64,000 nt of DNA from Methanocorpusculum sp. (GTDB taxonomy: Archaea > Halobacteriota > Methanomicrobia > Methanomicrobiales > Methanocorpusculaceae), in the NCBI GenBank assembly GCA_017387505.1, contig JAFOFB010000015.1, forward strand, positions 62,001-126,000, in the 5' to 3' direction. Below the pieces are notes generated by a model. It ran no database searches. It saw nothing but the letters and a program-made list of their open reading frames with translations, and was not told the DNA's origin. The translations under genes and the position numbers were made by a program. This document shows, one piece after another, positions 1-64,000 of the stretch. How positions within the stretch are numbered: the stretch's first letter is position 1; each line of letters begins with the position of its first letter.

Positions 1-1
1 C

Positions 2-277
2 GAAAGTGAACTTGACGCAGAAGAAGGTGCAGACATTCTGATGGTAAAGCCTGCAACCTTCTATCTGGATATCTTATCAGATATCCGCTCTCTCGGTTTG
101 CCGGTTGCCGCATATCATGTTTCAGGAGAGTATGCGATGATTAAAGCTGCTGCCGCAAACGACTGGATTGATGAGAAAAAGGTCGTGATGGAGGCCATGA
201 CCTCCATAAAGAGGGCTGGAGCAGACCTTATCATAACTTACTACACCCGCGATATCCTGAGGTGGCTTAATGAATGA
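2..277 (+). CDS. hemB: Porphobilinogen synthase (delta-aminolevulinate dehydratase), C-terminal part
   Basis: The reading frame is open from base 2 and is the last 91 residues of HemB, which condenses two 5-aminolevulinate molecules into porphobilinogen in the cytoplasm. The family signature [17 protein letters not shown] is visible at the start; its lysine is the Schiff-base lysine region of the family. It is followed by the conserved [16 protein letters not shown] and the C-terminal [11 protein letters not shown]. The 5' end lies outside the window. The stop overlaps the hemL start by 8 bases, so the two are translationally coupled in a tetrapyrrole operon. Confidence 0.95.
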
Positions 278-1526
278 TGCTGTATGCGGCAAAAAAAGCC
301 GCGAACTTTTCGAAGAAGCAAAAACACTTCTACCAGGGGGCGTTGCAAGTCCTGTCAGAGCTATTCAGCCTTATCCGTTCTACACAGAGTCGGCATCAGG
401 ATGCCGGCTGAAAACTGTTGACGGGCTCGAGTACATCGACTGCTGTTTAGGATACGGCCCGCTTCTCTTAGGCCATGCCCATCCATCTGTGACGCGGGCA
501 GTCGCAGACCAGTTAACCCGCGGTACACTTTTCGGCACTCCATCAGAACTTGAGATTGAACTTGCCCGCATTGTAACTTCTGACTATCCGTCCATTGATA
601 TGCTCCGTTTTGTCTCGACCGGAACCGAGGCAACCCTGTCTGCTCTGCGTCTTGCCCGCGGGTTTACCGGAAAGACTGAGATTGTAAAGGTCGAAGGGGG
701 CTTTCACGGAGCGCATGAATCGGTCCTGATTGCCGCAGGAAGCGGGGCGTTGACTCATGGAACCCCTGACTCTGCAGGTGTTCCGGCTGAGTTTGCTGCG
801 GCAACAAGGCAGGTTGCCTACAATGATGCTGAAGCCCTCGAAGAGACGCTCTCCAAAAATGACAACATAGCAGCGTTCATCATCGAGCCGGTGATGGGAA
901 ATGTAGGTCCAATTCTTCCGGAGAAAGGATACCTGGAAGCTGTTCGCGAAATTACAAAAGCACATGATGTTCTTCTCATCTTTGATGAGGTAATCACAGG
1001 TTACCGGCTTGGAATCGGAGGTGCTCAGGTAAAGTTTGGTGTAACGCCTGATATTACAACGCTTGGGAAAATTGTCGGCGGCGGACTTCCTGTTGGTGTG
1101 TTTGGAGCATGCCGGGAAATTATGGAGTGCGTATCTCCATCGGGTGCTGTCTATAATGCCGGAACATTCAACGCCAACCCGCTTTCGATGTTGGCAGGTC
1201 TTTCTGCCCTTCGTTTCCTGCATGAAAATACAGGCCTCTACGCAGACGCTGAAGAAGCAGTCTGCCGTATTCGTGAAAGCATTCATATGGATGCTGAGAG
1301 TTTTGTGTCATGCGGTTCGATGTTCAAATACTTCTTCAGAGATTCAGCTCCGAAAAATTACCGTGAAGCAAAGGAGTCAGACACTGCTGCCTTCAGGAAG
1401 TTCTGGGAGGCCGCTCTCAAATCCGGAGTTTTTCTTCCGCCGTCTCAGTTCGAGACAAACTTCCTCTCATTTGCGCATGACAAAGAAGCGGTCGATAAAA
1501 TCTGTGAGGTGTACTCATGTCTGTAA
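270..1526 (+). CDS. hemL: Glutamate-1-semialdehyde 2,1-aminomutase
   Basis: This 418-residue protein has the usual length of GSA aminomutase, the PLP enzyme that moves the amino group of glutamate-1-semialdehyde to give 5-aminolevulinate (C5 pathway). The class-III aminotransferase core is clear: [12 protein letters not shown], then [20 protein letters not shown] with the PLP-binding lysine, then [13 protein letters not shown]. The start overlaps hemB by 8 bases and the end overlaps hemC by 10 bases, which fits one operon supplying uroporphyrinogen for F430, cobalamin and related cofactors. hemA (glutamyl-tRNA reductase) is not in the window and may lie upstream. Confidence 0.95.
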
Positions 1527-2410
1527 TTAGAATAGGCACTCGCGGAAGCAAGCTCGCCCTTGCCCAGACAAACCGTGTTGTATCAGCCCTTGAGGCAAAC
1601 GGTGTTGAGGCTGAGATTGTTGTAATCTCAACACGCGGGGACAGAGTAACTGACCGCGCTTTACATGAGGCAGGAGGTTTCGGGCTGTTTGTTCGCGAAC
1701 TTGACAACGCAATCTTAGATGGAAGAATTGATGCAGCAGTCCACAGCATGAAAGACATTCCGGCAGAACGCCCCAAGGGTACTGCTCTTGCCGCAGTTCT
1801 AAAGCGTGACCCTCCGTTTGATTTTATGGTTGTTGAAAAACCTCTTGAAGAGGTGTTTACGATTGGAACATCCTCTCTTAGGAGACGTGCTCAGCTTCTT
1901 AGATACTATCACAAGTATCCCGAGATGCATGTTGCAAATCTTCGGGGAAACATCGACACCCGTCTTGCAAAACTCGAATCGGGCGAGTATGATGCCATAA
2001 TCCTGGCAGAAGCTGCATTAACCCGTCTTGGGATTCATGTTCACGGCTTCAGGCTTCCGGCAGATTCTTTCGTACCAGCTCCAAATCAGGGAGCGATTGC
2101 TGTTGTGTCCCGGGATGAATCATCTCTTCTGGATATTTTTGCTCCGTTAAATGATGCACAGACAGCATTTGACACAGCGGCTGAGAGGGCTGTTATGGAA
2201 GAGATTGGGGGCGGGTGTTTTACTCCTTATGGAATTTACTGTCAGGGTGGGCGTCTTGCCGCAGAAGTTTTGTCTCTTGACGGCACAAAGTCATGCCGTG
2301 TTGACGGGATGATTTCATCCGTTGATGAAGCCCGCGGGGTTGGCAGAGAGCTTCGCGAAAGAGCTGCTGAGTTAATCGAGGAGGCACACCGTGTCGTGGA
2401 GGGGGAATGA
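1517..2410 (+). CDS. hemC: Hydroxymethylbilane synthase (porphobilinogen deaminase)
   Basis: This 297-residue protein matches HemC, which polymerises four porphobilinogens into hydroxymethylbilane. The N-terminus carries [15 protein letters not shown], followed by [12 protein letters not shown], the conserved [12 protein letters not shown] and the RRRAQLLRY stretch. The dipyrromethane-binding cysteine is in [10 protein letters not shown] near residue 235. It overlaps hemL by 10 bases and cobA by 4 bases. No hemD (uroporphyrinogen-III synthase) lies between hemC and cobA, although that is a common position for it; hemD must be elsewhere or divergent. Confidence 0.95.
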
Positions 2411-3132
2411 CAGGTAAAGTGTATCTTGTAGGTTCAGGCCCCGGGGGCTTGTCGCTTCTTACATACCGTGCCCGCGAAGTGATTGACAAAGCGGATGTGA
2501 TTCTTTATGACCAGCTTCCGGGAGAAGAGATTATCTCATCTCTTCCGCCTGCGGCAGAGAAGATTGATGTCGGAAAATGGGGCGGATGCCACACAATGAA
2601 GCAGGAGGATATCGAGTCTTTGATGGTTCGCCTCGCAGAAGATGGGAAGACCGTTGTAAGACTTAAAGGCGGCGACCCGTTTGTTTTTGGAAGAGGCGGC
2701 GAGGAGATGGAAACTCTTCGAAGTCATGGAATATCTGTAGAAGCGGTTCCGGGAATTACAAGCGGGATTGCAGTGCCTGAATCTGTTGGAATTCCTGTAA
2801 CCCACAGGGATTTTGCAAGTTCTGTTACTTTCATCACCGGTCACGAGAGTGAAAAAGAGGTGTCTTCGATTGACTGGGTGTGGCTTGCAAAAACTCCGGG
2901 GACTATAGTTATCTATATGGGTGTTAAAAACATCCCGCAGATTTCATCAAGACTTATCGAAAACGGAATGTCTGCTTCGACAAAGGTAGCTGTAATCGAA
3001 AACGGCTTCCGCGAGAATCAGAGGGTGACCTGCGTGACATTAGATGAACTGCCAAAAGCGGCAGTTCGGGTCGGATTCAAAGCCCCTGCGATTGTTGTAA
3101 TAGGCGAAGTGGTATCCCTTTACCGTGGATAA
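2407..3132 (+). CDS. cobA: Uroporphyrinogen-III C-methyltransferase (SUMT)
   Basis: This 241-residue SAM-dependent methyltransferase converts uroporphyrinogen III to precorrin-2, the branch point to cobalamin, F430 and siroheme. Tetrapyrrole methylase signatures are plain: VYLVGSGPGGLSLLT at the N-terminus, then VVRLKGGDPFVFGRGGEE, then VEAVPGITSG and GIPVTHRD. It is the single-domain SUMT form, without the CysG dehydrogenase domain. The ATGA overlap with hemC and an 8-base overlap with the next gene indicate one transcript. Confidence 0.95.
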   Translation: MTGKVYLVGSGPGGLSLLTYRAREVIDKADVILYDQLPGEEIISSLPPAAEKIDVGKWGGCHTMKQEDIESLMVRLAEDGKTVVRLKGGDPFVFGRGGEEMETLRSHGISVEAVPGITSGIAVPESVGIPVTHRDFASSVTFITGHESEKEVSSIDWVWLAKTPGTIVIYMGVKNIPQISSRLIENGMSASTKVAVIENGFRENQRVTCVTLDELPKAAVRVGFKAPAIVVIGEVVSLYRG

Positions 3133-4324
3133 TAAATACTGCAAGCCCCCATCTTCTATCATGCAGAATGCTGATGCCTATTACCTGTATGATGAAGCTG
3201 TTATTCTTGAAAACCTGCGTGTCTTAACGCAGACGTTTCCAAACTTCCGCTTCTTCTACTCAGCAAAAACCAATCCAAACCCGCATATCTTAAAGACCTT
3301 AATCAAAAACGACTGCGGAATTGACGCGGCATCTTCAGGCGAAGTCCGCCTTGCTGTAAAACATGGATTAACTCCTGATAAAATCAGCTACTCTGCACCG
3401 GGAAAGACTGATGAAGATATCAGATATTCTCTTCCGCGTTCACGTGTTGTTGCAGACAGCTTAGGCGAGCTTTCCAGAATTGACAGAATAGCAGGTGAGC
3501 TTGGCGAAAAATTCGAAATTGGTATCCGCATAAATCCGCCGTTTGGAATGGACAGTATCTTTGGCGTGTCGTCCCAGTTTGGAATTGATTATGAATCTCT
3601 GGGAGAGATGCCAAACCTCTCCAATGTTTCAATCACATCAATTCACACGCACATTCAGTCTCAGAATTTAGGATGGGAAACTCTTGCGGGATATTATGAA
3701 AATGTCTTGTCTCTCGCACGCGAGATGAAGAAAGCCGGATTTACGATTGAGACTGTAAATCTTGGAAGCGGATGCGGAATTGTTTACGATGATGAGATGC
3801 AGTCTCCTCTTGATATGGAATCTCTTGGTTCTGCAGTTCGTAAACTGACCGAAAAGTATGCAGATGTATCCCGCGATTTAATTATCGAGCCGGGACGCTA
3901 TATTGTTGGAAAGGCCGGAGTTTTCAGAACCCGCATTTTGGATAAGAAAGTTTCCCGCGGCAAGACATACCTGATTGCATCAGGGGGAATGAACGGATTC
4001 CTTCGTCCGGCAATCGCAAACATTGCAAAACTCTACGGCCATGTAAACCGCGGAGCTGAGCCTTTAATCTCCTGCGGGAATCCATGTAAGATTACTGTTC
4101 TAAATGACTTGGAAGATACCGAGACTGTAACTATAACCGGGAATCTCTGTTCGGGCTTTGATGTATTTGCCCGCGACATTTCGCTGCCGAAGGCAGAGGT
4201 TGGAGACTTCATTGAGTTTTCCAATGCCGGAAGTTATGCCTGTACTCTATCGCTTCGGGAGTTTGCATCTCAGCCGAAGGTTCGCGAGTTTTTCAGAACT
4301 GTTGACGGTGAGGTTTTAGAGTAA
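3125..4324 (+). CDS. PLP-dependent decarboxylase, diaminopimelate/ornithine decarboxylase fold (group IV)
   Basis: This 399-residue protein has the alanine-racemase-type barrel and C-terminal sheet of group IV decarboxylases. The PLP lysine is in FFYSAKTNPNP near residue 50. HTHIQSQ, LGSGCGIVYD, EPGRYIVG and the C-terminal CSGFDVFARD and NAGSYACTLS match substrate- and phosphate-binding motifs of the family. Diaminopimelate decarboxylase (last step of lysine synthesis) is the simplest reading, but the usual HIGSQ is HIQSQ here, so a related decarboxylase is possible. It sits inside the heme operon, overlapping cobA by 8 bases. The link to tetrapyrroles is not obvious. Confidence 0.8.
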   Translation: MDNKYCKPPSSIMQNADAYYLYDEAVILENLRVLTQTFPNFRFFYSAKTNPNPHILKTLIKNDCGIDAASSGEVRLAVKHGLTPDKISYSAPGKTDEDIRYSLPRSRVVADSLGELSRIDRIAGELGEKFEIGIRINPPFGMDSIFGVSSQFGIDYESLGEMPNLSNVSITSIHTHIQSQNLGWETLAGYYENVLSLAREMKKAGFTIETVNLGSGCGIVYDDEMQSPLDMESLGSAVRKLTEKYADVSRDLIIEPGRYIVGKAGVFRTRILDKKVSRGKTYLIASGGMNGFLRPAIANIAKLYGHVNRGAEPLISCGNPCKITVLNDLEDTETVTITGNLCSGFDVFARDISLPKAEVGDFIEFSNAGSYACTLSLREFASQPKVREFFRTVDGEVLE

Positions 4325-5044
4325 ATGGGTGATAGGTACTATGAAGTCGATGCAGTACGCGGCTCTGCTCTTTTCCTCATGGTACTATACCACATCTTAT
4401 TTTGTCTGTTCTTTTTTGGAATCATTGACTGGTTCAATCCTTATGTCATAAGCGGGGCTTTCGGGGCTGCTGTGTTTATTCTGGTTGCAGGTTTATCTCT
4501 CGTTCTTGCAAACCGAAAACCATCAGGTGTTTTGAAGCGCGGAGTTCAGCTTATAGCCTGCGGGATGATTATTACTGCTGTTACATGGATTGTTTACCCG
4601 CAGGGTTTTGTAATTTTTGGAATCCTGCATTTAATCGGATTTGGAACAATTCTGTCTCTTCCGTTCCTTTCAAAGAAGGTTGTATGGTATATTCCGGCTG
4701 TTTTCGGGGCTGCGGTTATTGGTTTGTCATTCTTTTTAGATGGACATACAGGCTCTCTTTTACTCTTACCATTCGGTCTTCCGTATGCCGGCTTCGTTTC
4801 TCTTGATTATGAGCCGCTTATCCCATGGTTTGGAGTTTTGCTTCTTGGAGCTGCTGCTGGAAAACTGCTCTATCCGTCAGGAAGATGCCGTCTCTTATCC
4901 CGTCTTCCCGCGATGCCTTCTATGTTTAGACCGGTTTGTTTTGTTGGACGGCACACTCTTATCATCTATATGCTTTACGTTCCTGTGATTATTCTGGCTG
5001 TGTTCCTGATTTTCCCGGATGCTGTTCTTTCGTTTTTGTTCTAA
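4325..5044 (+). CDS. DUF1624 / heparan-alpha-glucosaminide N-acetyltransferase-like membrane protein
   Basis: This 239-residue polytopic protein begins YEVDAVRGSALFLMVLYHIL, which is the DUF1624 signature (D..RG then M..YH in the first helix). About six or seven hydrophobic helices follow. The family is related to membrane acyltransferases of the YeiB/HGSNAT type; the actual substrate is unknown. The ATG directly follows the stop of the decarboxylase gene with no spacer, so it is the last gene of the heme operon. Confidence 0.75.
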   Translation: MGDRYYEVDAVRGSALFLMVLYHILFCLFFFGIIDWFNPYVISGAFGAAVFILVAGLSLVLANRKPSGVLKRGVQLIACGMIITAVTWIVYPQGFVIFGILHLIGFGTILSLPFLSKKVVWYIPAVFGAAVIGLSFFLDGHTGSLLLLPFGLPYAGFVSLDYEPLIPWFGVLLLGAAAGKLLYPSGRCRLLSRLPAMPSMFRPVCFVGRHTLIIYMLYVPVIILAVFLIFPDAVLSFLF

Positions 5045-5100
5045 ACCATAGGTTAATATCTCGTGAAGATTAATAGAGAATCATTTAGGAGATGACACAA

Positions 5101-5850
5101 ATGGAATTATTAGCAGGAAAAGTAGCTGTAGTAACAGGTGGTACCCGCGGAATTGGTCTTGCAACTGTAAAGAAATTCCTTGAAAACGGGGCAAAAGTAA
5201 TTCTTTTCGGCTCTCGCCAGGAAAGTGTTGACAAAGCTCTCGATTCTCTGAAAGCAGAAAACCCGGCATGGGAAGTTGACGGAGACTGGCCTGACTTAAA
5301 CAGCGGCGAGGCCGTACGTTCTGCTTTTGCAAAGATTAAGGACCAGTATGGTAAAATCGATATTCTGGTAAACAATGCAGGTGTTTCTGACAGCACTCCG
5401 ATTGGAAACTACGAAGACGGTCAGTTTGAGAAGGTTATCAACTTAAATGTCAATGCTATTGCTGTAGCTGTCCGCGCTGTTGTTCCGATTATGCGTGAGC
5501 AGGGTGGAGGAGTTATCTTAAACACAAGTTCAATGGTTTCTATCTCCGGTCAGCCGTCAGGTGTGGCATACCCTGCAAGTAAGTTTGCAGTAAACGGCCT
5601 TACACTTTCTCTTGCCCGCGAGCTTGGACCGTCCAACATCCGTGTAAATGCTGTAGCTCCGGGAATCACAAACACTGATATGGTGGCAGCACTTCCAGAG
5701 CAGGTTATTCAGCCGATGATTCAGGCAATTCCGCTTAGAAGAATCGGTGAGCCTGAAGATATCGCAAATGGTTTCCTCTTCCTTGCATCTGACCTTGCAA
5801 GCTATGTCACCGGAGAGATTCTCTCTGTTGACGGAGCTATGAGGTCCTAA
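5101..5850 (+). CDS. Short-chain dehydrogenase/reductase (FabG-like)
   Basis: This 249-residue classical SDR probably oxidises or reduces an alcohol/ketone with NAD(P)H. It has the Rossmann glycine motif VVTGGTRGIG, the NNAG motif in DILVNNAGVS, the catalytic serine in NTSSM, and the YPASK catalytic Tyr/Lys pair. The C-terminal SVDGA is typical of the FabG group. A longer start at 5092 exists, but the ribosome-binding site AGGAGAT (5087-5093) leaves no spacing to it and gives good spacing to ATG 5101. It is monocistronic, with a short leader and a hairpin after it. The substrate cannot be deduced. Confidence 0.85.
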   Translation: MELLAGKVAVVTGGTRGIGLATVKKFLENGAKVILFGSRQESVDKALDSLKAENPAWEVDGDWPDLNSGEAVRSAFAKIKDQYGKIDILVNNAGVSDSTPIGNYEDGQFEKVINLNVNAIAVAVRAVVPIMREQGGGVILNTSSMVSISGQPSGVAYPASKFAVNGLTLSLARELGPSNIRVNAVAPGITNTDMVAALPEQVIQPMIQAIPLRRIGEPEDIANGFLFLASDLASYVTGEILSVDGAMRS

Positions 5851-5911
5851 CCTCACTTTTTTGTGCGCACCGGCATTTTTCCAAAATTCTGCAATTTTCA
5901 AAAACTCATTA

Positions 5912-5940
5912 AATCGCTTATTTTTGAAAAATAAGCGATT
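5912..5940 (+). terminator. Perfect 14-bp hairpin after the SDR gene
   Basis: A 14-base stem (5912-5925 and 5927-5940) with a single-base loop surrounds position 5926, 61 bases after the SDR stop, in AT-rich DNA rich in T and A runs. It probably ends the SDR transcript. The symmetry is also compatible with a protein-binding palindrome. Confidence 0.55.
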
Positions 5941-5972
5941 AATAACTGCAAAAATTTTCGTAACTTAAACCA

Positions 5973-5981
5973 AGTATATAT
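5973..5981 (+). promoter_or_regulatory. TATA box of the META-domain lipoprotein gene
   Basis: AGTATATAT preceded by a purine-rich BRE-like stretch (TTAAACCA) lies 24 bases before the ATG at 6005. Archaeal transcription usually starts about 26 bases after the TATA centre, which puts the start almost at the ATG. Confidence 0.6.
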
Positions 5982-6004
5982 GCTCCAAGGTGCAATGATG
6001 TAGT

Positions 6005-6406
6005 ATGAGAAAGACAGCACTTGTCATGTTAGCAGTTGCCCTTGTTGGCATCGTTGCAGCGGCCGGATGCATCAGCAACGCCGCAAACTCCGACACTCCA
6101 GTCGGTGAATGGATCATCAGCGGAACAGACGTAACTCTCTCCCTCAAGGCAGACGGAACCTTTGCAGGAAAGGGCCCGGTAAACAACTACTTCGGAAACT
6201 ACGTCCAGAATGGCGAATCCTTAACCCTTGAGCAGGTTGGAGCAACCATGATGTTTGGTCCGAACATGGAAGCAGAAGATGCATACTTCGAATCCCTCAA
6301 GAATGTTGCAGGATTCACCTTAACTGACGCAGGACTCACCTTAGTCGATGCAAACGGAAAGGCTGTTGTCTCCTTTGCAGCACAGTCCTTCGTTGACGAA
6401 GAGTAA
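6005..6406 (+). CDS. META-domain (HslJ-like) lipoprotein
   Basis: This 133-residue protein has a lipoprotein signal peptide: positive MRK, a hydrophobic run, then the lipobox-like AAAGC with the cysteine near residue 21. The mature part matches the META/HslJ pattern: VGEWIISG, a SLKADGTFAGKGPVN segment with NYFGNY, a TMMFGPN loop, and a LTLVDANGKAVVSF ending. In bacteria META proteins are linked to heat-shock or novobiocin resistance, but no archaeal function is known to me. It is probably anchored on the outer face of the membrane. Confidence 0.7.
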   Translation: MRKTALVMLAVALVGIVAAAGCISNAANSDTPVGEWIISGTDVTLSLKADGTFAGKGPVNNYFGNYVQNGESLTLEQVGATMMFGPNMEAEDAYFESLKNVAGFTLTDAGLTLVDANGKAVVSFAAQSFVDEE

Positions 6407-6461
6407 GAAGATACTTCTCAAAGAAACTAAATCCATAAAAATACCTCCAAACCAATCTTTT

Positions 6462-7142
6462 TTACTCTTCTTTCAGAAACGCTTCAACTGTTTTGTTGAA
6501 TTCATCTGCTCTTTTCATCGGCAGAAAATGATCTCCTTCGAGAAACTGCAATTTTGCTTTAGGGATTGTTTCGGCAATCATTTTCGTATGAGCTGTAGAA
6601 ATCATATCTCTCGTTCCTGCAAGAACTAGTGTTTCTGCCTGAATCCGTCTTAGGTGTTCTTTAGAGATTCCAAAATCATTAACCATCAGCCCTAAGATTT
6701 CTGCATTTTTCTTTGCCTCTGGATTTTTGAAGCGTGAGGCTATCCAATATCCGATTTCAATTGGAATCTGTACTGAACGTTTCACAGCTTTAGGACTTGT
6801 GCATGCTCCGCATAGAATTAATTTTCCAACTCTTTTCGGGTTTTCTGCGGCAAACAAAATTGCTGTGTTTGCTCCGTCAGAAAATCCAAGAAGATCTGCT
6901 GTTTCAATTCTCTGTTCATCCATAAAGTATCTCAGGTCTTTTGCAAACTGCGGAAAAGACATTGGGACATCTCCGCGTGGTGAGTTTCCGTGTCCTCTTG
7001 TATCAACAGAAATCACCTCACGAAATCCTGAAAAATGGTCAATCTGCAAAGCAAAGTCATCACTGCTTCCGCCGTTTCCGTGCAGAAGAATGAGGGGCTT
7101 TCCCTCTCCTGCTTTTTTGTATGCGAGAGAAATCATCCGCAT
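6462..7142 (-). CDS. Alpha/beta hydrolase
   Basis: This 226-residue serine hydrolase has the oxyanion motif LLHGNGGS, the nucleophile elbow GFSDGA, the acid in LAGTRDMIS and the histidine in EGDHFLP. The substrate is unknown; likely activities are carboxylesterase or C-C hydrolase. The gene overlaps the 3' end of the small gene before it by 10 bases and is the last of a leftward group that starts with a cyclophilin gene. An internal ATG at 7136 is an alternative start. Confidence 0.85.
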   Translation of the reverse strand: MRMISLAYKKAGEGKPLILLHGNGGSSDDFALQIDHFSGFREVISVDTRGHGNSPRGDVPMSFPQFAKDLRYFMDEQRIETADLLGFSDGANTAILFAAENPKRVGKLILCGACTSPKAVKRSVQIPIEIGYWIASRFKNPEAKKNAEILGLMVNDFGISKEHLRRIQAETLVLAGTRDMISTAHTKMIAETIPKAKLQFLEGDHFLPMKRADEFNKTVEAFLKEE

Positions 7143-7477
7143 CCGCCGCCCATCTCATAGAGGGCGTAGAGTTCATTTGCGGCAGACATGTCGCCTCTTT
7201 CCATTGTTTCGCTGATTAAAATCTCTGCACACTCAACAGGAAGGCATCCAATACTTTCCTCTCCTGAGCGAATCATTGAGATGATTTTTGAAAACTCATC
7301 GTCTGTGAGTTTCAGGAGGCGTGCTTCGAAGTCCTCTGCATCTTTTGCGAAATGGTTTGCCACCGGGGCTAAAATTGAACGGTACTCTGCGGCTGATGTT
7401 TTGCAGGTAAGGCTTGTACACTCGGGTGCTAATTTTTCCAGGAGACGAATGTCGTCTTCGGATAAGGTTCGGCTCAT
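7133..7477 (-). CDS. Small Cys-containing protein of unknown function with a GGGCG C-terminus
   Basis: This 114-residue protein is not recognised. It is mostly helical in appearance, acidic, and has cysteines at 20, 25, 78, 83 and 113, arranged as two C-x4-C pairs plus one inside a C-terminal GGGCG tail. It lies 9 bases after the cyclophilin stop and overlaps the alpha/beta hydrolase start, so it is part of that transcript. A SPASM radical SAM gene is divergent just beyond the cyclophilin. Metal binding or post-translational modification of the tail is conceivable but unproven. Confidence 0.65.
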   Translation of the reverse strand: MSRTLSEDDIRLLEKLAPECTSLTCKTSAAEYRSILAPVANHFAKDAEDFEARLLKLTDDEFSKIISMIRSGEESIGCLPVECAEILISETMERGDMSAANELYALYEMGGGCG

Positions 7478-7486
7478 AAAAAAGAT

Positions 7487-7978
7487 TTAGAGAAGGGTTG
7501 CTTCAACAATCACAACATCTTCTAATGGTCTGTCGCTGTAGTTGGTCTTGACCTTTCCAATCTTTTCGACAACTTCCATTCCTTCAACAACGTGTCCGAA
7601 TGCCGGGTGGGCTTTGTCGAGATAGTTGTTGTTTACTAAGTTGATGAAGAACTGACTTCCTCCGGTGTTCGGGCCTGCGTTTGCCATGGAGATGGTTCCT
7701 TTGTTGTTCTTGTTGTCCGGCATGAACTCATCTTTAATCTGGTATCCAGGTCCACCTCTTCCGGTTCCGGTCGGGTCTCCTCCCTGAATCATGAATCCGT
7801 CAATTACGCGGTGGAAGATAACTCCGTTGTAGAATCCCTCGCCCACGAGTTTTGCGAAGTTTCCTGCAGTGATTGGCATGTCTTCGCGAAGTTCAAGGGT
7901 GATGTCTCCCATATTGGTCTTGAGAAGAACTTTCTGTGGTGTCATATAGTAGAATGCGTCTGCTTTGGTAATAAACAT
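7487..7978 (-). CDS. Cyclophilin-type peptidyl-prolyl cis-trans isomerase
   Basis: This 163-residue single-domain cyclophilin catalyses proline isomerisation in the cytoplasm. Characteristic stretches are FHRVIDGFMIQGGDPTGTG, SMANAGPNTGGSQFFI and HPAFGHVVEGMEVV. A start at 8008 is possible, but a GGAGGG ribosome-binding site lies 11 bases before ATG 7978, so that start is chosen; ATG 7945 has no such site. It heads a leftward three-gene group and shares a short intergenic region with the divergent radical SAM gene. Confidence 0.92.
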   Translation of the reverse strand: MFITKADAFYYMTPQKVLLKTNMGDITLELREDMPITAGNFAKLVGEGFYNGVIFHRVIDGFMIQGGDPTGTGRGGPGYQIKDEFMPDNKNNKGTISMANAGPNTGGSQFFINLVNNNYLDKAHPAFGHVVEGMEVVEKIGKVKTNYSDRPLEDVVIVEATLL

Positions 7979-8040
7979 GGGGGTTTGTACCCTCCAAACA
8001 ATAATCATGAATATCCATACTGCCCAATATATTCTAATTC

Positions 8041-9192
8041 ATGAAAAATCCCTTCCATGTAATGATTATCCCAACCCTTGGTTGTCCTGGCAGATGTAAA
8101 TACTGCTGGAGTTCTGATGAGAACTCTCCAAAGATGACTCTGGATACGGTCCGCGATATTGTTGAGTGGTTAAAGCCGGTCGATGAAGAACATGTGACCT
8201 TCACTTTCCACGGAGGAGAGCCTCTTTTAGCAGGGGCTTCCTTCTACCGCGAGGCACTGCCGATGCTTTCAAAAGAGCTGTCCCATATGCATCCGGAGTT
8301 TGCTATGCAGACAAATCTCTGGTTAATGGATGATGAGATTGCAGATATTTTAGCTGAGTACAAAGTGCCGCTTGGCTCATCGATTGACGGTCCTGAGGAT
8401 TTAACTGATTACCAGAGAGGAGATGAATACTTTACAAGATGCATGGAAGGGTACCGCATCGCAATAGAGCACGGGCTTTTGGTCAGATTCATCTGTACAT
8501 TCACAAACTCTTCGGTTAAACGCAAGGAGGATATTGTTGAGTTTTTCAAGAGTCAGGGATGGGTTATGAAACTCCATCCGGCACTCCCGTCTCTAAAAGG
8601 AGACAATCCGAATGCATGGACTCTTGAGCCTGAAGAGTATGGTGAACTCTTAGTCTGGCTTCTGGATTATGCAATAACGAATCCAAGCTTTGAGATTATG
8701 AACGTCAACGACCTTTGCCGCTGTGTTTTCACGCGCTCTGGTGCTGTCTGTACTTATGCAGACTGTATGGGTTCTACTTTCGCAATTGGTCCGGACGGAG
8801 CAATTTATCCATGCTACAGGTTTATTGGAATGCCTGAGTGGGTGATGGGCTATGTAAAAGACAAGCCGTCGATTGATGATCTTATGGAAAGTCCTGCGGG
8901 AAAGCGGATGACGGCATTCAAAGACCATGTGGATTTAGCATGTCGTGACTGTGCACACATTACGTACTGCAGAGGCGGCTGTCCATACAATGCTATCGCT
9001 CCAACCGGCGGAGAGCTTGAAGGAGTTGACCCGCACTGTACAGCATACAAGCGGGCATTTGATGAGATTGTCTCACGCATGGAAAAGGAAATGGAAGCAC
9101 CTGCGGCATCTCCAATGCAGAGAAGGTCTCGTGTGAAGCGTATGGAAAAACCTGCTGTGATGCCTTTAATCAAGCGTATTATTGAAAAATAA
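8041..9192 (+). CDS. SPASM-domain radical SAM enzyme, putative peptide/protein-modifying
   Basis: This 383-residue protein starts with the radical SAM core motif CPGRCKYC (cysteines 15, 19, 22) and the GGEP-type FTFHGGEPLL. The C-terminal half has the cysteine-rich SPASM region (CTYADCMGS, GAIYPCYRF, CRDCAHITYCRGGCPY) that holds auxiliary FeS clusters, as in anaerobic sulfatase-maturating enzymes and peptide cyclases. It resembles a methanogen subgroup thought to modify peptides; this is from memory and unchecked. No sulfatase is nearby. It is divergent from cyclophilin and the Cys-containing 114-residue protein. Confidence 0.85.
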   Translation: MKNPFHVMIIPTLGCPGRCKYCWSSDENSPKMTLDTVRDIVEWLKPVDEEHVTFTFHGGEPLLAGASFYREALPMLSKELSHMHPEFAMQTNLWLMDDEIADILAEYKVPLGSSIDGPEDLTDYQRGDEYFTRCMEGYRIAIEHGLLVRFICTFTNSSVKRKEDIVEFFKSQGWVMKLHPALPSLKGDNPNAWTLEPEEYGELLVWLLDYAITNPSFEIMNVNDLCRCVFTRSGAVCTYADCMGSTFAIGPDGAIYPCYRFIGMPEWVMGYVKDKPSIDDLMESPAGKRMTAFKDHVDLACRDCAHITYCRGGCPYNAIAPTGGELEGVDPHCTAYKRAFDEIVSRMEKEMEAPAASPMQRRSRVKRMEKPAVMPLIKRIIEK

Positions 9193-9239
9193 AATCTCTC
9201 TTTTTTAATTTTATACAAAACAGAATTGCTCATTAAACC

Positions 9240-9256
9240 GGGGTGCAACGCACCCC
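9240..9256. terminator. GC-rich hairpin between radical SAM gene and mtd (convergent)
   Basis: A 7-bp stem GGGGTGC / GCACCCC with loop AAC lies between two convergent genes, 48 bases after the radical SAM stop and 42 bases past the mtd stop. T runs occur on the radical SAM side at 9198-9212. It may serve both transcripts. Confidence 0.45.
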
Positions 9257-9297
9257 TGTTCAATCCAAAAGAAAAAATGGTTATGAGTAAATCAGAT

Positions 9298-10140
9298 TTA
9301 CTCTGGCTTGCTGATGAGTGCAGTCTTGGAGACGATCTCACCAGTCTTCTTGTGCGGCATGCGGATGACACCGTCACAGCCCTTCTCAATCTCACGTGCT
9401 TCGTCACAGAGTGCTGCTGCCTGGCGCATGACTTCGTGTGCAGATGCAACGATTGGGATGTAGTCTTCCCATGCTTTGGTCATGAAGCAACCCTTGACGT
9501 TGATGTTTGCAACGGACTGGGCCATCTCGTATGCTGCGCGTGCTTTTGCGTGTGCGTACGGGTTGGTGAATTCGCCCTTGGTTGCGTTGTCAGAGTTGAT
9601 GACGAGTTTCGGGAGAACGAGCTCTGCGCCCTTCTTTCCTTCCTTAACCTGGTCGATGACTTTGTCAAGTTCAAGCTGGAGCTTGCGGAATGCACCAGTG
9701 GTTGCAAGAACCTTGATGAGGTTTCCGTTGTAGTCTGCCATCTCTACTGGGTCGAGGAATTCGCGGCGTGCACCGATCATTGCATCTGCCTTAACGATGA
9801 TGTATCCGTAGCCGGATGCTTTGAGTGCTTCCCATCCCTCTTTCTTGGTGGTGACATCATCAGTGATGACTACGACTGGGATGCCTGCTGCTGCAAGCTC
9901 GTCGCGTGCACCAACTGGGCCTTCAAGGACGCCGTTCGGGGAAACGACGATTGCGAAGTCCGGCTGCCATGCTTTGAGGTTGGAAACGACGCGGTCAACG
10001 TCTTCCTTCTGCAGTTTGGTTCCAGAGGTTGCCATGAAGGTCATCATGTCTTCACGGTCTGCACGCTCATCTAAAAGAAGCTCTGCCATAACACCTGCTG
10101 CGATGTTGCCGAGCTTTGCAACTCCTACCTTTACTACCAT
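9298..10140 (-). CDS. mtd: F420-dependent methylenetetrahydromethanopterin dehydrogenase
   Basis: This 280-residue enzyme reversibly reduces methenyl-H4MPT to methylene-H4MPT with reduced F420, a central step of methanogenesis from CO2. The N-terminus [15 protein letters not shown], the [20 protein letters not shown] region and the C-terminal [19 protein letters not shown] are typical of Mtd, and the length fits. ATG 10140 is chosen over the longer frame because GAGGTG lies 8 bases before it and the family starts there. It stands alone and is divergent from a Tfx-type regulator. Confidence 0.97.
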
Positions 10141-10194
10141 ATTTAATACACCTCTCATTTGTTGAATGAGAACATCAAATATTTTGACGAGAAT

Positions 10195-10204
10195 CAATAT
10201 AAGG
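10195..10204 (-). promoter_or_regulatory. mtd: TATA box of mtd
   Basis: Read leftward, CCTTATATTG lies about 58 bases before the mtd ATG, which predicts a leader of about 30 bases containing the GAGGTG ribosome-binding site. The rest of the 10141-10437 intergenic region is AT-rich and shows no gene. Confidence 0.5.
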
Positions 10205-10437
10205 CTTGTGAATGATTCTATCGTAACTCAAATTCGCGTGAATCTATGTTCGGTTTTGTCTCTGCCTGAGAAATCTGTCTGCTTTTGACCGGATGATGTA
10301 TGCGGGTTTGGTGTGTTTTGCTCTTTTCTATAATGGTGCGGGTGTATTTTTTCATTTTGGGATGCTGATTGTTTCGCGCGTTTTTGGAACTTGATTCAAC
10401 CAATGTTTTTATTGTTAATGACGTTAAATTAATTGTC

Positions 10438-10842
10438 ATGAAAGACACCCTTCTCACAGACAGACAGAAAGAGGTCATCCGTCTTCGAAAACAGGGTGTG
10501 ACTCAGCAGCAGATTGCTGACCGCCTTGGCACGTCGAAAGCAAACATCTGTACTATAGAGAAGTCTGCCAACGAAAATATCCGCCGTGCAAAAGAGACTC
10601 TTGAGTTCTTGTATACTCTTGATGCAACCGAGCTTTGTACAATTCCCGCCGGAACTGATCTGATGGATGCTCCAAAGCTGATTTATGTGTCTGCCGCGCC
10701 GACGCATGTCAAGATTATATATGATACTCTGGCTCTGATTAACCGCTTATCATCTGCAGTCCCGGAGAAGTTTAAAGGTCGGCAGGTCAGGGAGGATATC
10801 AGTGTATATCTGAATAAAGACGGGGATTTGTATTTCAGTTGA
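10438..10842 (+). CDS. Tfx-family DNA-binding transcriptional regulator
   Basis: This 134-residue protein starts MKDTLLTDRQKEVIRLRKQG, followed by TQQQIADRLGTSKANICTIE, a helix-turn-helix typical of Tfx proteins of methanogens, which have a basic N-terminal HTH and an acidic C-terminal domain. In Methanothermobacter, Tfx binds near the fmdECB molybdenum formylmethanofuran dehydrogenase promoter. Here the neighbour is the divergent mtd. ATG 10438 is chosen because family members begin at this point; the longer frame from 10369 lies in promoter-like DNA. Confidence 0.85.
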   Translation: MKDTLLTDRQKEVIRLRKQGVTQQQIADRLGTSKANICTIEKSANENIRRAKETLEFLYTLDATELCTIPAGTDLMDAPKLIYVSAAPTHVKIIYDTLALINRLSSAVPEKFKGRQVREDISVYLNKDGDLYFS

Positions 10843-10880
10843 GATTCTCAACTTTACTATTTTTTACAAAACCGTAGAAG

Positions 10881-10896
10881 GATTTATTATATATTA
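10881..10896 (+). promoter_or_regulatory. Strong TATA box upstream of the structured region and rpl3
   Basis: GATTTATTATATATTA is the best archaeal TATA match near the ribosomal superoperon. It predicts a transcript start near 10911-10915, 535 to 540 bases before the rpl3 ATG. Confidence 0.6.
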
Positions 10897-10910
10897 GAAC
10901 TAATGATATA

Positions 10911-11449
10911 GGGCCTTTAATTAGGCTGATATCAGCGATTCTGCTGAAATGTGGATATCCAGTTGGTACAAAACAGCGCATTTCGCGTCTTGTTTTGTAA
11001 ATGTGTAACCCGGAGCGGTTTCCGCGGCCGGTGTTAAGACCTTCATAGGTCTGATGATACGCGCAGGGCGAACGTCTCTGATGTGCCCATCCTGAAAGTG
11101 CAGGAGCGCGTCGATGTCAGGTTCTCTTCCGTGAGACTTGGAAAATTACCGTTTGCCGTATTCTACGAGCAGACGCACCGCGGTTTATACCGGGTGATCG
11201 GGCTTTGAACAGATAAGACGTTATCGTGTTCAGTTTGGATATCCAGTTAGAGGATTTACAAAGTATAACCCGTCTTTTCAGTCCACCTGCAACTAGCAGG
11301 GAGACCAAGACAATAGTGTCCCGCGGGTCGATTCCAAAAAAGGAAGCCGGCGGTGAAAGATAGGCTGTCACATCTGATGACAACCAGCAGAACTAGTCTG
11401 AAGCGCTTGAAAAAGCAGATTCAGACACTATCACAGGATTGATTAAAAA
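10911..11449 (+). ncRNA. Unrecognised hairpin-rich RNA or very long leader before rpl3
   Basis: No convincing protein frame crosses these 540 bases, yet the region is dense in local inverted repeats. Stems seen by eye include 10968-10975 with 10991-10998 (ACAAAACA / TGTTTTGT, plus an inner GCG/CGC), 11015-11018 with 11022-11025, 11037-11041 with 11048-11052 (AGACC / GGTCT), 11286-11290 with 11296-11300 (CCTGC / GCAGG), and GTCTGA / TCAGAC just before rpl3. A strong TATA box precedes it. I could not see archaeal SRP RNA or RNase P RNA signatures on either strand. It could be a discrete RNA, or a leader controlling the ribosomal protein superoperon. Confidence 0.5.
10952..11272 (+). repeat. Duplicated module inside the structured region
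   Basis: The 13-mer TGGATATCCAGTT occurs at 10952-10964 and again at 11236-11248. Each copy is followed by an ACAAA stretch and then TAACCCG (11006-11012 and 11266-11272), 54 and 30 bases after the 13-mer start. The first ten bases of the 13-mer form a palindrome. A third GATATC-centred palindrome lies at 10925-10936. Confidence 0.65.
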
Positions 11450-12451
11450 ATGAGAACAGTGAGACCGAGAGCAGGTTCACTCGCATACTATCCGCGCAAG
11501 CGCGCCAAGGACATTATTCCAAAGTACCAGTCCTGGCCGCAGTACGACGGACAGCCAATGCTCCAGGGCTTCGCCGGCTACAAAGCAGGCATGACCCACG
11601 TGATCATGATCGATGATCACAAAAAGAGTCCGACTGAGGGCAAAGAGATTATGGTCCCGGTTACCGTAATCGAGATTCCGCCAATGACCGTTGCCGCAAT
11701 CCGCGTCTACGTCAAAGACACCTATGGCAAGCACCCGCTTACCGAAGTCTGGGCAGAGAACACCGAAGCACTCACCGGAAGAATCACCAAAGCAAAGACC
11801 AACAACGCAGCAAAAGCAACCGAGAAGATCAACGCTGCAATTGAAGACGTTGTTGAAGTAATGGTCTTAATGTACACCAAGCCAACCGCACTCACTGGTG
11901 TTCCAAAGAAAGTCCCAGACTTAATGGAAATCCGTGTTGCAGGTGGAAGCGCAGCAGACCGCTTTGCATACGCTCTTTCCATTCTCGGAACTGAGATTGA
12001 AATGTCCTCCCTCTTCGCAGACGGTCAGTTTGCAGACATCACCGGAATCACCAAAGGTAAGGGATTCAACGGTGCAGTCAAGAGATTCGGAATCACTCTC
12101 CGTAAGAGAAAGCACTCCAGAGCAAAGAAGACAAGACACATCGGTACCCTCGGTCCATGGCACCCTCACCACGTCAGATGGCAGGTCCCAATGGCAGGTC
12201 AGATGGGATTCCAGCAGAGAACCGAATTTAACAAGCGCATCATCAAGATCGGCGACAACCCAGACGAGATTAACCCGGCTGGAGGATTCCTCCACTACGG
12301 TCTTGTCCGTGGAAACTACGTCCTGATTAAGGGAAGCATTCCAGGACCGGCAAAACGCTTAGTCCGTATCCGCTCTGCAACCCGCATGGGTGAACAGAAG
12401 GTTCAGACTCCGGTTGTTGAGTTTGTCAGTCTCCAGAGCAAGCAGGGGTAA
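11450..12451 (+). CDS. rpl3: Large ribosomal subunit protein uL3
   Basis: This 333-residue protein is archaeal/eukaryal-type L3, which helps form the peptidyl transferase centre and binds 23S r[21 protein letters not shown] at the N-terminus, [12 protein letters not shown] in the middle and [19 protein letters not shown] are family hallmarks. It is the first gene of the S10-spc-type superoperon and lies directly behind the hairpin-rich region. Codon use is strongly biased to C-ending codons like the rest of the cluster. Confidence 0.97.
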
Positions 12452-13204
12452 ATGAGCATGAAAGCAAATGTAAAAGCAATTAACGGCTCAGTTCTCCGCG
12501 AAATCGAGCTCCCGGCAGTCTTCGATGAAGCATACCGCCCGGACCTTATCAAGAGAGCTGTCCTCGCATACCAGAGCGAAAACTACCAGGCATACGGTGC
12601 AGACAAGTACGCAGGTCTCAGAACCTCCGCAGAAGGCTGGGGATCCAAGCGCGGTGAATCCAAGATTCCGCGTATCAAGAACGGCAGCCGCGGTGCAAAA
12701 GTTCCGCAGACCAAGGGCGGTCACCCGGCACACGCACCAAAGGTAGAGAAAGTCCTCGTTGAAAAGATCAACAAGAAGGAGAAAGCAAAGGCAATCCGCT
12801 CCGCAATTGCAGCAACCGCAAACACCGAGCTCGTCACCGCACGCGGTCACAAGTTCGAAGGCGAAGCAGCAATCATCGTTGAGGATGCATTTGAATCCAT
12901 CGCAAAGACTGCAGAAGTCATCAAGGCACTCGTTGCACTTGGTGTCGGCGCAGACTTAGAGCGTGCAAAACTCTCCAAGAAGATCCGTGCAGGACGCGGA
13001 AAGACTCGTGGACGTAAGTACAAGCAGGCAGTCTCCGTATTAGTTGTCACTGCAGACAAATTCGTCGCAGCAAACAACATCGCAGGCGTCGACTGTGTAC
13101 CGGTCACCGCACTTAACGCAAACCTCCTTGCACCAGGATGCGACGCAGGCAGACTTACCGTCTGGACTGAAGCAGCCGTCAAGAAACTCGGGGAGGGAGC
13201 ATAA
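12452..13204 (+). CDS. rpl4: Large ribosomal subunit protein uL4 (archaeal L4/L1e)
   Basis: This 250-residue L4 protein lines the exit tunnel. The GWGSKRGESKIPRIKNGSRG loop and the PQTKGGHPAHAPK segment match archaeal L4/L1e. The start directly abuts the rpl3 stop; a second in-frame ATG at 12458 is close to the start used by homologues. It is followed two bases later by rpl23. Confidence 0.97.
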   Translation: MSMKANVKAINGSVLREIELPAVFDEAYRPDLIKRAVLAYQSENYQAYGADKYAGLRTSAEGWGSKRGESKIPRIKNGSRGAKVPQTKGGHPAHAPKVEKVLVEKINKKEKAKAIRSAIAATANTELVTARGHKFEGEAAIIVEDAFESIAKTAEVIKALVALGVGADLERAKLSKKIRAGRGKTRGRKYKQAVSVLVVTADKFVAANNIAGVDCVPVTALNANLLAPGCDAGRLTVWTEAAVKKLGEGA

Positions 13205-13206
13205 AC

Positions 13207-13455
13207 ATGACTCTTGCATACCCGATTGTTACTGAAAAGGCAATGGTCATCCTTGAAAACGTCAACCAGCTCTCTTTCATCGTTGCAAAGGAAGCAAAGA
13301 AGGCAGAAATCAAGGCAGCAGTTGAGCAGACCTTCGGCAAGAAGATCGTTGCAGTCAACACCATGATGACCACCAAAGGAACCAAGAAGGCAATCATTAC
13401 CTTCGAAGAGAAGAACGCTGCTGAAGAGATTCTCTCTCAGCTGGGAATTGTGTAA
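13207..13455 (+). CDS. rpl23: Large ribosomal subunit protein uL23
   Basis: The 82-residue protein has the L23 pattern YPIVTEKAM at the start, NQLSFIVAKEAKKAEIK, and FGKKIVAVNTMMTTKGTKKA. It sits at the tunnel exit and is a docking site for SRP and SecY in all domains. The length is typical for archaea. Confidence 0.97.
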   Translation: MTLAYPIVTEKAMVILENVNQLSFIVAKEAKKAEIKAAVEQTFGKKIVAVNTMMTTKGTKKAIITFEEKNAAEEILSQLGIV

Positions 13456-13465
13456 GGTGAGATAA

Positions 13466-14176
13466 ATGGGACACAGAATTAGTACTCAGGCTCGCGGAAA
13501 GGGTGGATCAACCTACCGTGCTCCGTCACACCAGTATAAAGCAGAACTGAAGCACTTCGGATCTGCAACCAAGACTGTCCGTGCCATTGTCGCAGACATC
13601 GAACACGACCCGGCACGCCACACCCCGATTGCAGTCGTCTACATTGACGGCAAGAAGGAATACGCACTCGTCACTGAAGGCGTTGGAATCGGCAAGGAAC
13701 TCGTCTGGGGTCCGGAAGCAACCGTCGAGAACGGAAACTCCCTCCCGCTTGCAGCAATTCCGACTGGAGTTGCAGTCTGCAACATCGAAGCACGCCCGGG
13801 AGACGGCGGCAAGTTCGTCCGCGCAAGCGGTGTCCAGGCAGTCGTCATCGGAAAGTCCGATGGAAAGGTCGGCGTCAAGATGCCGTCCGGAAAGCCAAAG
13901 TGGTTCAATGAAAACTGTCTCGCAACCGTCGGCCTCGTTGCCGGTGGAGGACGCGGCGAAAAGCCAATCCTTAAGGCAGGTAAGCAGCACCACAAGATGA
14001 AGAGCTCCGCAACCCGCTGGCCAAGAGTCCGTGGTGTTGCAATGAACGTTATCGACCACCCATTCGGTGGTGGAGGACACCAGCACCCAGGTAAGCCGAA
14101 GACTGTTGCCCGCGGAACCTCTCCGGGTAAGAAGGTCGGACACGTTGCTGCACGCAGAACTGGATGCCGGAGGTGA
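13466..14176 (+). CDS. rpl2: Large ribosomal subunit protein uL2
   Basis: This 236-residue L2 has the GHRISTQARGKGGSTYRAPS start and the C-terminal RGVAMNVIDHPFGGGGHQH with the functional histidine near the peptidyl transferase centre. A GGTGAGATAA ribosome-binding site precedes the ATG. Gene order rpl23-rpl2-rps19 is universal. Confidence 0.98.
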   Translation: MGHRISTQARGKGGSTYRAPSHQYKAELKHFGSATKTVRAIVADIEHDPARHTPIAVVYIDGKKEYALVTEGVGIGKELVWGPEATVENGNSLPLAAIPTGVAVCNIEARPGDGGKFVRASGVQAVVIGKSDGKVGVKMPSGKPKWFNENCLATVGLVAGGGRGEKPILKAGKQHHKMKSSATRWPRVRGVAMNVIDHPFGGGGHQHPGKPKTVARGTSPGKKVGHVAARRTGCRR

Positions 14177-14182
14177 AGTTAG

Positions 14183-14593
14183 ATGGCAAAGAAAACTACT
14201 AAGAGAATGCCGAAACGGCGTGAGGAGTACACCTACCACGGCTACAACCTCGAAGCACTCCAGGCAATGTCCATGGAAGAACTTCTTCCGCTCATGCCTT
14301 CTGGTGCACGCAGAAAGGTCCTTCGCGGCTTTACCGCTGGCGAAGAAGACGTTCGCGCAAAGATTGCAGCAGGTGACGGTGTAAGAACCCACATTCGTTC
14401 AATGATTATCCTTCCGGAAATGGTCGGCAAGAAAGTTGCTATCTACTCCGGTAAAGAGTTCGTTGAGGTTGAGATTCCGGTCGAGGGAATTTTCCACTAC
14501 TTCGGAGAATTCGCACTGACCCGCAAGAAGGTTAGCCACGGAAGCGCCGGTGTCGGTGCAACCCGGTCGAGCAAATACGTCCCGCTGAAGTGA
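14183..14593 (+). CDS. rps19: Small ribosomal subunit protein uS19
   Basis: The 136-residue protein is archaeal-type S19 with an N-terminal extension (KKTTKRMPKRREEYTYHGY) ahead of the conserved core. THIRSMIILPEMVGKKVAIYSGKEF and KVSHGSAGVGATRSSKYVPLK are diagnostic. It binds the head of the small subunit. The end overlaps the rpl22 frame slightly. Confidence 0.97.
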   Translation: MAKKTTKRMPKRREEYTYHGYNLEALQAMSMEELLPLMPSGARRKVLRGFTAGEEDVRAKIAAGDGVRTHIRSMIILPEMVGKKVAIYSGKEFVEVEIPVEGIFHYFGEFALTRKKVSHGSAGVGATRSSKYVPLK

Positions 14594-14598
14594 TTGTC

Positions 14599-15072
14599 AT
14601 GGCAAGAACAGAATACAGCAACAAAACGACCGGCGACAACATCGCCCGCGCAAAGGCAAATGAACTTGGCTGCTCTCCAAAGCACGCTGTTGAGATTGCA
14701 TCCCTCGTCCGCAACATGATGGCAGACGATGCAGTTGCATACCTCGAAGAAGTCGTCGCATTAAAGCGCGCAGTCCCATTCAAGCGCTACAACAGAAACG
14801 TCGCTCACCAGAAGAGCTTAAACGGAAAGACCTTCGGCACTGCATCCGGAAGATACCCGGTCAAGGCAGCAGCAGAATACATCCGCTTAATCCGCTCCGC
14901 ACAGAAGAACGCAGAATACGCAGGTCTCGCACCGGAAAAGATGGTCATCATCCACGCCGCTGCAAACAAGGGACGCTGCATGAAAGCAATCTTCCCACGT
15001 GCAATGGGTAGAGCAACTCCGAAACACAGAGACTCTGTAAACGTCGAGATTATCCTCCGCGAGGTGCAGTAA
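14599..15072 (+). CDS. rpl22: Large ribosomal subunit protein uL22
   Basis: This 157-residue L22 begins [19 protein letters not shown] and contains [15 protein letters not shown] and [19 protein letters not shown]. An in-frame ATG at 14590 overlaps rps19, but ATG 14599 matches the family start and has GTGATT at suitable distance. L22 lines the exit tunnel. Confidence 0.96.
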
Positions 15073-15073
15073 G

Positions 15074-15766
15074 ATGACTATCGAGAAGAAATTTGTCGCA
15101 GACGGCGTCAGAAAGGTCAGTGTCGAGCAGTACTTAAACAAAGAACTTAAGCGCGCTGGATACGGAGGTATGGACATCGTTCGCACCCCAGTTGGAACTC
15201 AGGTCACCATCTTCGCAGAGAAGCCGGGTATCGTCATCGGTAAGGGCGGTAAGCTTGTTCGCCAGCTCACCACCGACTTATCCAACGTCTACGGCATCGA
15301 CGCACCGCAGGTTGAAGTCCAGCAGGTTGCAAACCCGAACCTCAACGCTCAGATCATGGCAGAACGCCTTGCAAACGCACTTGAGCGCGGATGGTACTTC
15401 AGAAAGGCAGGAACCTCTGTAATCCGCCGTGTCATGGACTCCGGAGCACTTGGATGCGAAGTCATCATTGCAGGTAAGCTCACCGGTGCACGTGCACGTG
15501 TTCAGAAGTTCGTCGAAGGCTACATCAAGCACTCCGGAGAACCAGCAGAGTCCGTCGTAGAGACCGGATACGCAACCGCAGTCAAGAAGCTCGGTATCAT
15601 CGGTGTTCAGGTTAAGATCGTTCCACCAGGAGCAGTCCTCCCAGACCACTTCGAGATTCGCGCAGATGCCAACCCGGCACCGGCACGTGTCGAGACTGAT
15701 GTCTTCGATGACTTCGATGCAGAACTTGCAGCAGAACCGGACGTACCAGAACAGGAGGTCCCGTAA
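15074..15766 (+). CDS. rps3: Small ribosomal subunit protein uS3
   Basis: This 230-residue S3 has a KH domain with the GxxG loop in [16 protein letters not shown], followed by the S3 C-terminal domain ([40 protein letters not shown]). The acidic C-terminal tail ([20 protein letters not shown]) is common in archaeal S3. It overlaps rpl29 by one base. Confidence 0.97.
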
Positions 15767-15966
15767 TGGCAATCTTCAGAGCAAAAGAAATCGCCCAGTT
15801 TTCCGATGCTGAACTCGTCGAGAACGAGGAAAAACTCCAGCTCGAGTTAATTCAGCACTACGGAAAAGTCAGCGCCGGTGGTGCACCGGAAAACCCTGGA
15901 AAGATCCAGGAAGTTCGCAGAACTATCGCACGTATCAAGACTGAACAGACCAAACGTCAGGCATAA
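15766..15966 (+). CDS. rpl29: Large ribosomal subunit protein uL29
   Basis: The 66-residue protein is an all-helical L29: FRAKEIAQFSDAELVENEEK, then the conserved GGAPENPGKIQEVRRTIARIKTE. It sits by the tunnel exit next to L23. The start overlaps the rps3 stop by one base. Confidence 0.96.
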   Translation: MAIFRAKEIAQFSDAELVENEEKLQLELIQHYGKVSAGGAPENPGKIQEVRRTIARIKTEQTKRQA

Positions 15967-15974
15967 AACTGTCT

Positions 15975-16247
15975 ATGATAACTCCACAGAACATCCTAAG
16001 ACACGAGCTCATCGGACTTGAGGTGACTGTGGAGGAATCACCGAACACATGCGAAGTAGGAATGTCTGGAATCATCGTCGATGAGACCAAACATACGCTT
16101 CGTATAAAAACCGGGCGAGGTATTAAGACCTTAGAGAAACAATATAAGTTACTCCGGGTGACCCTCCCGGATAGTGTTCGAGTCAAAATAGACGGCAATG
16201 CTTTGTCTGTTTCTCCAACGCGGCGCGTTAGTATGCGCGTAAGATGA
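15975..16247 (+). CDS. rnp1: RNase P protein component 1 (Rpp29/Pop4 homologue)
   Basis: This 90-residue protein is the archaeal p29 subunit of RNase P, which binds the RNase P RNA and helps mature tRNA 5' ends. [36 protein letters not shown] and [17 protein letters not shown] fit the Sm-like fold of the family. Its place between rpl29 and rps17 is normal for archaea. Base use is a little richer in A/T and rarer codons than in the ribosomal genes around it. Confidence 0.93.
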
Positions 16248-16255
16248 GGGTTATT

Positions 16256-16582
16256 ATGGCAAAAAATATCGGCTTAAATGTTGCAGCTCCAGAAAAGGAC
16301 TGTGACGATGTAAATTGTCCGTTCCACGGCAGCTTATCGGTGCGCGGCCAGGTGATTACCGGTAAGGTCGTGAGCGAACGTATGCAGGGAACCGTTGTTG
16401 TTGAGCGGAACTTCCTTCACAAGGTCCAGAAGTACGACCGTTATGAGAAGAGAAGCACCAGAATTCACGCACACATGGCTCCATGCCTCGACGCAAAGAT
16501 TGGCGACGAGGTTAAAATTGCAGAGTGCAGACCACTGAACAAGACCACTTCCTACGTAGTCGTTGAGGTGAACAAGGCATGA
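16256..16582 (+). CDS. rps17: Small ribosomal subunit protein uS17
   Basis: This 108-residue S17 has the archaeal N-terminal [17 protein letters not shown] and the OB-fold core [22 protein letters not shown], then [23 protein letters not shown] start at 16244 is in frame, but GAGGG at 16246-16250 is spaced 5 bases from ATG 16256, which is chosen. It overlaps rpl14 by 4 bases. Confidence 0.96.
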
Positions 16583-16977
16583 AGGGATTAATTTCCAAGA
16601 TTCCACGCGCACTTCAGACTGGTTCTAAGATGGTCTGTGCAGACAACACTGGTGCACGTGTTGTCCAGATTGTTTCCGTCTTCGGATACCACGGTGTCAA
16701 GAACCGTCAGCCGAAGATGGGTATCGGAGACCTCGCAACTGTTTCAGTTAAGAAGGGAACTCCGGACATGAAGAGAAAGCTTGTAAAAGCTGTTGTTGTT
16801 CGTCAGAAGAAAGAGTTCCGCCGTCCAAACGGACTTCGTGTCTCCTTCGAAGAGAACGCAATGATTCTCTTAAACGACAATGGCGATCCGCGTGGAACTG
16901 ACATCAAGGGTCCGGTTGCACGTGAAGTCGCAGAGCGTTTCCCGAAAGTAGGGTCCATGGCGACCATTATTATCTAA
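16579..16977 (+). CDS. rpl14: Large ribosomal subunit protein uL14
   Basis: The 132-residue protein has L14 signatures: [38 protein letters not shown] and [21 protein letters not shown]14 lies at the subunit interface. It is coupled to rps17 by an ATGA overlap. Confidence 0.98.
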
Positions 16978-16988
16978 GGTGATTAAAC

Positions 16989-17354
16989 ATGGCACGTATT
17001 TCAAGCATTCAGCCGAGAAAGCAGCGGAAGTACCGTTACAATGCCCCGATTCACGTTCGTGGTGCATTCTTACACTCTCCTCTCGCAGGCGATCTCCGTG
17101 AAAAGTATGGAAAGCGCAGCTTCCGTGTTGTCACCGGCGACACCGTTAAAGTTCTCCGCGGCGAGTTCGCAGGAACTGAAGGAGTCGTTGACAAAGTCGA
17201 CGTTAAGAACACCAAAGTCCTCGTCCACGGTGTAACCGTTAAGAAAGCAAACGGCGAAGACGTTCCAAGACCGCTCGACCCGTCAAAGGTAATGATCACC
17301 AAGCTGAACACAAAAGACGCAAAGCGCATGGCACGTCTTGAGGTGAAGGCATGA
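16989..17354 (+). CDS. rpl24: Large ribosomal subunit protein uL24
   Basis: This 121-residue protein has the archaeal L24 N-terminus (QPRKQRKYRYNAPIHVR) and the KOW motif VVTGDTVKVLRGEFAGTEG. L24 nucleates large-subunit assembly. It overlaps rps4e by 4 bases. Confidence 0.96.
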   Translation: MARISSIQPRKQRKYRYNAPIHVRGAFLHSPLAGDLREKYGKRSFRVVTGDTVKVLRGEFAGTEGVVDKVDVKNTKVLVHGVTVKKANGEDVPRPLDPSKVMITKLNTKDAKRMARLEVKA

Positions 17355-18070
17355 CCAGAACAAAACGTATGGCAGCCCCTACTGAGTGGCAGCTCGCAAA
17401 GAAAGAAAAGAAGTATGTTGTAAGCACCGCTGCAGGTCCGCACAACGGCGCAGCACTCCCGATTGGAGTCTGGCTCCGCGACCACATGCACCTTGCTGAG
17501 AACACCAAAGAAGCAAAGAAGATTCTGCACGACCGCCAGGTTGTCTTAAACGGACACATTGTTACTGATGAACACATCGGTATCGACGTTTTCGACATCA
17601 TCAGCTTCCCGAAGATCAACAAGCACTACATGATTCTTGTTGACGCAAAGGGACGCCAGGTTGAGCACGAAATCACCGAGGAAGCAGCAAAAGTCAGACT
17701 TGTCAAAGTCGCAAACAAGACCACCATCCGTGGCGGTAAGACTCAGATTAACCTGACCTGCGGTGCAAACTTCATCGGAGACAACTCCTGCAAGGGCAAA
17801 GACACTCTTATCATCGGCCTTACCGGCGAAGAGCGCTTTGCAGTTAAGGAACACTTCCCGTACGCAGTCGGAAGCCTCGCAATCATCATCGGTGGACAGC
17901 ACACCATGAAAGTCGGAAAGATCACCAAGATTTACGTCCAGGCATCTTCCCTTCCAAACCGTGTTATCCTTGAGGATGCAGCAGGCAACCAGCTTGAGAC
18001 CATTGAGGACTACATCTACGTTATCGGTACTGAGGAGTCCTACCTGAAGACCTGGGGTGTTGAAGCATGA
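17351..18070 (+). CDS. rps4e: Small ribosomal subunit protein eS4
   Basis: This 239-residue protein is S4e, found only in archaea and eukaryotes. RTKRMAAPTEWQLAKKEKKY, an S4-type RNA-binding segment (GVWLRDHMHLAENTKEAKKI) and a KOW-like C-terminal region are visible. It overlaps both neighbours by 4 bases. Confidence 0.96.
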   Translation: MTRTKRMAAPTEWQLAKKEKKYVVSTAAGPHNGAALPIGVWLRDHMHLAENTKEAKKILHDRQVVLNGHIVTDEHIGIDVFDIISFPKINKHYMILVDAKGRQVEHEITEEAAKVRLVKVANKTTIRGGKTQINLTCGANFIGDNSCKGKDTLIIGLTGEERFAVKEHFPYAVGSLAIIIGGQHTMKVGKITKIYVQASSLPNRVILEDAAGNQLETIEDYIYVIGTEESYLKTWGVEA

Positions 18071-18582
18071 CCGACATGCAGACTCCATACGTCGCAAAAG
18101 TCATCGTCCACATGGGCGTTGGCGAAGCAGGTGAACGCCTTGTCAATGCTGAAAACATTATGGCAGACCTGACCAACGGCTCCAAGCCAATCCGCTCCTA
18201 CGCTAAGAACACCCTTCCTGCATTTGGTGTCCGCCGCGGACAGCCAATCGGCTGTAAGGTTACCCTCCGCGGTCAGAAGGCAATCGACTTCCTCACCGTT
18301 GCACTGAAGACCTACTCTATCGAGCACGTCCTTCACGCACGTCAGTTCGACGCAACCGGAAACTTCGGTTTCGGTATCGAAGAACACACTGACTTCCCGG
18401 GACAGGCATACGATCCGAAGATTGGTATCTACGGAATGGATGTCATCGCAGTCATCGAGAAGAAAGGAACCAGAACCGCACGCAGAAAAATCCAGCAGAA
18501 GAAGCTCAACAGCAAACTTCAGGTTACTCGCGAAGAGTCCATGAAGTTCGTTACCGAAACCTTCGGAATCGAGGTGGAGTAA
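18067..18582 (+). CDS. rpl5: Large ribosomal subunit protein uL5
   Basis: The 171-residue L5 carries [36 protein letters not shown] and the C-terminal [20 protein letters not shown]. It contacts 5S rRNA and the P-site tRNA. It is coupled to rps4e by overlap and followed directly by the tiny rps14. Confidence 0.97.
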
Positions 18583-18583
18583 A

Positions 18584-18754
18584 ATGGCAGCAAAAGACAA
18601 CGGCAAAGTCCAGCAGAAAAAGTATGGCCGTGGTGCAAACCAGTGTCAGCTTTGCGGACGTGAGCAGGGACTTGTGCGCAGATACAACATTTACCTCTGC
18701 CGTCAGTGCTTCCGCGAATGGGCACACACCATGGGCTTTAAGAAGATGAACTAA
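18584..18754 (+). CDS. rps14: Small ribosomal subunit protein uS14, zinc-binding type
   Basis: This 56-residue gene is easily missed because of its size. It encodes [15 protein letters not shown], then two CxxC pairs (Cys 21/24 in CQLC and Cys 39/42 in CRQC) that form the zinc site of archaeal S14. The ending [10 protein letters not shown] is typical. It starts two bases after the rpl5 stop and is followed by AGAGGAGG, the ribosome-binding site of rps8. Confidence 0.96.
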
Positions 18755-18770
18755 GAGGAGGACAAGGACA

Positions 18771-19163
18771 ATGACACAACAGAATCCTATCGCAGACGCA
18801 ATGAGCGCCATTAAGAATGCCGGTGACACCGGTAAGCTTAAAGTGACCGTTGAGCCGGCAAGCCGCCTCTTTGGTGACATGCTTAAGGTCATGCAGGAAT
18901 ACGGATACATCACCGGATTTGAAAAGATTGAAGACGGAAGAGGAGGCCAGTATGAGGTCGCACTCTCCGGAGGAATCAACAAATGTGGTGTTATCACTCC
19001 GCGTTTCTCAGTGAAAGTCGAGGACCTCGAGTCCTGGGAAATCAGATACCTTCCAGGAAAGGGATTCGGAATTATCATTCTGACCACTTCCAAGGGAGTT
19101 ATGTCCCACGAACAGGCACGTAAGCTCGGTATCGGAGGAGAGCTTTTAGCATACGTCTTCTAA
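18771..19163 (+). CDS. rps8: Small ribosomal subunit protein uS8
   Basis: The 130-residue S8 begins QQNPIADAMSAIKNAGDTGK and ends GVMSHEQARKLGIGGELLAYVF, both conserved. It binds the central domain of 16S rRNA and in bacteria also acts as the spc operon repressor; whether it does so here is not visible. Confidence 0.97.
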   Translation: MTQQNPIADAMSAIKNAGDTGKLKVTVEPASRLFGDMLKVMQEYGYITGFEKIEDGRGGQYEVALSGGINKCGVITPRFSVKVEDLESWEIRYLPGKGFGIIILTTSKGVMSHEQARKLGIGGELLAYVF

Positions 19164-19177
19164 GGAGTTGAAAAATA

Positions 19178-19702
19178 ATGTACGAAATTATTTTTGAGAT
19201 TCCGGCAGGCGTAACCGTTGCACGCGAAGGCGACAACTTTGTCGTCAAGGGTGCAAAGGGTGAGCTCACCCGCAGAATGTACCACCCGGCAATTGCATTC
19301 GCAGTTGAAGATGGTGCAGTCACCATTTCCACTGAGTCTACCAGACGCAGTGTCCGTGCATTAATCGGAACCTACAACGCACTTCTCAAAGTCATGAGCA
19401 AGGGTGTAACTGAAGGTTACGAGTACCGCATGAAGGTTGTCTTCAACCACTTCCCAATCCAGGTTAAGGTTGCAGGCGACAAAGTTGAGATCGGTAACTT
19501 CCTTGGAGAAAAGCAGGCTCGTATCGCACCAATCGTTCCGGGCGTAACTGTTAAAGTCCAGGGTGATGAACTCGTTCTTACTGGTATCAACCGTGAGACT
19601 GTCGGCAACACTGCCGCAAACATTGAACAGGCATGCAAAGTCAGAAACCGTGACCCGCGTGTCTTCCAGGATGGTATCTACATTACCAGCAGAGGTAACT
19701 AA
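19178..19702 (+). CDS. rpl6: Large ribosomal subunit protein uL6
   Basis: This 174-residue protein has the two L6 repeats. IPAGVTVAREGDNFVVKGAK is the first; GVTKVQ-like GVTVKVQGDELVLTGINRE and the ending DPRVFQDGIYITSRG belong to the second. The archaeal lengths of the loops match. AAGGAG precedes the start. Confidence 0.97.
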   Translation: MYEIIFEIPAGVTVAREGDNFVVKGAKGELTRRMYHPAIAFAVEDGAVTISTESTRRSVRALIGTYNALLKVMSKGVTEGYEYRMKVVFNHFPIQVKVAGDKVEIGNFLGEKQARIAPIVPGVTVKVQGDELVLTGINRETVGNTAANIEQACKVRNRDPRVFQDGIYITSRGN

Positions 19703-19704
19703 AC

Positions 19705-20118
19705 ATGGCATCTGAAATTAAGAGACTTCTCCGCGCCCGTGAGGCAAAGAGAGCAACATTCAACCGTCAGTGCCTGCACTCCAAAGTATGTCTTAAGGAT
19801 ACCTGGAGAAGACCGCGTGGACTTCACTCCAAGCAGCGCAAAGACTACCTTGCAAAGGGTGAACACCCGGAGGCAGGATTCGGATCTCCGAAGGCAGTCC
19901 GCGGATTCCACCCAAGCGGATACCGCGAAGTCAGAGTCTTCACTGTCGCTGAACTTGAAGGAATCGACGCAGCAACCACTGCTGTCCGTATCGGCGGCTC
20001 TGTTGGCGGTGCAAAGCGCGCTGTCATTCAGACCAAAGCAGCTGAACTCGGCATCAAAGTCCTGAACGCAAAAGAGGCAAAAGTTGCCGCTGTTGAGGAG
20101 GTGCAGTCAAATGACTAA
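19705..20118 (+). CDS. rpl32e: Large ribosomal subunit protein eL32
   Basis: The 137-residue L32e, specific to archaea and eukaryotes, shows TWRRPRGLHSKQRKDYLAKG, FGSPKAVRGFHPSGY and a C-terminal RIGGSVGGAKRAVIQTKAAE. Its last codons overlap the start of rpl19e by 8 bases and carry that gene's ribosome-binding site. Confidence 0.96.
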   Translation: MASEIKRLLRAREAKRATFNRQCLHSKVCLKDTWRRPRGLHSKQRKDYLAKGEHPEAGFGSPKAVRGFHPSGYREVRVFTVAELEGIDAATTAVRIGGSVGGAKRAVIQTKAAELGIKVLNAKEAKVAAVEEVQSND

Positions 20119-20566
20119 TCTTTCCGCACAGCGCCGCATTGCAGCTCTCGTCTTAGGCTGTGGTGAGAACCGTGTCTGGATCAACCCGGAGAGAATTGCA
20201 GACGTTGAGAATGCAATGTCCCGAGAAGACATCCGCAACCTCATTGAAGAGGGAGCAATCTCCACCCACCAGAAGAAAGGAATTTCCCGCGGACGTGTTC
20301 GCGCACGCATCGCAAAGCGCTCCTACGGTCACAAGAAGGGCCACGGACGCAGAAGCGGTTCCAAGGGTGCACGCACTCCGTCCAAGGAAGCATGGATTAA
20401 GAAGATTCGCGCACAGCGCAAAGAGCTCCGTGCTCAGCGTGAGGCAGGAACTATTACTCCGACCGAATACCGCAGACTCTACCGCCGCGCAGCCGGTGGT
20501 CAGTTCCGTAACGTTGCTCACCTGAAGACTCAGATTGAGCAGGTTACTGCCAAGAGGGAGAACTAA
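20111..20566 (+). CDS. rpl19e: Large ribosomal subunit protein eL19
   Basis: This 151-residue L19e has LSAQRRIAALVLGCGENRVW, the VWINPERI core and the basic KGHGRRSGSKGARTPSKEAW segment. A longer frame from 20084 exists, but GAGGAGGTG lies 7 to 15 bases before ATG 20111 and homologues begin there. It reaches across to the small subunit in archaeal ribosomes. Confidence 0.96.
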   Translation: MTNLSAQRRIAALVLGCGENRVWINPERIADVENAMSREDIRNLIEEGAISTHQKKGISRGRVRARIAKRSYGHKKGHGRRSGSKGARTPSKEAWIKKIRAQRKELRAQREAGTITPTEYRRLYRRAAGGQFRNVAHLKTQIEQVTAKREN

Positions 20567-20568
20567 AC

Positions 20569-21093
20569 ATGGCAACTAATGGAAGATACTTCGTTCAGTT
20601 CAGAAGACGCCGCGAAGGCAGAACTGATTACTACCAGCGCCAGCGTTTAATTGTCTCTGGCAGAAACCGTATGGTCATCAGAAAGACCAACCGCCACATC
20701 ATCATCCAGCTTATCGCTGCAGAGATGGAAGGCGACTACACCTTAGTTCACGTAAACAGTAAAGAGTTACTGAACTTTGGATACAAGGGATACCTTGGAA
20801 ACACCCCGGCAGCATACTTAACCGGTATGCTCTTTGCAGTCCGTGCACAGAAGGCAGGCTACGAAGGCGGTATCGCAGATATCGGTCTTCAGGTCGCATC
20901 CGCTGGAGCACGTGTCTTTGCAGCAGTCAAGGGAGCAATCGAAGCAGGATTCGAAATCCCATGCGGAGAGAGCATCCTCCCAGACGACGAGCGCTGCAAC
21001 GGTAGTGTAATTGCAGAATACGACGAGCGCTACGCAGACCTCGCAGAAAACGTTGAGGCTGTTAAGAACGCAATCATGAAGGAGCTGGAGTAA
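20569..21093 (+). CDS. rpl18: Large ribosomal subunit protein uL18
   Basis: This 174-residue protein is archaeal L18 (L5e-like), the main 5S rRNA-binding protein. [40 protein letters not shown] and [20 protein letters not shown] are conserved. Confidence 0.96.
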
Positions 21094-21094
21094 T

Positions 21095-21712
21095 ATGGCT
21101 TACGAGCAGGAAGAATGGGTCCCAATCACCGGTCTTGGCAAGAAAGTCATGGCAGGCGAGTTTGCAAACTTCGATGAAGTCCTTGCAAGCGGCTACCCAA
21201 TCAAAGAGGAAGGTATTGTTGACGCAATGCTTCCGGATCTTGTTGACGAAGTCCTCTGCATCGACATGATGCAGCGCATGACTGACTCCGGACGCCGTAT
21301 TAAGTTCAGAGCTGTCGTCGTTATCGGCAACAAGGATGGTTACATCGGTTTCGGCCAGGGCAAAGATGTCCAGGTTGGAACTGCAATCAAGAAGGCAATC
21401 ACCGCTGCAAAGCTGTCCATTGTCAAGGTTCGCCGTGGATGCGGATCCTGGGAATGCGGCTGCGGTCAGAAGCACTCTGTCCCGATGGAAGTCACTGGTA
21501 AAGCAGGCTCTGTCACCGTCACCTTAAAGCCGGCCCCGAAGGGAATCGGACTTGTCACTGGTGACGTCGGAAAGAAGGTACTGACTCTTGCAGGTATCCA
21601 CGATGTGTGGGTAGACACCAGCGGTCAGACCAGAACCACCTTAAACTACGCAAAGGCAACTTTCAACGCACTGCGTGAAACTAACCTTATCCGCATCGGA
21701 GGTCGTCAGTAA
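21095..21712 (+). CDS. rps5: Small ribosomal subunit protein uS5
   Basis: The 205-residue S5 has the double-stranded RNA-binding-like N-domain ([20 protein letters not shown]) and the C-domain [21 protein letters not shown] cysteine-rich segment [13 protein letters not shown] lies between, as in other archaeal S5. It contributes to decoding accuracy. Confidence 0.97.
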
Positions 21713-22173
21713 TGTACGCATTAGTTCAGGTTAGAGGTATTGTCAACACCCGCCGTGAAATCAAGGAGACTTTAAAGATGCTCCGTCTTCACCACATCAA
21801 CCACTGTGTTCTTGTCCCGGAGACCCCAGAGTACCTCGGTATGGTCAGAAAGGTTAAGGACTACGTTGCATTTGGTGAAATCAACGCAGAGACTCTTGCA
21901 ACCATCCTTGCAACCCGCGGAAGACTTACCGGCAACAAGCCGCTCACTGATGAGTATGTTAAATCTGTAACCAAGTACGCAGACATTGCAGAGCTTGCAG
22001 CAGCAATCGTCAACGGCGAAATCCGCATGAAGGACGTTCCGGAACTTAAGCCGGTTCTCCGTATGCACCCGCCGCGTAAGGGATACAAGACCACCAAACG
22101 CACCTACAATCAGGGCGGAGCTCTCGGTTACTACGGTGCAGAGATCAATGATCTCCTTATCAAGATGAGGTAA
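21712..22173 (+). CDS. rpl30: Large ribosomal subunit protein uL30
   Basis: This 153-residue protein is the long archaeal L30 (L7e-like). YALVQVRGIVNTRREIKETL, RLHHINHCVLVPETPEYLGM and the C-terminal HPPRKGYKTTKRTYNQGGAL are diagnostic. It overlaps rps5 by one base. Confidence 0.96.
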   Translation: MYALVQVRGIVNTRREIKETLKMLRLHHINHCVLVPETPEYLGMVRKVKDYVAFGEINAETLATILATRGRLTGNKPLTDEYVKSVTKYADIAELAAAIVNGEIRMKDVPELKPVLRMHPPRKGYKTTKRTYNQGGALGYYGAEINDLLIKMR

Positions 22174-22178
22174 AATAC

Positions 22179-22604
22179 ATGCCAGTAAACAAGCGTTCAA
22201 AGTACAGAGGTTCCCGCACCTGTGGTGGAGGAACCCACAAGAACCGCCGTGGTGCAGGTAACCGTGGAGGTCGTGGAGCAGCCGGATGGCGTGACCACAA
22301 CTTTACCCGCTTCTATCTTCTTGGCAAGACCGAAGGAAAGCACGGCTTCGTCTGCAAGACTTCCTATTCCTGGGAAGTCATGGACATCGGGGACATCGAC
22401 CAGATGGTCCCTGAGCTCGTTGCACGCGGAATTGCAGTTCAGGAAGGAGATGTCATCTCTCTTGATGCTGCACAGATTGGTGTTGAGAAAGTCTTAGGTG
22501 GGGGACAGGTTAACCACAAACTTGCTATCACCGCAGAAGCATTCTCTGCCAGCGCAGTTGCAAAGATTGAGGAGAAAGGCGGCAACGCCATCTCCTCCGA
22601 ATAA
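22179..22604 (+). CDS. rpl15: Large ribosomal subunit protein uL15
   Basis: The 141-residue L15 begins with a basic glycine-rich tail (SKYRGSRTCGGGTHKNRRGA, GNRGGRGAAGWRDH) and ends with the L15 core EKVLGGGQVNHKLAITAEAF. It is the last ribosomal gene of the run, 22 bases ahead of secY. Confidence 0.96.
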   Translation: MPVNKRSKYRGSRTCGGGTHKNRRGAGNRGGRGAAGWRDHNFTRFYLLGKTEGKHGFVCKTSYSWEVMDIGDIDQMVPELVARGIAVQEGDVISLDAAQIGVEKVLGGGQVNHKLAITAEAFSASAVAKIEEKGGNAISSE

Positions 22605-22626
22605 ATTTTTTCGGAGTAACTAACTC

Positions 22627-24072
22627 ATGGGAGAACTGTTGGATCGAATGGAACCGCTGCTGTCGCGTATGCCGGCAGTAAAGCCACCGGAGGGTCACAT
22701 ACACTTCAAAAACAAGCTGATGTGGACTGCTGCGGTGCTGCTTCTGTATTTTGTTTTAACGAATATTCCTGTATTCGGACTTGCCTCTGGTTCAGTGGAT
22801 ATTTTTGAGTACTACCGTGCACTCTTAGCCGGTGCTCAGGGAACCATCCTTCACCTTGGTATTGGACCGATTGTTACAGCATCTATCGTTTTACAGTTAC
22901 TTCGCGGTGCCGATCTGATTAAGATTAACACCTCTGACCAGCGCGGTCAGGTTCTCTATATGGGTCTGCAGAAGCTGCTTATCTTCGTGATGATCTTCAT
23001 CGAAGCTCTTCCGAATGTATTCGGCGGATGGATGACAGCTGATCCGGCTGTTGCTGCCATTTTCGGCGGCAGCGGTGCTGTTGTTATGCTGCTTATCTTC
23101 CTGCAGATCTGTCTTGGAGGCGTTCTCGTCATGTTCATGGATGAGGTCGTTTCCAAATGGGGTATCGGCTCTGGTGTCGGTCTTTTCATCGTTGCCGGTG
23201 TCGCTCAGGGATTAATCAACGGTCTCTTCAACTGGTCCGCATCCGGATCTGTTGATGGATTCGCAACTGGTTTCTTCCCAAGACTCTTCCAGGTCATCGC
23301 AGAAGGTGCAAACTTCATCGACTACTTTGGTCTGCAGATTCTTGCACTCATCACGACGATTGTCTTATTCTTCGTCATCGTCTTTGTCGAATCGACAAGA
23401 ATTGAAATCCCGCTCGCACATGCAAATGTCCGCGGTGCACGCTCAAGATTCCCGGTTAAGCTTGTTTACGCAAGCGTTCTTCCGATGATTTTAGTCCGTG
23501 TTCTTCAGGCAAACGTCCAGATGATTGGAATGATCCTTTCCAGCTTCGGAATCAACATCTTAGGTGAGTTCAACGGAACTACCCTGGTCAGCGGTCTGAT
23601 GTGGTACCTTGCACCAATCAACCAGCCGCAGGACTGGATGTGGTGGCTCTCTAACTTTACCGGTGGAGGTCACGCAGTCTGGGAAATCCTTATCCGTATC
23701 GGTATTGACTGTACTGTCATGATTCTTGGTGGTGCACTGTTCGCAATCTTCTGGGTTAAGACTGCTGGTCTTGACTCCAAGCACGTTGCACGCCAGATCC
23801 AGAACTCAGGCATGCAGATTCCGGGATACCGCAGAAACACTGCTGTACTCGAGAGATACCTTGAGAGATACATTCCAAGAGTCACCGTTATTGGTGGAGT
23901 GTTCATTGGTCTCCTCTCCGTTGCTGCCAACATGCTTGGTATCATTGGATTCGTTGGAGGTACTGGACTTCTGCTTACGGTCTCCATCATTTACCGTCTG
24001 TATGAACAGATTGCAAATGAACAGATGATGGAAATGTATCCATTCATGCGTGGATTCTTCAACAAAGAATAA
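22627..24072 (+). CDS. secY: Preprotein translocase subunit SecY (Sec61 alpha)
   Basis: This 481-residue protein with ten predicted membrane helices is the pore subunit of the Sec translocon. The plug-region start (FGLASGSVDIFEYYRALLAG), GIGPIVTASIVLQLL, QKLLIFVMIFIEALP and the cytosolic VKLVYASVLPMILVRVLQAN loop are typical archaeal SecY. It follows rpl15 as in nearly all archaea and bacteria. No adenylate kinase gene follows; a broken AMP phosphorylase gene does. Confidence 0.97.
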   Translation: MGELLDRMEPLLSRMPAVKPPEGHIHFKNKLMWTAAVLLLYFVLTNIPVFGLASGSVDIFEYYRALLAGAQGTILHLGIGPIVTASIVLQLLRGADLIKINTSDQRGQVLYMGLQKLLIFVMIFIEALPNVFGGWMTADPAVAAIFGGSGAVVMLLIFLQICLGGVLVMFMDEVVSKWGIGSGVGLFIVAGVAQGLINGLFNWSASGSVDGFATGFFPRLFQVIAEGANFIDYFGLQILALITTIVLFFVIVFVESTRIEIPLAHANVRGARSRFPVKLVYASVLPMILVRVLQANVQMIGMILSSFGINILGEFNGTTLVSGLMWYLAPINQPQDWMWWLSNFTGGGHAVWEILIRIGIDCTVMILGGALFAIFWVKTAGLDSKHVARQIQNSGMQIPGYRRNTAVLERYLERYIPRVTVIGGVFIGLLSVAANMLGIIGFVGGTGLLLTVSIIYRLYEQIANEQMMEMYPFMRGFFNKE

Positions 24073-24156
24073 TCCACCAACCCCATTTTAAGAAATCGCT
24101 CTTTTACAATCATTTACAGAAAAACTCTTAATCCTCTTCATACAAAATAGAAGAGT

Positions 24157-25670
24157 ATGTTTTTATCCGCAGATATCATAGATATCGAAGCTCCATATCT
24201 TCTCCTAAATATCAGTGATGCCAAATCTCTTGGTGTTGGTGACGGAGATCGTGTGGTTGTAACAAATCGGAAAACCAAACAATCCATATCAGTTCCAGTC
24301 ACTGTATCCAAGACATTCGTAAAAGAAGGAACTGCACTATTAACCGCAGGAGCAAATAGTGATGTCAACATATCTTCCGGCAATGAAATTGAAATCCAGC
24401 CTGCAAAACGTCCGGCATCACTTGATTTCATCCGTAAAAAATAGACGGCGGAAAACTTAACAGGTCCGAGACTGCCGCAATTGTTTCCGATATTGCAAAC
24501 AGAGTTCTGTCCAACGCTGAAGTCACATCCTACATAACGGCATCATACATCAACGGCATGGATATGGATGAGGTTGAGTATCTCACACGTGAAATGATGG
24601 CTTCCGGAGACACAATTACATTCTCCAAAAAGCCGGTAGTGGACAAACACTCTATAGGCGGTGTTCCGGGAAACAAGATTACACTCTTAGTCGTCCCGAT
24701 AATTGCATCAACCGGTCTCTTAATTCCCAAAACAAGTTCTCGTGCAATCACCGGGGCAGGCGGTACTGCGGATTTAATGGAAGCTTTAGCCCCGGTTGCC
24801 TTTTCTGCTTCTGAAGTTCAGTAGATGACAGAAAAAGCCGGAGGTGTTATTGTCTGGGGTGGGGCTACCAACATTGTTCCGGCTGATGATATCCTTATTT
24901 CCTGCGAGTATCCGTTAAAGATTAATGGACGCGGAAAAATGCTTGCAAGTATTATCGCGAAAAAAGCCGCCGTTGGTTCTGATACATGCGTAATTGACAT
25001 CCCGATAGGCCCAGGCACAAAAATTGCTGACGAAACCGAAGGAAAAATTCTCGCAGGCCAGCTCATCGACCTTGGAAAGCGTATGGGAATCAATGTTGAA
25101 TGTGCGGTTACATATGGCGGAGCTCCAGTTGGTCGAAACATTGGTGTAAACCTTGAAGTATCAGAAGCCCTGCACATCCTGGAAAAGAAAGACGGCTTTG
25201 GCTCTCTTGTTCAGAAGAGCTGTGACATTGCCGGAATTGCTCTGGAAATGACAGGAAAAGCAGCCGCCGGAAAAGGGGCTGAAGCTGCAATGTCTCAGAT
25301 TCGAAACGGCAAAGCTCTTGATAAGATGCGTGAAATCATAGAAATTCAAGGAGGCGACCCGAAAGTAAAAGCAGATGACTTATCCTTTGGACCGTTCACC
25401 TATGATGTTGTATCTTCTGCCGAAGGAATTGTTGTGTCTGTCAAAAACCGTGCACTAATTGATATCGCAAGAGTCGCAGGATCTCCAACAGATCACGGGG
25501 CAGGCCTTACCATCCATAAAAAACCGGGAGAGACAGTAAAGAAAGGCGAGATACTTCTTACCATCTACGCAGAAAAAGAGTGGAGGCTCAGTGAAGCAAT
25601 TGACCTCTGCCGCACAACTCATCCGATTGCTGTAAGCGGGATGCTCCTTTCACGTATAGGTCCAAAGTAA
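24157..25670 (+). pseudogene. deoA: AMP phosphorylase gene broken by a frameshift and an in-frame TAG
   Basis: Three consecutive frames together give a protein of about 504 residues, the normal length of archaeal AMP phosphorylase (thymidine phosphorylase family, AMP + Pi to ribose-1,5-bisphosphate + adenine). The first part ends SLDFIRKK at a TAG at 24442 because an A run has six bases; a seventh A would continue directly into IDGGKL. The middle part holds [19 protein letters not shown] and the signature [18 protein letters not shown], then stops at TAG 24822-24824, in frame with the last part GGVIVWGGATNIVPADD, DIPIGPGTKI and DHGAGLTIHKKPGE. The last part alone could start at ATG 24825. The lesions may be real decay or assembly errors. 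Confidence 0.85.
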
Positions 25671-25712
25671 CCGATGCAATAAAGGTCTTTCGCGTGAAAA
25701 TAATACATAATT

Positions 25713-26885
25713 ATGAAGCGCGTATTCATCATTCTGCTCGCATCACTTCTCATCTTATGCGGAGTCGGAGCGGCAGCATCAGTAACCACCTTATCGGTTG
25801 TTGTTTCTGATTCTTCAGATGGGAACAATCCTGTCTCTGAAGCATCAGTTGTTCTTTCCGGATCACCTCCATCCACATATTTTACAACATCCAGCGGAAC
25901 TGCTGAGTTTACTGTAGAGTATCCAAAAACCTACACGGTAACAGTCGCCAAGAATGGATATTTATCTGAGACAAAGACTGTTGAGATTGATGAAGCCAAC
26001 CCGACTGTTTCATTCTACTTATCTCCAGAGCCTCCAATATTAATCACAATCACAGATTCAAAAGGCTCTCCGGTATACGGAGCGGATGTTTCGATTAATG
26101 GAAAATATGCTGGAAAGAGTGATGATAACGGCAGAATCCATGTCTCAATGATTCGTGGTGTGAAAAACACAATCTCTGTCTCTGCACCATCCTATGTACC
26201 ATATAATGAGCAGATTATAGTTGATGCTGACAAAACTGCATACAGTGTTGTTCTTGAGTTATCAAAAGTAAGCCCGCTTATTCTTGTCTATTCCGAAGGT
26301 AAAGATCCGGTTGCAGGTGCTTCTGTTTATGTGAACGGAAATCTTGCTGCATATACTGATGCATATGGAAAGGCACAGCTTTCTTCGTATACATCCGGCA
26401 AATACACCATAAAAGTCGAGGCTGAAAACTTCGTAACAGAGACCATATCTGAGAACTTCAGTGAGGATTCTTCAACAATTATTGTTGATTTAAAATACGC
26501 GTCTGCAACCCTCACAGTAAAAACTCTCTCGAATAACAAACCAGTTGCAGACACAGTCATTTACTTTGACGGAGACATTAGAGGAATCACTGACGCAAAT
26601 GGAATCTACACCACATCCTCTGCTCCTGGCACAAAAGTTCACATCTCTGCATCTCACGAAGGATACTCTGCAAATGGAGTGACCTACACTGTTGTACCTG
26701 GAGATGATAATCTGGTAATTATCAGCATGGAGCAGAATGTCCCTGTTGTCTTAATCGGAGTTGGAATCTTTGCTGTACTTATCGTCCTCCTGATTATTGT
26801 CCTTGTAATCTCCGGCAGAAGAAGAAAACCGGTTAAGTCTCCACCAAGATCATACGCTCCAACCAACAAGAGAGACTCCTTCTGA
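25713..26885 (+). CDS. Membrane-anchored surface protein with carboxypeptidase-regulatory-like repeats
   Basis: This 390-residue protein has an N-terminal signal peptide (MKRVFIILLASLLILCG), four beta-sandwich-like repeats of about 80 to 90 residues, a C-terminal membrane helix (VVLIGVGIFAVLIVLLIIVL) and a basic cytoplasmic tail. The repeats share a pattern of G/DxPVxGAxVxxNG, then a DxxGxA turn and a YTVxVxxxGY strand, as in CarboxypepD_reg or PEGA-type domains. It probably faces outward on the cell surface. The FtsZ-like gene follows 53 bases later with its own TATA box. Confidence 0.7.
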   Translation: MKRVFIILLASLLILCGVGAAASVTTLSVVVSDSSDGNNPVSEASVVLSGSPPSTYFTTSSGTAEFTVEYPKTYTVTVAKNGYLSETKTVEIDEANPTVSFYLSPEPPILITITDSKGSPVYGADVSINGKYAGKSDDNGRIHVSMIRGVKNTISVSAPSYVPYNEQIIVDADKTAYSVVLELSKVSPLILVYSEGKDPVAGASVYVNGNLAAYTDAYGKAQLSSYTSGKYTIKVEAENFVTETISENFSEDSSTIIVDLKYASATLTVKTLSNNKPVADTVIYFDGDIRGITDANGIYTTSSAPGTKVHISASHEGYSANGVTYTVVPGDDNLVIISMEQNVPVVLIGVGIFAVLIVLLIIVLVISGRRRKPVKSPPRSYAPTNKRDSF

Positions 26886-26900
26886 GGCTCTCACTGAACC

Positions 26901-26910
26901 CTTATATTTT
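26901..26910 (+). promoter_or_regulatory. TATA box of the FtsZ-like gene
   Basis: CTTATATTTT lies 28 to 38 bases before the ATG at 26939, predicting a leader of only about ten bases. Confidence 0.55.
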
Positions 26911-26938
26911 TTAAACACTAAATAGTACAGAAGAATAA

Positions 26939-28840
26939 ATGCGTGCATTACTTGTCGGTGTCGGCGGTGCAGGCTGCCGAATCGTTGAAACTCTAAACAG
27001 CCATGACGAGAGAAGCAAAGTAAAGAGTGTACGCTCTTTTGTTTTCGACACCGACACAGAAGTAATCCACTCCATGAAATCACTGGATGTGGGCCGCAGA
27101 AAAGTCTTGTCTCCATCCGATCCGACAAAAGACGGATACACCTGCGGAGATGACTTTGATTTAACCAGCATCACCGACTGCTTCCAGGAAGAAGGAGTGT
27201 CTGAAGTTGATGCAATTTTTGTCTGTGCAGGCCTTGGAGGCCGAATGGCAGATTTAGTTCCGCGCTTCATGGAACAGCTCGAAAATGCATTTCCAGATCC
27301 GGTGTTTACAATTCTAACCCTTCCATTCCGTTCTGAAGGGGCAAAAGTATCAGCCCGTGCGGCAGAACAGCTTGCGGCGATCAGAAACGTGGGAAGTGCT
27401 TCGATTATCTTCGATAACGAAACATGGTCTGGAAGAATCGAGACTGAAGCCGCCGCTTCTGCCGCTGAACTGAAAGAGGATGGACTTCCAAAACCTCTAA
27501 CCCGCCGTCAGACCTCTGAACTCTACGGTGAACTCAACGAAATGCTTGCCCGCCGTGTCGGCCTTCTCCTTCGTGCAGGAGAGGTCACGCACAACGGTGT
27601 CGAGTCAGCAGAAGTTGTTCTTGATGCAGGTGAGGTCTTAAACACATTATCCGGAATGGATATAGTCTCCATCGGCTACGCAACAGAAAAACTTCCGGCA
27701 AATCTTACAGGACGCCTTAAGAAAATCTTTGTCGAGAAGTACATGCTTGATGAAGGACACAAGAGAACATCCCGCATCATTGACCTTGCAAAGCAGGCAG
27801 TTTACGAAGAAGTTTCTGTCCCGTGTGATTTGACCTCTGCTGAAAAAGCCATCGTCTTAATTGCAGGACCGTCCGAAGAGCTTTCCATGAAGGGCTTCCA
27901 CATGGTTAGAAAGTGGATTGACAACAGCATCAGAGGTCTCGAGATGAGGGCCGGCGACTATCCTGTAAAGTCCACCAAATATGTCGGAGTGATTATCGTT
28001 CTTGCAGGCATCCAGAACGTCCCGCGTGTGGCAGAGCTTGAAGAGATTTACGAGTCTTACCACACCGAGGTTCAGAAGATTTACGGTTTCGAGGAAGAGG
28101 AGGTTGAAATCCCTCTGATTGCTGTAGCTTCCGATGATTCAATCTTTGAACCGGGTGAGGTGCTTCCGGCAGGAGAGTATCTCTATGCTCTGCCTGATGC
28201 TGTCTTTGAAGACGAAACTCCGGAAACTATTCCAGAAGAAATACCAGAAGATATGACTGAATACGAATACGATGAAGATGATGACCTCTTTGAGGATGAG
28301 CCGGTATTTGTAAGAAAAGCAAAACCTGAACCGGTATTTACTTTCGAAAGAGAAGCGGAGCCGATGCCTGAACCAAAGAAGCCGAGAGCACGCGACCCGC
28401 AGATCTCCCTTGGAGGGGCAAAGAGAGCGGAGCAGCAGCTCTCTTCAGACATCGCTCTTCCGAAGCGTGAAAAGAAGGAAGACAATGTATTAGCCGGAAT
28501 GGCTGACCTTGGAAGAAAGGATATGCCGAAGGATTCCGAGCGTACTGTCTCTATCGGCGGCGTTCAGCGCCCGAAGGAAAACGATGACGTAAGAATCGCA
28601 AAAGTCCAGCGTCCAAAAGACACTGATGCCGCAGTTCGGATTGGAAGTACTCAGCGCCCAAGAGATTCTGACGGCAAATTCTCCGCTGGAAGTACCATTA
28701 GACCAAAGGATGATGACGGAAAACTTCGTGTAACTCGTGTTCCGATGCCGAAGGATTACGGAGAGAAGGTTCGTCTTTCTGAAAAGAAGAAGTCGAACGA
28801 AGAGGACACTCACAAGAAGTCAGAGTTCAGGTGGCTCTGA
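26939..28840 (+). CDS. Divergent FtsZ/tubulin-superfamily protein with a repeat-bearing acidic tail
   Basis: This 633-residue protein begins RALLVGVGGAGCRIV (residues 2-16), the T1 nucleotide loop of FtsZ. VCAGLGGRMADL at about 95-106 aligns with the T4 loop, but the canonical GGGTGTG is reduced to GLGGRMAD, so GTP binding or hydrolysis may be altered. The core extends to about residue 390. A very acidic linker follows (EYEYDEDDDLFEDE), then proline-rich sequence and, from about residue 529, six degenerate 15-residue repeats built on RPKDxD. It is not standard FtsZ or CetZ. It may be a scaffold or filament protein; the upstream gene encodes a surface protein and the next gene overlaps. Confidence 0.7.
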   Translation: MRALLVGVGGAGCRIVETLNSHDERSKVKSVRSFVFDTDTEVIHSMKSLDVGRRKVLSPSDPTKDGYTCGDDFDLTSITDCFQEEGVSEVDAIFVCAGLGGRMADLVPRFMEQLENAFPDPVFTILTLPFRSEGAKVSARAAEQLAAIRNVGSASIIFDNETWSGRIETEAAASAAELKEDGLPKPLTRRQTSELYGELNEMLARRVGLLLRAGEVTHNGVESAEVVLDAGEVLNTLSGMDIVSIGYATEKLPANLTGRLKKIFVEKYMLDEGHKRTSRIIDLAKQAVYEEVSVPCDLTSAEKAIVLIAGPSEELSMKGFHMVRKWIDNSIRGLEMRAGDYPVKSTKYVGVIIVLAGIQNVPRVAELEEIYESYHTEVQKIYGFEEEEVEIPLIAVASDDSIFEPGEVLPAGEYLYALPDAVFEDETPETIPEEIPEDMTEYEYDEDDDLFEDEPVFVRKAKPEPVFTFEREAEPMPEPKKPRARDPQISLGGAKRAEQQLSSDIALPKREKKEDNVLAGMADLGRKDMPKDSERTVSIGGVQRPKENDDVRIAKVQRPKDTDAAVRIGSTQRPRDSDGKFSAGSTIRPKDDDGKLRVTRVPMPKDYGEKVRLSEKKKSNEEDTHKKSEFRWL

Positions 28841-30033
28841 TGGCAAAACAGATTAAAGATCCTGTTCACGGCTATATTGAAGTTCCAGACGAACTTATTC
28901 CTCTTTTAGATTCACCTTTGCTTCAGCGTCTGCATTATATCAGACAGCTTGGTTTTGCATATCTGGTATATCCTGGAGCAAACCATACGCGGTTTGAGCA
29001 TTCTTTGGGTGCGATGTCTCTCGCGGATAAAGTCTGCCGGACCGTTGGTCTCGAAGAGGATGAGCGTCTTATGGTATGCTCGGCGGCTCTTCTGCATGAC
29101 ATAGGGCACGGCCCTTATTCTCATGCATCAGAGAGGATTCGCCTGGAGTTCGGCGAGTTTTCGCATGATGATATTCTGCCGTTTGCAGATATCCTCCAGC
29201 CGGGCTTAGATGAAATCGGCTGTGACATCCGCGAAGTTGCAGGAATCATTTCCGGAAACCATCGCTTAGCATCTATTATCCACGGTGATTTGGATGTTGA
29301 CCGTATGGATTATCTTCTGCGTGATGCTCACTACTCAGGAGTTCCTTATGGAACGCTTGATGCAAACCGCTTAATCCAGTCTTTGTTTATGGATGATGAG
29401 CATGGTTTAATTCTGAAGGATTCGGGAATTGCCGCGGCTGAGTCTCTTTTAATCGCCAGAACTCTGATGGGTCCATCGGTTTACTATCACCATGTGAGCA
29501 GAATTGCTGAGGAGATGTTTCTTTTAGCCGGTCGTCTGCATTTTACAAAAGACACAATTGATTCTTTCATGCGATTGGATGATGCAGAAGGTACAATGAC
29601 GCTTCTGCAGTCTCATTCCAAAGCCGCCCGCGATTTGATGATGAGGATTAGATGCCGCAGGCTTTTCAAGCGTGCACTTTATGTAGGACGCGATCTGGTT
29701 GAGATGCCAAGACTTACAAGGCTTGATTCTTCGTCACGTCTTCGGTTAACCCGCGAGATTGCAGAAACAGCAGGTGTTGATGAGCATGCTGTAATCTTAG
29801 ACATCCCGCCGCTTCGAAAAGACATGCATATGCAGGTGAAGGTAAAGAGCATGCATGATTATGTTCCATTCGAACAGCTTGTGCCGCTTCTGCCTTTGAT
29901 GAATACAACCCGTCAGGAGCAGTGGAGGCTTGGTGTTTATGCGGCTGAAGAGAATGTTGAAGCTGTGAAGCGTGCGGCTTTGTCTGTGCTTGGGGTCAGC
30001 AGTCCGACAAAGCAGGTTCGCTTAGGGCTTTGA
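28840..30033 (+). CDS. HD-domain phosphohydrolase (dNTPase/SAMHD1-like)
   Basis: This 397-residue protein opens KQIKDPVHGYIEVPDELI and contains the HD metal motif: H in RFEHSLGAM, LLHDIGHGPYSH, and DLDVDRMDYLLRDAHYSG. This is the architecture of the YdhJ/SAMHD1-like family that hydrolyses (d)NTPs or related phosphates. ATG 28840 overlaps the stop of the FtsZ-like gene (TGATG), so translation is coupled; the in-frame GTG at 28831 is less likely. The coupling hints at a link between nucleotide hydrolysis and the tubulin-like protein, but this is inference. Confidence 0.85.
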   Translation: MAKQIKDPVHGYIEVPDELIPLLDSPLLQRLHYIRQLGFAYLVYPGANHTRFEHSLGAMSLADKVCRTVGLEEDERLMVCSAALLHDIGHGPYSHASERIRLEFGEFSHDDILPFADILQPGLDEIGCDIREVAGIISGNHRLASIIHGDLDVDRMDYLLRDAHYSGVPYGTLDANRLIQSLFMDDEHGLILKDSGIAAAESLLIARTLMGPSVYYHHVSRIAEEMFLLAGRLHFTKDTIDSFMRLDDAEGTMTLLQSHSKAARDLMMRIRCRRLFKRALYVGRDLVEMPRLTRLDSSSRLRLTREIAETAGVDEHAVILDIPPLRKDMHMQVKVKSMHDYVPFEQLVPLLPLMNTTRQEQWRLGVYAAEENVEAVKRAALSVLGVSSPTKQVRLGL

Positions 30034-30070
30034 ATTTTTTACTTTTTTTATTGGGTTTTGTTATGATAGT

Positions 30071-30206
30071 TTTCTGTAGGCTTTGAGTGAGCGATTGCCG
30101 CGAGGCACGAAGTGACTCAAGTCTTGAGCAAGTCCGCAGGACTGGCGATTTTCCTCCGCGAAAATCACACGAAAACAAGCGAAAGTCGCGAAAAACTATT
30201 CGCGTT
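30071..30206 (+). repeat. Left imperfect inverted repeat bracketing the MBOAT cassette
   Basis: From outside to inside this copy has CTGTAGGCTTTGAGTGA (30074-30090), a hairpin-rich middle (30095-30144, with GCCGCGAGGC and CTCAAG/CTTGAG), GCGAAAATCACACGAA (30158-30173) and AAAACTATTCGCGTT (30192-30206). Three of these blocks recur in inverted orientation at 33203-33369, and the middle recurs there in direct orientation. No gene is seen in 30034-30244. Confidence 0.75.
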
Positions 30207-30244
30207 GAAAGCCTTGGATAGATTTTGTAATAGTGAGTTTGGGA

Positions 30245-30505
30245 TTATTGAAAAATTAGGCGAAGTTCATTCTGAACTTCCGCATCATTTTTGATTGTGT
30301 CAAGAAGAAGCGTGCGGAACTCTTCTGATGTTATGTACGGAATTTCTTTTGCGGCATCCTGTTCATTGCTGAGTTTCTCTCTTATTGCACGTCTGATAAA
30401 TTCCATGGAGGTGATGTCTCTCTCGGCGACGAATTCGTCTACCTGCTGTTTGAGAGATGAAGGCATCCGGATAGTTACCTGCAAGTCATTCTCCGGTTTC
30501 GACAT
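30245..30505 (-). CDS. Ribbon-helix-helix (CopG-type) regulator
   Basis: This 86-residue protein has an N-terminal RHH pattern: LQVTIRMPSSLKQQVDEFV (strand and first helix) followed by SMEFIRRAIREKL (second helix). The C-terminal 35 residues are acidic. RHH proteins bind operators as dimers and often control themselves or a neighbouring operon. The gene is divergent from the SGNH-like gene across about 127 bases, inside the repeat-bracketed cassette, so autoregulation or control of that pair is plausible. No toxin partner is adjacent. Confidence 0.75.
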   Translation of the reverse strand: MSKPENDLQVTIRMPSSLKQQVDEFVAERDITSMEFIRRAIREKLSNEQDAAKEIPYITSEEFRTLLLDTIKNDAEVQNELRLIFQ

Positions 30506-30632
30506 GCATATGTGTTTCTTTTTGAAGTTCTTATTCTCTGGGAACGTCTGTGACTTTCAACGAATGTCTTTATGTGGTTTGAATGTCAATATGATGTTCA
30601 TAAAGAATTTCATTTGTGGTGAAAATGAGGTT

Positions 30633-31679
30633 ATGAGCAAGGCTGAAGATATTCTGGATAAGACAAAGCGCGGAGAACCGGAAGCGAAGAAGTGGAAGGT
30701 AGTTGTGGGAATTGTTGTTGGGTTGGTTTTGGCAGGTGGGTTATTGTTTGGAGCACTTGTTTTTGTTGATGTTGATGGCTATTTATACTCTGAAAAAGAA
30801 GTTCTCCATCTCTATGAATTTTATGAAGACAAGGTTGGGGAAGATGAATGTGCTGTCTTTTTCTTAGGAAGTAGCATGATAGGTGACAGTATCTACACGA
30901 AAGGGATTAATGAAAATTTGAAAAATGCAGGGTATGATATTACAAGTTACTGTCTTGTAATGCAGGGTGACACTCCTCTTCGCCGTACTGTTCAGATACA
31001 GAACATCATTGATTCATCTCCTTCATTGGTTGTTATTGGTGTAACTTATGGTGATGTTATTAATCCTTCATGGCCATCAGAGAGAGTTATATTGGTTCAT
31101 GATAAATTAAAGATTCGTGATGATTCTTTATACTTATTTTCAGAAGATGAACTGAGTGACTTCAAAGTTGAGTCGGATCTATTATACAAGAAATCGTACA
31201 TTCGTAGCGCATTATTAGCAGGTGATGTTGGTAGTTCTATAATGTGGGATTACTATACTCATCCATATAGTCAGATGAGGGATATTACATCTGATAACAT
31301 CTCTGAATTAATTGTTGATATCGATGAAGATTCTCTGATTATGGCCTTGCATGGTGGAGATAGATATTACATTGGAAAAGTACCTGAAGAATTAACCAGA
31401 CATAAGGAGGCATTAATTTTCAATGTAAAGACATTACAAAATTCAGGAATCCCTGTTGTCATCATTAACATGCCTCTTCATCCAATTACCTCATCATATA
31501 TTACTGATGAATCTCGTCAAAATATGTATGATTTACTGAATCAGACAGGTGCTGCATGGTATGATATGGAAAGAGATTATGATGATACGTTTTTCAAAGA
31601 TAATCATCATGCTTCTTTGTATGGGGCATTACAGTTTACCCCTGTAATTACTGACCTAATCATTCAGGAGATGAGCTAA
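30633..31679 (+). CDS. SGNH-like membrane-anchored protein, partner of MBOAT acyltransferase
   Basis: This 348-residue protein has one N-terminal membrane helix (about 22-45) and an extracytoplasmic domain. GSSMIGDSI (79-87) resembles the block I serine motif of SGNH/GDSL hydrolases, GVTYGDVIN lies further on, and KDNHHAS (322-328) supplies a D-x-H-like catalytic end. Such proteins (DltD, AlgJ/AlgX, PatB types) act with MBOAT transporters to acylate polysaccharides. ATG 30633 is chosen for GAGG just upstream; the frame extends further but overlaps the RHH gene. The DNA is very AT-rich: 31081-31140 has 14 G or C in 60 bases. Confidence 0.6.
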   Translation: MSKAEDILDKTKRGEPEAKKWKVVVGIVVGLVLAGGLLFGALVFVDVDGYLYSEKEVLHLYEFYEDKVGEDECAVFFLGSSMIGDSIYTKGINENLKNAGYDITSYCLVMQGDTPLRRTVQIQNIIDSSPSLVVIGVTYGDVINPSWPSERVILVHDKLKIRDDSLYLFSEDELSDFKVESDLLYKKSYIRSALLAGDVGSSIMWDYYTHPYSQMRDITSDNISELIVDIDEDSLIMALHGGDRYYIGKVPEELTRHKEALIFNVKTLQNSGIPVVIINMPLHPITSSYITDESRQNMYDLLNQTGAAWYDMERDYDDTFFKDNHHASLYGALQFTPVITDLIIQEMS

Positions 31680-31680
31680 G

Positions 31681-33150
31681 ATGTTATTCACCACTCCTGA
31701 GTTTTTCATCTTCCTCGTAGTGGTAATCCTCCTCATCGAATTAATCCGCAAGCAGCTTTGGCAGCAGATTATTCTCCTTCTTGCGAGTTATTACTTCTAT
31801 TGGTGTTCCGGTTCAATCCACATCTTGCTCTTAATATTTGTCACCATAGCTTCGTACTTATGCGGTTGGCGGGTGTGGAAAGCGGGAACGCTCAAACGAA
31901 AACGGATATGGCTTGCTGTTGGAACAATAATTCCTTTAGCCGTTCTTGCCTACTTCAAGTACATCGACTTTGGAATCACACAGATTAACAATGTCTTAGG
32001 TCTATTCAGTCCTGGCGCTTCCATTCCTCTGCTTGAAGTCCTGCTTCCTGTAGGTGTTTCCTTCTTCACCTTCCAGGCATTAAGTTATGTCTTCGACATT
32101 TATCTTGGAAAGATTGAGCATGAAGAAAAGTTCCACCGATACGCATTATTCATCGCCTTCTTCCCTGCATTAGTCGCAGGACCGATTGTTCGTGCGAGTG
32201 AGTTTTTACCACAGCTCAAGAGCAAAATCTCAATCACCGGAGCAAACCTTCAGGCAGGAGTTACTCTCATCATCTGGGGTTTGTTCAAGAAGATGGTTAT
32301 AGCAGACAACATTGGAAAATATGTTGATATCATATATTCAAATCCATCTGGTTACTCTTCGCTTTACATCGTTGCCGCAACAATCCTTTTTGGAATCCAG
32401 ATTTATTGTGACTTCTCAGGATATGCCAACATAGCTATTGGTGTTGGTAGAGTCTTCGGCTTCAAACTTCCGGAAAACTTCGACATGCCGTACTTCACCA
32501 GAAACATCCAGATATTCTGGCGTAAATGGCATATGACGCTCTCACGCTTCATTCGTGATTATGTGTACATCCCGCTTGGAGGAAACCGCAAAGGACATCT
32601 TAGAACCTATGTGAATTTATTCGCATCTATGGTTATCTGCGGTTTCTGGCATGGTGCAGCTTGGACTTTTATCATCTGGGGTGCATATCATGGAATTATG
32701 CTCTTGCTTCACCGCTACTTTGTCGGAGAGAGAAAGTGGGGCGCTGGTGTTAAATTCCTTGATTCCAATCCGGCAATCTTTGTCAAAGTATTAATCACTC
32801 AGGCACTTGTATTCTTTGGATGGATGATTTTCCGTGCAAACAGTTTAGGAGATTTAATGACATGCATCCAGAAGATTGTCTTCTTCGACTTTTCATTTGC
32901 AGGCACGTCATACTCAGGATTACTTCAACTCGCGGTTCTTGGCTGTGTCTCTATGGTTCTCGTCTGCTTTGTTCTCTCGTTCAACAAAAAGATTGTTGAG
33001 CTTGTGAAGAAAATTATCTTCTTCGACTACATGAACTACTTCTCATCACAGAAAGTTCGCTATTGGGTTATCTACATTGTAATATTTGTGGCTCTGATTC
33101 TCCTTCTTGCCCCACCGGAAACACCTGAGTTCATCTACTTCGCGTTCTGA
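31681..33150 (+). CDS. MBOAT-family membrane O-acyltransferase (AlgI/DltB-like)
   Basis: This 489-residue polytopic protein moves acyl groups across or at the membrane for transfer to a surface glycan. Family landmarks are LLPVGVSFFTFQALSYVFDI, FFPALVAGPIVRASEFLPQL, the DFSGYANIAIG motif, RKWHMTLSRFIRDYVYIPLG (His 284) and the invariant histidine in ICGFWHGAAW (His 324). It starts two bases after the SGNH-like gene stop. The codon use is closer to the genome average than that of its partner. Confidence 0.92.
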   Translation: MLFTTPEFFIFLVVVILLIELIRKQLWQQIILLLASYYFYWCSGSIHILLLIFVTIASYLCGWRVWKAGTLKRKRIWLAVGTIIPLAVLAYFKYIDFGITQINNVLGLFSPGASIPLLEVLLPVGVSFFTFQALSYVFDIYLGKIEHEEKFHRYALFIAFFPALVAGPIVRASEFLPQLKSKISITGANLQAGVTLIIWGLFKKMVIADNIGKYVDIIYSNPSGYSSLYIVAATILFGIQIYCDFSGYANIAIGVGRVFGFKLPENFDMPYFTRNIQIFWRKWHMTLSRFIRDYVYIPLGGNRKGHLRTYVNLFASMVICGFWHGAAWTFIIWGAYHGIMLLLHRYFVGERKWGAGVKFLDSNPAIFVKVLITQALVFFGWMIFRANSLGDLMTCIQKIVFFDFSFAGTSYSGLLQLAVLGCVSMVLVCFVLSFNKKIVELVKKIIFFDYMNYFSSQKVRYWVIYIVIFVALILLLAPPETPEFIYFAF

Positions 33151-33202
33151 GGAAGTCAGGTTATATCTCATCTCTTTTTTTTGTTGAGCAAGAGATGAAT
33201 TG

Positions 33203-33373
33203 AACGCGAATAGTTTTCGAGTTTTTCGCGCTCTTTAGCGTATTTTCTTTTCGCGTCTTTCGCGTTTGTTTGCCGCGAGGCGCGAAGCGACTCAAGGCTT
33301 GAGCAAGCCCGATGGGCTTGTGATTCGTGTGATTTTCGCAGGGGAGAAATGTTCACTCAAAGCCTACAGGAAA
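33203..33373 (+). repeat. Right imperfect inverted repeat bracketing the MBOAT cassette
   Basis: From inside to outside this copy has AACGCGAATAGTTTT (33203-33217), the middle TTGCCGCGAGGC element (33270-33320, with CAAGCCC/GGGCTTG and CTCAAG/CTTGAG hairpins), TTCGTGTGATTTTCGC (33324-33339) and TCACTCAAAGCCTACAG (33353-33369). It accounts for most of the 33151-33469 gap; no gene is seen there. Confidence 0.75.
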
Positions 33374-33469
33374 TCTCAAAAATATCTTATTCACACTACT
33401 TAGAAACACACAAGATACTGCCCCATCCCAAATAAATCATTACCTATCAGCGCCAATATATACCACAGA

Positions 33470-34009
33470 ATGAAACGGATTGTTGTCGGCATCACCGGAG
33501 CTTCAGGCATCCTCTATGCCAAACGCTTACTAGATGTCCTCTCCGGCAAAGCGGAGATACACATCATCATCTCCGATGCCGCAAAAAAAGTTGCCGCATA
33601 TGAAAATATTGAGCTTGCAGGCTACCCTGCTGTCTATGAAGACAACTCACGCCTCGAAGCTGATATTGCAAGCGGGTCTTTCCTCTACGACGCGATGGTT
33701 ATCGTACCGTGCAGTATGAAAACACTCTCTGCTGTTGCAAACGGTTATGCAGACACACTCATTGCCCGTGCGGCTGATGTCTGTCTTAAAGAACGCAGAC
33801 GCTTAATTCTCGTCCCGCGTGAAACACCGTACAACCGCGTACACTTAACAAACATGCTTGCGGCTCACGATGCAGGAGCTGTTATCATGCCTGCATCTCC
33901 TCCGCTTTACACAAATCCGACATCCGTTTCAGAATTAGCCGACATGATAGTAGCCCGCATCTTAGACCACTGCGGAATCGAACATCAGATTGGAAAAAGG
34001 TGGCAGTAA
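33470..34009 (+). CDS. ubiX: UbiX-type flavin prenyltransferase
   Basis: This 179-residue flavoprotein makes prenylated FMN, the cofactor of UbiD decarboxylases, from FMN and dimethylallyl phosphate. RIVVGITGASGILYAKRLL at the N-terminus, the VPCSMKTLSAVANGYADTLI segment and the ETPYNRVHLTNML phosphate-binding end are diagnostic. It directly precedes a UbiD gene, so its product probably matures that enzyme. Confidence 0.93.
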   Translation: MKRIVVGITGASGILYAKRLLDVLSGKAEIHIIISDAAKKVAAYENIELAGYPAVYEDNSRLEADIASGSFLYDAMVIVPCSMKTLSAVANGYADTLIARAADVCLKERRRLILVPRETPYNRVHLTNMLAAHDAGAVIMPASPPLYTNPTSVSELADMIVARILDHCGIEHQIGKRWQ

Positions 34010-34010
34010 C

Positions 34011-35264
34011 ATGAGAGATTTTATTCAGAAAATGATTGATGCCGGTCTTGCGGAAACAATCTCCCATCCGGTATCATCCAATCTTGAAGCCGCAAAGCTC
34101 GCCTTCAATACAGACAAAATGCTCGTCTTCGAAAATCTCGAGGGACACAAAGCAGTAATGAATACCGTTGTCGACCGCAAATCGCTTTCGGTTGCCTTAG
34201 GGATTCCGGAAGGAGACCTTGTAAAGCGGCTTGCCGCATGTAACTTCTCCGGAACTGTTACTGACGGTGGAACCCTCAAGTTCGAAGCAGCCAACCTCTC
34301 TAAACTGCCGATTCTCAAACACTTCCCAAAGGATGCCGGAAGATATCTTACAACCGGCATCGTCTTCTCCGCATTCGATGGAGTAGAGAACGCATCGATT
34401 CACAGACTTCTGGTAAAAGATGACACACACCTGGTTGGAAGAATCGTTGAAGGACGCCATACCTACAAACTTCTGCAGTCTGCAATCTCCAAAGGAGAAA
34501 AACTTCCAATCGCCATCACAATTGGAACACACCCTGCAGTAACTTTTGCCGCCTGCACTCGTGTTCCTGAAGGAAAAGAGATGGCTTATGCCGCAGAAAT
34601 CTGCGGAAAAGAACTTCCTCTCTACACATGCCCGAATGGTGTTAGAGTTCCGGATGCAGAAATCATCCTCTATGGATGGATGACAGCAGACCTTGCAGAG
34701 GAAGGTCCGTTTGTTGACATCAGCGGAACATATGATCCAATCCGTATGCAGCCTGTAATCGAACTTGAAGGCATGCACTTAAAAGATGACTTCATCTACC
34801 ATGGATTAGTTCCGGCAGGCGCAGAACACAAGATGCTCATGGGTGCTCCCTATGAGCCGAAGATTTATGCCGCGGTTGCAGGAGTTACAAACGTACGCGA
34901 TGTTTACCTTACAAGAGGCGGTGCAGGATACTTCCATGCAGTTGTGCAGATTAAGAAAATGACCGAAGGTGACGGCAAAAACGCAATCATGGCGGCTTTT
35001 GCAGCTCACACAAGTCTCAAACATGTGGTTGTTGTCGATTCAGACATCAACATCTACAGCCCGGAGGATGTTGAGTTTGCGGTAGCAACACGTGTTCGTG
35101 CTGACGAAGATGTCATGATTATCTCCGGAGTTCGCGGTTCATCTCTTGACCCGTGCAGAATCGGAGACGGCTTAAACGTGAAGGCAGGAGTGGATGCAAC
35201 AATTCCTCCCGGCCGCGAGGATGAATTTATACGGGCTGACTGGCAGAATAATAAGGAGGAATAA
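34011..35264 (+). CDS. UbiD-family decarboxylase, probable anhydromevalonate phosphate decarboxylase
   Basis: This 417-residue prenyl-FMN enzyme shows VFENLEGHKAVMNTVVDRK, GRHTYKLLQSA, EGPFVDISGTYDPIRMQPVI and HKMLMGAPYEP, all UbiD features. The AcnX-type large subunit gene follows 5 bases on, which points to the archaeal mevalonate route, in which trans-anhydromevalonate 5-phosphate is decarboxylated to isopentenyl phosphate. ATG 34011 has AAGGTGG just upstream and is preferred to 33990 inside ubiX. Another aromatic or acrylic-acid substrate cannot be excluded from sequence alone. Confidence 0.85.
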   Translation: MRDFIQKMIDAGLAETISHPVSSNLEAAKLAFNTDKMLVFENLEGHKAVMNTVVDRKSLSVALGIPEGDLVKRLAACNFSGTVTDGGTLKFEAANLSKLPILKHFPKDAGRYLTTGIVFSAFDGVENASIHRLLVKDDTHLVGRIVEGRHTYKLLQSAISKGEKLPIAITIGTHPAVTFAACTRVPEGKEMAYAAEICGKELPLYTCPNGVRVPDAEIILYGWMTADLAEEGPFVDISGTYDPIRMQPVIELEGMHLKDDFIYHGLVPAGAEHKMLMGAPYEPKIYAAVAGVTNVRDVYLTRGGAGYFHAVVQIKKMTEGDGKNAIMAAFAAHTSLKHVVVVDSDINIYSPEDVEFAVATRVRADEDVMIISGVRGSSLDPCRIGDGLNVKAGVDATIPPGREDEFIRADWQNNKEE

Positions 35265-35269
35265 GAAGA

Positions 35270-36454
35270 ATGCAGTTAGATAGATACGACCAGGCTCTCC
35301 TTGACGGGGAGTACGGCGAAACCAAGCAGAAAATGATGGAAATCCTCGTATCTCTCGGCAAAATATATGACGCAGAGAGACTTATCGAGGTCAAAAACGT
35401 TCAGGTTTCAGGCGCGTCCTTTAAAACCATCGGAGATGCAGGACTTGAGTGGCTCAACTCTTTATCCGGAAAGGCAGTAGTTCCGTCTTTCTTAAATCCG
35501 ATTGGAATGCCGCGTGAGGGTTGGGAGTCTCTTGGAATCAGTCAGGAGTTCGGCAAAAAACAGCTTGAGGTAAATGCCGCATATACAAGACTTGGCATTA
35601 GACCGTCCTGCACATGTACTCCGTACTACTTTACTTTAGTAGAACGCGGAGACCACCTTGCATGGTCTGAGTCTTCGGCTGTTGTTTACGCAAACTCTGT
35701 TCTGGGTGCCAGAACCAACCGCGAAGGAGGACCTTCCGCTCTTGCATCCGCATTGACAGGAAAGACTCCTGAGTATGGTCTGCATATCGTCAAAAACAGA
35801 CTTCCTGAAATCGAGTTCCGCTTAGCTGACCCAGAGGTCGCAAAAACATGGACGCAGGCTGAGTACGGAGCTCTTGGAATTATTGCCGGAGCAATCTCCG
35901 GAAACAAGATTCCGCTTTTCCGCGGAATCCGTCCAAAGGCAGACATGTTAAAGAGCATGGGAGCCGCCATGGCTGCATCCGGTGCTGTTGCTCTTTTCCA
36001 TGTCGAAGACATCACACCTGAAGCCCGCTTCCCGTTCTTCAAGAAACACTTTGAAGAGGATGAGCGTGAGGTCATCACAATCGAGACCGAGGAAATCAAA
36101 GAGCTCTTCAGTGAACTTGAACCGGAAGCAGTTGCTGTCGGCTGTCCGCACTTATCCCGCGAAGAACTCGCAGAACTCGCAGACCTTCTTGAAGGAAGAA
36201 CTGTGAAGATGCCGTTCTATGTCTTTGCCGCAGCAGAGATGAAGGGCTCATGTGCTGATGCAGTGTTCCGCATCCAGAAGAGCGGTGCACGCGTAATTCC
36301 AAACACATGTATGATTGTATCTCCGCTCTTCGAAAAGAGAGGATGTGTTATGACCAACTCCGGAAAAGCATTCACATATCTTCCTGGAATGTGCGATACA
36401 GTCCCGCGTCTTGGAAGCCTTGAGGACTGCGTCCGCGTTGCCTGCGGGGAGTAA
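35270..36454 (+). CDS. Phosphomevalonate dehydratase large subunit (aconitase X catalytic domain)
   Basis: This 394-residue AcnX-type protein is expected to dehydrate mevalonate 5-phosphate to trans-anhydromevalonate 5-phosphate with a FeS cluster. RPSCTCTPYY, SANREGGPSAL-like TNREGGPSALASALTG, GSCADAV and the ending VMTNSGKAFTYLPGM are AcnX signatures. The small swivel-domain subunit is not adjacent here and is not found in the window. GGAGG lies before the ATG. The next gene, an M50 protease, starts four bases after the stop. Confidence 0.88.
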   Translation: MQLDRYDQALLDGEYGETKQKMMEILVSLGKIYDAERLIEVKNVQVSGASFKTIGDAGLEWLNSLSGKAVVPSFLNPIGMPREGWESLGISQEFGKKQLEVNAAYTRLGIRPSCTCTPYYFTLVERGDHLAWSESSAVVYANSVLGARTNREGGPSALASALTGKTPEYGLHIVKNRLPEIEFRLADPEVAKTWTQAEYGALGIIAGAISGNKIPLFRGIRPKADMLKSMGAAMAASGAVALFHVEDITPEARFPFFKKHFEEDEREVITIETEEIKELFSELEPEAVAVGCPHLSREELAELADLLEGRTVKMPFYVFAAAEMKGSCADAVFRIQKSGARVIPNTCMIVSPLFEKRGCVMTNSGKAFTYLPGMCDTVPRLGSLEDCVRVACGE

Positions 36455-36457
36455 TTT

Positions 36458-37174
36458 ATGAAATTCAAACTGTCACCATTCGAAAAGAAGGACTTAATCA
36501 TCGCATGGCTTGCATTAGCTGTGGCCTTCACTCTTGGAGCAAGCGGAATCCTTGCTGTATTCATGGAAGGACTTTCCATCCTGTCTCCGGAAAAGATGCT
36601 TCTGACCTTTGTCATCTCCTTAATCACTGTCGGACTTTCCTTTGTCCTCCACGAACTCGCTCACAAGTTTGCCGCAATCAAGTTCGGCTACTGGGCTGAG
36701 TTTAGAAAGAGTGCTCAGATGCTTGTCATCGCTGTCGCTGTTGCTGTAATCACAGGAATTGTTTTTGCAGCTCCTGGAGCAACACTCATCAACACCGCAG
36801 GACGTCAGATGACCCGGCGTGAGAATGGAATTATCTCCATCTCCGGACCTCTTGTCAACATCATCTTAATTATCCCGTTTGCTGTAATCATGTTTGCAGG
36901 AGTTTTCCTTGGCGGCGTTGATGCTGTTGCCGGAGGATTATTCTTCAATCCGTTTACGCTCGCAGGATTCCTGTTCTATCTTGGAATGATCGGCTGTCAG
37001 ATTAACGCAATGCTTGTATTCTTCAACATGCTGCCAGTTGGCCCGCTCGATGGTAAGAAGATTCTTGCCTGGAAGCCTGCAGTCTTTGTAGTGGTTCTCT
37101 TAATCACTCTCTTACTGGTCTACTTCGCAGTTGACCCGGTTGTATTAATCAATATCATTACCCCGTTGGTATAA
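36458..37174 (+). CDS. M50-family (site-2-protease-like) membrane metalloprotease
   Basis: This 238-residue protein has about six membrane helices, the zinc motif HELAH (65-69) and a second motif NMLPVGPLDGKKILAW with the third metal ligand aspartate. Such enzymes cut substrates inside the membrane, often in regulatory cascades. It is packed between the mevalonate genes and cobQ (overlap of one base with cobQ). No functional link to either is apparent. The target is unknown. Confidence 0.88.
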   Translation: MKFKLSPFEKKDLIIAWLALAVAFTLGASGILAVFMEGLSILSPEKMLLTFVISLITVGLSFVLHELAHKFAAIKFGYWAEFRKSAQMLVIAVAVAVITGIVFAAPGATLINTAGRQMTRRENGIISISGPLVNIILIIPFAVIMFAGVFLGGVDAVAGGLFFNPFTLAGFLFYLGMIGCQINAMLVFFNMLPVGPLDGKKILAWKPAVFVVVLLITLLLVYFAVDPVVLINIITPLV

Positions 37175-38613
37175 TGTCAATAATGATTCTCGGCTCTTCC
37201 TCCCATGCGGGGAAGAGCACTATTGTTGCCGGTATTTGCCGGATTTTAAGCAACAGAGGCATTGCCTCTGCTCCTTTTAAGTCACAGAATATGAGCCTTA
37301 ACTCATATGTGACAGAGCTTGGAAAAGAAATTGGAATTGCGCAGGCGGTTCAGGCATTTGCAGCCCGCACAGCTCCAACCGAGTTGATGAATCCGATTCT
37401 CTTAAAGCCGAAATCGAATGGTGTATCTCAGGTGTTTCTCTTAGGCGAACCGTTAAAGGATGTAAAAATCTCTGATTATTACCTTGAAACTGACTGGCTT
37501 TTGGAAAAAGCTGTTGATGCTTACAAACAGCTTGAAGAATCCTACGACACGGTTGTAATTGAGGGGGCAGGCGGGGCTGCTGAGGTAAATCTCTATGAGC
37601 GTGACATCGCAAATATTCTTCTTGCCAAACGTCTGAAGCTTCCAATTATTTTAGTCGCTGACATCGAAAGAGGCGGAGTTTTTGCACAGGTGTATGGAAC
37701 AATCTCTCTTCTCCCGGATGATGTACGCCCTCTCGTCAAAGGAGTTATCATCAATAAATTCAGAGGGGATGTTTCTCTTTTTGATTCCGGACGAAAAATT
37801 ATCGAAGAACTCACAGGAGTTCAGGTTTTAGGTGTTGTCCCGTTTGCTGATATCGATATTCCGGATGAGGATTCACTATCCCTTGGAGACAAGAAACCTT
37901 TAGACTTCCCGATAAAAATCGCAATCCCGCGTCTTTCGCATATCTCAAACTTTACTGACTTCTCTCTGCTCGAGCGGGCGGCGGCTGTACATTATGTTGA
38001 CCCGTCAGCTGATTTGAGCGGCTTTGACTGTGTAATTCTTCCAGGCTCAAAGAATACGGTTGAAGACCTCGAAGAACTGAAAGCCGCAGGAGGCTTTGAG
38101 CGCATTAAAGAGTTTGCCGCCTTGGGAAAACCAGTGATTGGAATCTGCGGGGGCTATCAGATGATGGGGGATGTCATCTTTGATGATGCCTTTGAAGGAA
38201 CGGTGTCCAGAGAGTATGGGGGATTAGGGCTTCTTTCCATGCGCACCGAGTTTTTGACTGACAATAAGATTACAATCCAGAAGTCAAGAGTTTCGCGCAG
38301 TGTTGGTCCGATTCTTTCCCGTATGGGAACTGTTCACGGATATGAAATTCACGCAGGTGTATCCGAAGTCTTTGGTGAATCTGCATTCGAGGACGAAGGC
38401 GCTGTTGCAGACGACGGTCTTGTGTTTGGAACTTACCTTCACGGATTATTCGACAATGCATCAGCAGTTGATGCATTAGTTTCATACCTCGCTGAGGTTC
38501 GCGGAATCTCTTACGAGCCTGTTGCAGAAAAAGGCGACCCGTATGATAATCTCTCAAGACATCTGGAGAGCTGTCTTGATGTAGATATGCTGATGGAAAT
38601 CATCGGTCTCTAA
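37174..38613 (+). CDS. cobQ: Cobyric acid synthase
   Basis: This 479-residue enzyme (CbiP/CobQ) amidates four carboxyls of adenosylcobyrinic acid a,c-diamide using glutamine and ATP. The N-terminal P-loop GSSSHAGKSTIVAGICRIL, EGAGGAAEVNLYERDIAN, DIERGGVFAQVYGT and the glutamine amidotransferase nucleophile in GICGGYQMMGD are clear, as is HGLFDN near the end. Corrinoids are needed by the Mtr methyltransferase of methanogenesis. Confidence 0.96.
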   Translation: MSIMILGSSSHAGKSTIVAGICRILSNRGIASAPFKSQNMSLNSYVTELGKEIGIAQAVQAFAARTAPTELMNPILLKPKSNGVSQVFLLGEPLKDVKISDYYLETDWLLEKAVDAYKQLEESYDTVVIEGAGGAAEVNLYERDIANILLAKRLKLPIILVADIERGGVFAQVYGTISLLPDDVRPLVKGVIINKFRGDVSLFDSGRKIIEELTGVQVLGVVPFADIDIPDEDSLSLGDKKPLDFPIKIAIPRLSHISNFTDFSLLERAAAVHYVDPSADLSGFDCVILPGSKNTVEDLEELKAAGGFERIKEFAALGKPVIGICGGYQMMGDVIFDDAFEGTVSREYGGLGLLSMRTEFLTDNKITIQKSRVSRSVGPILSRMGTVHGYEIHAGVSEVFGESAFEDEGAVADDGLVFGTYLHGLFDNASAVDALVSYLAEVRGISYEPVAEKGDPYDNLSRHLESCLDVDMLMEIIGL

Positions 38614-38660
38614 CCTTTTTTGCCCACTCTCTCCATAGCTAAATACGAATGATTAATAGT

Positions 38661-38670
38661 GATAAATACC
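38661..38670 (+). promoter_or_regulatory. TATA box of the ech operon
   Basis: GATAAATACC lies 23 to 32 bases before ATG 38693. The predicted transcript start is at or within a few bases of the ATG, so echA is probably leaderless, which disfavors the in-frame GTG at 38684. Confidence 0.45.
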
Positions 38671-38692
38671 ATATCATAACTCAGTGATACAT

Positions 38693-40630
38693 ATGTATTC
38701 GCCGGAACTGATTACGATTATCCTGCTTCTGCTTGTACCGATTGCAGCAGCTGCTCTTCTTGCGCTGTTTAAACCGGATATTATCAGAAGCATCATTGTG
38801 ACAGTTGCTTCCGTCATATTAATCGGAGCATCTGTCTTTCTCGCAGTATCTGCATGGAGCAACGGAATTACCGTTGTACATGCCGCAATCCCGTGGCTTT
38901 GGACAGCCTTATTCATTGTTGAGTTTGCTGTCGCAGTCATTATCCTCTGTCTTGCGGTAAAATACAAAAAGCCGCTTGCAATTATTCTCGCGATTGTACA
39001 GGCAGCTCTCCTGCTGATTCTTGAGTTCTCCGGAATCGTCCACCCGCAGGCAGAAATTGTACTTACCTTATCCAACCTCTCGCTTGTGATGGTCTTAATC
39101 ATCGGCATAATTGGCTCTCTCATCTGTGTCTATGCATTAGGCTACATGAAAGATTATGCCGCACACAGCCATGGAGTTCCAGACAGACGCCGCTACTTCT
39201 TCGCAATTCTGTTCTTATTCTTAACAGCAATGTTTGGAATTGTGCTCTCCTCTCACCTCATGATGCTTCTTGCATTCTGGGAGGTTACGACACTTTGTTC
39301 CTTCCTGTTAATCGGATACTCTAAGACCGAAGAGGCCGTCAACAACTCCTTTAGAGCTGTCTGGATGAACTTAATCGGTGGAATTGCATTCACCGGTGCA
39401 GTAATCTACCTTGCACAGATGAATCCGGAAGCATCCCTTCTCTCGATTCCAAACTTACTTGCAATCGACAACGTCGGACTTGTTACAATCCCGCTTGCAT
39501 TAATCGCTCTTGCCGGAATTACAAAGGCCGCACAGCTTCCGTTCTCAACCTGGCTTACCGGAGCAATGGTTGCACCGACACCGGTTTCCGCACTGCTTCA
39601 CTCATCCACCATGGTTAAGGCAGGTGTTTTCCTCTTAATTGTGTTCGCACCGCTCTTCGCCCAGACTTGGGTTGGAGTTACTCTTGCATTAGTTGGAGCA
39701 TTCACCTTCCTTGCAACATCCGCTCTTGCAATCTCCCAGAGCAACGCAAAGAAAGTTCTTGCATACTCCACCATTGCAAACCTTGGTTTAATCACTGCAT
39801 GTGCCGGAATTGGAACTCCTTCCGCAATCGTTGCCGCAATCCTGCTGACAATTTTCCACGCAGTCGCAAAGTGTCTGCTCTTCCTTTGTGTCGGAGCTGT
39901 CGAGCACAAGATTGGAAGCCGTGACATCGAAGACATGGATTCACTCTTAGTCCGCCAGCCGGTATTAGCAGTCATGATGGTTATTGGAATTGCCGGAATG
40001 TACCTTGCACCGTTTGGTATGCTGATTTCTAAGTGGGCAGCAATCGAGGCATTCATCTCAGCACCGCTTGGATGTGTATTCATCTCAATTCTTGCATTCG
40101 GAAGTGCACTTACTGTCTTCTTCTGGACCAAGTGGCTTGGAAAGATTTTCATGCGTATGGCAAAGCCTGCATCTGAAGAGACCAGACTTAACCCGTCTGA
40201 GAAGATTTCAATTATCACCATTGGAATCTTAGTCTTAATCGCATGCATCGGCTTCCCGGTTATCACCGCAGAGATTATCGTTCCGTATGTTGCTGTATAC
40301 TATGCATTCTACACCGGAGCATCCGGTCTCTTTGCCGTAGACACTCTTCTGATGTGCACACTGATGTTTGTAATCCTTGCAGTTCTTGTGATTGCAGCAG
40401 CAGTCGGCAGCAAGTCCGGCAGACAGGTTAAACCGTACTTAAACGGAAGAGCAGTCAATGAAAACGGAGAGTTCTTAGGATCTCTTGGAGTTTACAAAGA
40501 GGCAAAGACCTCCAACTACTACCTTGAGGAATACACCGGCGAATCCAAACTCCTCAAGCCGTCTCAGATTGTTGCCTTACTCATCATCATCGTAATGTTT
40601 GTCCTCGGAATCATGGGGGTACTCTTATGA
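38693..40630 (+). CDS. echA: Ech-type energy-converting hydrogenase, subunit A (NuoL/MrpA-like)
   Basis: This 645-residue antiporter-like membrane subunit has about 16 helices. HLMMLLAFWEVTTLCSFLLIGY, the conserved lysine in GITKAAQLPFSTWLTGAM and APTPVSALLHSSTMVKAGVFL are the ND5/MrpA motifs for ion translocation. It is the first gene of a complete echABCDEF operon that couples ferredoxin and H2 redox chemistry to an ion gradient. ATG 38693 is chosen on promoter spacing. Confidence 0.93.
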   Translation: MYSPELITIILLLLVPIAAAALLALFKPDIIRSIIVTVASVILIGASVFLAVSAWSNGITVVHAAIPWLWTALFIVEFAVAVIILCLAVKYKKPLAIILAIVQAALLLILEFSGIVHPQAEIVLTLSNLSLVMVLIIGIIGSLICVYALGYMKDYAAHSHGVPDRRRYFFAILFLFLTAMFGIVLSSHLMMLLAFWEVTTLCSFLLIGYSKTEEAVNNSFRAVWMNLIGGIAFTGAVIYLAQMNPEASLLSIPNLLAIDNVGLVTIPLALIALAGITKAAQLPFSTWLTGAMVAPTPVSALLHSSTMVKAGVFLLIVFAPLFAQTWVGVTLALVGAFTFLATSALAISQSNAKKVLAYSTIANLGLITACAGIGTPSAIVAAILLTIFHAVAKCLLFLCVGAVEHKIGSRDIEDMDSLLVRQPVLAVMMVIGIAGMYLAPFGMLISKWAAIEAFISAPLGCVFISILAFGSALTVFFWTKWLGKIFMRMAKPASEETRLNPSEKISIITIGILVLIACIGFPVITAEIIVPYVAVYYAFYTGASGLFAVDTLLMCTLMFVILAVLVIAAAVGSKSGRQVKPYLNGRAVNENGEFLGSLGVYKEAKTSNYYLEEYTGESKLLKPSQIVALLIIIVMFVLGIMGVLL

Positions 40631-41496
40631 ACGTAATTATGGCAATCCTTGGAGCAGTCATCTTCCTGATTGCAGCACCGCTCTTAGGCGGTCTGCTTTC
40701 CGGAATTGACCGTATAATCACCGCCCGCATGCAGAGCAGAAGAGGCCCTCCGGTACTTCAGCCGTTCTATGATATCTCTAAGCTCTGGCACAAAGAGAAA
40801 ATCTTCGCCAACCCTGTTGAGATGATTTTCACAACTGCGTATCTTGTCTTAACCGCAGTTTCCGGTGCAATGTTCTTTGCAGGACTCAACATCTTACTTG
40901 TTGTCTTCTGTTTAGCACTCGCACACACATTCTTAATCCTCGCGGCATACGCTGCAAACGCACCATACTCACACATCGGAGCAGAACGTGAACTCTTATC
41001 CGTGATGGTTGCAGAGCCGATCTTAATCCTTCTTGGTGTCGGATTCTTCATGGTGACTGGAACCTTCATGGTTTCTGAAATCATGGGTGCAGCAGTTCCA
41101 GCAATCTGCTATCTGCCTGGAGTATTCCTTGCACTCTTTGCAGTGCTTACCTTGAAGCTTCGCAAATCTCCGTTTGACATCTCCACCTCTCACCACGCAC
41201 ACCAGGAGTTAGTCAAAGGAGTTACCTCTTCCTTTGCAGGAAAGACTCTTGCAAAGGTCGAAGTTGCTCACTGGTATGAAACCATCCTGCTTCTTGGAAT
41301 GATCTTCCTCTTCTTCGCAGGATGTCCGATTATCGGAATCATCGTTGTAATCGTTGGATACTTCCTTGAAATCCTGATTGACAACATCTTCCCGCGTGTG
41401 ACATGGCAGATGACCGTCAAGAGCTTATGGCTTGTAACCCTCATCTTAGGTGTCTTAAACATCGTCCTTCTCGGATTCTTTGGAGGAATCTTCTAA
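40627..41496 (+). CDS. echB: Ech-type hydrogenase subunit B (NuoH-like)
   Basis: This 289-residue membrane protein with about eight helices matches the NuoH/EchB family: GIDRIITARMQSRRGPPVLQ, YDISKLWHKE, the acidic AERELLSVMVAEP and SPFDISTSHHAHQELVKG. It anchors the hydrogenase arm in the membrane. It overlaps echA by 4 bases and echC by one. Confidence 0.94.
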   Translation: MNVIMAILGAVIFLIAAPLLGGLLSGIDRIITARMQSRRGPPVLQPFYDISKLWHKEKIFANPVEMIFTTAYLVLTAVSGAMFFAGLNILLVVFCLALAHTFLILAAYAANAPYSHIGAERELLSVMVAEPILILLGVGFFMVTGTFMVSEIMGAAVPAICYLPGVFLALFAVLTLKLRKSPFDISTSHHAHQELVKGVTSSFAGKTLAKVEVAHWYETILLLGMIFLFFAGCPIIGIIVVIVGYFLEILIDNIFPRVTWQMTVKSLWLVTLILGVLNIVLLGFFGGIF

Positions 41497-41930
41497 TGAC
41501 ATCATCCGCAAAATCACCATGGCTTCTGCACTACAATGCATCAAGCTGTAACGGCTGTGATATTGAAATTCTTGCAGCCTTAACTCCGCTGTATGATGTC
41601 GAACGCTTCGGCATCATCAACACCGGAAATCCTGCTCACGCAGACATTTTCGTTGTAACCGGCAGCGTAAACGAACAGAATAAAGAGGTTTTAAAGAACC
41701 TCTACGACCAGATTCCAGAACCCAAGGTTGTTGTAGCTGTCGGTATCTGCGCATCTACCGGCGGCGTCTTCCGTGACTGTTACAATGTTTCAGGCGGAGT
41801 TGACACGATTATCCCGGTCGATGTGTATGTTCCGGGATGCTCTGTCAGACCTGAGGCATTAATCGAAGGCGTTGTCAAAGCAATCGGCGTCCTCGAAGAA
41901 AAGCGTGCAAAGATGGAGGCTGAAAAATGA
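41496..41930 (+). CDS. echC: Ech-type hydrogenase small subunit C (NuoB-like)
   Basis: This 144-residue protein is the [4Fe-4S] small subunit: NASSCNGCDIEILAAL (two cluster cysteines), VVAVGICASTGGVFRD and VDVYVPGCSVRPEALIEG (remaining two). The start ATG 41496 overlaps the echB stop by one base; frames reaching upstream lie inside echB. It relays electrons between ferredoxin clusters and the NiFe site. Confidence 0.95.
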   Translation: MTSSAKSPWLLHYNASSCNGCDIEILAALTPLYDVERFGIINTGNPAHADIFVVTGSVNEQNKEVLKNLYDQIPEPKVVVAVGICASTGGVFRDCYNVSGGVDTIIPVDVYVPGCSVRPEALIEGVVKAIGVLEEKRAKMEAEK

Positions 41931-42310
41931 ATATGGAAGTAACCCAGATTAATGTATCTGAGGTCGAAAAGACCGCAGCCGATATGAAAAACCAGGGGTA
42001 CCGCCTGGTTGTTATGACCTGCACTCCGGCAATCGGAGGAGGTTTTGACATCACCTACTCCTTCGACAAGGATTTAGCCCTCAAACACTTCCGCATTACA
42101 ATGCCGGCTGAGTCTGAGATTCCATCAATCTGTAAATCCTATGCAGGAGCATTCGTCTACGAAAATGAAATTCACGACCTCTATGGTTTTGTTTTCAACG
42201 GCATGACGATTGACTTCAAAGGAACCTTCATTAGAACTTCTGTTCCATACCCGTTCAAGAAGGAAATTCCGGAACCTACTGTAACCAAAGTCAGGAAGGA
42301 GGATGCATAA
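41927..42310 (+). CDS. echD: Ech-type hydrogenase subunit D (NuoC-like)
   Basis: The 127-residue protein is the NuoC/30-kDa-like subunit. FRITMPAESEIPSICKSYAG and NEIHDLYGFVFNGMTIDFKG correspond to the conserved E(R)E..D(M)(F/Y)G region. It overlaps echC by 4 bases and echE by one. Confidence 0.92.
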   Translation: MNMEVTQINVSEVEKTAADMKNQGYRLVVMTCTPAIGGGFDITYSFDKDLALKHFRITMPAESEIPSICKSYAGAFVYENEIHDLYGFVFNGMTIDFKGTFIRTSVPYPFKKEIPEPTVTKVRKEDA

Positions 42311-43392
42311 TGACTAACAAGAGAACCGTTATCCCGTTCGGTCCGCAGCACCCGGTTTTACCGGAACCGATTCACCTCGATTTAGTGGTCGAAGATGAAC
42401 ACGTTGTCGAAGCAATCCCGTCTATCGGATACGTTCACCGCGGACTTGAAAGTCTTGTTGACCGCCGTGATTACTCTGACTTTGTCTTCCTCGCAGAGCG
42501 TATCTGCGGTATCTGCAGTTTCACTCACTCATCTACATTCTGTCAGGGCATTGAAGGCCTGATGGGTGTTGAGATTCCCGGCAGAGCACGTTACCTCAGA
42601 ACCCTCTGGGGTGAGTACTCCCGTATTCACAGCCACCTGTTATGGCTCGGTCTCTTTGCAGATGCTCTCGGATTCGAGAGTCTGTTCTACAATGCATGGA
42701 AGATTCGCGAGTCCATCTTAAACGAGATGGAGGCAACAACCGGAGGCCATGTTATCCAGGGTGTCTGTAAGGTTGGAGGAGTCAGACGCGATATCTCCAA
42801 TGACTTCCTCTCCGGAATGGACAACCGCCTCGATGCAATCGAGGACGAGATGCAGGAGTTAGTTAAGGTCTTCTTAAACGATTACACCTTAAAGAAGAGA
42901 GTCTGCGGCAAGGGTAAGCTTTCCGCATCCGATGCATATGCATTAGGCGCAGTAGGACCTGTGGCTCGCGGAAGCGGTGTTGCTCAGGATGTCCGCATGA
43001 CTGATTACCTTGCATACAAGGACTTAGGTTTCAAGCCGATTATCGCAGATTCATGCGATGGGTATGGAAGATGCGAAGTCAGATGTAAGGAACTTTTCCA
43101 GTCTGTTGACTTAATCCGCAGAATTATCACTGACATTCCGGACGGAGATGTCTCTGTTGCTGTGAAGGGCAACCCGGATGGAGAATACTTCAGCCGTTCC
43201 GAACAGCCGAGAGGAGAAGTTATCCACTACATTCGCGGAAACGGAACCAAGAACTTAACTCAGTTCCGTGTTAGAACACCAACCTTAACCAATGTTCCAG
43301 CCCTTGTTGCAATGCTTGCAGGATGTGAACTCGCAGATGTTCCGCAGATTGTCTTAACCATCGATCCATGTATCGGATGTATGGAGAGGTGA
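42310..43392 (+). CDS. echE: Ech-type hydrogenase large (NiFe) subunit E
   Basis: This 360-residue catalytic subunit keeps both NiFe cysteine pairs: ERICGICSFTHSSTFCQ near residue 65 and the C-terminal DPCIGCMER. The N-terminal PFGPQHPVLPEPIHLDLVV is typical of group 4 hydrogenases. It ends directly after the second CxxC motif, as group 4 proteins without a maturation tail do. Retention of all four cysteines indicates a true hydrogenase and not an NADH dehydrogenase relative. Confidence 0.95.
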   Translation: MTNKRTVIPFGPQHPVLPEPIHLDLVVEDEHVVEAIPSIGYVHRGLESLVDRRDYSDFVFLAERICGICSFTHSSTFCQGIEGLMGVEIPGRARYLRTLWGEYSRIHSHLLWLGLFADALGFESLFYNAWKIRESILNEMEATTGGHVIQGVCKVGGVRRDISNDFLSGMDNRLDAIEDEMQELVKVFLNDYTLKKRVCGKGKLSASDAYALGAVGPVARGSGVAQDVRMTDYLAYKDLGFKPIIADSCDGYGRCEVRCKELFQSVDLIRRIITDIPDGDVSVAVKGNPDGEYFSRSEQPRGEVIHYIRGNGTKNLTQFRVRTPTLTNVPALVAMLAGCELADVPQIVLTIDPCIGCMER

Positions 43393-43397
43393 TTGTA

Positions 43398-43766
43398 ATG
43401 AAGATGCTCAAAACTATCATCAAACAGCTCACCCACAAGCCTGTTACCACCAAATTCCCTGCAGAGCCTGCAAAGAAGTTCGAGGCAACCAGAGGACACA
43501 TTGTCTTCGACCCGTCAAAATGTACTTCATGTACAATTTGTCAGAAGCGTTGCCCATCTCAGGCAATCACGGTTGACCGTGCAAACAAAATCTGGACCAT
43601 CGACCGCTTCAAGTGTGTAATTTGCGGCGGATGTATTGAGATGTGTAAATTCAAGTGCCTCTCAATGGAAAACACCTACTCTGCCGCCGCAACTCCTGCT
43701 GAGCGCGGAATTGATGAGTATGTGATTACTTACGTCAAGCCGGAAAGACCAAAGAAGGAAGAGTAA
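43398..43766 (+). CDS. echF: Ech-type hydrogenase ferredoxin subunit F (NuoI-like)
   Basis: The 122-residue protein carries two [4Fe-4S] motifs: CTSCTICQKRCPSQ and CVICGGCIEMCKFKC. It is the electron entry from soluble ferredoxin. ATG 43398 has GAGGTGA upstream; an upstream in-frame ATG at 43368 lies inside echE. It ends the operon and converges on the leftward biotin ligase gene ten bases on. Confidence 0.94.
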   Translation: MKMLKTIIKQLTHKPVTTKFPAEPAKKFEATRGHIVFDPSKCTSCTICQKRCPSQAITVDRANKIWTIDRFKCVICGGCIEMCKFKCLSMENTYSAAATPAERGIDEYVITYVKPERPKKEE

Positions 43767-43776
43767 CTTCCTTTTC

Positions 43777-44568
43777 TTATTTTATCCGAAGAGTAATTTC
43801 ACCGGAGACAAGCGTCTTCTCTTTTCCGTTTTCTAAAATAATCAGTCCGCCGTTATCATTAATACCGACAGCTTCTGCTTCATACCACACATTATTTTCC
43901 AGATAGCGAATCGGTTTTCCAAGAACTGCGGAGCGTCTGCGGTAGTCTTCGATGAACTTTTTCGAAGACAAATCTTTTGTCTCTGATAAAATATTTTTTA
44001 GAATCTCTGCAATGAGCCGGTTTCGTGAAACCGTTGGTTTTTCAAACAAAACACCTGCAGTATCCTGCAGGTCATCAGGAAATTCCTGAGCAGAAAAATT
44101 AACTCCGATTCCAAGAATCACTGAATCAATCATCTCGCCAAAAGACACCGCTTCGCATGAGATGCCGCAGATTTTTTTTCCATCCAAAAGAATATCATTT
44201 ACCCACTTAATCTTTGGCCGCACATTAGATACAGCTTCAATCGCTTTGCACACAGCAACAGAGGCGGCAGTTGTTACAAGCACTGCATCAGAAAAAGTAA
44301 GTCCGAGCTTTAGAATTACACTCATGTATATGCCGCCTTTTGGAGCATAGAAACTCTTTCCAAGACGCCCTCGACCCGCAGTCTGCGCGTCTGAGATGAT
44401 AACAGTTCCATGAGTTGCATCCTTTGCTAAACGTGCGGCATCTGAGTTGGTCGATTCGGTAATTTCCTTTACGACAATATCTCCTGAAAAATCAGCCGGA
44501 AGATGGGATTTAATCGCTTCTGCCGATAGAATATCAACAGAAAATCCATCTCCTGCATCATAAGACAT
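43777..44568 (-). CDS. birA: Biotin--[acetyl-CoA-carboxylase/pyruvate carboxylase] ligase
   Basis: This 263-residue protein is a biotin protein ligase without an N-terminal DNA-binding domain. ITESTNSDAARLAKD, the biotinyl-AMP loop AGRGRLGKSFYAPKGG, and KIKWVNDILLDGKKICGI are hallmarks, with the small C-terminal SH3-like domain at the end. In methanogens its usual substrate is the biotinylated subunit of pyruvate carboxylase. It sits between the Ech and Por operons, both connected to pyruvate anabolism. Confidence 0.93.
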   Translation of the reverse strand: MSYDAGDGFSVDILSAEAIKSHLPADFSGDIVVKEITESTNSDAARLAKDATHGTVIISDAQTAGRGRLGKSFYAPKGGIYMSVILKLGLTFSDAVLVTTAASVAVCKAIEAVSNVRPKIKWVNDILLDGKKICGISCEAVSFGEMIDSVILGIGVNFSAQEFPDDLQDTAGVLFEKPTVSRNRLIAEILKNILSETKDLSSKKFIEDYRRRSAVLGKPIRYLENNVWYEAEAVGINDNGGLIILENGKEKTLVSGEITLRIK

Positions 44569-44644
44569 ACATCAGAATTGGTTTTGAGAAGCAATAAGCA
44601 TTAGGCACGGATTGGTGTGTAATACAATGTCAAAGAGTAAGCCT

Positions 44645-44654
44645 CATTATAATT
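44645..44654 (+). promoter_or_regulatory. TATA box of the por operon
   Basis: CATTATAATT lies 24 to 33 bases before the porB ATG at 44678, giving a predicted leader of a few bases. Confidence 0.5.
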
Positions 44655-44677
44655 CGTGACAAATAAATAATGATTTC

Positions 44678-45568
44678 ATGACGGAAATTCCAAAAGAAGA
44701 GATGCTCTTAAAGTGTCCGTCAACCTGTGCAGGTTGCGGTTCACTTTTAGCTCTCCGCTATATCTTAAAAGCAGCAGGAAAAGATACCATCTTAGTAATT
44801 CCTGCCTGCTGTAACAGTGTCATTCAGGGTGTGTACCCATACATGCTCCACACTGTGCCTGTATATAACATCGCCTTTGCCGCAGCAGCCGCATGTGCAT
44901 CCGGCATGAGCGAAGCACTTCGCGCAAAAGGACAGAAGACCAACGTTATTGTATATGCCGGTGACGGCGGAACTGCAGATATTGGAATTCAGGCACTTTC
45001 CGGCGCACTCGAGCGCGGAGAGGACTTCCTCTACATCTGCTACGACAACGAAGCATACGGAAACACCGGAATGCAGCGCTCAGGTGCTACTCCGCTTGGA
45101 GCAATCACCACAACCACTCCGAACGGAAAGCGTGTTGTCAAGAAAGATCTCGACAGAATCATCGAAGCACACAACCTTCCATATCAGGCAACTGCATGTG
45201 CATCATATCCTGCTGACATCTACAATAAAGTCAAGAAGGCATTATCGATTCCGGGCCCGAAGTTCCTCCACATCTTAGCACCATGCCCGCCGGGATGGAG
45301 AACTCCGTCTGAGAAGACTGTTGAAATCGGAAAGATGGCAGTCAAGAGCGGAATCTGGGTGCTCTGGGAGAAGGAATACGATAAACTCACCATCAGCGCA
45401 CCATCCAGAGCAGCAATGAAGAAGCCGATGCCGGTCATCGACTACCTTAAAGCTCAGGGAAGATTCAAGAAGGTTGATGAAGAAACCGCCGCACAGATTC
45501 AGGCAAACGTTGACAAGAACTTAAAGAAGATTGCAGCAGAAGTCAGAATCCAGGAGGAAACAGCATGA
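44678..45568 (+). CDS. porB: Pyruvate:ferredoxin oxidoreductase beta subunit
   Basis: This 296-residue subunit binds thiamine diphosphate and a [4Fe-4S] cluster. CPSTCAGCGSLLALRYILKA supplies two cluster cysteines, VYAGDGGTADIGIQALSGAL with DNEAYGNTGMQRS is the ThDP/Mg motif, and HILAPCPPGWR is characteristic of PorB. It opens the operon with order B-A-C-D. The complex makes pyruvate from acetyl-CoA and CO2 in autotrophic growth. Confidence 0.95.
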   Translation: MTEIPKEEMLLKCPSTCAGCGSLLALRYILKAAGKDTILVIPACCNSVIQGVYPYMLHTVPVYNIAFAAAAACASGMSEALRAKGQKTNVIVYAGDGGTADIGIQALSGALERGEDFLYICYDNEAYGNTGMQRSGATPLGAITTTTPNGKRVVKKDLDRIIEAHNLPYQATACASYPADIYNKVKKALSIPGPKFLHILAPCPPGWRTPSEKTVEIGKMAVKSGIWVLWEKEYDKLTISAPSRAAMKKPMPVIDYLKAQGRFKKVDEETAAQIQANVDKNLKKIAAEVRIQEETA

Positions 45569-46692
45569 GCGATAAACTTGTAATGTCTACCGGAAACAAA
45601 GCAGTCGCAGCAGCTGTTAAGATGGCTCAGCCGACTGTTGTTGACGCATATCCGATTACACCGCAGACCGAAGTCATCGAAGCAATCGCAGACTACGTCG
45701 AAAGCGGTGACATGACTGCACGCTGCATCCCGGTTGAGTCCGAGCACTCCGCAATGACCGCATGTATCGGTGCCGCAATCACTGGTGTTCGTGTATTCAC
45801 TGCAACCAGTTCTCACGGTCTCTTATACATGCACGAGATGCTCCACTGGGCAGCAGGTGCACGCCTCCCAATCGTTATGGGTCAGGTTAACAGAACCATT
45901 GCTCCGGGATGGAACATCTGGGCAGAACACTCCGACTCCCTCTCTCAGAGAGACACCGGATGGCTTCAGATTTACGTTTCCACCGTTCAGGAAGCATACG
46001 ATGCAACCTTAATGGCATTCCGCATCGCAGAAGACAATAGAGTCCTCCTACCCGTCATGATCAATATGGACGGATTCTTACTGTCTCACATCATGCAGCC
46101 GTTCGAGATGACTGAGCCGGGAGACTTCATCCCGCCAATCAACCTCCCGCACGCAATCGATGTCAACGATCCGCACGGATACGGTGCAATGAGTCCGGCA
46201 AACGTCCACTACCAGTTCAGATTCGATATGGAGAAATCCATGCGTGCAGCACGCGAAGTTATCGCAGAAACTGAAGCTGAGTTTGCAAAGCGTTTCGGCA
46301 GAAGCTACGCACCAGTCGAAGAGTACCTCTGTGATGATGCAGATGTTGTAATCGTTGCTATGGGAACTATGGGTAAGGAAGCAGAAGTTGCAGCAGACCT
46401 CTTACGTTCCGAGGGAATCAAGGCAGGAGTTATGCGTATCCGCTGGCTTAGACCATTCCCGGAGTTAAACGTTGCAGGAAAAGAACTTGTTGTAATTGAC
46501 CGCGACTACTCCTTTGGATTCGGCGGCGTTATTGCCGGAGAAATCCAGGCACGCTATCCGGAAGCAAAGATGGCACGCATTATCGCAGGTCTCGGCGGTC
46601 AGGAAGTCACATTCGAGGATATGGCAGAGTTTGTCCGTTCCAGAAAGATTGGAACTGAGTTCTGGTTTGGAATTTCTGAGGAGGAACAGTAA
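45565..46692 (+). CDS. porA: Pyruvate:ferredoxin oxidoreductase alpha subunit
   Basis: This 375-residue subunit has the pyrimidine-binding start VDAYPITPQTEVIEAIADYV, VESEHSAMTACIGAAITGVR and FTATSSHGLLYMHEMLHWAA, then MGQVNRTIAPGWNIWAEHSD, which is specific to pyruvate enzymes. AGGAGG precedes the ATG, and it overlaps porB by 4 bases and porC by one. Confidence 0.95.
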   Translation: MSDKLVMSTGNKAVAAAVKMAQPTVVDAYPITPQTEVIEAIADYVESGDMTARCIPVESEHSAMTACIGAAITGVRVFTATSSHGLLYMHEMLHWAAGARLPIVMGQVNRTIAPGWNIWAEHSDSLSQRDTGWLQIYVSTVQEAYDATLMAFRIAEDNRVLLPVMINMDGFLLSHIMQPFEMTEPGDFIPPINLPHAIDVNDPHGYGAMSPANVHYQFRFDMEKSMRAAREVIAETEAEFAKRFGRSYAPVEEYLCDDADVVIVAMGTMGKEAEVAADLLRSEGIKAGVMRIRWLRPFPELNVAGKELVVIDRDYSFGFGGVIAGEIQARYPEAKMARIIAGLGGQEVTFEDMAEFVRSRKIGTEFWFGISEEEQ

Positions 46693-47222
46693 TGTACGAG
46701 ATTCGCATTCACTCAAGAGGCGGTCAGGGTGGAGTTACTGCCGCCCGCATGATGGCATCCGCAGCAGTTAAGGACGGAAAGTTCGCAACTGCATGTCCGT
46801 TCTATGGAGCAGAGAGACGCGGAGCACCAATCGTTTCTTTCGTCAGAATCGATGATGCACCGGTTAGAATCTACTCTCAGATCAGAAAACCGGACATGAT
46901 TATTGTCCTCGACCCGACTGTAATGGAGACCGTTGATGTCTTAGACGGATTAAAGGAAGGAGGATCTATCTTCGTCAACACTCACGAAGACATCGAATTC
47001 CCGCCGCAGTATAAGGTTTACAAGGCAGACTTAACTGGAATTGCACTTTCCAAGAACCTTGTTGTTGCAGGAAGTCCGATCTTAAACACTCCGGTCATCG
47101 GTGCACTTGCAAAACTCGGTCTCTTCACTCACGAGTCTGGAAAGAAGGCAATCGAGGAGACTTTCGCTGACGTCAGAAACATTGAGGTTGCAGAGAAAGC
47201 ATTCGAGGAGGTCAACGCATGA
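46692..47222 (+). CDS. porC: Pyruvate:ferredoxin oxidoreductase gamma subunit
   Basis: The 176-residue subunit has the gamma signature EIRIHSRGGQGGVTAARMMA and FATACPFYGAERRGAPIVSF. It forms the CoA-binding domain of the complex. It is coupled to porA and porD by overlaps. Confidence 0.95.
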   Translation: MYEIRIHSRGGQGGVTAARMMASAAVKDGKFATACPFYGAERRGAPIVSFVRIDDAPVRIYSQIRKPDMIIVLDPTVMETVDVLDGLKEGGSIFVNTHEDIEFPPQYKVYKADLTGIALSKNLVVAGSPILNTPVIGALAKLGLFTHESGKKAIEETFADVRNIEVAEKAFEEVNA

Positions 47223-47467
47223 TGCCAAAGATTACTATCAGCACTCCAAAAGAGGCGGCTATGGGTTTAACCGGCTCCTGGAGAACATTCCGCCCGGTTG
47301 TTAACCGCGAGGCATGCAACCGCTGTGGAATCTGTGCAATGTACTGCCCGGACGCAGTCATTGATCAGGACACTATGGAAATCGATTTAGTTTACTGCAA
47401 AGGATGCGGTATCTGCTCCAACGAGTGTCCGAAGAAGTGTATCGAGATGGTAAGAGAAGAGCACTAA
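47219..47467 (+). CDS. porD: Pyruvate:ferredoxin oxidoreductase delta (ferredoxin) subunit
   Basis: This 82-residue 2[4Fe-4S] protein has CNRCGICAMYCPDA and CKGCGICSNECPKKC, with the delta-type N-terminus GSWRTFRPVVNREA. It passes electrons from the catalytic subunits to soluble ferredoxin and closes the operon. Confidence 0.95.
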   Translation: MMPKITISTPKEAAMGLTGSWRTFRPVVNREACNRCGICAMYCPDAVIDQDTMEIDLVYCKGCGICSNECPKKCIEMVREEH

Positions 47468-47490
47468 GGCTCTATTCTCTCATTCTCTTT

Positions 47491-47814
47491 TTAAATTTTT
47501 AAAAGAAGTTCGTAGAGTTTTGGGATATCTTCTTCGATAATTTCCCAGACCTGACTGAAGTTGATGTCGAAATATTTGTGAATCAGGCGGTTTCTAAATC
47601 CTGTCATGCCTTTCCAGTCAAATTCAGGATGCTGTTTTTGAAAATCTTCTGAAATCTGGTTTGCCGCTTCTCCAATTACACTAAATGACTGAACAACTGC
47701 TTTCTTCAATACAAGATTTCCTAAGAACTCCTGATATGAAAGCCCGTCTGTGTTTTCTAAGATGAATTCAACCTCATTTCGAATGTGTTCGAGAAAGATT
47801 TCATCTGATTTCAT
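47491..47814 (-). CDS. HEPN-domain toxin (HepT-like)
   Basis: This 107-residue DUF86/HEPN protein carries the RNase motif R-x4-6-H as RNRLIHKYFDI near residue 75, and the helical VIGEAANQISEDF segment typical of HepT. HepT toxins cleave RNA and are neutralised by the MNT partner, which AMPylates the toxin. It overlaps the MNT gene by 4 bases, the usual order. Confidence 0.88.
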   Translation of the reverse strand: MKSDEIFLEHIRNEVEFILENTDGLSYQEFLGNLVLKKAVVQSFSVIGEAANQISEDFQKQHPEFDWKGMTGFRNRLIHKYFDINFSQVWEIIEEDIPKLYELLLKI

Positions 47815-48140
47815 GCTGCCCCCTTTTCCGCTCCGCAGAAGATAACATCTGCATCAATATGTGATTTGAGCATAGGGCTTATCCAGTCTGCGGCAGTTAA
47901 ATCAATGGGACGTCCGAAGAGTTCTTCGAGATAGTCAGCCAGTTCAAGCATTGCATGATATGTTTTGATTCCAGCTTTGAACCGGTAGAGAATATCAATG
48001 TCTGAATCAGGTTTGTCTTCACCGCGAGACACAGAACCGAATACTCCAAGCATCTCAATTCCGAAACGCTCGCGTATCTCTGGAAGATGTTCTTCCAGTT
48101 TTTTGACGACTTCGTTTTTGATGCTCACATATTCAGACAT
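47811..48140 (-). CDS. MNT-type nucleotidyltransferase antitoxin
   Basis: This 109-residue minimal nucleotidyltransferase has the catalytic motif GVFGSVSRGEDKPDSDIDIL (GS..RG with the D-x-D pair). In known MNT/HepT systems it modifies a tyrosine near the toxin active site with AMP. It is the first gene of the leftward pair. Confidence 0.88.
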   Translation of the reverse strand: MSEYVSIKNEVVKKLEEHLPEIRERFGIEMLGVFGSVSRGEDKPDSDIDILYRFKAGIKTYHAMLELADYLEELFGRPIDLTAADWISPMLKSHIDADVIFCGAEKGAA

Positions 48141-48268
48141 TGCTGTTATTAGATAATAGGCAGTCAGAGGATATGAGGATTTGCCTCACTTATCTCCTGT
48201 TATTTATCCAAATGAAACATCATAACTCAGAATGACATATAACAAAAACAGGTAATTTTGGGGATTGT

Positions 48269-48521
48269 ATGAAGAAACAAAATATTCTAACTGCTGTATA
48301 TCTGGCTGTCTGGATTATCTCGCATCTGGTATTCTGGATTTTCATGAGTCCATCTGATGCGATTGTCTATGTTTTGATATTCCTGTATGCTCTGATTCCT
48401 CTTACTACATTAGTAGTATCTTTTTTGCAATCTCATTTGCCAGAATTAATGTCCCAAGTGCGGAACTGCCTTAGGTGTAGTTTTGGCGATTGCCGGATGT
48501 TTTGTGAAAGATAGCGAGTAA
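48269..48521 (+). pseudogene. Small hydrophobic membrane protein, frameshifted twice
   Basis: The first frame gives a two-helix hydrophobic protein (LTAVYLAVWIISHLVFWIFM, AIVYVLIFLYALIPLTTLVV) but turns to implausible sequence after VVSF. Shifting frame at the T6 run at 48421 yields FAISFARINVPSAELP, and shifting again at 48471 yields LGVVLAIAGCFVKDSE with a stop at 48519-48521. One extra T at each place would restore a single protein of about 84 residues. As read, the 48269-48514 frame would give an 81-residue product. The family is unknown. Confidence 0.5.
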
Positions 48522-48572
48522 TACTTCTATTTACTTTTTTTACGTCAAACTTGTATTCAAAAAATAGAAAAA

Positions 48573-50153
48573 TTATGCGGACTTGCCGTTTCCGGCAGTC
48601 CATGAGAGAATAATCGCGACAACAAGCACAACAATTGAAGCGATAACAACTCCGTCTAACATCTGAAGGAATGCAGACGAATATCCTGCGGCGTCTCCTG
48701 AGAGGAAGACATTCTTTAAGATGTTCACAATTCCAATTGAGATGGCCATACCAAGCATACGCGTTGTCGAAAGAGTTCCGGAAGCCATACCATACTCAGC
48801 GGCTGTCACCGAGTTCATAATTGCTGTGCTGTTTGGAGTTACAAAGATAGCAATTCCAAGACCAAAGAGTGCCTGAACAGCAATCATACTCCAGACTGCA
48901 ACATTTTCTCCGCAGAGGAAGAGCACAATCATACCGATAGTGATAATCACAAGACCGGTTGTAGTTGCAATCTTTGGAGGAGCATTCTTCATCACGCGGT
49001 CGATAACTGTCAGAATCAGAGAACCGACACCAAATGCTGCAACGCTTGCAAAGATAACAGCGGCTGCAAGCCACATGGGCTCAGTTGAAGCAGAACCGAC
49101 AAGGAAGCATCCGGCTGTTCCAATGACGGTCAAAACAGCTCCTACTGCCATCAGAGACTTTGGAAGCAGATGGTCGTAGAATTTTCCGGCAACGATTGTG
49201 AAGAGAACAAGAATAAGTCCCTGAGTGGTCACAATAATTGCTCTTGGAAGAGCGTCAGTGATTCCCCAGACATTGGTCATGTAGAGGGAAACAAGAGAAC
49301 CCATCGAGTAGATTGCAACATAGTACAGCAGGTTTGCACCGTTGTTAAACGTAAATGCACGGTTGTGCAGAATCAGATTTACCGGAATTAACGGATTCTT
49401 ATTCTTCGTCTCGTAGAAGAGGAAAATTCCAAGGAGAGCAATACCGCCAATCAGCATAAAGAGTGCTTCGGTGTTCGGCTGCTTGGAGAATCCGTAGAGA
49501 GCAAGAGCCATTCCAACAATAAATAGCAGAGCTCCAATCCAGTCATACTTTCCTTTGTCGGTCGGTTCATCCTTCGGGATGAATGGAAGAGCCAGGATAA
49601 AGGAAACAAGAGCAATCGGACAAAGAACAATGTAAACAGCCTGCCATCCGATAACATCTGTTAATGCGCCTGCGAGCAGCGGACCTGCAAGCTGTCCCAT
49701 GAACACACCAGTCATGGCGACACCAATCGCTGTACCGCGAAGTTCAACCTTGACCGCAGAGGCGACCAGAGCAACGGCTGTTCCAAACATCAGAGCATTT
49801 CCGATTCCTTCAATTGCTCTCATGATTAAAACCATCTCGCCTGTTGTCGAGAAACCGATTCCAAGAGAACCAAAGCCGAGCAGGAGAACACCAATACAGA
49901 AGAACAGCTTCTTACTGTATTTGTCCGCCAGTCTGGCTGCCGGAATTAAGAAAATCGTAGATGTCAGAAGATAAACGGTTAAAACCCATCCATAGAGCGA
50001 CCAGTAATCCGGGCCGAGAGATAAGCCAAGACCTGTCAGCATATTTGGAAGAGCGATGTTTGTGGCCTCCCCGATAAACGGCGGAAGGAAACATGCTATA
50101 GCCACAGTAATTGCGATGATGTATTGCCGCGGCGATAAACGCAGTTCACTCAT
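48573..50153 (-). CDS. MFS transporter, DHA2/EmrB-like drug exporter family
   Basis: This 526-residue protein has about 14 membrane helices, typical of proton-driven DHA2 exporters. IALPNMLTGLGLSL and GWVLTVYLLTSTIFLIPAARLADKYSKK (motif A region), MRAIEGIGNALMFGTAVALV and the motif C-like GPLLAGALTDVIGWQAVY are visible. The substrate is unknown; multidrug or antibiotic export is the common role. It lies downstream of an iron-sulfur flavoprotein gene on the same strand but has its own TATA box. Confidence 0.9.
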   Translation of the reverse strand: MSELRLSPRQYIIAITVAIACFLPPFIGEATNIALPNMLTGLGLSLGPDYWSLYGWVLTVYLLTSTIFLIPAARLADKYSKKLFFCIGVLLLGFGSLGIGFSTTGEMVLIMRAIEGIGNALMFGTAVALVASAVKVELRGTAIGVAMTGVFMGQLAGPLLAGALTDVIGWQAVYIVLCPIALVSFILALPFIPKDEPTDKGKYDWIGALLFIVGMALALYGFSKQPNTEALFMLIGGIALLGIFLFYETKNKNPLIPVNLILHNRAFTFNNGANLLYYVAIYSMGSLVSLYMTNVWGITDALPRAIIVTTQGLILVLFTIVAGKFYDHLLPKSLMAVGAVLTVIGTAGCFLVGSASTEPMWLAAAVIFASVAAFGVGSLILTVIDRVMKNAPPKIATTTGLVIITIGMIVLFLCGENVAVWSMIAVQALFGLGIAIFVTPNSTAIMNSVTAAEYGMASGTLSTTRMLGMAISIGIVNILKNVFLSGDAAGYSSAFLQMLDGVVIASIVVLVVAIILSWTAGNGKSA

Positions 50154-50174
50154 ACTATGATAGTGGTTCTAAGA

Positions 50175-50184
50175 TGTATATATG
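50175..50184 (-). promoter_or_regulatory. TATA box of the MFS transporter gene
   Basis: Read leftward, ATATATACAT lies about 22 to 31 bases before the MFS ATG at 50153, so the transcript is probably leaderless or nearly so. Confidence 0.5.
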
Positions 50185-50228
50185 TCTCACGTTTGGATGT
50201 CGCATCCAATAATGAGTAAAAAAGAAAT

Positions 50229-50789
50229 TTATTCGGTCAGTTTCTTTCCGAATGCCTTTGCTTCTGCGAGGGATTCCGGCTGACCTGCTGCTGCCTTTCT
50301 GTCGTGCATCATGTTCTTCCAGAGGAAACCGCAATCCTTCCATCCGAATGCTCCGCAGAAAATACCTGCTAAAGTTGCATGCATCGGCTCAACGGTCTCA
50401 AGACCTCCGCCGCCTAAGGTGATGACAGTTGCAAACTTCTTACCGGTTGGAAGTCTTGGAGAGAAGTCCGGATTCATCATTGCATACATGCGGTCATTGA
50501 ACTGAAGGAATGGTGCATTCGGGCGTCCGAAGTAAACCGGCATACCAAAGACAACCGCGTCAGCCTCTGCGAGTTTTGCGTAAATGTCTGCCATGGCATC
50601 CTTCTGCATGCAGGTTGCATTTCCTTCCTTCTTACAGAATCCGCAGTCAAGGCATGGCTTGATTTCTACATCAGTCAGGCGAATAAGCTCGGTTTCCGCT
50701 CCGTTTTCTGCAGCTCCTGCTAAGACATTCTCAACAAGAGTCTGACCGTTTCCTTTTCTTGGGGATGATACAAGACCTAATACTTTCAT
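50229..50789 (-). CDS. Iron-sulfur flavoprotein / NADPH-dependent FMN reductase family
   Basis: This 186-residue flavodoxin-fold protein has the FMN phosphate loop GLVSSPRKGNGQTL and the compact cysteine motif CLDCGFCKKEGNATC, which in Methanosarcina Isf holds a [4Fe-4S] cluster. FGMPVYFGRPNAPFLQFNDR is the flavin-contact segment. Isf proteins take electrons from ferredoxin and are linked to oxygen or peroxide defence. Confidence 0.88.
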   Translation of the reverse strand: MKVLGLVSSPRKGNGQTLVENVLAGAAENGAETELIRLTDVEIKPCLDCGFCKKEGNATCMQKDAMADIYAKLAEADAVVFGMPVYFGRPNAPFLQFNDRMYAMMNPDFSPRLPTGKKFATVITLGGGGLETVEPMHATLAGIFCGAFGWKDCGFLWKNMMHDRKAAAGQPESLAEAKAFGKKLTE

Positions 50790-50846
50790 ACTTTATTATT
50801 CGACAGTATTCTTAATAAACAAGTTCCTCAAAACATAACTTAAGAG

Positions 50847-52205
50847 ATGCCGTCTGCATTAGAGTACTTTGAAGAGATTGCAAAAATCCCGCGCCCGTCA
50901 GGTCATGAAGAAAAAATCCGAGAATATCTGAAAGATTTTGCAAAAGCAAACTCATTCGAATGCATCGAAGATGTTGCAGGAAATATCATAATCCGCAGAG
51001 GTGAAAACCCGATAACACTTCAGGGTCACATGGATATGGTTCCGGAATCAATTTCTCCGTTTGACTTCCAAACCTGCGGAATCACAACATCAGTCAAAGA
51101 CGGATGGATTTGTGCTGACGGCACAACACTTGGTGCAGACAACGGAGCAGGAGTTGCTCTGATGCTCTATGCCTTAACAGCACAAGAGCTAAAGCATGTC
51201 TCTCTCGAGTGCCTCTTTACGGTTGATGAAGAAGTTGGAATGACAGGAGTTGAAGCACTCTCATCTTCAGTTCTCAAAGGGAAAACCTTAATCAATCTCG
51301 ACCATGAGGATGGAAACTCGCTTCTCATCGGATGTGCAGGCGGCGTAAATACTGAAGCGGTCTTTCCAAAAATCAGAACACTTCCAAAAGGCGTGTGGTA
51401 CACTCTTAAAATCAGCGGCCTTGCAAGCGGACATTCCGGAATCGACATAGGCCTTGGAAGAGCGAATGCTGTAAAACTTGCGGCAGATTTTATGACAAAA
51501 GTAAACGCAGAGCAGGTGTCTGCTTTCTCTTCCGGAACGAAATGCAATGTTATTCCAAAAGAGGCAGTGGTTACCTTCTCGACAGAGGCTGCTGATGTCG
51601 AATCAGTCTTTGTCGCTTACGTGGATGAGGTAAAAGAGCTGTATGCCAAGACTGATTCTGAAATCAGCATGACACTTGAAAAAACAGCAGAACCTTCTTT
51701 TGCATATGACGGATTTTTTGTTCACTCCTTACATGAATGCAGAAACGGTGTTGTGGAAGAGGATACACGCGGAGTTTTGACATCATCAAATCTCGCGGCA
51801 GTGGTTGACGAAGATGATGGATTTAGAATTATAACTCTTCAAAGAAGTGCTGTAAACAAAAGTCGTGATGCTCTATCATCTGAGATTGCTTTTGTCTTCC
51901 GCGAAGCAGGAGCTGATGTGTTTACTCACAGCAGTTTTTCAGGATGGCTCTTAGATGAAAATTCACCGCTTGTTCTTCGTGCCGCAAAAGTTTACGAGAA
52001 ACTCTTTGGAAAATCTCCGCATGTTGAAACAACACATGGTGGTGTTGAGTGCGGAATGATTCAGGAAAAGTATCCTGAGATGGAGATTATATCTCTTGGT
52101 CCCACAATTGAAGGATGCCACACTGTAAATGAGCGGATGTCGATAGAATCCCTTGAAGAGACTGAGAGATTCTTATCTGAGTTGATTTTGGAACTTTGGG
52201 AGTAA
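50847..52205 (+). CDS. pepD: Aminoacyl-histidine dipeptidase (M20 family, PepD-like)
   Basis: This 452-residue metallopeptidase starts ALEYFEEIAKIPRPSGHEEK, with the metal ligand motifs ITLQGHMDMVPE, LGADNGAGVALMLY and the catalytic FTVDEEVGMTGVEAL; LDHEDGNSLLIGCAGG and the C-terminal THGGVECGMIQEKYP complete the site. PepD cleaves Xaa-His and other dipeptides in the cytoplasm. It is a single gene convergent with the GNAT gene. Confidence 0.93.
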   Translation: MPSALEYFEEIAKIPRPSGHEEKIREYLKDFAKANSFECIEDVAGNIIIRRGENPITLQGHMDMVPESISPFDFQTCGITTSVKDGWICADGTTLGADNGAGVALMLYALTAQELKHVSLECLFTVDEEVGMTGVEALSSSVLKGKTLINLDHEDGNSLLIGCAGGVNTEAVFPKIRTLPKGVWYTLKISGLASGHSGIDIGLGRANAVKLAADFMTKVNAEQVSAFSSGTKCNVIPKEAVVTFSTEAADVESVFVAYVDEVKELYAKTDSEISMTLEKTAEPSFAYDGFFVHSLHECRNGVVEEDTRGVLTSSNLAAVVDEDDGFRIITLQRSAVNKSRDALSSEIAFVFREAGADVFTHSSFSGWLLDENSPLVLRAAKVYEKLFGKSPHVETTHGGVECGMIQEKYPEMEIISLGPTIEGCHTVNERMSIESLEETERFLSELILELWE

Positions 52206-52685
52206 TTACTCCTCAGCAAGCTCCAAAAGCTTCTCGCCCGCAACTCTGTAAGTAGTCCAATCGCTCATAGGTTCAGCCCCAAGCGAGAGATAAAAGTCAA
52301 TACTTGGTTTGTTCCAGTCAAGACACCACCACTCAAAACGCCCGCAGCCTCTCTCGACTGCAATCTGTGCGAGTTTTTTCAAGGTTGCCTTGCCGTAACC
52401 TTTTCCTCTGAATTCCGGAAGCACGAACAAATCCTCAAGATACAATCCGGCACGTCCAAGAAATGTTGAAAAGTTGTGGAAGAAAAGGGCAAATCCAACT
52501 TCCAGCCCATCCTCCATTACAAACAAAACCTCTGCCCTCTTCTTCCCGAAAATTTCCTCCTCGAGCTGTTCTTTAGTTGCCACAACGAGGTCTGACATCT
52601 TCTCATACTCTGCAAGGTCTTTAATGAACTTAAGAATTAATTCACTATCTTTTCTATCTGCAAAACGAAACTCAGGTTTTGTCAT
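52206..52685 (-). CDS. GNAT-family N-acetyltransferase (diamine acetyltransferase-like)
   Basis: This 159-residue protein resembles spermidine/spermine acetyltransferases: ILKFIKDLAEYEKMSDLVVA at the N-terminus, LEDLFVLPEFRGKGYGKATL with the acetyl-CoA Q/RxxGxG/A loop, and FEWWCLDWNKPSIDFYLSLG. The substrate could be a polyamine or an amino acid such as thialysine. It overlaps the zinc-ribbon gene upstream by 4 bases. Confidence 0.88.
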   Translation of the reverse strand: MTKPEFRFADRKDSELILKFIKDLAEYEKMSDLVVATKEQLEEEIFGKKRAEVLFVMEDGLEVGFALFFHNFSTFLGRAGLYLEDLFVLPEFRGKGYGKATLKKLAQIAVERGCGRFEWWCLDWNKPSIDFYLSLGAEPMSDWTTYRVAGEKLLELAEE

Positions 52686-53287
52686 CTATTCCTCTCTCTT
52701 TTTTTGAAAAACTCAGCCGCAGTTCCTGACTTATCTTCCGGAGGATGATACCTTGACGGATAACCGCATGCACGAAGAATTGAATTTGTCTCCTCATCAG
52801 TTCCGGAAAAATTCTTTCCCATCAAAGAAATCAGCGAGTTTGGAAACGGCAGACCGTATAAACTGCTAAATCCCGTCATTGGAAGTTCAGATTTGGCGTA
52901 GTTTCGAACCGAACTTCTGTTCATCTGAATGCCTAAACCTTCCATAATTGCCGATGCATGGGAATAACTGTTCGTCCTTGAAAGACTTAATGCCAAATCC
53001 ACAATCGCAGAACCGACACGTGTATCGGGATAAAACGGCTCTTCTGCATATAACAGCCTCCCGCACTCTTTACATGTAAATCGCCTGACCTTCACTGTTA
53101 CTGTATGAGTTCCGCTTGGAAGAATCAGCGTTGCATAATTCTTCGTCTTCGTGTCATACGGCATAGGACGGCCTCCGCAGTGTGGACAGTTTCCGATTTC
53201 CTTGAAGAGTGCCCCCTCCAGAGATGCTATTCCCATGCTTATTGTCGCAGACAGCATAGGCGGGATTTTAATCATGCGGTGAGCCAT
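52682..53287 (-). CDS. Zinc-ribbon protein with a possible HTH, unknown function
   Basis: This 201-residue protein has a zinc-ribbon pattern (CPHC at 34-37 and CKEC at 72-75), followed by a helical segment (TRVGSAIVDLALSLSRTNSY, NRSSVRNYAKSEL) that looks like a helix-turn-helix. The layout recalls the N-terminal part of some transposases, but no catalytic domain follows. It overlaps the GNAT start. A TATA box (CTTATATAC, leftward, near 53293-53301) is only about 10 bases before ATG 53287, so the ATG at 53275 may be the real start. Confidence 0.6.
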   Translation of the reverse strand: MAHRMIKIPPMLSATISMGIASLEGALFKEIGNCPHCGGRPMPYDTKTKNYATLILPSGTHTVTVKVRRFTCKECGRLLYAEEPFYPDTRVGSAIVDLALSLSRTNSYSHASAIMEGLGIQMNRSSVRNYAKSELPMTGFSSLYGLPFPNSLISLMGKNFSGTDEETNSILRACGYPSRYHPPEDKSGTAAEFFKKRERNR

Positions 53288-53359
53288 TGATGTATATAAG
53301 TGGGTTCTATGAGGGGATAAGAGTGAGTATTATCCCCTTCAAAAACCCACTCATAAATA

Positions 53360-53899
53360 ATGATAATAAAAGGCATCACTGTGCGGATTCCTCCTCTCCT
53401 TCTTGGAGTGACCGTCCTCTTTGCAATTGTGTGTGCAATGTCCTTTGCCGAATCCAATGAATGGATTTACGTCTGGATGGGAGTTCCGTTATGTATCATC
53501 TTAATCTTCTTCCCTATGCTTCTCATGTACTCGAATGAAAAGCAGGTCTTAAAGAACAAAGATGCTGTACGTGCCGCAGCCCGCAGAGTAAAGGCTCACC
53601 AGGTCACATCATCGATGCGCGGAGTTCCTGTGATTCTCGAAGGAGAGGTTGTCAAAATCTCCGGTCTTCAGATGAACAAACCAACCTACATCATCAAAGA
53701 CGCAAGCGGTCAGATTGTTGTCCGCCGTTTTGCTCTTCCAGAGCGCCTCTTCGGTATCGGAGCACATGTAGAAGTTCTTGGAACCGTTTACGGAAAAATC
53801 GGAAACGAACGCTCTGTCTTCATCAACGCCTTAACAATCACCCCGACTGCTGCTTCTGCACCTGTTGAGGAAGAAAAAATCCGCATCAAGAAATACTGA
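53360..53899 (+). CDS. Membrane protein with two N-terminal helices and an OB-fold domain
   Basis: This 179-residue protein has two hydrophobic helices (PPLLLGVTVLFAIVCAMSFA, YVWMGVPLCIILIFFPMLL) and a soluble cytoplasmic C-terminal domain. VPVILEGEVVKISGLQMNKP, YIIKDASGQIVVRRF and IGAHVEVLGTVYGKIGNERS have the rhythm of an OB fold. Its function is unknown. The stop is 1 base before the Nif3-like gene start, so they are probably co-transcribed. Confidence 0.65.
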   Translation: MIIKGITVRIPPLLLGVTVLFAIVCAMSFAESNEWIYVWMGVPLCIILIFFPMLLMYSNEKQVLKNKDAVRAAARRVKAHQVTSSMRGVPVILEGEVVKISGLQMNKPTYIIKDASGQIVVRRFALPERLFGIGAHVEVLGTVYGKIGNERSVFINALTITPTAASAPVEEEKIRIKKY

Positions 53900-53900
53900 T

Positions 53901-54608
53901 ATGAAACGCAGTGAATTTATCGCACGCATGGAACAAATCGCTCCGGTTGAACTTGCGGAGGACTTTGATTCAGGCAGAATCGGACTTCTGGTTGAAGGAA
54001 AGGACGAGATTGAAAAAATCGCCTGCGCTTTAGATGCAACTCCTGAAGTTGCAAAAGCCGCAGCAGACGGAGGATTTGACGCTCTTGTTGTTCACCACCC
54101 GGCATTCTGGAACTCAATGCACGGGGTTACTGCCCGCAACGCAGAAATTATCCGCCCGCTTATCAAAGCGGACGTGAATCTTTACGCCATGCACACCAAC
54201 TTCGACCATGCAGAAGGCGGAATCAACGATGCCTTATCAGAAGAACTTCGCTTAAAGGACTGTGTTCGAATGTCTCTTGGAGTTGTTGGAACACTGACAA
54301 CCTCCCTTTCCGAAGTTGCAAAAATTCTCGGATGCGGTCTTCGTGCATGGGGAGATGTTGAAAACATCTCACGAATCGCTGTTGTCGGAGGCTCTGCCTT
54401 TGATTGGGAATTAATCGAAGAGGCAGTCTCTCTTGGTGCTGAAGCCTACCTTGCGTCTGAGCTCAAATACAATATGGCGCTCGAATCTCCGATTCCATGC
54501 ATCGAAGCGACCCACTATGCCTTAGAAGCGCCTGGAATGCGTGCTCTTAGCAGACGCGAAGGCTGGACATTCATCGACGGCACTCCGCTTACAAAAATTA
54601 TTGAATGA
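53901..54608 (+). CDS. Nif3-like dinuclear metal-centre protein
   Basis: This 235-residue protein matches the YbgI/Nif3 family, which binds two metal ions: ALDATPEVAKAAADGGFDAL, VVHHPAFWNSMHGV (HH ligands), YAMHTNFDHAEGGINDALSE, and the late IEATHYALEAPGMRAL with histidine and glutamate ligands. GTP cyclohydrolase-like activity has been suggested for relatives but the role is unsettled. ATG 53901 follows the OB-fold gene stop directly; the in-frame ATG 53865 lies inside it. Confidence 0.9.
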   Translation: MKRSEFIARMEQIAPVELAEDFDSGRIGLLVEGKDEIEKIACALDATPEVAKAAADGGFDALVVHHPAFWNSMHGVTARNAEIIRPLIKADVNLYAMHTNFDHAEGGINDALSEELRLKDCVRMSLGVVGTLTTSLSEVAKILGCGLRAWGDVENISRIAVVGGSAFDWELIEEAVSLGAEAYLASELKYNMALESPIPCIEATHYALEAPGMRALSRREGWTFIDGTPLTKIIE

Positions 54609-54967
54609 TTCATCCGTTTCCCGTCTTAAAACGTGAAGGCACACTCAACGAAACCGTAAGACAGGCATTTGTCGGAGCTTACGGAAAACGCGGAGCGGAA
54701 GCGTTCGATGCTGTGCGCGAAGGGAGGGTTAAAAAATACCGTGACTACTTTGTAGTTGTCGGAAACACGGATGAATACTTTATCGAAGGAGACTTTTGCA
54801 GTTGTGCCGCATCACGTTATGGTGTTGACTGCTGGCACACCTTGGCTGTCAAAATCGCTGAGGCTTCCGGTATGTATGAGACATACGATATGTGGTACTA
54901 TCTGCATGGAGTAGACGAAGATGAAGAGGATTACTCATCTAACCGTGCCCCGCAGACCGAACAGTAG
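54605..54967 (+). CDS. SWIM zinc-finger protein
   Basis: This 120-residue protein has the SWIM pattern CSCAASRYGVDCWH (CxC...CxH) near residue 65, preceded by the strand YRDYFVVVGNTDEYFIEGDF. SWIM domains bind DNA or protein; the archaeal small versions are often linked with Rad51/RadA paralogue regulation. It overlaps the Nif3-like gene by 4 bases. Its 3' end overlaps the convergent zinc-ribbon gene by 37 bases. Confidence 0.85.
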   Translation: MIHPFPVLKREGTLNETVRQAFVGAYGKRGAEAFDAVREGRVKKYRDYFVVVGNTDEYFIEGDFCSCAASRYGVDCWHTLAVKIAEASGMYETYDMWYYLHGVDEDEEDYSSNRAPQTEQ

Positions 54968-55152
54968 TTTGCATTCGGCTCAACTCTGCATCCGCACACA
55001 GGGCATCTTCTAACCTCACGTTTTGGAAGGAAGAAGAACGGCAAAAACAGAAACAAAAAGAAAAGCGGCAGTCCAAACGCGAAGCAGACTGCTGTCACCG
55101 CAAGCGAACCGATAAAAAGTGCGAGAGTGACAGCAGTTCTTTTTTCCATCAC
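54931..55152 (-). CDS. Small membrane zinc-ribbon protein
   Basis: This 73-residue protein has two hydrophobic segments (AVTLALFIGSLAVTAVCFAF, PLFFLFLFLPFFFLP) and a C-terminal zinc ribbon of two CxxC knuckles (CPVCGCRVEPNANYCSVCG). It overlaps the nadC end by 4 bases and ends the leftward NAD operon. Its function is unknown. Confidence 0.75.
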   Translation of the reverse strand: MMEKRTAVTLALFIGSLAVTAVCFAFGLPLFFLFLFLPFFFLPKREVRRCPVCGCRVEPNANYCSVCGARLDE

Positions 55153-55976
55153 TCAATTTCCAGACTGACATCAGCACAAGCGACCGAGTGGGTGAGCGCT
55201 CCCATGCTGATGATATCGATATCAAGCCCTTTGAATGCTGAGATAGTTTCGGCACGGATGCCGCCTGAAATCTCAAGCATAACTTTGTCTCTGAGACCTT
55301 CGGCTTTGAGAGCTGAAATTGCTTCCGCAATTTTTTCTACGCTCATGTTATCGAACATAATCGTGTCTGCTCCGGCTTTTGCGGCACGAAGAGCATCTTC
55401 GACCGATTCAACCTCGCAGTCGATAATCTTCTTCGGGAACTTCTCGCGGCATTTTCTGACTGCCTCGTCAACTGCAAGAAAACTTCTGTGAGTGTCTTTA
55501 ATCAGGAACGCCTCTTCCAAATCGAATCGGTGCGGAAGTCCGCCTCCTGCGGCGACAGCCTTTTTGTCAAAATACCGAAGTCCGGGCGCAGTTTTTCTTG
55601 TCCCTGCAACTCTTACATGATCATTTATTTCGCGTGCGAGATTTCCTGCGGCATAAGAGGCAGAGGCAATCCCGCTCATTCTTCCAAGCAGGTTTAAGGC
55701 AGAGCGTTCTGCGGATAAAATCGAGTGAACGCGTCCGTGAAGACGAAGAATTACCTCATACGGCTCTGCCTTATCACCGTCTTTTTTCTCAGGAAGAGCG
55801 GCAACTCCAACAAGTCCGAAGAGTTCGATGCACTCCTCGATTCCGGACAGAACCATCTCCTCGCGTGCTTCGATTCTTGCAGAGACATACTTGTTTTCAA
55901 GAAGAGTTTGTGAGGTGATGTCTCTCTCTGCCGCATCTTCTTCCAGAAAAGAGCGGAGGACTGCTTTTCTGTCCAT
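55149..55976 (-). CDS. nadC: Quinolinate phosphoribosyltransferase (decarboxylating)
   Basis: This 275-residue enzyme makes nicotinate mononucleotide from quinolinate and PRPP. AERDITSQTLL at the N-terminus, SALNLLGRMSGIAS, VAGTRKTAPGLRYFDKKAVA, HRFDLEEAFLIKDTH and TIMFDNM with LEISGGI are all conserved. It overlaps nadA by one base in the order nadX-nadA-nadC. Confidence 0.96.
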   Translation of the reverse strand: MDRKAVLRSFLEEDAAERDITSQTLLENKYVSARIEAREEMVLSGIEECIELFGLVGVAALPEKKDGDKAEPYEVILRLHGRVHSILSAERSALNLLGRMSGIASASYAAGNLAREINDHVRVAGTRKTAPGLRYFDKKAVAAGGGLPHRFDLEEAFLIKDTHRSFLAVDEAVRKCREKFPKKIIDCEVESVEDALRAAKAGADTIMFDNMSVEKIAEAISALKAEGLRDKVMLEISGGIRAETISAFKGLDIDIISMGALTHSVACADVSLEIE

Positions 55977-56875
55977 CAGGCGGATGCCTCAATCATGCGC
56001 TCGATAGCATCGCGGGCGCGGTCAGCGGTCTCCTTTTCCACAATGACCTCGTTTTTACCCTCAGCTAATGTCTCGTAGAGGTCCTTTAAAGTGATGAGCT
56101 TCATACTCTCACAGATCGCCTCGATTCCGTGGAAGACTGTTTCCGGATAGTGTTTGCTTAACGGGTGGAGGATTCCATTCTCGGTAACGATAATCCACTC
56201 CTTCTCCTCTCCGCAGTTTCGAATCATGTATCCGGTAGAACCAATCATGTCGGATGCTTCCTGCACAGCAGGTGAACACTCCGGATGGCAAATGACGGTT
56301 GCATTCGGGAACTGTTTGCGGGCTGCTTCAATCTCCTCAACAGTTACCTTGTGGTGAACCGGACATCCTCCGTTTTCCGGAACAGTGATGATGGTTTTTT
56401 CCGGAACATTCTTTCTGACCCATGCGGCAAGATTTGCATCCGGACCGAAGAGGACAACGTCCTCTTTGAGCGAGCGGACAACATCAGCCGCGTTTGCTGA
56501 AGTACAGGTGATGTCGCACTCTGCTTTGGTGGCGGCAGATGAGTTGACATAAACAACAAACGGAGCTCCCGGATGTTTGACTTTCGCCTCTCTTACCATC
56601 TCAGGAGTCAGCTGGTCGGCAAGAGCACATCCTGCATCAGGACGCGGGATTAAGACCGTTTTTTCAGGAGAGAGAATCTTTGCAGTTTCAGCCATGAAGT
56701 AGACACCGCAGATTACAAGAGTTTTTGCGTCTGCTTCCTTAGCTTTTCGTGCGAGTTCAAGCGAGTCTCCGCAGATATCTGCTACGTCTTGAACTTCTGC
56801 CGACTCGTAGTTGTGGACTAAGATTAAGGCACCCTTTTCTTCGGCAAGCCTTCTGATTTCTTCTGCGTAATTCAT
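55976..56875 (-). CDS. nadA: Quinolinate synthase
   Basis: This 299-residue [4Fe-4S] enzyme condenses iminoaspartate with dihydroxyacetone phosphate. ALILVHNYESAEVQDVADIC, VICGVYFMAETAKILSPEKT, YVNSSAATKAECDITCTSAN and VICHPECSPAVQEASDMIGS are diagnostic and include the cluster cysteines. It overlaps nadX by 4 bases. Confidence 0.96.
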   Translation of the reverse strand: MNYAEEIRRLAEEKGALILVHNYESAEVQDVADICGDSLELARKAKEADAKTLVICGVYFMAETAKILSPEKTVLIPRPDAGCALADQLTPEMVREAKVKHPGAPFVVYVNSSAATKAECDITCTSANAADVVRSLKEDVVLFGPDANLAAWVRKNVPEKTIITVPENGGCPVHHKVTVEEIEAARKQFPNATVICHPECSPAVQEASDMIGSTGYMIRNCGEEKEWIIVTENGILHPLSKHYPETVFHGIEAICESMKLITLKDLYETLAEGKNEVIVEKETADRARDAIERMIEASA

Positions 56876-57630
56876 GCTCCTATCACCAGCGGGCTGTCAA
56901 GGTTTCTAAGAAGCGAGAGGATGGATAATGCCGCAAGATAGCTCGTTGCCGGGTTATCCGGAGACGGCACATTTCTGATTCTTGCATAGATTTCTCCAAA
57001 CTCTCCTTCGAAGAAGATTTCATGCATGTTTCTATCCTCAGCCGGATCTGCCCAAAGCTCTACATCAATATCTTTTCCTGCCGCAAGAGACAAGGATTCT
57101 GCGACATTTGTGTTTTTCGGGAACTCTTTGACGCACTCTCCGGCTTTTCCTCCAAAGAGCTGTGTTCTATCATGGATGTCACGCTTTAAGGATGCAGGGC
57201 TTTTGGTTGTTCGAAGGAGAATTTTATCTACGCGGGATATCTGTCCTACTTTGATATTGTCAAGGCCTAAGACGGCGCCGGAGGGGATGTGTATTTTACA
57301 GGAGTTTTTGCGGGCGGTATTCATCAGTTCTTTACGGAATTCAATGTCGGCAAGAGCTCCGACGCTCATGATTATGATGTCTTTTCCGGATTTTAAGACA
57401 TCTTCTGCATGAGCTTTTACAGCTGCTGCAGATGCTGCTTCTACGACTACATCGCAGGATTCTTTGAGGAAGAGGGAAAAGTCGGTGTATGGAACAGCTC
57501 CAAACTCTTCTCCGAATGCTTTAACCTTAGCTTCCGCTGTATCATATACGGCCGTTATTTTGAAATTGTCCTGCCCTTTTGCGATAATACGACCTATGTT
57601 ACCGCATCCCAAAAGCCCGACATTAATCAT
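56872..57630 (-). CDS. nadX: L-aspartate dehydrogenase
   Basis: This 252-residue NAD(P)-dependent enzyme makes iminoaspartate for NAD synthesis in place of aspartate oxidase, as expected in an anaerobe. VGLLGCGNIGRIIAKG is the Rossmann motif; VVEAASAAAVKAHAEDVLKS, IHIPSGAVLGLDNIK and KNTNVAESLSLAAGKD are family-specific. It is the first gene of the leftward NAD operon and divergent from the truncated ROK gene. Confidence 0.95.
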   Translation of the reverse strand: MINVGLLGCGNIGRIIAKGQDNFKITAVYDTAEAKVKAFGEEFGAVPYTDFSLFLKESCDVVVEAASAAAVKAHAEDVLKSGKDIIIMSVGALADIEFRKELMNTARKNSCKIHIPSGAVLGLDNIKVGQISRVDKILLRTTKSPASLKRDIHDRTQLFGGKAGECVKEFPKNTNVAESLSLAAGKDIDVELWADPAEDRNMHEIFFEGEFGEIYARIRNVPSPDNPATSYLAALSILSLLRNLDSPLVIGA

Positions 57631-57711
57631 ACTAAAGATTTTGAGAATGTGAGGTATTAAGGATTGTCCTGTTGTGTTAGAGTAGATTTGATGTAGTAGT
57701 AGAGAGAGGAA

Positions 57712-58536
57712 ATTGCAAATATTTCCAAAGGCTCTGAAATCTCCGCAAAAATCGTGGATATGATAGAAAGCGCAGTTGAGAAGACAGGACTGTCGCCGGA
57801 GTGTGTCGGGATTTCAACAGCCGGTCCTGTTGATTTGAAGAGCGGTTCGGTTGTTAATTCTCCGAATATGAAAGCAGATGAAATTTTCTTAACTTCTCCA
57901 ATATCTTCTGCTCTTGGTGTTCCATCTTTTATGCTTACGGACTGCAAAGCCGGAGCGTACGGGGAATATGTGTTTGGCAGACATTCTGGTGCAGATACGC
58001 TTGTGTATCTTACAATGTCGACAGGAATCGGTGCAGGTGTTCTTTCAAAGGGCGGGATTTTCCAAGGAGCTGATGGTAATGCATGTGAGGTTGGGCACTT
58101 TACGGTTGATACGGTTTACAATATGCAGTGCGGATGTGGGTGTGTTGGCCATTGGGAGGCGTATTCGAGCGGAAGCGGTATGCCTAATTTTTTTGCTGAG
58201 TGGCTTAAAAGAAGCGGTGCTGATTTAGGGTATGCTCCGCTTTCATCCGGTCAGATTCTTTTTGCGGCACGAAATGGTGATGCTATATGTTCCGAGTTTG
58301 TGTCAGAGGTTTCAAAGATTAATTCACGCGGGTTGTCTTCGGTTGTCTGTGCATACAATCCTGATGTGATTGTTTTAGACGGACCTCTTGCACGTGAGTA
58401 TGCGGATTTGCTGATTGGGGATTTTGGAGGATATCTGCGCTGTCCGCAGGTGTGTGTTACAGAGCTTGAGGGAAATGCTCCGCTGATGGGGGCAGGCGCT
58501 TATGCTCTTCGAAATCTGAAAGATGGCAAAGGATAA
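57712..58536 (+). pseudogene. ROK-family sugar kinase missing its N-terminal ATP-binding region
   Basis: The readable frame starts about SKGSEISAKIV with three TAG codons just upstream (57698-57706) and gives the ROK core: VGISTAGPVDLKSG, LTDCKAGAYGEYVFGRHSGA, YLTMSTGIGAGVL, GNACEVGHFTVD and the zinc-like CGCGCVGHWE. The normal N-terminal phosphate loop (DIGxT...) of about 45 residues is absent, and there is no room for it before the divergent nadX. ATG 57754 could still start a 260-residue product. Loss of the phosphate loop would abolish kinase activity, so it is called a probable pseudogene. Confidence 0.7.
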
Positions 58537-58562
58537 CCTCTTCGCCTGCAAATATACTATTA

Positions 58563-59792
58563 ATGACAGAAGAGTTCGACGTGGTAATTATCGGTGCAGG
58601 TCCTGCGGGGCTCTTTTGTGCGGCAAATCTTGCAGGCCTTAAGGTCTGCATTTTAGAGAAGATGAATTTGCCTGGAAGAAAGCTTCTGCTTTCGGGTTCT
58701 GGTCAGTGCAATATTACTCACGCCGGAAGTATGGGCGATTATGCTTTACACTTTGGAGATGCTTCTCATGCCGCTTTTTTAAAGCCGGCTCTTCGGGCGT
58801 TATCGAATACTGACCTTCTTTCTTTCTTCGAGAAGCGCGGTTTATCTTTTGAGACAACGGATGCAGGAAAGGTTTTCCCGACAACGCGGTCTGCTGATGA
58901 TGTTTTGGATATTTTACTCGATGCATGTGATGATGCGGGTGTTGATATTTTGTATGAAGAGCGCGCTGATTCAGTTAAAAAAGACGGTGAGCGGTTTGTT
59001 GTTTCAACTGCGTACGGTAAATATTCGGCCCGCTGTTTGGTGGTTGCAGCCGGCGGTTCTTCGTATCCGAAGACGGGCTCATCCGGTGACGGTGTGCGGC
59101 TTGCAGAGATGCTTGGACACAGCATTGTAGAGCCAAAGGAGGCTCTAACTCCGGTCTATGCGGAAAACTTCCGTCTTCAGGATCTTTCAGGTATTTCGTT
59201 TGAGAATGTGTCTCTTACCATCTGGCGTGATGGAAAAAAGATTGGGGCAAATACCAACGACCTGCTGATTACCCGTTTTGGATTCTCAGGCCCTTGTGTT
59301 CTTGATGCGAGCCGCTTGATGCAGGCAGGCGATGTTCTTAAAATTTCATTCACAGGTATGTCTGCCGAGGCGTTCGATGCGCTTCTAATCGAGAGGTGCA
59401 GAAAAGAAGGAGGCCGTCTTGTCTCGAATCTGCTCTATGGTTTAGGAGTTCCGGACAGGCTTGTTAAAGCTCTGATTGAAGAGGCCGGAATTTCCGAGGA
59501 TACCAAAGGTTCTCAGCTTTCTGCAGCCTCCCGCAAGGCTCTGGTGAAGCTTGTAACCTCTTATGAGGTAAAAATCGCCCGTCTTGGGGATTTTGCGATA
59601 TCTATGGCGACAGCAGGCGGTGTCAGTCTTTCTGAGGTGAACAAGAAGGCCTGCGAGTCGAAAATTCATTCCGGCCTTTTCTTTGCGGGCGAGGTTTTGG
59701 ATGTTGACGGAGACACCGGAGGATATAATTTACAGGCGGCCTTTTCGACTGCTTATCTTGCAGCACAGCGCATCAAAACAATCTGCGCGTAA
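58563..59792 (+). CDS. BaiN/HI0933-type FAD-dependent oxidoreductase
   Basis: This 409-residue flavoprotein has the FAD motif VVIIGAGPAGLFCAANLAG, then KMNLPGRKLLLSGSGQCNIT, which is the family signature, VVAAGGSSYPKTGSSGDGVR, LLITRFGFSGPCVLDASRL and the C-terminal FAGEVLDVDGDTGGYNLQAA. Members reduce unsaturated steroid or quinone-like substrates in some bacteria; in archaea the role is unknown. Confidence 0.92.
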   Translation: MTEEFDVVIIGAGPAGLFCAANLAGLKVCILEKMNLPGRKLLLSGSGQCNITHAGSMGDYALHFGDASHAAFLKPALRALSNTDLLSFFEKRGLSFETTDAGKVFPTTRSADDVLDILLDACDDAGVDILYEERADSVKKDGERFVVSTAYGKYSARCLVVAAGGSSYPKTGSSGDGVRLAEMLGHSIVEPKEALTPVYAENFRLQDLSGISFENVSLTIWRDGKKIGANTNDLLITRFGFSGPCVLDASRLMQAGDVLKISFTGMSAEAFDALLIERCRKEGGRLVSNLLYGLGVPDRLVKALIEEAGISEDTKGSQLSAASRKALVKLVTSYEVKIARLGDFAISMATAGGVSLSEVNKKACESKIHSGLFFAGEVLDVDGDTGGYNLQAAFSTAYLAAQRIKTICA

Positions 59793-59809
59793 GGTGGTTT
59801 TTGCCTCTT

Positions 59810-59829
59810 CACCTATCTGGTGATGGGTG
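59810..59829 (+). terminator. Hairpin after the flavoprotein gene
   Basis: CACCTATC (59810-59817) pairs with GATGGGTG (59822-59829) with one G-T wobble and a 4-base loop, followed by T-rich DNA at 59840-59855. It lies 18 bases after the stop. Confidence 0.45.
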
Positions 59830-59902
59830 TTGAGGTGTAATATCTCTCTTTCATTTAGAAAGGTTTAAGTCAAATACTGTCCTATATTGTTATCGCACAC
59901 TC

Positions 59903-59974
59903 GCCTCAGTGGCATAGGGGTATCGCGCGTCCTTGGTAAGGACGAGGTCGTGGGTTCAAATCCCACCTGAGGCT
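59903..59974 (+). tRNA. tRNA-Thr (anticodon GGT)
   Basis: A 7-bp acceptor stem GCCTCAG / CTGAGGC, an anticodon stem CGTCC / GGACG with loop TTGGTAA (anticodon GGT, reading ACC/ACT codons), and the T arm GTGGG-TTCAAAT-CCCAC are all present, with discriminator T at 59974. CCA is not encoded, and a T run follows at once, as is usual for an archaeal tRNA gene. There is no intron. Confidence 0.95.
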
Positions 59975-60223
59975 CTTGTTTTTCTGAATTTATTACACTA
60001 CAGCTTACAGCAATTCCATTTCGAAATCTGATTCTAAGTTTTATTTCTATTTCCAGTTCATCCATAGATTGAATTATTTATTTTCAATACACGTATGTAT
60101 TGCTCATCTGTGTCTCTGAAAGTCGGTTTTTAAGTCCATATGTTGGGCTTAGATTTTAAAATACACTGTATTTGTTCTCCAAATGAGAATCCAATAGCAG
60201 ATTCTGTCTCAATCGGACATGAG

Positions 60224-60466
60224 TGCACAGTGCACACCTTTTATCCAAAAAAAAGTATGAGATGCTTCAAGCGCTGCTCTCTTCTTTTTCCAAAGAAGAA
60301 AACGCGGTGCGTAACTCTCTTGTGTTATCTATTTGTTTTTAAAATAATATAAATAAACTCAACAGCTTAGGGAAGAAAAAAAGAAAAATGGAGGCGATTT
60401 TGAGGGTATTTTCTTTTGAGTATCCGGGGTTATCGTTTTTTGTAAAACCGGGGTGTGCACTGTGCA
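60224..60466. repeat. 14-bp inverted repeat pair in the gene-poor stretch after tRNA-Thr
   Basis: TGCACAGTGCACAC (60224-60237) and its exact reverse complement GTGTGCACTGTGCA (60453-60466) enclose about 215 bases of AT-rich DNA. Each is itself nearly palindromic (GTGCACxGTGCAC). The whole 59975-60593 stretch shows no convincing gene; the 70-codon frame at 60140 has no homology signal or ribosome-binding site. Confidence 0.6.
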
Positions 60467-60593
60467 CTACTTTTCGGTTTGCCTATTCGCTTTTCTTTTC
60501 TGTTATGAAGTTTGTAAACCGATAGAAATCATAACGTACAGCTCTGAAATCAAGCGTCAAATTTTATGGTCTTGTATTGGGTGTCATAAAAAA

Positions 60594-60632
60594 GAACCGC
60601 TAATCTACGCCAATCGCGTGGATTAGCGGTTC
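60594..60632 (-). terminator. Strong intrinsic-type terminator of the dehydratase-like operon
   Basis: A 17-bp stem (60594-60610 with 60616-60632, one wobble, 5-base loop) is followed on the minus strand by TTTTTT (60588-60593 region). It lies about 90 bases past the stop of the leftward dehydratase-like gene. Confidence 0.75.
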
Positions 60633-60710
60633 ATTCCAAATAATAAAAAATGTAAAATAGGAATTATTCCTTCTTTCTTGCTGCATCGCACGCCTTTTAG
60701 TCGTGCTCCC

Positions 60711-60746
60711 GCTTCGCGTTACTCACTTACGTTCGTTCCGCGAAGC
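60711..60746. repeat. Inverted repeat spanning the stop codon of the dehydratase-like gene
   Basis: GCTTCGCG (60711-60718) and CGCGAAGC (60739-60746) form an 8-bp stem around the gene's last codons; ACTTACGTTCGTT inside is also partly symmetric. It encodes the odd SRNERK tail of the protein and may be a short inserted repeat. Confidence 0.5.
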
Positions 60747-61994
60747 ATTAGCCAGCATCAGTTTGATTCTGTTTTCCTGATTAATCTTCGTTGCTCCCGG
60801 ATCGTAATCCACAGCCACGATATTTGAATCCGGATAATCGTCCTTTAACTTCCTCATCATGCCCTTTCCTGCAACATGGTTTGGAAGACATCCAAACGGC
60901 TGAGTACAGACAATGTTGTTTGTGCCGGAGTGAATCAGCTCAAGCATCTCGGCAGTTAAAAGCCATCCTTCGCCCATCTTGTTACCGTATCCAAGATATC
61001 CTTTAACAAGCTCCTGAAGCTCTGAGAAGTGAGACATTGGTCTAAATGTTCCTTCCTCCTCGATTACCTCAATCATAATATTCTGACACTTGATAACGAA
61101 GTTCTGGAAAATCCACATGCCTATCTTCTTGAAGATACTTCCTCCGTAAAGTCCGACATCAACATAACGGTTGTTTACCTTGAAGATAATAAAGTCCGTA
61201 ACTCCCGGAACAACAGGCTCTGCTCCCTCCTTTAACAGGAACTCCTCTAAATTGTTGTTTCCAAGCGGAGCATACTTAACATAAATCTCTCCAACGATAC
61301 CGACTCTTGGCTTCTTCTCGTTTGTGCGCTCAATCTTTGCGAAATCAGCAACGATTTCTCTCATGTATCGGCGCATTGCACCGAATCCAAGACCTTTGTT
61401 CTCGGTAAAGAGGTCAACGAGCTTGTCAGTCCAGCTTTCAATTAAAGCATCGGTTGCTCCTTTTTCTACCTCGTACGGTCTGCACTGGTTTCCAATATGT
61501 ACGAGTAAATCTCCGTACATCATCGCAAACACACAGCGTACCCCAAGCTTTAATGAGAGCTTGAATCCGGGATTCTTCTCCATACCGCTTAAATTAATAG
61601 AGATAACCGGAATGTACTCCAGGCCCGCCTTCTTCAAAGCTTTTCGAAGCAGGTGGATGTAATTCGAAGCTCTGCATCCGCCTCCTGTCTGTGTAATCAT
61701 TAAGGCCAGCTTGTGAGTATCATATCTTCCGCTTTCAGCTGCCTCGATTAACTGACCGATTGAGAGGATGGCCGGATAGCACATATCGTTGTGGACATAT
61801 TTAAGACCGGTCTCGACAACCTTCTGAGTGTTGGTCTCAAGGACTTCAATGTGATATCCTCTTTCAAGCTCTAAAAGCTTGACTAACATCCTGAAAGTAA
61901 CCGGAAGCATCTGTGGCACAACAAGTGTGTACTCCTTTGCCATCTCTTCGGTGAAGAGAAGACGTCCAGTCTCATCATAAACAAGTTCTGCCAT
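60723..61994 (-). CDS. 2-hydroxyacyl-CoA dehydratase-like protein (C-terminal partner of the activase fusion)
   Basis: This 423-residue protein has HNDMCYPAILSIGQLIEA, TQTGGGCRASNYIHLLRKAL and IVCTQPFGCLPNHVAGKGMM, whose cysteines could hold a [4Fe-4S] or larger cluster as in HgdB/BcrB-type dehydratases. In many bacteria this region is the C-terminal part of one protein of about 1,400 residues with two activase domains; here it is a separate gene starting directly at the stop of the upstream gene. The substrate is unknown. Confidence 0.8.
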   Translation of the reverse strand: MAELVYDETGRLLFTEEMAKEYTLVVPQMLPVTFRMLVKLLELERGYHIEVLETNTQKVVETGLKYVHNDMCYPAILSIGQLIEAAESGRYDTHKLALMITQTGGGCRASNYIHLLRKALKKAGLEYIPVISINLSGMEKNPGFKLSLKLGVRCVFAMMYGDLLVHIGNQCRPYEVEKGATDALIESWTDKLVDLFTENKGLGFGAMRRYMREIVADFAKIERTNEKKPRVGIVGEIYVKYAPLGNNNLEEFLLKEGAEPVVPGVTDFIIFKVNNRYVDVGLYGGSIFKKIGMWIFQNFVIKCQNIMIEVIEEEGTFRPMSHFSELQELVKGYLGYGNKMGEGWLLTAEMLELIHSGTNNIVCTQPFGCLPNHVAGKGMMRKLKDDYPDSNIVAVDYDPGATKINQENRIKLMLANASRNERK

Positions 61995-64000
61995 TTAGAA
62001 ACCTCCTCTCTCGCGTGCCTCAACTGCCGCCATCAGACTTCTGATACGAATCGTAATAGCTCCTAAGTTGCTGATTTCATCAATCTTAATCTGAGTGTAG
62101 ATTTTATCTCCTGCCTCTAAGATTTCGCGGACCTCATCAGTTGTTACAGCATCAGTTCCGCATCCGAATGATACAAGCTGCATCAGCTGCATGTCTGCTT
62201 GAGTTGTAACATAACGTGCAGCGGCATAAAGTCTTGAGTGGTAAGTCCACTGGTTTAAGACTTTTCTCGGCTCTTTATCCATCAGATAGGAGACCGCATC
62301 TTCTGTAATTAAGACAAATCCGTATGAGACTGCAAGCTCATCGATTCCGTGACCAATCTCCGGGTCAATGTGGTATGGACGGCCTGCCATCACGAGAATC
62401 TTTTTGCCGTTCTCGCGTGCGTAATTGATGTACTCAGCACCCTTCTTTCTGATTTCATCTTTGTATGCTTCGTACTCAGCATAAGCTGCTTCTGCCGCCT
62501 TCTTTGTCTCCCTCTTCGGGATTCCAAACTCGTCTTTGAAGTACTTTGCCGCACGCTTGATGAAGTCATCTTTTCTGTGGAGGCCGAAGTACGGGTAGAG
62601 GTAGCGGACTTTTTTCAGCTCTTTTACGTTTGCCGCAAGGAGTTCGGGGTAGTATGCAACAACCGGACAGTTGAAGTTGTTGTCTCCTAAGCCCTCATCA
62701 AAGTTGTACGGCATGCAGGGATAGAAGATTGTGTCAACTCCTGCATTCATTAACTCAAGCACATGTCCGTGCATGAGTTTTGCAGGATAGCAGACCGTAT
62801 CAGATGGAATCGTGTGCTGACCTAAGCGGTAAATCGCACGCGACGATTCCGGAGATAAAACAACCTCGAATCCGAGTCTGGTGAAGAATGTGTGCCAGAA
62901 CGGCAGGTTTTCGTAGGTGTTAAGTCCAAACGGAAGACCAATCTTTCCGCGTGGTGCGCCTTCAACTCCATGATATGAGAGGAGTTTGTCGTACTTGTAG
63001 CGTGCAAGGTTTGGCAGTGCGGACTTTTCCTTTCCAAGCGGTCTGCTGCATCTGTTTCCGGAGACAAAACGTCTTCCGTTGTCGAAGGTGTTGACCGTTA
63101 AACTGCAGTGGTTTGTACAGAGTTTGCAGGTAATCGGTTTTGCTTTGTGGATGAAGTCTGCAAGCTGAGCTTCGGTTAGAATCGATGATTCTGCAAGCTG
63201 TAAGTCCTTTGCGTGAAGTGCCGCACCGTATGCTCCGGATATTCCGGCAATGGTGGGCCGCGTTACATTGCGCTTTAATTCCTGCTCGAATGCACGAAGA
63301 ACTGCATCATTCTTGAACGTTCCTCCCTGAACTACGATGTTTTGTCCAAGGTCATCCGCACTTCCTGCACGAATAACTTTGTAGACTGCGTTCTTGACGA
63401 TACTAATCGAAAGACCGGCGGAAATGTCTGCAACCGATGCTCCGTCACGCTGAGCCTGCTTAACAGACGAGTTCATGAAGACAGTACAACGCGATCCGAG
63501 GTTTACCGGATGCTTGACAAACAGACCGAGTTTGGAGAACTCCTCGATTTCGTAGCCTAAGGCTCTTGCAAATGTCTCGATGAAGGAACCGCATCCGGAT
63601 GAACATGCTTCGTTTAAGAAGATGCTGTCTACTGCACCGTTTCTGATTTTGAAGCATTTCATATCCTGTCCGCCGATATCGATGATGAAATCAACATCAG
63701 GATTGAAGTGGCGTGCGGCTCTGAAGTGTGCAACCGTTTCAACTAATCCTGCGTCAAGGTTGAATGCGTTTTTAATCAGCTCTTCGCCGTATCCGGTGAC
63801 AGCAGCTCCGCGGATTTTGATGCGGTCTTCTGCCGCGGCGTAGATTTTCTTTAACTCTTCGAAGACAATCTGAACCGGATTTCCGCGGTTTGAACCGTAG
63901 TAGGTGTAAAGAATTCCGCCGTCTTTGTCGATTACAACAAGCTTGGTGGTCGTACTTCCTGCATCGATTCCAAGATATGCGTCACCCGCATATTTGCTGA
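61995..64000 (-). CDS. Acyl-CoA dehydratase activase / DUF2229 fusion protein, 5' end outside window
   Basis: The frame stays open to the window edge, giving at least 668 residues. It begins with an ASKHA ATPase domain: YLGIDAGSTTTKLVVIDKDG, FIIDIGGQDMKCFKI, and EACSSGCGSFIETFARALGY, which holds the cluster-binding cysteine of HgdC/BadF-type activators. A DUF2229 dehydratase-like domain follows with CKLCTNHCSLTV, GNRCSRPLG, SDTVCYPAKLMHGHVLEL and FYPCMPYNFDE. Activators use ATP to push electrons to a dehydratase FeS cluster. It probably has a further N-terminal activase domain beyond the window. Confidence 0.85.
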   Translation of the reverse strand, partial: SKYAGDAYLGIDAGSTTTKLVVIDKDGGILYTYYGSNRGNPVQIVFEELKKIYAAAEDRIKIRGAAVTGYGEELIKNAFNLDAGLVETVAHFRAARHFNPDVDFIIDIGGQDMKCFKIRNGAVDSIFLNEACSSGCGSFIETFARALGYEIEEFSKLGLFVKHPVNLGSRCTVFMNSSVKQAQRDGASVADISAGLSISIVKNAVYKVIRAGSADDLGQNIVVQGGTFKNDAVLRAFEQELKRNVTRPTIAGISGAYGAALHAKDLQLAESSILTEAQLADFIHKAKPITCKLCTNHCSLTVNTFDNGRRFVSGNRCSRPLGKEKSALPNLARYKYDKLLSYHGVEGAPRGKIGLPFGLNTYENLPFWHTFFTRLGFEVVLSPESSRAIYRLGQHTIPSDTVCYPAKLMHGHVLELMNAGVDTIFYPCMPYNFDEGLGDNNFNCPVVAYYPELLAANVKELKKVRYLYPYFGLHRKDDFIKRAAKYFKDEFGIPKRETKKAAEAAYAEYEAYKDEIRKKGAEYINYARENGKKILVMAGRPYHIDPEIGHGIDELAVSYGFVLITEDAVSYLMDKEPRKVLNQWTYHSRLYAAARYVTTQADMQLMQLVSFGCGTDAVTTDEVREILEAGDKIYTQIKIDEISNLGAITIRIRSLMAAVEARERGGF

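Follow-up and report, generated by a model that had tools for sequence, protein, structure and literature searches.

To our knowledge, few cis-regulatory RNAs are known in archaea. The L4-Archaeoglobi leader (RF03135) was described for Archaeoglobi as a borderline candidate, and L4 was assigned as its ligand solely because binding of L4 is established for a bacterial leader (Eckert and Weinberg, 2020; PMC7247131). The archaeal S15 and eL15 leaders are likewise cis-regulatory and belong to ribosomal protein genes, but their motifs and ligands differ, and the body of the same article reports no overlap with a coding gene for them (Eckert and Weinberg, 2020). The bacterial counterpart operon, the S10 operon of Escherichia coli, encodes L3-L4-L23 and is regulated by L4 through a leader that mimics the 23S rRNA site (PMC7186457); it differs from the archaeal locus in its first gene and in mechanism, and the likeness comes without evident homology of sequence or fold.

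Here we describe the leader of the rpl3-rpl4-rpl23 operon in a stretch of 64,000 nucleotides from Methanocorpusculum sp., the whole of which is called the window. This leader shares with the L4-Archaeoglobi leader the same three-way junction, the P1 sequences CUGA/UCAG and the same site upstream of rpl3-rpl4. Unlike the described motif, the copy in the window lacks the surrounding gene, scores just below the cut-off and forms part of a much longer leader with extra domains. The surrounding gene encodes a PF02598 protein (Methyltrn_RNA_3, SPOUT1/C9orf114-like) and carries the RNA within its coding sequence in other archaea, whereas profile searches found it neither in the source genome nor in any other Methanocorpusculum genome searched. 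The element is thus homologous to RF03135 and its context is, as far as we could find, new: no link of RF03135 with PF02598 or with gene loss was found in the literature outside the supplement of the discovery paper, where its authors may have noted the overlap.

Genomic context of the rpl3 leader

The 5' neighbor of the leader is a Tfx-type regulator gene (10438-10842), which is closed by a terminator-like hairpin at 10837-10853, and its 3' neighbor is rpl3-rpl4-rpl23. In several other Methanomicrobiales, too, a coding sequence of the Tfx family can be recognized 5' of the rpl3 leader. The uL3 of the source genome is completely identical in amino acid sequence to that of Methanocorpusculum MAGs from goat and deer gut. 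The promoter and operon features are:

10883-10896, plus strand: TATA-like promoter element TTTATTATATATTA; congeners have a TATA-like element at the corresponding place
11435-11443, plus strand: ribosome-binding-site-like sequence AGGATTGAT, conserved in Methanomicrobiales
11450-12451, plus strand: rpl3 (uL3), first gene of the operon (Pfam PF00297)
12452-13204, plus strand: rpl4 (uL4), whose product is the putative ligand (Pfam PF00573)

The strong TATA box that the preliminary description had placed at 10881-10896 is therefore present, and archaeal TATA spacing would put the transcription start of the leader near 10908-10913. That description had also claimed that about 540 nt hold no usable protein frame, and indeed there is no conserved reading frame in this stretch before rpl3. 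On the plus strand, 10881-11449 contains no ORF of at least 60 aa, and the only longer frame is an antisense ORF of 88 aa (11117-11383). As plus-strand frames are not conserved and antisense frames show merely patchy similarity to relatives, a hidden protein in the leader was rejected. For PF02598, the leader contains neither an open frame nor a profile match.

The leader is a structured RNA

The leader of about 540 nt before rpl3 is a real structured RNA. When 20 Methanocorpusculum leaders were folded together with RNAalifold, the full leader reached an energy of -199.5, whereas 60 alignments simulated with the tree and site rates of the real one gave -84.7 ± 10.8 (z = -10.6). Segment by segment, folding better than in every simulated alignment was obtained for the 5' hairpins, the 5' domain, the L4-type element, the hairpin that follows it and the 3' domain; the segment 11145-11236 folded weakly (z = -1.6), and the controls, a promoter stretch and the internal linker 11245-11270, gave z values near 0. 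The long structured leader of a ribosomal operon proposed in the preliminary description is supported by these values, and its count of at least seven local stems is borne out by at least 10 conserved local helices in the consensus fold. Outside the L4-type element, the following local structures were obtained:

10913-10947, plus strand: two 5' hairpins, 10913-10917/10923-10927 and 10932-10937/10942-10947 (z = -5.3 for the segment)
10962-11055, plus strand: 5' domain with stems 10962-10974/10992-11009 and 11010-11018/11022-11031 and hairpin 11033-11042/11047-11055 (segment z = -4.4 and -5.0)
11117-11141, plus strand: hairpin UCAGGU.UCUC..GAGA.CUUGG, overlapping the 3' strand of P1 in some of its bases (z = -3.8)
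11209-11227, plus strand: conserved hairpin of the consensus fold, 11209-11216 with 11221-11227
11271-11386, plus strand: 3' domain with UCCCRY..RYGGUG core stem 11319-11324/11350-11356 and hairpin 11363-11369/11379-11385 (z = -4.1 and -5.6)
11396-11426, plus strand: terminal hairpin GUCUGAA/UUCAGAC, directly 5' of the ribosome-binding site (individual folds)

The 3' domain was seen in Methanocorpusculum and its sister genus and was absent from the other families read. The terminal hairpin forms in almost all sequences, and its bases turn over between clades while pairing is kept; its alignment score of zero is due to misalignment of this hairpin by MAFFT. Terminator-like sites were not seen on the plus strand inside the leader. 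Because it shares bases with P1, the hairpin at 11117-11141 might be an alternative to that helix, and a switch is possible.

When all pairs of positions were analyzed within Methanocorpusculum alone (G-test with APC, simulated null), no significant pairs were obtained, and three dominating clades leave this analysis without power. Leaders of some relatives are enlarged. In a Methanorbis-like genome (G015; L109/L071) the rpl3 leader extends to about 860 nt with the core kept; existing helices carry additional stem-loops at their tips, which amount to about 50 nt in P4, for instance. L095 and L096 (genomes G024 and G022) have about 70 nt that form GC-rich hairpins inserted in the counterpart of hairpin 11363-11385.

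The leader contains an L4-type three-way junction

At gathering thresholds, no Rfam family matched the leader region, and under a relaxed threshold there was a single match, to RF03135 (11051-11120, 32.1 bits, E = 2.5e-4). This score is 2.4 bits short of the curated cut-off of 34.5 bits. The same cut-off is exceeded by orthologous leaders of congeners (L018, 43.0; L017, 42.6; L020, 35.5; L006, 34.9 bits) and is also passed in many other Methanomicrobiales tested, including other families, and in other orders. The segment adopts the RF03135 consensus fold, a three-way junction of P1, P2, P3 with an inner stem, and P4, and it lies upstream of the rpl3-rpl4 operon, as the family does. The core at 11051-11120 is homologous to RF03135, and the 'undescribed structured RNA' of the preliminary description is thus undescribed only in part. 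The components of the core are:

11051-11120, plus strand: L4-type three-way junction, RF03135 homologue (Rfam, model R1, covariation, single-sequence fold)
11051-11055/11116-11120, plus strand: helix P1
11059-11064/11106-11111, plus strand: helix P2
11066-11069/11085-11088, plus strand: helix P3
11073-11076/11080-11083, plus strand: inner stem P3a
11090-11094/11101-11105, plus strand: helix P4

R1, a covariance model of non-coding leaders, scores the element in the window with 72.6 bits, recovers it upstream of rpl3 in most Methanomicrobiales loci and gives one match per whole genome in the source genome (G000) and the congeners G014, G016 and G004. R1 is narrow, since the copies at rpl3 in G068 and G094 are missed by it and matched by RF03135.

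The junction shows strong covariation. In alignment A3, which contains native sequences alone but was realigned to the model and leans towards its structure, 15 of 23 pairs changed on both sides and 94.9% of the junction cells were paired, compared to 30-49% when partners were slid; in the seed alignment A2, some rows had been shortened by hand for alignment. The phylogeny-aware covariation score was 0.367 in 44 non-coding relatives, coding copies having been removed, and the simulated maximum in 300 runs was 0.148. Given this large gap to the null and the independent single-sequence folds, it is unlikely that the model-fitted alignment explains the covariation.

The hallmarks of SRP RNA and RNase P RNA had been reported missing, and neither these nor any other Rfam RNA besides RF03135 matched the region at gathering or relaxed threshold. 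An archaeal C/D box sRNA was also considered and rejected, as several clades (G014 with CUGAUCAGAUG, for instance) lack the UGAUGA of 11052 and yet keep the junction. Upstream of rpl3 in the Methanosarcinales, the non-coding leaders L046, L048, L053 and L060 apparently carry a diverged three-way junction (GGGCC...UGCCC) that lacks P1; it was folded for L053, and R1 matches none of these four leaders.

The repeated modules are predicted to form one long-range helix

A duplicated module with a spacing of 284 nt had been noted within the leader. The 13-nt sequence TGGATATCCAGTT is indeed present as an exact repeat at 10952-10964 and 11236-11248, 284 nt apart, but 'ACAAA' and 'TAACCCG' did not extend the repeat, and in several other clades these parts are lost from the second copy. 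As GGATATCC is self-complementary, its direct repeat is also an inverted repeat, and the consensus fold of the 20 Methanocorpusculum leaders predicts base pairing between its two copies:

10953-10960, plus strand: GGATATCC in the first module, 5' strand of the predicted long-range closing helix (RNAalifold, pair counts)
11237-11244, plus strand: GGATATCC in the second module, 3' strand of the predicted long-range helix (RNAalifold, pair counts)

This predicted helix encloses the domain that holds the L4-type element. The proposal of two tandem binding domains is rejected, because TGGATATCCA is a palindrome whose copies are predicted to pair as one helix. Since this helix hardly varies within the genus, covariation is silent on it there. 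In the sister genus, the complementary 9-mers GAAGAGATC/GATCTCTTC occur at equivalent places in four of eight species, and the equivalent pairing is weaker in the remaining ones. A long-range GGATATCC/GGATATCC helix is therefore likely, though not proven.

The RNA element was retained where its host gene was lost

An intact gene immediately 5' of rpl3 encloses the element in Archaeoglobaceae, Methanothrix, two Methanomicrobiales and others; in Archaeoglobaceae the product of this gene is the PF02598 protein, a putative SPOUT1-type RNA methyltransferase. Among 247 genomes of the phylum, RF03135 matches were found in 141 and PF02598 matches in 122, the two occurring together in about 116, and wherever the coordinates of both were compared (about a dozen pairs), the RNA lay within the PF02598 gene. 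The RNA is present without PF02598 in 25 genomes, namely G068 and 24 Methanomicrobiales, one of which (G057) has only a weak, off-locus RF03135 match. Within the Methanomicrobiales, PF02598 was detected in 2 of 61 genomes (G039 and G048), in both with the RNA inside the gene. In a tree of uL3 and uL4, all other genomes of the clade that holds G039 (97% support) lack the gene, and G048 stands apart from G039. Several losses or, alternatively, precise re-gains at one and the same site have to be assumed, losses being simpler.

Around the element, non-coding leaders retain about 70-87% identity to coding copies (E down to 2e-17) with broken frames, and in some of them fragments such as REGVVIRHNGLT, followed by stops, persist. 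The plainest example lies outside the Methanomicrobiales: the gene is intact in G094, whereas in its Methanocella-like congener G068 deletions and stops have reduced it to a relic. Few parts of this relic are as well kept as the element region, and there the inner P3 stem (P3a) and P4 differ in sequence and form the same junction fold. The best reading of these comparisons is that the PF02598 gene was lost in ancestors of Methanocorpusculum and independently elsewhere (G068), and that the RNA element was kept. An RNA that outlived its host gene lends support to the borderline L4-Archaeoglobi motif. Gene-less genomes that keep the RNA amount to a natural experiment in which RNA constraint can be separated from protein constraint, and they illustrate one route to a long leader, survival of a regulatory RNA through decay of the coding gene around it.

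Proposed function of the leader and alternative explanations

With the structure, covariation and position of the element, the absence of the gene and the retention of the RNA established, we propose with reasonable confidence that 10910-11449 is an autogenous leader of rpl3-rpl4-rpl23 whose L4-type core was kept after loss of the methyltransferase, uL4 being the suggested ligand. The PF02598 gene carrying the element would have decayed while selection retained the element, which would then have become part of a larger leader that has 5' and 3' domains specific to the family as well as the predicted long-range closing helix. Surplus uL4, the product of the second gene of the operon, would bind the junction as a substitute for its 23S rRNA site and would thereby lower expression of the operon. 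Translation initiation seems a more likely point of control than termination, given the stable hairpin in front of the ribosome-binding site and the alternative pairing open to the 3' strand of P1 with downstream bases (11117-11141). Thus, of the earlier idea of a leader that senses a ribosomal protein or ligand, the ribosomal protein appears probable and the two modules as sensing domains are abandoned.

Three other explanations take the coding gene as their starting point. That RF03135 might be an artefact of protein-coding conservation, reflecting an OB-like insert of the methyltransferase, is suggested by Rfam matches outside the Methanomicrobiales that fall within the gene in the coding copies checked, but it is scarcely credible since the non-coding copies, in which structure and covariation persist without an open frame, refute it. 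Homology of the non-coding leaders to the coding gene, with stops and frameshifts, could also mean that the structure is left over in a non-functional relic; this is very improbable, as it is largely refuted by abundant compensatory changes in rows without the coding gene, by re-formation of P3a and P4 from different sequence in the G068 relic, and by hairpins beyond the element that are conserved too. It is equally improbable that the methyltransferase is the ligand and controls its own mRNA: the element does lie inside its gene in the coding copies checked, but it is conserved and covaries where PF02598 was not found, and an RNA that outlived its host gene argues against this protein as ligand.

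A ligand other than uL4 (uL3, uL23, L7Ae or a metabolite) is suggested by the position of uL3 and uL23 as products of the first and third genes of the operon and by an L4 assignment that relies only on the precedent of the bacterial leader (PMC7247131), but it is somewhat unlikely. Against it, there is the analogy with the bacterial S10 operon, and on inspection by eye the element displays no evident k-turn consensus. Furthermore, the P3 region GGGUG(G)AC..A-GCCC (GGGYGRAC...A-GCCC) loosely resembles GGGUGACAGUCCC of Methanocorpusculum 23S rRNA in a short match of about 10 letters. GGGUGACAGUCCC lies in the L4-binding region of domain I. Exact-match and antisense searches of the leader against 23S rRNA yielded no more than shuffled leaders did. 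Taken with the analogy, the resemblance suggests that uL4 probably binds the junction. A compound sensor, built from the remains of the lost gene, is rather doubtful; in it, the L4-type junction would be joined by Methanocorpusculaceae-specific 5' and 3' domains that recognize a second ligand, and the predicted long-range helix would couple the two. As to that helix, the GATATC palindromes (10929-10940, 10953-10960 and 11237-11244) could instead be DNA operators of a dimeric regulator that form no RNA helix, as they are near-invariant in Methanocorpusculum and the first lies just past the promoter. This is improbable, since the sister genus has not kept the palindromes and, in the four of eight species mentioned above, has other complementary sequences at the corresponding positions.

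Complete and cultivated members of Methanocorpusculum make direct tests of the proposed leader feasible. In one complete Methanocorpusculum genome (G016:C1), one and the same 16-nt match is repeated near 1424328, 1434405, 1444482, 1455194 and 1465567, and the spacing of about 10.1-10.7 kb suggests a tandem array of 10-kb units.
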